From a virus: a stretch of 20,394 bases of DNA. Positions 1-20,394 of this stretch are shown in pieces. The stretch lies in IMG/VR virus record IMGVR_UViG_3300006874_000191, positions 1-20,394 of that record; one strand, written 5' to 3'. The translations under genes were made by a program, and so were the position numbers. How positions within the stretch are numbered: the first letter of the stretch is position 1; every line of letters begins with the position of its first letter. Under the pieces are notes generated by a model. The model made no database searches. It was given only the letters and a program-made list of their open reading frames with translations, and was not told the origin of the DNA.

Positions 1-1217
1 CAGAAGAACTAAGGGAGCTTATACAAAAATCACAGGAGTTATACCCACGTGCTGTACCCGGTATTAAGTGGAGTGAAAGGAAATCTCAGTGGACTAGTCC
101 AAAAGGCGGGCGTCTGTGGATGTCTTACTTGGATAAAGATACCGATGTTACCCGGTATCAGGGACAAGCTTTTAATTGGATTGGCTTTGATGAATTAACC
201 CAATGGAGTAGCAGTTACGCTTGGGATTATATGCGAAGCCGTTTACGTAGCTCAGCACAACATCTAGGGCTGTACATGAGAGCTACTACTAACCCCGGTG
301 GAAACGGACATCAATGGGTTAAAAAAATGTTTATTGACCCAGCGCCTTCTAATAAAGCATTCTGGGCAACGAATATAGAAACTGGGGATGTGATCACATT
401 TCCTAAAGGGCACAGTAAAGAAGGGCAACCTCTATTCAAGCGTAGGTTTATACCTGCATCTCTGTTTGACAATCCCTATCTTGCAGAAGCTGGTGACTAC
501 GAAGCGATGCTGTTATCGCTACCAGAGCATCAACGTAAGCAACTACTAGACGGTAACTGGGATATTAGTGATGGAGCAGCTTTCCCTGAGTTTGACAGAA
601 CCAAGCACGTCATTGACGCTTTTGACGTTCCCCAAACTTGGACTAAGTTTAGAGCTTGCGACTACGGCTACGGATCTTACACAGGCGTTCTCTGGTTTGC
701 TGTTGCACCCGATGAACAGCTTATCGTATATAGAGAACTCTATTGTTCTAAGGTTACTGCTACAGATCTAGCAGACATGATATTAGACTTAGAGAAACAT
801 GATGGTGGTATGAGATACGGTGTGCTTGATAGCTCTTTATGGCACAACCGTGGCGACACGGGGCCGTCACTAGCAGAGCAGATGATCATGAAAGGTTGTC
901 GTTGGCGTCCTTCAGATCGTTCTCGCGGCTCACGTGTCGCAGGTAAAAACGAAATACATAGAAGGCTACAGGTAGATGACTTTACTGAAAAGCCTCGCCT
1001 TGTGTTTATGAATACGTGCACAAACACTATTTCGCAGATACCAAGTATTCCTTTGGATAGGAGGAATCCAGAGGATGTAGACACTAACGCAGAGGATCAC
1101 CTATACGATGCTTTACGTTATGGAGTAATGACAAGACCTCGCAGTAGCATCTGGGATTACAACCCAGCAACACAACGCACAGGCTTTCAAGCTAGTGACA
1201 CAACATTTGGATACTAA
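1..1217 (+). CDS. terL: Terminase large subunit, C-terminal part (5' end outside window)
   Basis: This is the ATPase/nuclease motor that packages phage DNA through the portal. The frame is open from the first bases of the window, so the ATG at 120 is internal and the gene begins upstream. Visible motifs are a Walker B-like WIGFDE (Asp at 189-191, Glu at 192-194), then TTNPGG, which fits the ATPase coupling motif. The RuvC-like nuclease follows with FRACDYG (Asp codon 660-662), VLDSS (Asp 828-830) and EDHLYDALRYG (Asp 1095 and 1107), the usual acidic metal-binding residues. The Walker A region must lie upstream. The portal gene starts 2 bp after the TAA, the classic packaging-gene arrangement. 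The family call is firm; no small terminase subunit is visible in the window. Confidence 0.93.
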   Translation, partial: EELRELIQKSQELYPRAVPGIKWSERKSQWTSPKGGRLWMSYLDKDTDVTRYQGQAFNWIGFDELTQWSSSYAWDYMRSRLRSSAQHLGLYMRATTNPGGNGHQWVKKMFIDPAPSNKAFWATNIETGDVITFPKGHSKEGQPLFKRRFIPASLFDNPYLAEAGDYEAMLLSLPEHQRKQLLDGNWDISDGAAFPEFDRTKHVIDAFDVPQTWTKFRACDYGYGSYTGVLWFAVAPDEQLIVYRELYCSKVTATDLADMILDLEKHDGGMRYGVLDSSLWHNRGDTGPSLAEQMIMKGCRWRPSDRSRGSRVAGKNEIHRRLQVDDFTEKPRLVFMNTCTNTISQIPSIPLDRRNPEDVDTNAEDHLYDALRYGVMTRPRSSIWDYNPATQRTGFQASDTTFGY

Positions 1218-1219
1218 GT

Positions 1220-3340
1220 ATGGCAGAACAAGATGAAATGTTTGAGACAGATGAAGTCGTAGCTGCAGAGGACAGCAACGATAAAATCTTCACAGAAAAA
1301 TCTAGCCTAGTTGGTCTTGTTAAAGAAAGATATAAACGGGCAGAAGATGCTCGCTATGCAGATGAAACACGTTGGTTAAAAGCATACAGAAACTATCGTG
1401 GCATATACGGATCTGACGTACAGTTTACAGACACAGAAAAGTCACGTGTGTTTGTTAAAGTAACTAAGACTAAAACTCTAGCTGCGTATGGACAGATTGT
1501 TGATGTACTATTTGGTAATAACAAGTTTCCACTTTCTGTTAATCCTTCTGTTCTTCCAGATGGTGTATCAGAAGCGGTACATATTAATATAGATCCTAAT
1601 GCAGACAAAGCAGGTGCAACTCTTAGAGCGGTAACAGAGCAAGCTGCAGCACAGCCGTACCTTATTAATGGAGATACCCAGCTACAACCGGGTGAAACTC
1701 TTATGGACTTGCGGTCACGTTTGGCTGGCTTAAAGCCCAAACTAGAGGCTGTGTCTGATAAAATTGTTGAAGGCCAAGGTACAACACCTAATACAGTTAC
1801 GTTCCATCCTGCTATGGTAGCAGCTAAAAAGATGGAAAAGAAAATCCACGATCAACTACAAGAGAGTGGTGCGTCTACACACTTACGCTCTATGGCATTT
1901 GAGATGGCTCTTTTAGGCACAGGTGTAATGAAGGGGCCGTTTGCTGTAGATAAAGAATATCCTAACTGGAACGAGACAGGGGAGTATGATCCTTTAATCA
2001 AAACAGTACCAGAGTGTAGCCATGTTTCTGTTTGGGATTTCTATCCTGATCCAGAAGCTAAGTCTATGAACGATGCTGAATATGTAGTAGAACGTCATAA
2101 GATGTCACGCACACAGCTACGTGCTCTTAAGACACGCCCATACTTTATGGATGATTCCATAGATATGGCTATTGAAAAAGGTCCAGACTACGTACAGAAG
2201 TACTGGGAAATGACCATGGAGGACGACGACACGCAGCCAACATCAGAGCGCTGGGAAGTGTTAGAGTTCTGGGGTTATGTAGATACAGACCTCTTAGAAG
2301 ATCATGGTATTAAGATACCAAAAGAATTAAAGAACTTAGATGAAGTAAACGCAAACGTTTGGGTTTGTAACGGAGAAGTGCTACGTATGGTACTTAATCC
2401 TTTCAAGCCAACACGTATACCTTACTATGCAACACCATATGAACACAATCCTTATTCCTTCTTTGGGGTAGGCATTGCAGAAAATATGGATGATACACAA
2501 ACCCTGATGAATGGGTTTATGAGAATGGCGATAGATAATGCTGCCCTTTCGGGTAACCTTATTATCGAAGTAGACGAGACTAACCTCGTCCCGGGGCAAG
2601 ACCTCTCCGTGTATCCAGGTAAGGTGTTTAGGAGACAGGGAGGGGCACCCGGTCAAGCTATCTTCGGTACTAAGTTCCCTAACGTTGCTGGCGAGAACAT
2701 GCAACTATTTGATAAGGCAAGGGTATTAGCAGATGAATCAACTGGCTTCCCGTCTTTTGCACACGGTCAAACAGGAGTATCAGGTGTGGGTCGTACTGCT
2801 TCTGGTATCTCTATGCTTATGTCTGCTGCTAATGGGTCTATACGCACTGTAGTAAAGAACGTAGACGACTACTTGATTAGACCTTTAGGTAAAGCGTTCT
2901 TTGCGTTTAACATGCAGTTTGACTTCGATGAATCTATTCGTGGTGACTTAGAAGTAAATGCATCAGGTACAGAAAGCTTGATGGCTAACGAAGTGCGCTC
3001 CCAGCGCCTAATGCAATTCTTGCAGGTTACACAGAATCCAGTGCTTGCACCCTTTGCTAAAATGGATTATATTATTCGTGAGATTGCTAAGAGTATGGAC
3101 CTTGATCCAGATAAGGTTACTAACTCTATGGCAGACGCAGCAATACAAGCAGAGATTCTCAAGGGATTCCAAGCTCCAGCACCTACACCTGAACAGGGCG
3201 TAGCAGGTCCAGAAGGACAGGGACCACAGGCTGTTGCTGATACATCAGGAGGTGGAGGATCACAGATGGGTATAGGTACCGCACCTACACCGGGAGAACA
3301 AGGATTCACAGGTAATGAGCCTCAAGCAATTAGTCAATAA
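1220..3340 (+). CDS. Portal protein (P22-like size)
   Basis: This is the dodecameric head-vertex channel through which DNA enters and leaves the capsid. At 706 aa it is close to P22 gp1 (about 725 aa) and much longer than T7-type portals. The most characteristic block is residues 402-440, with YYATPYEHNPYSFFGVGIAE and then MDDTQTLMNGFMRMAIDNAA. A second block, around residues 520-545, carries SGVGRTASGISMLMSAANGS. Both are typical of portals from marine podoviruses. The last 60 or so residues are rich in Gly, Pro and Gln and look disordered. It follows the terminase with a 2-bp gap, and its 3' end overlaps the next gene by 26 bp, which suggests translational coupling. The Shine-Dalgarno sequence is weak. 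The call rests on position, length and these blocks. Confidence 0.9.
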   Translation: MAEQDEMFETDEVVAAEDSNDKIFTEKSSLVGLVKERYKRAEDARYADETRWLKAYRNYRGIYGSDVQFTDTEKSRVFVKVTKTKTLAAYGQIVDVLFGNNKFPLSVNPSVLPDGVSEAVHINIDPNADKAGATLRAVTEQAAAQPYLINGDTQLQPGETLMDLRSRLAGLKPKLEAVSDKIVEGQGTTPNTVTFHPAMVAAKKMEKKIHDQLQESGASTHLRSMAFEMALLGTGVMKGPFAVDKEYPNWNETGEYDPLIKTVPECSHVSVWDFYPDPEAKSMNDAEYVVERHKMSRTQLRALKTRPYFMDDSIDMAIEKGPDYVQKYWEMTMEDDDTQPTSERWEVLEFWGYVDTDLLEDHGIKIPKELKNLDEVNANVWVCNGEVLRMVLNPFKPTRIPYYATPYEHNPYSFFGVGIAENMDDTQTLMNGFMRMAIDNAALSGNLIIEVDETNLVPGQDLSVYPGKVFRRQGGAPGQAIFGTKFPNVAGENMQLFDKARVLADESTGFPSFAHGQTGVSGVGRTASGISMLMSAANGSIRTVVKNVDDYLIRPLGKAFFAFNMQFDFDESIRGDLEVNASGTESLMANEVRSQRLMQFLQVTQNPVLAPFAKMDYIIREIAKSMDLDPDKVTNSMADAAIQAEILKGFQAPAPTPEQGVAGPEGQGPQAVADTSGGGGSQMGIGTAPTPGEQGFTGNEPQAISQ

Positions 3341-3506
3341 CAAAGACATATGGGATGCGTTTAACGAAGAACTAGATAAACTTATAGCACAGCAACATAA
3401 GTCTATAGAAACACAAACAGATGTGTACTGCATGTATCGTATTCAAGGTCAGATACAGGCTTACAAAAACCTAAAGTACTTGAGGGATAAGGTGAATAAT
3501 GGCTGA
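3315..3506 (+). CDS. Small conserved-type phage protein overlapping the portal gene
   Basis: The product is a 63-aa, mostly helical, charged protein (MSLKQLVNNKDIWDAFNEEL at the start, ending YLRDKVNNG). The ATG lies inside the portal gene (26 bp overlap), and its stop overlaps the next start by 8 bp, so it is embedded in a translationally coupled chain. Its polar, heptad-like pattern suggests a short helical hairpin or coiled coil. Small proteins with a similar start (MSLKQLVNNK...) and YLRDKVN end, located just after the portal gene, are familiar in marine and T7-like phages as hypothetical proteins. That resemblance is from memory. No function is assigned. Position suggests a portal-associated or packaging accessory role, but that is inference. 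Confidence 0.75.
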   Translation: MSLKQLVNNKDIWDAFNEELDKLIAQQHKSIETQTDVYCMYRIQGQIQAYKNLKYLRDKVNNG

Positions 3507-6500
3507 TCCATATGGAGCAATACCCGCACCAGTACCGACTGCAGATGATCTAGCTAGAGCTAAGAGTAGAACTAGGCTAGAGGCGGCAGACCGTCTGGGC
3601 TATTTTATACCACCAGAGATAAAAGACTTTGGACGTAAGGCTTTTAAATTTGCATCTGCAGTAGATCCAGTTCAAGGTATTATGCGTGGTATGTCAGCAT
3701 CAGGTCGAGCATTTGATGAAGATCTTCCTTATGATGAACGTAGACAAGCTGCTATTGAAGCCTCTGTTGAGACATTAGCACCTCTTGGCCTTATTGGTAT
3801 TGGTACTTTAGCTAAGCAGCCAGCTAAGAATATTTTACTTGATACTCTAACTCTTACTGGTGCTCCTTCATCTATGACAGATGCTGTTGGATTCGATCCA
3901 GGACGGCGTAAGTTTTTACAACAGTCATTAGCTGCAGCGGGTACAGCAGCGGTTGCGCCAGATATTCTATCTGACTTAGGAACTAAAGCTACTAAAGTAG
4001 CAGCTAAATCAATAGGCAATATTGATGCAGCAGTTAGTAAGCTTATAGGTATGCGTAAGAACAGTAGCGCCCTTATTGAACGTGGCCTTAATATAGAATC
4101 TAATATCTACCGACAAACAAGCACACCTAAACCTCCTAAAGATAATAAACTTCTCTTATCTAAAGACTATGCAGATAAGCTAGAACTAGAAGAAGGTTTT
4201 CGAAAAGAATTAATAGCTAGTGGTAATAAGCCTCAAAAAGAAGTAAATGATCTATATAGTCAAGCCGACTCATTAAATAGAGAAGCTGACACTATGGCTT
4301 ATCAAATCCTAGAAACTATAGGTGATAACCCAGAAGTACTTCCTACATTAGAATCTCAAACCATTGAAGACCTTATTGGTTCTTTTAATATAGATGAAAG
4401 AATGGGTGCTGCACAAGAAACAGATGCTTATATGGCACTTGTAGAAGAAGCTATACGTAGAGGTATGCATAAGGATTATGAAAAATATCCTATGACAGAT
4501 ATAGCTGCAGAGTATACACTAAAGGATATTGAAGGAGGCTTCACTTCAGGTATGGTAGACTTACGAAACATAGATCTAAATGTTTCACCTGGGCCTAAAA
4601 AAAGAAAAGATTCACCACGTGTAATAAAGGAGGGTGTATCTCCTCAAGAAGCACTAAAACTTACAGATGAAGATATTGAGTTATTTCGCCGTCCAGCGCT
4701 AGAGGGTGGTCGGGGTACAACTGAAGCCTTCCGTAAAGCCCTTAAAGGCAGGAACGAAGAACTTACATCTTTAGCTAATCAACTAAAAGAAGGTAATATA
4801 ACTGTAAGAGAATATCGTCAAGCAGCGGATCGTATTCGTCCTATTAGAGAACTTAATAGTGTACCAGAACCAGCGAGGTTTCGTGAAATTGTATCTGCAT
4901 TAGATGCAGGTAAACGTAAGAAACCTATAGTCGGTTTAACCACTACATTATCTGAAGGTGATGAAATCACAGCACGTTTAGATATTAATGCATATACAGA
5001 TTACGATGTGTGGGTTCCTACGCTAACACATAATAAACAGACAATGTATAAGCCTACTGTTGTAATGCGTAACGTAGAGTTTATACAACCAGACAGCCCT
5101 GCAGTTAAAAAAGCTATGAATGTAGCAGCAGGACAAGCTAAAGCACCCTTTGCAGTTATGAAAGGTAACTACGTAGATGTTAATGACTACGATGCTTTTA
5201 GTTTAGCTAAAGACAATTTTAAGTCTGACGAGTGGATTCAAGTAGGTTATGACCCAACTAAGCGTGGGTATTTTTATGACAGGTCTACAGGTGAACCTGT
5301 CCTTAACGCAGAAGAAGTAATACAGGTAGGTTCGTTGGTACTTGCCAAGAACGCAAGAAAGGGCGATGCAGACGCATTCGCTTTTAGTAAAGGTGGTATG
5401 GCTATGGACGAACAAATGAACGCAATATTTAAGTCCTCTCGCGGTTATGCAGAAGGCGGTGAAGTAGAAGTAGATCCTGTGTCAGGGAATGAAGTACCGC
5501 CCGGTTCAATGCCTGAAGAAGTTAGGGATGACATTGACGCTCGTCTAAGTGAAGGTGAATACGTTGTACCTGCAGATGTTGTACGATACTTTGGTGTTAA
5601 ACTCTTTGAAGATTTACGCATCCAAGCTAAGCGTGGTATGGCGCAAATGGACGCAGAAGGTCGCATAGGTGGAGAGCCTATGAGTGGCATGGAGATTGTT
5701 GAACCTGAAGATGATCTACCCTTTGACATGGAAGACCTAGAAGTTGTTGAAGTTATGGAGATGGACGAAGGGGGAGATGTTGGATATGCCAGACGTGGCA
5801 TGATTACATCAGCAGATCCCGACTCCCCAATGGGTGCATTAGGTTTAGGCACAGAGGGCTTAGGCATAGGAGCCACATCATCTAATGTAGAGATGAAAAA
5901 GTATGTTAATGAAGATGGTCATTCATTGATGATTATGTTTATTAATGGTGTACCTCAACAGGTAATTCCTGCAGGTTATTTCTTAGAAGAAACAGAAGCT
6001 GTAACAACGGAAGAAGAAGATACTACTACAGATACAGAAGCAGAAGCAGTAGCATCTGTAGCTTCTTCAAGAGATGACAAAGATCCCTTTAAGGATATAC
6101 CAATGCCTGAAGGGGTAAACTATAAAGAGCTTACCTATGATGAAATGGTAGCGATGGTAAAAGATAATCAGTCTATGAAAGGTGATTTAGCATCTACTGG
6201 TATGGGGATAGTAAATCCTATATTAGGTATTGTCGTAAAGCTTGCCCTTATGAACAGTAAGCGTCAACTAGAAAATGAAATGAAACGTAGGCTGGACGCT
6301 GGAACTCTTACGTCTCAAGAGCAATCAAATCTTGCAGACCTCTTGAAATCATCACAAGAAGGAAGGACTGGTTTCATGAGAGCGCTGTTTGGTGATGAAG
6401 CTACCACAGTAGCTTATAAACCTATAGTTACTTCAGGTGCGCCTGTCAACACATCAACAATAAATGCTCTTGCTGATGAAGCAGCTAGAGATGCAGCACA

Positions 6501-6978
6501 AAAGTTAAAAGACGATGAAGCTGCAGCACGTAGACGCCTTGCAGAGCTACAAGGTATAGCAGCATCAGAATCTGTTGCATGGCAAGTGTCAGGCTCGACA
6601 GCAGGGGCTGCTGGTACTACGCCAGCAGTAGGAACGTCTGACACTACAACAGGTGGTGTTGTTGGTGGCTATTCAACATCTGATCTAGCAGATCAATACG
6701 GCTCATATGGAGCAGGTAAGCCAAAACCACCCAGACCGTCAGCTAAACCCTATTCAAGCATTTCAGGATCTGACGATAATGATACTTCCAATACAGCAAG
6801 AAGCGAAACAAATGCAGCTACTCCTGCTTCTAAAAAAACAGCAAGAGATACAGCTTATCGCTCTGGAATTAGTGGATCGACAGCAGCAAGGCTCTCAGGT
6901 GAAACTATGAAAGCAGGTACATCTGGAAGTGGACCCTTTAATGAGGGCGGTTTAGTGAAGAGAAGAAAGAAGAAGTAA
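3499..6978 (+). CDS. Large composite polyvalent-like internal virion protein
   Basis: The product has 1159 aa and is probably packaged in or attached to the virion and ejected with DNA, judged from size and position between portal and scaffold. Parts in order: an N-terminal helical region with hydrophobic stretches (residues 93-105); a twin-arginine-like GRRKFLQQSLAAAGTAAVAP at 135-154; a long charged helical middle; a beta-rich domain from about 490 containing VGYDPTKRGYFYDR (582-594), recalling domains of large polyvalent phage proteins. Then come KGGMAMDEQM and YAEGGEV (650-656), a DDIDARLSEGEYVVPADV domain at 677-699 common in marine phages, acidic low-complexity segments, a hydrophobic stretch at 902-919, and an Ala/Thr/Ser-rich tail ending EGGLVKRRKKK. 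The start is supported by AAGGTG 6 bp upstream and by overlap with the preceding gene. Molecular function is unproven. Confidence 0.7.
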   Translation: MADPYGAIPAPVPTADDLARAKSRTRLEAADRLGYFIPPEIKDFGRKAFKFASAVDPVQGIMRGMSASGRAFDEDLPYDERRQAAIEASVETLAPLGLIGIGTLAKQPAKNILLDTLTLTGAPSSMTDAVGFDPGRRKFLQQSLAAAGTAAVAPDILSDLGTKATKVAAKSIGNIDAAVSKLIGMRKNSSALIERGLNIESNIYRQTSTPKPPKDNKLLLSKDYADKLELEEGFRKELIASGNKPQKEVNDLYSQADSLNREADTMAYQILETIGDNPEVLPTLESQTIEDLIGSFNIDERMGAAQETDAYMALVEEAIRRGMHKDYEKYPMTDIAAEYTLKDIEGGFTSGMVDLRNIDLNVSPGPKKRKDSPRVIKEGVSPQEALKLTDEDIELFRRPALEGGRGTTEAFRKALKGRNEELTSLANQLKEGNITVREYRQAADRIRPIRELNSVPEPARFREIVSALDAGKRKKPIVGLTTTLSEGDEITARLDINAYTDYDVWVPTLTHNKQTMYKPTVVMRNVEFIQPDSPAVKKAMNVAAGQAKAPFAVMKGNYVDVNDYDAFSLAKDNFKSDEWIQVGYDPTKRGYFYDRSTGEPVLNAEEVIQVGSLVLAKNARKGDADAFAFSKGGMAMDEQMNAIFKSSRGYAEGGEVEVDPVSGNEVPPGSMPEEVRDDIDARLSEGEYVVPADVVRYFGVKLFEDLRIQAKRGMAQMDAEGRIGGEPMSGMEIVEPEDDLPFDMEDLEVVEVMEMDEGGDVGYARRGMITSADPDSPMGALGLGTEGLGIGATSSNVEMKKYVNEDGHSLMIMFINGVPQQVIPAGYFLEETEAVTTEEEDTTTDTEAEAVASVASSRDDKDPFKDIPMPEGVNYKELTYDEMVAMVKDNQSMKGDLASTGMGIVNPILGIVVKLALMNSKRQLENEMKRRLDAGTLTSQEQSNLADLLKSSQEGRTGFMRALFGDEATTVAYKPIVTSGAPVNTSTINALADEAARDAAQKLKDDEAAARRRLAELQGIAASESVAWQVSGSTAGAAGTTPAVGTSDTTTGGVVGGYSTSDLADQYGSYGAGKPKPPRPSAKPYSSISGSDDNDTSNTARSETNAATPASKKTARDTAYRSGISGSTAARLSGETMKAGTSGSGPFNEGGLVKRRKKK
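3901..3960 (+). other. Twin-arginine-like motif inside the 1159-aa protein
   Basis: Codons 135-154 read GRRKFLQQSLAAAGTAAVAP: two adjacent arginines, then x-Phe-Leu-Gln and a weakly hydrophobic Ala-rich stretch ending near Ala-Pro. This matches the layout of a Tat signal (RRxFLK plus a hydrophobic core), but it lies about 135 residues from the N-terminus, where it could not act as a normal signal peptide unless the protein were processed or the motif serves another purpose. Described as a motif only; export function is speculative. Confidence 0.35.
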
Positions 6979-7014
6979 TCACAAGACGTGATCCAACAAT
7001 AACAATAAGGCTAC

Positions 7015-7037
7015 CCGGTCTACTTGACTGGCCCCAT
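7015..7037 (+). promoter_or_regulatory. Intergenic hairpin element upstream of the scaffold gene
   Basis: CCGGTC (7015-7020) pairs with GACTGG (7026-7031, one G-T pair) across a 5-nt loop. The sequence GGTCTA-CTTG-ACTGGCCCCAT (7017-7037) repeats almost exactly the 3' part of the hairpin found after the capsid gene, GGTCTA-TGC-ACTGGCCCCAT (9308-9327). It sits 16 bp upstream of the scaffold ATG and just before its ribosome binding site. It may be a weak terminator, an RNA-processing site or a remnant of one; no U-tract follows. Confidence 0.4.
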
Positions 7038-7039
7038 AT

Positions 7040-7046
7040 AAAGGAG
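7040..7046 (+). promoter_or_regulatory. Strong ribosome binding site of the scaffold gene
   Basis: AAAGGAG lies 7 nt before the ATG at 7054 and fixes the start of the 318-aa scaffold protein. It is one of the strongest Shine-Dalgarno sequences in the window, in keeping with a highly translated assembly gene. Confidence 0.75.
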
Positions 7047-7053
7047 TATATAT

Positions 7054-8010
7054 ATGTCGCAAGCCCAACAAGTTGAAATTAAAAAAGAAACCATAAATGC
7101 CGCACCGCATCTACGTAACCAAGCACGTATTGCTGCAGATGAGGCAGAACTAGAAGCAATCAAAAGACGTATGCGCGGTGAATCAGATGAAACAGAAGAA
7201 GAAACTGTTGAAGCTGAACCCCGTAGCGAAAGCTCTACGCCAGAAACAGTACAGGCAGAAAATAATTCCCAACAAAAAGAAAAACCAAAAGCTGAAGCAC
7301 AAGAAGATGATGATGATCTAAGTGCTGAAGAAAAAACATTTAAGCAACGCTATGGCGATATTCGTCGCCACATGCAAGACAAAGAAAAAGAGTTTGCTGA
7401 TAAAATTGCTAAGCTAGAAAAACAACTAGATGCAGCAACTAAGAATGAACTTGTCTTGCCTAAATCAGAAGAAGAGATTGAAGCTTGGGCTAAGAAGTAT
7501 CCTGACGTTGCAGGTATCATTGAAGCTATTGCATCCAAAGAGGCAGACAAGAAAGCTTCTGGATTAGATGCTAGACTTGCTGAGATTGAAGAGCTTAGAT
7601 CTACAGCTAGACGAGAGAAAGCTGAAGCAGAACTAGCACATATGCATCCTGACTTTAATAGTATTCGTGAAGACGATGCATTTCATGACTGGGCAAGTGA
7701 ACAGCCTAAGTGGGTACAAGACGCTCTGTATGAGAACACAGACGATGCTAAATCTGTAGCGCGTGTTATTGATCTCTATAAAGCAGACAAAGGTATTACC
7801 ACCAAAAAGTCTAACGTTGCAGATAAAGAAGCAGCAAGCTCTATTAAGAGTAAACGTTCAGCACCACCAGAGGCAGACGATAGTTCAACCTATATACGGG
7901 AGTCTCAGGTTGCTAAGATGAGTATTAAAGAGTATGAGAAGCGCCAAGAAGAAATTCTAAACGCGCAACGCTCTGGTAAATTTATTTATGATGTAACAAA
8001 AAGAGCTTGA
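7054..8010 (+). CDS. Capsid scaffolding / assembly protein
   Basis: This protein would guide MCP polymerisation into the prohead and leave before or during packaging. The 318-aa product is very hydrophilic and highly charged. It has an N-terminal helix with ARIAADEAELEAIKRRMRG, an acidic Glu/Asp/Gln-rich linker (about residues 44-92) and a coiled-coil stretch with HMQDKEKEFADKIAKLEKQL. A more ordered middle part contains AWAKKYPDVAGIIEAIA, followed by a basic C-terminus with MSIKEYEKRQEEILNAQRSG and KFIYDVTKRA, a typical place for MCP contact. It lies immediately upstream of the MCP gene, the standard scaffold position in podoviruses. It has a strong Shine-Dalgarno sequence. No protease domain is visible. 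The assignment rests on composition and position. Confidence 0.82.
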   Translation: MSQAQQVEIKKETINAAPHLRNQARIAADEAELEAIKRRMRGESDETEEETVEAEPRSESSTPETVQAENNSQQKEKPKAEAQEDDDDLSAEEKTFKQRYGDIRRHMQDKEKEFADKIAKLEKQLDAATKNELVLPKSEEEIEAWAKKYPDVAGIIEAIASKEADKKASGLDARLAEIEELRSTARREKAEAELAHMHPDFNSIREDDAFHDWASEQPKWVQDALYENTDDAKSVARVIDLYKADKGITTKKSNVADKEAASSIKSKRSAPPEADDSSTYIRESQVAKMSIKEYEKRQEEILNAQRSGKFIYDVTKRA

Positions 8011-8040
8011 CACTCTTAACATCTTAGATAAAACTATAGT
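8007..8040 (+). promoter_or_regulatory. Possible promoter for the capsid gene (sub-optimal spacing)
   Basis: A perfect -35-like TTGACA (8007-8012) overlaps the scaffold stop codon. The best downstream -10-like box is TATAGT (8035-8040), giving a 22-bp spacer, which is long for a sigma-70 promoter; GATAAA at 8028-8033 would give 15 bp. The site is plausible because it opens the only long spacer in the window, but the geometry is imperfect. Confidence 0.3.
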
Positions 8041-8042
8041 AT

Positions 8043-8065
8043 ATACACAATCTTTTAGTGTGTAT
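8043..8065 (+). terminator. Perfect 7-bp inverted repeat in the capsid leader
   Basis: ATACACA (8043-8049) and TGTGTAT (8059-8065) are exact reverse complements around a 9-nt loop, followed by GCTTTTC. It could be a weak terminator for the scaffold transcript, an operator or an mRNA 5' structure. The stem is AT-rich and the T-tract is short, so terminator function is uncertain. Confidence 0.35.
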
Positions 8066-8195
8066 GCTTTTCAATAAGCACTAGCCACGACAAAGAACTA
8101 CCTCTAATTATAGGCCCAGCGCAAAGAGAAAGCGCATTCTCAAAAGCATAGCTGACTACCCTAATATGAAGAGCCTCTTTAGTGGATATGTAGTG

Positions 8196-8201
8196 TATAA
8201 T
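8196..8201 (+). promoter_or_regulatory. Candidate -10 box (TATAAT) close to the capsid gene
   Basis: This is an exact TATAAT preceded directly by GTG, 30 bp upstream of the capsid ATG. The -35 position (about 8173-8178, GCCTCT) does not match consensus, so if used it may need an activator or a phage-modified polymerase. Listed because it is a perfect hexamer in the only long leader. Confidence 0.27.
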
Positions 8202-8217
8202 CTCACGCCATATCTAT

Positions 8218-8223
8218 AAGGAG
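8218..8223 (+). promoter_or_regulatory. Ribosome binding site of the major capsid gene
   Basis: AAGGAG lies 8 nt before the ATG at 8232 and confirms this start, which gives the N-terminus MAITSASGGFDGSW. Confidence 0.75.
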
Positions 8224-8231
8224 AAATTATT

Positions 8232-9287
8232 ATGGCTATTACTTCCGCATCAGGAGGTTTCGACGGTAGCTGGTCCCCAGTTATTTATTCGAAACAGGCA
8301 CAGATTGCACTTCGCAAAGCTGCTGTCACAAACGCGATTACAAACAACTCTTACTTCGGTGAAATTGCCAACCAAGGCGATGTTGTTCGTATTCAAAAAG
8401 AACCAGATGTAACTGTTAACGCTCTGCAGCGTCACACAGCTATCTCTGTTGAGAAGTTGAACGATGAAGACTTCTCTCTCACAATCGACAAAGCAAATTA
8501 CTTCGCGTTCAAAATGGACGACATCGAAGATCAATTCGCAAATGTGGATTACGTTAGCCTTGCTGCTGATCGTGCAGCATATAAAATGGCTGACGCTATG
8601 GACGCAGACGTATTGTCTTACTTGTCAGGTCACACATCAGCAGGTGTATTGATTACATCTACATCTGGTGACGCACAGCACGATACTGCTGGTAACCTCA
8701 CAGGTGAATTTCTAACTGCGAACCACCTGACTATTGGTGATATTGGTCACATCACAACTGCTGACTCAGGCGGTACAGGTGACTCTATCCCATTAGCAGC
8801 ACGTCTTCCAGGCGCAACATCTTTGTCAACTACAACAACGTCACCTTTGACGGTCATTGCACGTATGGCACGTGTTATGGACGTAGCAAACGTTGACTCA
8901 CGTGGTCGTTGGCTTGTTGTTGATCCAGTCTTTATGGAAATCCTAAAAGACGAAGACAGCCGTGTACTTCAGGCTGACTGGGGTGGATCTGGCCTTATGA
9001 ATGGCTTGGTATTGAACAACTTGCACGGTTTCCGTGTATATGTTTCAAACAACTTGCCTTCTGCAGGAACAGGCGCAGGTACTTCAGGTACATCTGGTCA
9101 GGACGACAACTATGGTGTTATCGTAGCTGGTCAGGACGATGCAGTCGCATCTGCGGAGCAAATCAACAAAGTTGAGAACTACCGTGATCCAGACTCATTC
9201 GCTGACATTGTACGTGGTATGCACCTATACGGTCGCAAGATCCTACGTCCAGAAGCACTCGTAACAGCACGTTACAACGCTGCTTAA
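8232..9287 (+). CDS. Major capsid protein
   Basis: This is the HK97-fold-type coat subunit that forms the icosahedral head. At 351 aa it has the size usual for podovirus capsid proteins. The N-terminal third has an arm (SGGFDGSWSPVIYSKQAQIA) and then a block with GDVVRIQKEPDVTVNALQRH, followed by a long spine-like helix region with AADRAAYKMADAMDADVLSY. The middle holds RARMARVMDVANVDSRGRW-like coat sequence (in fact IARMARVMDVANVDSRGRW) and WLVVDPVFMEILKDEDSR, and the C-terminus ends GMHLYGRKILRPEALVTARY. These are marks of marine phage coat proteins. It sits after the scaffold, has its own leader and ribosome binding site, and is followed by a strong hairpin. Codons are C-ending more often (TTC, AAC, GAC) than in its neighbours, as expected for the most highly expressed gene. 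The HK97 fold is family knowledge, not proven here. Confidence 0.92.
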   Translation: MAITSASGGFDGSWSPVIYSKQAQIALRKAAVTNAITNNSYFGEIANQGDVVRIQKEPDVTVNALQRHTAISVEKLNDEDFSLTIDKANYFAFKMDDIEDQFANVDYVSLAADRAAYKMADAMDADVLSYLSGHTSAGVLITSTSGDAQHDTAGNLTGEFLTANHLTIGDIGHITTADSGGTGDSIPLAARLPGATSLSTTTTSPLTVIARMARVMDVANVDSRGRWLVVDPVFMEILKDEDSRVLQADWGGSGLMNGLVLNNLHGFRVYVSNNLPSAGTGAGTSGTSGQDDNYGVIVAGQDDAVASAEQINKVENYRDPDSFADIVRGMHLYGRKILRPEALVTARYNAA

Positions 9288-9300
9288 TTAGCATAAACTT

Positions 9301-9326
9301 TGGGGCTGGTCTATGCACTGGCCCCA
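9301..9326 (+). terminator. Strong hairpin after the capsid gene (likely terminator or processing site)
   Basis: The stem is TGGGGCTGGT (9301-9310) with ACTGGCCCCA (9317-9326): ten pairs, two of them G-U, closing a 6-nt loop CTATGC. It lies 13 bp after the capsid stop codon. Only a weak T-run follows (ATTGTGCTTTAAC), so termination is probably partial, allowing read-through into the virion genes downstream at a lower level than capsid mRNA. The 3' arm is shared with the element before the scaffold gene. Confidence 0.62.
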
Positions 9327-9352
9327 TTGTGCTTTAACAAGAGGATATACTC

Positions 9353-9790
9353 ATGGCAATTACTACAGCAATGTGTAACAGCTTTAAACAGGAACTGCTG
9401 AAAGGTGAGCATGATTTAGACAACCACACATTGAAGGTTGCCTTGATTAAGGATACACCGTCAGGAACCTATGGTGCTGCTACAACAAACTATTCTGACG
9501 TTACAGGTAACTCAGATGAAGCTTCAGGTACTAACTACACTGCAGGAGGTCAAGCACTAGATAGCCCTACTGTTAGTCTTTCTGGTGGTGTGGCTTATGT
9601 TGACTTTGCAGACGAAGTATTTAGCAACTTAACTATTTCTGCTGATGGTGCTATTATTTATAACAGTAGTGCCAGCAATAAAGCTATAGCAGTCTTTGAC
9701 TTTGGTAGCACAGTAACATCTACATCAGGTGATTTTACTATTGTGTTCCCAACTAACGACTCTTCTAGTGCAGTAATACGTATTAGCTAA
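9353..9790 (+). CDS. Small virion protein, possible capsid decoration protein
   Basis: The product is a 145-aa beta-rich protein. It starts MAITTAMCNSFKQELLKGEH and continues with NHTLKVALIKDT, a Gly/Thr-rich middle (TNYTAGGQALDSPTVSL) and a C-terminus with ADGAIIYNSSASNKAIAVFD and GDFTIVFPTNDSSSAVIRIS. Proteins of this layout are common in marine phage structural modules, usually unannotated. Location directly after the capsid gene suggests a head decoration or cement protein, but a head-tail joining or tail role is equally compatible with the sequence. AGAGGAT lies about 9 nt upstream of the ATG. It follows the capsid hairpin, so its mRNA level is probably lower than that of capsid. Confidence 0.6.
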   Translation: MAITTAMCNSFKQELLKGEHDLDNHTLKVALIKDTPSGTYGAATTNYSDVTGNSDEASGTNYTAGGQALDSPTVSLSGGVAYVDFADEVFSNLTISADGAIIYNSSASNKAIAVFDFGSTVTSTSGDFTIVFPTNDSSSAVIRIS

Positions 9791-9805
9791 ACTAAGGTAT
9801 ATACA

Positions 9806-12800
9806 ATGGCATTAATTATTAAAGATCGTGTCAAAGAGATCACGACTTCTACAGGTACAGGTGCTGTATCTTTAGAAGGAACCTCTGCGACATTTGACAC
9901 ATTTCAAAGTGTTATGTCAAATGGAGACACAACCTTTTATGCCATTGTGCATACCGCTTCTGCTACAGATGAATGGGAAGTTGGACTAGGCACGTGGAAC
10001 ACAGGTAATACCCTGACACGTACAACTGTCTATGCTGGATCAAGTGGTACTTCTGCTGTCAACTTCAGCAGTGGTAATAAAGATGTCTTTATGACATATC
10101 CTGCAGGTAAAGCTGCTGTCACAGGAGAAGATGTTACATTTGCAGATATTACTGTTACAGGAACAGTAGACGGGCGTGATGTAGCTACAGATGGTACCAA
10201 GCTAGATACGATAGAAACTAATGCAGATGTAACAGACACTACAAATGTTTCTGCTGCTGGGGCTTTGATGAAGTCTGGCGGCACTATGACAGGTAATCTT
10301 ATCCTTAATGCTGATCCCACTACAGCACTAGGAGCCGCAACAAAAGAGTATGTAGATACGATTGCTGCAGCAGGTATTCATTACCACACACCAGTACGTG
10401 TTGAATCCCCCAGCGCACTTACTGCTACGTATAATAATGGTTCGTCTGGTGTAGGAGCTACACTTACAAACAGTGGCACACAAGCTGCACTAGTTATTGA
10501 TGGTGTAACACTAGCTACCAGTGACCGTGTACTTGTGTATAACCAATCTAATGCAGCACACAATGGTATTTATACAGTAACCAACACAGGCTCTGCATCT
10601 ACTAATTGGGTACTTACCCGTGCTACAGACGCAGACAGTTATGCTCCATCAGACCCAGATGCAATGGGTGAAGGTGACGCATACTTTGTTAAAGAAGGCG
10701 ACACAGGCGCTGGCGAACTATATGTGATGAATACTAGTGGTACTATTACATTTGGTACTACTGCTATTAACTTTACAGTTATTGCTGAGACAGCCGTATA
10801 TAGTGCAGGAAATAGTTTAACTCTTACTGGCACTACTTTTGACACAATACAAGATATACAAACATCAGCAAGTCCTACATTTGCTGGTGCTACTGTTAAC
10901 GGTAACATCACAGTTACAGGCACTGTAGATGGACGTGATGTTGCTGCAGATGGTACTAAGCTAGATGGCATTGAAGCTAATGCTGACGTAACAGATACAG
11001 CCAACGTGACCGCCGCTGGCGCACTCATGGACAGTGAAGTCGCAAACCTTGCACAAGTAAAAGCTTTTGACAGTGCTGATTATGCTACGGCTGCACAAGG
11101 CACTACAGCAGATAATGCTTTACCTAAAGCTGGTGGCACTATGACAGGCAACATTGTCATGTCTAGTACAGAAACTGTGGATGGTAGGGATCTATCTGTA
11201 GACGGAGCTAAACTAGATGGCATAGAATCTGGTGCTACTGCTGACCAGACTGCATCAGAGATACTTACAGCTATTAAGACAGTAGACGGTTCTGCATCTG
11301 GTCTTGACGCAGACTTACTAGATGGACAACAGGGTAGCTACTATCTTAACACAAGCACATCATTCAGTGGTGACGTAAGTGGTACTTATAACGCCATAGT
11401 CGTAGCAAATGATAGTCATACCCATGATACCAGATACTTGCAGCTTACTGGGGGTACATTTGCGGATAATGCTGTTATTAAATTTGGTTCTGATGAAGAC
11501 CTAAGAATTTACCATAGTGGTTCGTTTGGTTTAATAGATAACAGTAGTTCTTCTAATACCCCTCTTATAATTGGAAATAATGGCAATGATCAACAAATAA
11601 GAATAAGAACTAAAAAGACAGGCGAAGCTACAACAACCAATATTTTTATTGCAGATGGAGCAACTGGCGAAGCGCAGCTTTTGCATTTAGGTGATGAAAA
11701 GCTCGCAACCAAAAGTACAGGTATTGATGTAACAGGCATAGTCACAGATGACGGTGCTACCCATGATGGTGATGTTACGTTTACGGGCGCGTCTTATAAT
11801 GCCCTCTGGGATAAATCAGACAATGCCCTTGAATTTGCAGATAATGCTAAAGCTGTATTTGGAACTGACAGTGACTTTGAGCTTTATCACAATGGTTCAC
11901 ATTTATTTTTATATAATAATACTGGTAGTAATTATTTCAGGTCTAATAGATACGCCTTTTCAAATACAAGTGGGACACTTATGGCCAACATGTATTCTGG
12001 GGGTCAAGTAGAGTTATATCATTCAGGATCAGAAAAGTTTAGAACTACGTCATCAGGAATTGATGTAACTGGCAATATTGCTGTCTCAGGCACTGTTGAT
12101 GGTCGTGATGTTGCAACAGATGGGACAAAGCTGGATGGGATCGAAGATAGTGCGGATGTAACCGATGCGACAAACGTAGCGGCGGCAGGTGCGGCTATGA
12201 CCACGGGGGCGACATTTACAGGTGCTGTTGGTGTTGATGCAAACTTTGATGTTAAAAATAACAGATTTACGGTAGACTCCTCAACAGGTAATACCTTTGT
12301 TCTTGGTTCTTTGACTGCTTCAGGCACAATATACGCAAACAACGGGGCTACTTTCGGCGACAACGACAAAGCCATCTTCGGCGCTGGGTCTGACCTACAG
12401 ATTTACCACAACGCAAACAACAGTTACGTTCAAGATGTTGGCACTGGCAAATTACACATCACAAGTGATGGCACAGGTGTAAGCATCGACAAAGGCACAT
12501 CAGAATTAATGGCTACGTTTGATACAGATGGCGCAGTTACGCTTTACTACGACAGCGCAGCCAAACTCGCCACCACCAGCACAGGCATTGACGTAACGGG
12601 CAACATTACAGTCTCAGGTACCGTTGATGGTAGAGATGTTGCAACAGATGGGACTAAATTAGATGGTATTGAAGCAGGTGCAACTGCTGATCAGACTGCT
12701 AGTGAAATCCTTACTGCTATCAAAACTGTAGATGGCTCTGGTTCAGGCCTAGACGCTGACCTGTTGGATGGTAACCACGCAAGCGCATTCTTGACAGGAA

Positions 12801-13525
12801 ACCAAACAATTACTTTGTCAGGTGATCTATCTGGATCTGGCACAACATCCATCGATGCGCAGCTTGCTTCTAACGTTGTCGGTGCTGCTGAATTAAACGT
12901 AACGGGTAATGGTACAACATCGCAGTTTTTACGCTCTGACGGTGATGGTACATTTACTTGGGCAACGCCTGAAGGATCCATTCCCTCTGGTACTGTTATG
13001 CTATTTGCACAGACTGCGGCCCCGACAGGCTGGACAAAATCCACGGCACACGACAACAAGGCATTGCGCGTTGTTTCAGGTACCACTAGCTCTGGCGGTT
13101 CCGTAGATTTTACAACTGCATTTGCATCTCAGGCAATTAATGGATCTATTGGAAATACTACAGCGGGTGGATCAATTGGAAATACCACTGCGGGTGGGTC
13201 TGTTGGATCTACAACCCTGACAACATCAACAATCCCAAGCCACAGGCATACTCGCATACAGGCAGGGGGAGTGCTAGAGGTAGGGGAAAACACTCCCTTT
13301 AATACAGCGTATTGCCGCTCTATACATTATCGCGGCGGTAATGACTTTACAGCCTCGCCTTTTATGACCAACTATACGGGTAGCAGTGGCTCTCACAACC
13401 ACAGCTTTTCAGGTACAGCCCACAACCACAGCTTTTCAGGTACAGCCCACAATCACAGCTTTTCAGGTACAGCCGTAGATCTAGCCGTACAGTATGTTGA
13501 TGTTATTATTGCGACGAAAAATTAG
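9806..13525 (+). CDS. Modular tail fibre with collar-like, His-rich tip
   Basis: This 1239-aa fibre subunit is probably trimeric and binds the host surface. The N-terminal module (about 1-105, starting MALIIKDRVKEITTSTGTG) is a common virion-anchoring type. SGGTMTG motifs occur at 157 and 443, the first leading into AATKEYVD. Residues about 193-330 form a well-known fibre domain with VIDGVTLATSDRVLVYNQ, NGIYTV and TRATDADS. Five VDGRD-type repeats start at residues 121, 374, 458, 764 and 940, and three D-x-x-[IL]YH repeats at 565, 690 and 863. The C-terminus from 1057 (SIPSGTVMLFAQTAAPTGW) resembles a phage tail collar domain and ends with four HxH motifs (1146, 1197, 1206, 1215). The gene is compositionally mosaic. 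An AAGGT ribosome site precedes the ATG. The chaperone-like gene at 13812 probably serves this fibre. Confidence 0.85.
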   Translation: MALIIKDRVKEITTSTGTGAVSLEGTSATFDTFQSVMSNGDTTFYAIVHTASATDEWEVGLGTWNTGNTLTRTTVYAGSSGTSAVNFSSGNKDVFMTYPAGKAAVTGEDVTFADITVTGTVDGRDVATDGTKLDTIETNADVTDTTNVSAAGALMKSGGTMTGNLILNADPTTALGAATKEYVDTIAAAGIHYHTPVRVESPSALTATYNNGSSGVGATLTNSGTQAALVIDGVTLATSDRVLVYNQSNAAHNGIYTVTNTGSASTNWVLTRATDADSYAPSDPDAMGEGDAYFVKEGDTGAGELYVMNTSGTITFGTTAINFTVIAETAVYSAGNSLTLTGTTFDTIQDIQTSASPTFAGATVNGNITVTGTVDGRDVAADGTKLDGIEANADVTDTANVTAAGALMDSEVANLAQVKAFDSADYATAAQGTTADNALPKAGGTMTGNIVMSSTETVDGRDLSVDGAKLDGIESGATADQTASEILTAIKTVDGSASGLDADLLDGQQGSYYLNTSTSFSGDVSGTYNAIVVANDSHTHDTRYLQLTGGTFADNAVIKFGSDEDLRIYHSGSFGLIDNSSSSNTPLIIGNNGNDQQIRIRTKKTGEATTTNIFIADGATGEAQLLHLGDEKLATKSTGIDVTGIVTDDGATHDGDVTFTGASYNALWDKSDNALEFADNAKAVFGTDSDFELYHNGSHLFLYNNTGSNYFRSNRYAFSNTSGTLMANMYSGGQVELYHSGSEKFRTTSSGIDVTGNIAVSGTVDGRDVATDGTKLDGIEDSADVTDATNVAAAGAAMTTGATFTGAVGVDANFDVKNNRFTVDSSTGNTFVLGSLTASGTIYANNGATFGDNDKAIFGAGSDLQIYHNANNSYVQDVGTGKLHITSDGTGVSIDKGTSELMATFDTDGAVTLYYDSAAKLATTSTGIDVTGNITVSGTVDGRDVATDGTKLDGIEAGATADQTASEILTAIKTVDGSGSGLDADLLDGNHASAFLTGNQTITLSGDLSGSGTTSIDAQLASNVVGAAELNVTGNGTTSQFLRSDGDGTFTWATPEGSIPSGTVMLFAQTAAPTGWTKSTAHDNKALRVVSGTTSSGGSVDFTTAFASQAINGSIGNTTAGGSIGNTTAGGSVGSTTLTTSTIPSHRHTRIQAGGVLEVGENTPFNTAYCRSIHYRGGNDFTASPFMTNYTGSSGSHNHSFSGTAHNHSFSGTAHNHSFSGTAVDLAVQYVDVIIATKN
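10166..12676 (+). repeat. Five VDGRD-type protein repeats in the fibre
   Basis: The motif TVDGRDVATDGTKLDGIE or a close variant begins at nt 10166, 10925, 11177, 12095 and 12623. Two of the five (the third and fifth) continue into the same longer module, GATADQTASEILTAIK plus TVDGS-x-SGLDADLLDG; the others continue into ADVTD-x-x-NV-x-AAGA. Spacing is irregular, so these are modular building blocks and not a simple tandem array. Confidence 0.8.
11498..12409 (+). repeat. Three D-x-x-IYH-type repeats in the fibre shaft
   Basis: DLRIYHSG (from 11498), DFELYHNG (11873) and DLQIYHNA (12392) each begin a segment of roughly 60-70 residues ending in KLATTSTGIDVTG or a close variant. They look like repeated shaft or carbohydrate-facing domains. 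Units differ strongly in base composition. Confidence 0.7.
13142..13216 (+). repeat. 27-bp tandem repeat encoding GSIGNTTAG
   Basis: Two full 27-bp units (13142-13168 and 13169-13195) and a diverged third unit (from 13196, GSVGSTT) encode GSIGNTTAG-GSIGNTTAG-GSVGSTT just before the SHRH motif in the fibre tip. Such short in-frame repeats can change copy number by slippage. Confidence 0.8.
13394..13474 (+). repeat. Three tandem 27-bp repeats encoding HNHSFSGTA
   Basis: Units at 13394-13420, 13421-13447 and 13448-13474 are identical except for one synonymous change (AAC to AAT in the third). Each encodes HNHSFSGTA at the fibre tip. HxH motifs in fibre tips such as T4 gp37 bind iron in the trimer axis; by analogy these may stack metal ions. 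Confidence 0.9.
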
Positions 13526-13527
13526 AT

Positions 13528-13815
13528 ATGAAGATTGAGCCTAAAAACGGTTGCCCATTAAATAGTTTTGAGCCATGCAAGCAATTAGATTGCGCTTGGT
13601 TTGTACAAATTCGCGGCATGAACCCAAACACAGGGAAAGAGATAGATGAGTGGGGATGCTCTATGGCATGGCAACCTATTTTAATGATTGAAAACTCTCA
13701 GCAACAGCGCCAAACAGCGGCGGCTGTAGAAAGTTTTCGCAATGAAATGGTTGTATCAAATCAAAATACTCTTAAGTTATTTTATAACAGCTCACTAAAG
13801 GAGATTGAGAAATGA
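13528..13815 (+). CDS. Small four-cysteine protein of unknown function
   Basis: The 95-aa product has cysteines at 9, 17, 22 and 44 in the pattern NGCPLN...PCKQLDCAWF...EWGCSMAW, followed by a helix with NSQQQRQTAAAVESFRNEMV. The four cysteines could bind zinc or an iron-sulfur cluster, but no known finger spacing is matched. Similar small proteins lie near fibre genes of marine phages as hypotheticals (from memory). It starts 2 bp after the fibre stop and overlaps the chaperone-like gene by 4 bp (ATGA), so it belongs to the same translational unit. No good ribosome site is visible; coupling to the fibre is likely. Function is not assigned. Confidence 0.72.
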   Translation: MKIEPKNGCPLNSFEPCKQLDCAWFVQIRGMNPNTGKEIDEWGCSMAWQPILMIENSQQQRQTAAAVESFRNEMVVSNQNTLKLFYNSSLKEIEK

Positions 13816-14219
13816 GACTTACAGTGGTTCCAATTGATGGAACGGTAGTCAAAAATGGGGTGAGTTATTCAGATCTTGACTTATCTGGCGCTAATATTCC
13901 TTCTAATATTCATGCGTTGCAATGGCAGGGGCAGAGTGGTTGGATTGAGCTAACAGATATGGCGAACATCCCATTGACAGAGTTGCCTGAATGGGCAGAG
14001 GCAGCTTCAGCTATATGGGACAATGCTGAAGCCATAGCTAACGCCCCGCCGCCTGATCCCACGCCGGAGGAGCTTACTGCTATTCGTATATTGGAACTAA
14101 AGGATCTGCTCCGCGAAACTGATTATGTCGTTCTTTCTGATTATGACAGAGATAAGCCTGATGTTATTTCTCAACGCGCTGCGTGGCGTGAGGAGATTAG
14201 AACGCTTGAGGCTGAGTAA
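13812..14219 (+). CDS. Tail-fibre assembly chaperone-like protein
   Basis: The 135-aa protein has an N-terminal beta part (MRLTVVPIDGTVVKNGVSYS, then HALQWQGQSGWIEL). A Pro-rich linker (NAPPPDPTPEE) follows, then a helical C-terminus with LKDLLRETDYVVLSDYDRDK and ISQRAAWREEIRTLE. The L-K-x-x-L-x-x-T-D-Y-V plus R-x-x-W-R-x-x-I pattern is that of phage tail assembly chaperone C-terminal domains (Pfam Phage_tail_APC type). Such proteins usually act on the fibre encoded next to them, here the 1239-aa fibre. AAAGGAG (13797-13803) lies 8 nt before the ATG, and the start overlaps the preceding stop by 4 bp. Confidence 0.75.
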   Translation: MRLTVVPIDGTVVKNGVSYSDLDLSGANIPSNIHALQWQGQSGWIELTDMANIPLTELPEWAEAASAIWDNAEAIANAPPPDPTPEELTAIRILELKDLLRETDYVVLSDYDRDKPDVISQRAAWREEIRTLEAE

Positions 14220-14243
14220 TTAAGGTTTTAAGAGAATAACTAA

Positions 14244-15350
14244 ATGCTAGGCTTTAGTAGTTTTTCACAGGCTTCTTTTTCCTCTTTAGGGGTTACCTCT
14301 TTAGGGGCGCTTGCTTTCTTGGCTACTACAGCGTCTAGCTTTTCAATTGCTGCTATTACCTCTAACGGTCAGGCAGGTCCAGTACTCCCTTCTGCCTCTG
14401 CTACTTTTACAGCAAATGCATTTGGTGATGTAGATGCACAAGCTACAACAGAACTAATAAATGCTTTAGCTTCATTTAATATAGCTACACTGGCTGATAT
14501 AGATGCACAAGCTAATACTACTCTACCAGCAGCTACTGCTACTTTTACTGCAGCAGCATTTGGTGACGTAGATGCACAAGCAAGTATAACTTTTTCGGGT
14601 GCAACCTCTACTTTTGCTGCATCAGCACTTGACTTTGATGCACAGGCAAGTATAACTACTTCTAATGTAATATCTTCTTTTAGTATTAATGACTTTACTT
14701 CTGTAACAGGTTTAGCTAATATTACACCAAGTGGTGCTACAGCTACCTTTGCATTAGACATAGACTTTGACGCTAAAGCAAACACAAGCATAGGCGGCTC
14801 TGTTACAGCTACACTTACTGCCTCAGATGTTGAGGGTGATGGACAAGCAAGCGGATTCTTAACTACTACTGCAGCATTCCTCTCAATCTACATTACAGAC
14901 TTTGCAGATGAGGACGCACAAGCTAGAGCGTTTATGCCAGTGGCAGCGTCTAGCATTACAGCAAGTGCTTTTGGTGACATAGATGCTAAAGCTAATACAA
15001 CTAGTCAATCTGTAACAGCAGCACTAGAAGCATCAGCATTTGATGATGTAGACGCTAAAGCTAACATAACGCCCAGCGCAGCAACAGCTACGATAGTGAG
15101 CACAGATGTTGAAGGTGATGGTCAAGCAACTATTATACCCTCTTCTCTCTTACTAACACAGGCTGTTAACTTAGATGATCCTACTGCTGTAAGATTTGAC
15201 TTTACTCCATTTATAGATACATATGATAGAAATAGAATTATTTATGTAGTATCCTATGGAGGTAGTGATACAGCACACATTAGAGAAGAGAACAGAACAG
15301 TTTACATAGAAAAAGATACACAAAATAAAACTGTGTATATTGCAGCATAA
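14244..15350 (+). CDS. Acidic 22-25-residue repeat protein, probable virion surface or tail protein
   Basis: The 368-aa product has three parts. Residues 1-41 are Ser/Ala/Phe-rich and hydrophobic (MLGFSSFSQASFSSLGVTSL), with no basic residue and so not a normal signal peptide. Residues 42-300 are about eleven degenerate repeats of 22-25 residues with consensus A-x-x-T-P-x-x-A-T-A-T-F-T-A-x-A-F-G-D-V-D-A-Q. Each alternates a Thr/Ala beta-like stretch with an acidic turn ending DAQ, DAK or DGQ. The C-terminal 60 residues form a distinct domain (NRIIYVVSYGGSDTAHIREE and TVYIEKDTQNKTVYIAA). There is no Cys or Trp and very little positive charge in the repeats. It sits between fibre genes and the adaptor, so a tail or head appendage is likely. 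Function is unknown; Ca2+ binding by the acidic turns is a guess. Confidence 0.72.
   Translation: MLGFSSFSQASFSSLGVTSLGALAFLATTASSFSIAAITSNGQAGPVLPSASATFTANAFGDVDAQATTELINALASFNIATLADIDAQANTTLPAATATFTAAAFGDVDAQASITFSGATSTFAASALDFDAQASITTSNVISSFSINDFTSVTGLANITPSGATATFALDIDFDAKANTSIGGSVTATLTASDVEGDGQASGFLTTTAAFLSIYITDFADEDAQARAFMPVAASSITASAFGDIDAKANTTSQSVTAALEASAFDDVDAKANITPSAATATIVSTDVEGDGQATIIPSSLLLTQAVNLDDPTAVRFDFTPFIDTYDRNRIIYVVSYGGSDTAHIREENRTVYIEKDTQNKTVYIAA
14367..15150 (+). repeat. About eleven degenerate 22-25-residue repeats
   Basis: The repeat ends read, in order, DVDAQ, DIDAQ, DVDAQ, DFDAQ, SVTGL, DFDAK, EGDGQ, DEDAQ, DIDAK, DVDAK, EGDGQ, each followed by Ala and a Thr/Ser/Pro-rich stretch. 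DNA identity between units is modest, so the array is old or has been diversified under protein-level constraint. Confidence 0.8.
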
Positions 15351-15359
15351 GGACTAAAG

Positions 15360-15689
15360 ATGTCTTATAAGTGGCCTAATAAAGATCCCGACGAGAGTAA
15401 CGTTGATTACAGCGTAGATTGGTCACGTTTCTTAGGTAGTGATACTATTTCTTCTGCCTCTTGGTATATATACGATGCGGATGGAAATAAAGGTAGTGCT
15501 TTATCTGACTCTGATGTGGTTAATGGATTACAGTTTGTTACAGGTACCGTTAATACAGCAAACACTGTAGCCACTATACGACTATCTTTAGGTACAAATA
15601 ATGTAAGATATAGAATTGTTTGCAGAATAAATACATCAGATAATGGATACTTTGAGCGCTCTATTTATTTGCGCGTTAAGGAAAAATAA
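15360..15689 (+). CDS. Small Ig-like virion protein
   Basis: The 109-aa beta-rich protein begins MSYKWPNKDPDESNVDYSVD, followed by WSRFLGSDTISSASWYIYDA. A middle part (FVTGTVNTANTVATIRLSLG) precedes the last strands RYRIVCRINTSDNGYFERSI and YLRVKEK. The alternating pattern and the final Y-x-R-I-V...R-S-I-Y-L-R-V-K-E-K strands resemble small immunoglobulin-like phage proteins placed beside tail genes. The exact place in the virion cannot be told. AAGGA lies about 7 nt before the ATG. It shares a transcript with the repeat protein (9-bp gap) and the adaptor (2-bp gap). Confidence 0.62.
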   Translation: MSYKWPNKDPDESNVDYSVDWSRFLGSDTISSASWYIYDADGNKGSALSDSDVVNGLQFVTGTVNTANTVATIRLSLGTNNVRYRIVCRINTSDNGYFERSIYLRVKEK

Positions 15690-15691
15690 AA

Positions 15692-16381
15692 ATGGCGTAT
15701 GATTATTTAGGCTTAGTTAATGATGTTAACCGTAGGTTAAATGAAGTAGAATTAACTTCTGGTAACTTTTCTACTACTACAGGTTATTATAGCTTTGCTA
15801 AGGATGCAGTCAATGCTGCTATACGACACATCCAGCACGAAGAGTTTGAATGGCCTTGGAACCACGTAGAAGAGATTGAGGCTCTTGTACCTGGAACTGT
15901 TAGATACGGTTTTCCTTATGATGCTAAAACAATTAATATGAATACGTTTAGAATTAAACGTGATAACTCTCTTAATGTTACTACTAAAAAGTTAAAGATC
16001 TTATCTTACGAAGAATATCTGGACAAGTATGCTGACTTAGAGTATGATACAAATACAAGTAACAGAAGCGTACCTACACATGTAGCACGTACACCAAGCC
16101 GTGAGTTTATGCTTTATCCTAATCCAGACAAAGCTTATGAATTAATATATGAATACTATACTACAGGCTTTGACTTAGAAAATGCTACAGATGTACCTAA
16201 TCTACCAGAGCAATATAAGTATGTAATTGTTGATGGCGCTATGTATTATGTATATCAATTTCGTGGTGACTTACAAGCAGCACAACTATCCTTAAGTAAA
16301 TTTGAGGATGGCATTAAATATCTACGTAGTATTCACATTAATCGCACTGATTATCTAAGAGATACAAGAGTACATTACTAA
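15692..16381 (+). CDS. Head-to-tail adaptor (gp4/gp11-like connector)
   Basis: This protein forms the ring under the portal that joins head and short tail, like P22 gp4 or T7 gp11. The 229-aa product has an N-terminal helical part (YLGLVNDVNRRLNEVELTSG, then YYSFAKDAVNAAIRHIQHEE). A beta insertion follows (VPGTVRYGFPYDAKTINMNT), then a C-terminal helical part with DGAMYYVYQFRGDLQAAQLS and LSKFEDGIKYLRSIH, the family's usual layout. It lies directly before the nozzle gene and its TAA overlaps that start (TAATG), so the two are co-translated. The ribosome site AAGGAAA is 6 nt before the ATG. The call rests on layout and context and is good but not certain. Confidence 0.78.
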   Translation: MAYDYLGLVNDVNRRLNEVELTSGNFSTTTGYYSFAKDAVNAAIRHIQHEEFEWPWNHVEEIEALVPGTVRYGFPYDAKTINMNTFRIKRDNSLNVTTKKLKILSYEEYLDKYADLEYDTNTSNRSVPTHVARTPSREFMLYPNPDKAYELIYEYYTTGFDLENATDVPNLPEQYKYVIVDGAMYYVYQFRGDLQAAQLSLSKFEDGIKYLRSIHINRTDYLRDTRVHY

Positions 16382-17928
16382 TGGCTACACAGTGGCAAAC
16401 ATTTCCTATTGAGTTTAGAGGTGGGTTGATCTCTAACCTATCACCGTTGCAACACGGTACTAATGCTGTGGGTTCTGCTACTATTCTACAGAACTTTGAG
16501 CCAAACAAAGAAGGTGGCTACTCTAAGATCAAAGGTTACGAAAAGTTTAGTACCACTACTGTTCCGGGTAGTGGTCCTATACTAGCACTTAAAGTAATTT
16601 CTTCAGGCCGTATCATTGTTGCCCGTAAGAACGCAAGTAATTATACTCAGTACTATTACGGTACAGGTACCACGTGGACTAGCATGGCTACTAGCGCAGG
16701 TACTAACGGCGGTAAAGCACGACACGTAGAGTTTAACTTAGACGGGGATGACAAAGTAATATTTGTAGATGGTACGAACTACCCTGCCATCTATAATACA
16801 TCTGGTAACACTACTACTTTTATGACATCTGCTAATAGTACAGATGTAAGTGGCGCAGAGCATGTAGCTATATTTAAGAATACAGCGTTCTACAGTAAAG
16901 GCAACAGTATATTTTTTACTGCCCCTTTTACAGTGGACGATTTCGATGTAGCAAATGGTGCAGGTAGTATTAACTTAGGTGCAGATGTTACAGGGTTAGC
17001 AGTCTTTCGTGATCAACTTATTATATTTACAACCAATAGTATTAAACGTCTGACAGGTAGTACCTCTGCTGACTTTCAAGTAGCCCCAATTACAGATCGC
17101 ATAGGCTGTATTAATGGCGACACTATTCAAGAAGTTGGTGGTGATATTATTTATTTAGCTCCTGATGGTTTGCGCCTCTTGAGTGCCACAGATCGTATTG
17201 GTGACTTTGCTCTAGATGTTGCATCTGATAAAATACAGAAGGATGTTATAGACTTCCTTAACACTGCATCAATCTTTTCCTCTGTAATACTAAGAGAGAA
17301 AGCACAGTACCGTATATTTGCATATGTAGCATCTGAACTTACATACGTTGCCAAGGGCTTAATTGCTACAAAGTTTATTTCTCAAGGTGCTTCAGGTTTA
17401 TCTTGGGCTACAACTAAAGGAATTAAAGCTTACGTAGCAGACAGTCGCTACGCTAATGATCAAGAGACTGTAGCCTTTGCTAATGAAGATGGTTACATTT
17501 ATATTTTAAACACAGGTAATACTTTCGATACGGACATCATAGAAGCAATTTACGAATCTCCATATATGCCTATAGCAGATCCACAGATGCGTAAGACATT
17601 TTATAAAATGACTTTGTATGCTGAGCCTACAGGTAGTATGAGCTTAGATGTTAATTTAAAATATGACTTTGCATCTCCAAGCAATACAAAAAAAGTTCAA
17701 CCTTCTACTTTTAGTATTGTATCTAGCGGCAATACTACATTTGTATACGGTGCATCTAATGCAATATTTAATACTGCTACATATGGCGGTGAGCTAGATG
17801 AAGACTTCTCAGCAAATGTAATAGGTTCAGGTAAGACAGTAGCATTACGAATTGAAGATAGTTCAACAAATCCAACCTTCACGCTCGACACAGCGATATT
17901 AGAATTTAGACAAAACGATAGGCAGTAG
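16381..17928 (+). CDS. Tail nozzle / tail tubular protein B-like
   Basis: This protein forms the distal part of the short tail tube (P22 gp10, T7 gp12 role). The 515-aa product is beta-rich with a propeller-like distribution. The N-terminus (MATQWQTFPIEFRGGLISNL, then LQNFEPNKEGGYSKIKGYEK) is typical of this family, where the protein announces itself with a GG-x-x-SN-x-SP start and a GGYxKIxGYxKF block. Later blades carry VEFNLDGDDKVIFVDGTNYP, VAIFKNTAFYSKGNSIFFTA and LAVFRDQLIIFTTNSIKRLT. It overlaps the adaptor by one base and is followed 2 bp later by the second fibre gene, consistent with a fibre attaching to the nozzle. No enzymatic motif is visible. Confidence 0.8.
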   Translation: MATQWQTFPIEFRGGLISNLSPLQHGTNAVGSATILQNFEPNKEGGYSKIKGYEKFSTTTVPGSGPILALKVISSGRIIVARKNASNYTQYYYGTGTTWTSMATSAGTNGGKARHVEFNLDGDDKVIFVDGTNYPAIYNTSGNTTTFMTSANSTDVSGAEHVAIFKNTAFYSKGNSIFFTAPFTVDDFDVANGAGSINLGADVTGLAVFRDQLIIFTTNSIKRLTGSTSADFQVAPITDRIGCINGDTIQEVGGDIIYLAPDGLRLLSATDRIGDFALDVASDKIQKDVIDFLNTASIFSSVILREKAQYRIFAYVASELTYVAKGLIATKFISQGASGLSWATTKGIKAYVADSRYANDQETVAFANEDGYIYILNTGNTFDTDIIEAIYESPYMPIADPQMRKTFYKMTLYAEPTGSMSLDVNLKYDFASPSNTKKVQPSTFSIVSSGNTTFVYGASNAIFNTATYGGELDEDFSANVIGSGKTVALRIEDSSTNPTFTLDTAILEFRQNDRQ

Positions 17929-17930
17929 TT

Positions 17931-19733
17931 ATGGCAGGTTACACACGTCAAGATACAGCAAACAACATTGCTAACGGTAACGTTATTGATGCAGACGACT
18001 TTGATGCGGAATACAATGCCGTAGAATCTGCCTTTAACGCATCCTCTGGTCATAGACATGACGGTACAGCAGGTGAAGGTGCACCTATTACAAAGGTAGG
18101 CCCAAGCCAAGACTTGATTGTATCGGCAACAAATGTCAATCCTAAGACAACCAACACGCTAGACCTTGGTGTTTCAGCAGGTGTTAAGTTTAAGGATGGA
18201 TACTTTCAAGGTACACTTGTAGGCGAGACAGCAGTTAAGGCTGGCACCAACAGGTATATGACACTAACAGATAATGAACTTGATGTATCTACAGGTAATC
18301 TTACTGTTGATGTAGAGGGTGATATTACTCTTGATGCCAACGGCGGTGATATTCTTCTTAAGGATGACGGTATTACTTTTGGTGGTATATCAAATTCATC
18401 AGGGGAAACAGTAATTAAATCAGGCTCTACCCCTACCACTGCTATTACACTTTCGGGCGCAAATGCTACGCTTGCAGGTAATACTATTGTATCAGGTACG
18501 TTAGACGTAACAGGGGTTGTTAACTTTAACAATACTACAGCAAGCACATCTAATACTACAGGTGCTGTTATTGTTGATGGCGGTATGGGTGTTGCTGATG
18601 ACGTAAACATTGGTGGAGATGTAGACATAGATGGTGACCTTACCGTATCAGGTGTAGGTAAGAACATCACAGGTAACTTGATTGGTGATGTGAAGAGTAC
18701 AAACGGTACTAGTGTGCTTGATAGTGGTACTAATGGAACAGATGCAAGCTTTACAGGGTCAGTAACAGGTAACGCATCTACAGCTAGTGCATGGCAGACA
18801 GGTCGAACTTTTGCGTTAACAGGAGATGTCGCTGGTTCTGTAACAGGTGTAGACGGTTCTGGTAATGTATCAATATCAACTACAATACAGGCAAACTCTG
18901 TTGCGCTGGGTACAGATACAACAGGTAATTACGTAAGTAGCTTGGTTGCTGGTACAGGCGTTACTCTTACTAATAACTCAGGAGAAAGCGCTACACCTAC
19001 TATTGCCATTGGTCAGGCTGTGGCTACAAACTCAAACGTAACCTTTAACAACATTACTGCTTCTGGTAATCTTACAGTAAATGGCACGACTACTACAGTT
19101 AATACTACCAACACCACTGTATCAGATAGCCTTATTGAGCTAGGTAATGGCACATCAGGTACACCTGTTAATGATGCTGGTATTGTTATTGAACGTGGTG
19201 ACAGTAATAATGCCTTTATTGGTTGGGATGAAAGCGCAGACAAGTTTAAAGTAGGTACAGGTACATTTACGGGTGCATCTACAGGTGATCTTACTATTAC
19301 TACAGGAACACTTGTAGCTAACATTGAAGGTAATGTCACAGGTGATTTAACAGGTAATGCTGATACAGCTACAGCTTTAGCAACTGCACGTACTATTTCT
19401 TTAACTGGTGATGTATCAGGATCAACTTTTTTTGATGGAAGTGGAAATGTAAGTATTACTGCCACAGTAGCAGACGACAGTCACAACCACGTTATATCTA
19501 ACATTGACGGTTTGCAAACTGAGATTGATACAAAAGCAGAATTAGCTGGATCTGCAAGTCAGGCATTTTCTGCTTCTACTTTAAATGCTACAACAATAGA
19601 CTTAGGTGATTGGACTATTACACAATCAGGTACAGATTTAAAGTTTGCTTATCAGGGTGTAGATAGACTTAAATTAAGTAGTGCAGGTGCACTTACAGTA
19701 GAAGACGATGTAACAGCGTTTGGTAATGCGTAA
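17931..19733 (+). CDS. Second tail fibre, nozzle-proximal
   Basis: The 600-aa fibre has a conserved-type N-terminus (MAGYTRQDTANNIANGNVID, FDAEYNAVESAFNASSGHRH, then DGTAGEGAP) followed by a TNTLDLGVSAGVKFKDGYFQ block, a familiar anchor of marine podovirus fibres. The shaft is Thr/Gly/Asn/Val-rich. It contains a duplicated unit (ALTGDVAGSVTGVDGSGNVS at about 18798-18887 and SLTGDVSGSTFFDGSGNVSI at about 19383-19470) and a domain with SDSLIELGNGTSGTPVNDAG and FIGWDESADKFKVGTG, as seen in marine T4-like phage fibres. The C-terminus ends LKFAYQGVDRLKLSSAGALT plus VEDDVTAFGNA, without any chaperone or peptidase domain. The stop overlaps the next start (TAATG). The fibre probably attaches to the nozzle. 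Confidence 0.82.
   Translation: MAGYTRQDTANNIANGNVIDADDFDAEYNAVESAFNASSGHRHDGTAGEGAPITKVGPSQDLIVSATNVNPKTTNTLDLGVSAGVKFKDGYFQGTLVGETAVKAGTNRYMTLTDNELDVSTGNLTVDVEGDITLDANGGDILLKDDGITFGGISNSSGETVIKSGSTPTTAITLSGANATLAGNTIVSGTLDVTGVVNFNNTTASTSNTTGAVIVDGGMGVADDVNIGGDVDIDGDLTVSGVGKNITGNLIGDVKSTNGTSVLDSGTNGTDASFTGSVTGNASTASAWQTGRTFALTGDVAGSVTGVDGSGNVSISTTIQANSVALGTDTTGNYVSSLVAGTGVTLTNNSGESATPTIAIGQAVATNSNVTFNNITASGNLTVNGTTTTVNTTNTTVSDSLIELGNGTSGTPVNDAGIVIERGDSNNAFIGWDESADKFKVGTGTFTGASTGDLTITTGTLVANIEGNVTGDLTGNADTATALATARTISLTGDVSGSTFFDGSGNVSITATVADDSHNHVISNIDGLQTEIDTKAELAGSASQAFSASTLNATTIDLGDWTITQSGTDLKFAYQGVDRLKLSSAGALTVEDDVTAFGNA
18798..19470 (+). repeat. Duplicated LTGDVxGS...DGSGNVSI unit in the second fibre
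   Basis: Two copies of about 29 residues (nt 18798-18887 and 19383-19470) share T-G/A-R-T, LTGDV-x-GS, DGSGNVSI and a following Thr/Val strand. Both are fibre shaft modules; the second continues into VADDSHNH. Confidence 0.7.
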
Positions 19734-20394
19734 TGACAGTCACTTCTTTAGATACACTTAATAAACCAAGTGGGGCAATATCTTTAAGTGACCTTAGAAC
19801 TTACTATGGTCAGTCAGGTGCAGTAAGCCTTAATGGTACTTTTAATGGGGGAGCTAATGCTGTTCCTGACAGCTTACCTGCATCAGGAGTTTCAACATCT
19901 ATATCCTCTTATAGAACAGCAAACAGAATATTAAAAAAGAAAGGCACTACCCAAACTATTACAAGTGGCACATCATGGACACCAGCACAATCTGGTTGTG
20001 TTCAATATCATGTGTATGTGCTGGGCGGTGGAGGCTCTGGTGGCGGGTGTTCTACAGATAGTGGTCGTGAAAAAGTATCATCAGGTGGCGGTGCAGGGGG
20101 AGTAGCTTTTCGTAGGTATAATGTACAAAATGATGGAATTACATCTGCCTCTATTTCTATTGGTGCAGGGGCCACAGGTATATCCTATCCTGCAAGCTCT
20201 GGTTACGTAATTACAGGACGAAATGGTGGTACAACTACATTTAACCCTAACGGCACTGGCACAACAATTTCTGCAACGGGTGGCACTAGAGGATTTCCCA
20301 GTCAATTAGGTACGTCAGCGGGTGAGGCTGCAGGTAGTCCTTTAACAGCAGGTTGGGGGTATTGCTCTCAGTCTTATGGTGGCACGGGATCAGG
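19733..20394 (+). CDS. Glycine-rich tail-tip adhesin (3' end outside window)
   Basis: An open frame starts at the ATG overlapping the fibre stop (TAATG) and continues for 220 codons to the window edge with no stop. The N-terminus (MTVTSLDTLNKPSGAISLSD, then LRTYYGQSGAVSLNGTF) carries the SGAISLSDLRTYYG motif common in short fibre-associated proteins of marine phages. After a linker comes a glycine-rich domain: VLGGGGSGGG, then SSGGGAGGVAFRRYNVQNDG, SISIGAGATG and NGGTTTFNPNGTGTTISATG. This layout matches phage Gly-rich receptor-binding domains, and resembles in spirit the polyglycine sandwich of T-even gp38-type adhesins. Its position after the fibre suggests it caps the fibre tip and determines host specificity. 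The C-terminal end is missing, so final length is unknown. Confidence 0.8.
   Translation, partial: MTVTSLDTLNKPSGAISLSDLRTYYGQSGAVSLNGTFNGGANAVPDSLPASGVSTSISSYRTANRILKKKGTTQTITSGTSWTPAQSGCVQYHVYVLGGGGSGGGCSTDSGREKVSSGGGAGGVAFRRYNVQNDGITSASISIGAGATGISYPASSGYVITGRNGGTTTFNPNGTGTTISATGGTRGFPSQLGTSAGEAAGSPLTAGWGYCSQSYGGTGS

Follow-up and report, generated by a model that had tools for sequence, protein, structure and literature searches.

GP4-type fibres and the gene before gp77

GP4, a podophage of the soil bacterium Ralstonia, reportedly carries five chain-like fibres anchored to a 15-fold gp77 collar/adaptor, and its fibre I is said to consist of five gp80 dimers on a “rope”. The fibre naming of gp80 and gp77 is backed by a PDB title and by Pfam names, and 10 gp80 chains are deposited in PDB entry 8jou. 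According to the available part of PMC11966396, ORF78 is fibre II of GP4, and from this and the Pfam numbers we infer that the rope gene is gp79. The gp53 collar of DEV (Schitoviridae), a 15:12 fibre collar, was likened to GP4 by its authors; there, however, one fibre protein forms both collar and fibre, and a rope is not mentioned in the accessible portion of the report (PMC10925440).

The order gp80, repeat protein, gp77 was found in seven of seven GP4-type phages (JC1, DC1, BcepIL02, Itty13, POI1126, PBC5 and Atu_ph08). Pfam called gp77 in all of them and in BcepMigl, where a pectin-lyase gene sits between the protein in the repeat slot and gp77. The first of the three JC1 genes (JC1_53) matches PF23140, “GP4 fiber I protein gp80”, with E 1.7e-43 and PDB chain 8jou_a with E 1e-57, the second (JC1_54) encodes a 291-aa repeat protein, and the third (JC1_55) is gp77. 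The slot proteins of the seven phages have a period of 20–22 residues, with z from 3.3 to 8.3 (Itty13 gave 3.7 in one computation and 2.7 in another), and 10–11 repeats were counted by eye from the strand peaks of JC1_54. PDB sequence searches with JC1_54 and with a profile of five slot proteins matched no phage chain, and a cellular-genome scan with JC1_54 confirmed no relative. In Atu_ph08, an Agrobacterium phage, the slot gene is an unannotated plus-strand ORF (L178:3869-4423; 184 aa as called) with 20-residue repeats, at a position where the record annotates a minus-strand hypothetical gene, gp30.

The order differs in the mycobacterial siphophage Rumpelstiltskin, which has gp77, gp80 and then a minor tail protein with repeats; the C-terminal region of its gp24 has a period of 20 (z 5.8, on a segment chosen by eye) and ends in the tail pattern described below. 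Two other candidates were rejected: the “tail repeat like protein” of MJing1, which has a different repeat, and Bradyrhizobium phage ppBdUSDA122-1 as a carrier of the three-gene arrangement, since the two genes before its gp77 encode unrelated proteins. The latter phage has a gp77 homologue (L088:7956-8267; PF23148, E 7e-22) and a tape-measure gene, with no repeat protein before gp77, which indicates that gp77 may have other uses.

The repeat protein and its family

The window analysed here is the whole 20,394-base stretch of DNA, a viral record that is itself a fragment. Because the portal shares 86% identity with that of Roseobacter phage CRP-207 and 67% with that of HMO-2011, we treat the virus as an HMO-2011-type podovirus that probably infects marine bacteria and is itself marine. 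The gene order was as expected (terminase, SU10-type portal, major capsid protein, adaptor, tail genes), and Rfam and ARAGORN gave no matches on the window. A 1159-aa protein encoded after the portal (3499-6978) contains a region, EEVRDDIDARLSEGEYVVPADVVRYFG, that recurs slightly altered in one relative (L133).

The repeat protein is encoded by an intact plus-strand ORF (14244..15350, 368 aa), and is our candidate rope. Upstream on the same strand lies a gene for a tail-fibre assembly-like protein (13812..14219; phrog_4912, E 3.7e-4). Downstream, also on the plus strand, follow a homologue of gp77, the GP4 fibre-tail adaptor (15360..15689; Pfam PF23148, E 1.9e-14), a head-tail adaptor of the SU10 adaptor family (15692..16381; PF24175, E 6.5e-20) and a tail protein matching phrog_5107 and phrog_511 (16381..17928). 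The position of this last gene after the adaptor suggests that its product is probably a nozzle or nozzle-like tail protein, and we disbelieve the label “amidase”, which is attached to phrog_5107 in PHROG and used by RefSeq in HMO-2011. Two further genes, at 9806-13525 and 17931-19733, have counterparts annotated as fibre in CRP-603 / CRP-207 and are probable fibre genes.

The protein begins with a conserved segment that is a possible anchor (residues 1-37, 14244..14354, plus strand; M(L/Y)GFSxFSETPFxQ in relatives), continues with twelve repeats, each 21-25 residues long (residues 38-311, 14355..15176) and closes with a C-terminal part (residues 312-368, 15177..15347) that ends in the double strand RTVYIEKDTQNKTVYI. 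Self-similarity over residues 41-305 peaked at an offset of 23 (mean BLOSUM62 0.84, z 10) with a harmonic at 46, against a best value of 0.25 over all tested offsets in 300 shuffles. The units start at residues 38, 61, 84, 107, 129, 152, 173, 196, 221, 244, 267 and 289; the motif scan gave 13 places, and the one at residue 70 was dropped because it lies inside a unit. The initial annotation had described about eleven repeats of 22-25 residues, so that the repeats themselves stand while their number is corrected to twelve, with a period of 23. It had also called the protein acidic, free of Cys and Trp and nearly non-basic. Neither Cys nor Trp occurs in the 368 residues, and the repeats are indeed acidic, with 29 D/E against 4 K/R/H in residues 41-305; “nearly non-basic” thus suits the repeats, whereas the whole protein has 11 K+R (and 39 D+E), the basic residues lying mostly outside the repeats.

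The IMG/VR scan confirmed 83 relatives, and the best 80 of these 83 are 33-100% identical over the best segment. After removal of open-ended and duplicate ORFs, 51 distinct full-length proteins of 212 to 389 aa remained among these 80 loci. Their lengths equal roughly 5 to 13 repeat units, with spacings mostly of 21-25 residues; a scan with the units of the window protein itself found 4-12 units, a lower count because divergent units were missed. Six residues are invariant in 41 aligned members (M1, G3, S8, A179, F318 and Y327), and a unit reading FADEDAQA is nearly so, as are parts of the tail TVY..TV.I. Both ends of the protein are conserved among relatives, including residues from about 312 to 368, which bears out the distinct C-terminal domain initially proposed. 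The absence of an obvious family was also upheld: neither the protein nor the 41-member alignment matched a named family in sequence searches of Pfam, PHROG and the PDB. A few of the 41 members gave single weak PHROG matches (best E 0.0022), none common to more than two members, and a Pfam match of the window protein to LRR_5 (E 0.59) was dismissed as chance. A literature search, to the extent that texts were available, turned up neither a rope protein nor this family as the subject of a paper.

The variation in repeat number also bears on whether the protein could instead decorate the head or neck, as an extended belt that staples the capsid or neck and forms no fibre. PHROG would agree with such a role, since its category is “head and packaging, virion structural protein” for the JC1 homologue and “head protein” for gp80. 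However, the Pfam names and a PDB title, which follow a solved structure, make gp80 and gp77 fibre proteins, and in the family studied here repeat number varies while the gp77-like and adaptor neighbours are well conserved, so that we regard a belt as quite improbable.

The slot before gp77 and a candidate fibre subunit

A gp77-like match lies downstream of the repeat gene in 76 of 80 related loci (the best 80 of 83), and the other four loci end 0-79 bases past the last base of the repeat gene present. A gp77 HMM was seeded with the proteins of the window, JC1, Itty13, POI1126, Atu_ph08, Rumpelstiltskin, the Bradyrhizobium phage and three CRP phages; its matches in these seed phages hold by construction, and Pfam confirmed gp77 in the seeds, CRP-603 being outside that check. 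An upstream ORF that satisfied the cut-offs was present in 110 of the 129 loci with a gp77 match, and in 79 of these 110 exactly 9 nt separate its stop from the start of gp77. Periodicity at 19-25 residues with z>3 was found in 60 of 77 distinct slot proteins of at least 200 aa, most of them homologues of the window protein, versus 40 of 386 other ORFs, a comparison set that includes fibres.

Since tblastn of the window protein against phages gave no match, named relatives were identified by gene slot. CRP-207, CRP-345 and CRP-603 are the sole named HMO-2011-type records with gp77-like tblastn matches, and each of these three cultured roseophages has a repeat protein in the same slot, recorded as a hypothetical protein (gp50, gp55 and gp57, respectively). 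CRP-207 and CRP-603 show a recognisable FxFxxxxxxYSRDRT stretch ahead of the tail, but the CRP slot proteins are built from 20-22-residue “VSATGxVG” repeats. Those of JC1, DC1 and BcepIL02 resemble the window protein in slot, repeat architecture and length (285-291 aa vs 368) and differ from it in sequence and period, and JC1_54 matches phrog_19041. More generally, the period of 20-22 in GP4-type slot proteins contrasts with the acidic 23-residue repeat of the window protein, and the two groups show no significant sequence match: hhalign of the window family against the GP4-type slot proteins gave E 0.3, with the C-terminal tail as the sole match.

The ends of these proteins are nevertheless similar, in motifs that were chosen after the fact. 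N-terminal starts are alike in JC1_54 (MDFYALNETPING), POI1126 (INAFAINEGAI), PBC5 (LNALALNEGNF) and a relative of the window protein (MYGFSTFSETPFAQ), and the C-terminal ends RGMRVDRENRTLRV, RTIIVQRDPRGLIV and RVMRVRDFRRLQV of several slot proteins resemble that of the window protein. A pattern describing the C-terminal double strand matched eight of eight GP4-type slot proteins (those of the seven phages and Rumpelstiltskin gp24, with BcepMigl left out) and one of the three CRP proteins (CRP-207 yes, CRP-603 and CRP-345 no). Overall it matched 58 of 81 slot proteins versus 9 of 962 control ORFs and 0.2-9% of single-tail shuffles, figures that we take as support and not as a test, because the pattern was written after the sequences had been seen and most of the 81 are homologues. 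In CRP-345, tail-like strands occur on a separate 37-aa ORF between the repeat protein and gp77, and this separation suggests a tail that works as a docking module.

The window thus shares with the GP4 fibre-I module a gp77-family adaptor directly downstream of the repeat protein and a repeat protein in the slot found between gp80 and gp77 in GP4-type phages, and the slot directly upstream of a gp77 homologue points to a role in a GP4-type fibre I. It differs in lacking a gp80-family subunit (PF23140) detectable by sequence: the gp80 HMM found nothing at E<=10 in all frames of this 20-kb fragment. In its place, the window encodes a 145-aa protein of phrog_644 (9353..9790, plus strand), which does not adjoin the repeat gene and is a candidate for the role of gp80. 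phrog_644 is not in PF23140; hhalign found no match between phrog_644 and gp80, the Pfam Gp80 model matched none of 16 phrog_644 members, and a search of these 16 sequences with the gp80 HMM at full sensitivity gave a non-significant best E of 0.029 (4.5 bits). The AlphaFold model of the phrog_644 protein (pLDDT 69, pTM 0.68) retrieved GP4 gp80 as the third of 79 Foldseek matches, with a non-significant E of 1.6. In VIA-align, GP4 gp80 ranked fourth (Z 4.8, rmsd 3.5, 99 aligned) and was outscored by T4 / KP1 baseplate chains and by chain K of the Bas63 connector (9mt4_K, Z 5.5).

Gene content links phrog_644 to the same arrangement. Among named HMO-2011-type records it occurs in exactly CRP-207, CRP-345 and CRP-603, those with a gp77 match and a repeat protein, and in CRP-345 its gene adjoins that of the repeat protein. 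gp77 was present in 38 of 38 phrog_644 loci reaching the adaptor gene, all of them close relatives, whereas roseophages of another kind, CRP-901 and CRP-902, have phrog_644 without a gp77 match. Minor tail proteins with 22-residue repeats adjoin phrog_644 in Gordonia phage GMA1 (L092:5453-6712) and Mycobacterium phage Bruin (L093:3945-4907), and in CRP-902 phrog_644 lies two genes from a 20-residue repeat protein; for these three phages the repeat z was computed on segments chosen by eye, and no gp77 match was found in the ~10 kb examined. The cases of GMA1 and Bruin suggest the same pairing of phrog_644 with a repeat protein in actinobacterial phages. On this gene content and the structural model, the phrog_644 protein is likely the fibre subunit of the proposed rope, which we offer as a lead and not as a claim of homology. 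In one relative (L133:4086-4457), a second, gp80-like ORF (HMM E 9e-4) directly follows phrog_644; it was rejected as the subunit of the window, from which it is absent, and tblastn matched it to only two phage records, roseophage CRP-6 and an Octadecabacter virus.

The proposed rope

We consider, with somewhat better than even confidence, that in this HMO-2011-type podovirus a tail fibre of the GP4 fibre-I kind is built as a chain, for which the repeat protein serves as the rope. The C-terminal strand pair, and perhaps the N terminus too, would dock on the collar that the gp77-like protein forms around the head-tail adaptor, and the repeats would run outward as an extended chain. Each repeat would contribute one or two beta strands to a subunit of the fibre, for which the phrog_644 protein is the likeliest candidate, and the number of repeats would set the count of strung subunits and the length of the fibre. 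Of this picture, the repeats, their family, the slot and the homology to gp77 are shown directly; the function as a rope, the addition of strands, the end that docks, the pairing with phrog_644 and the ruler are inferred. The 10–11 repeats of JC1_54, set beside the ten gp80 chains in 8jou, correspond to about one repeat per gp80 chain, and by analogy with GP4 the window protein may string about twelve subunits. Relatives with well-conserved gp77-like neighbours differ in length (one, L029, has 249 aa and a gp77-like neighbour 89% identical), suggesting that fibre length is free to vary.

Structure prediction of the monomer, a check that the initial annotation had proposed, yielded a mostly beta-strand model of low confidence (mean pLDDT 36.9, pTM 0.24). 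The beta units suggested at the outset are consistent with this model, but a free-standing beta-solenoid or rod is not supported by it, although a solenoid is still compatible. The poor model fits a rope, a chain expected not to fold without its partners, and would arise equally from a trimer or a thin alignment. Fibre shafts typically show strand-turn repeats in variable number, and the protein might accordingly be a self-standing trimeric shaft or spike, whose C-terminal strands would attach it to the gp77 collar. Its repeats and their variable number are typical of shafts, a fibre-assembly-like gene lies just upstream, and intertwined trimers often model poorly as monomers. Such a shaft is unlikely, however, as the protein has no obvious tip or receptor-binding domain and ends at the C terminus in a short, conserved pair of strands, the window contains the other probable fibre genes at 9806-13525 and 17931-19733, and the same slot in GP4-type phages adjoins the gene of the fibre-I subunit.

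Evidence on the virion itself comes from the GP4-type phages. Mass spectrometry of JC1 virions found gp53 and gp55, and gp54 is unmentioned in the main text of the report as far as it was available (PMC9144972). This absence, and the deposition of the DC1 and CSP3 homologues as hypothetical proteins, would be expected if the protein were an assembly factor outside the virion, for example a fibre scaffold or chaperone. We consider this very improbable, since depositors annotated the BcepIL02 and BcepMigl homologues as virion-associated, and a rope present at a low copy number, presumably about five per virion, would be easy to miss. By its gene slot the protein is most likely part of a virion appendage, as first proposed; rather than an appendage not yet described, it is a probable new variant of an already known fibre type, with the GP4-type fibre I module as its model.

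More tentatively, and with the odds against it, the rope may belong to a widespread unnamed class of proteins with 20-23-residue strand repeats and short anchoring ends. In podophages and siphophages whose hosts live in seawater or soil or are actinobacteria, proteins of this kind would form modular beads-on-a-string fibres, in which each repeat grips one subunit and repeat number serves as a length ruler. HMO-2011-type phages have been described as dominant and broadly distributed in the ocean (PMC9038755, in the part available), and the literature examined, as far as accessible, held no structural account of how their fibres are attached. If the rope assignment is true, it would provide a gene-level rope candidate for HMO-2011-type phages, assign a fibre role to phrog_644 and a set of so far unnamed repeat proteins, and offer a simple test, that of repeat count against fibre length.
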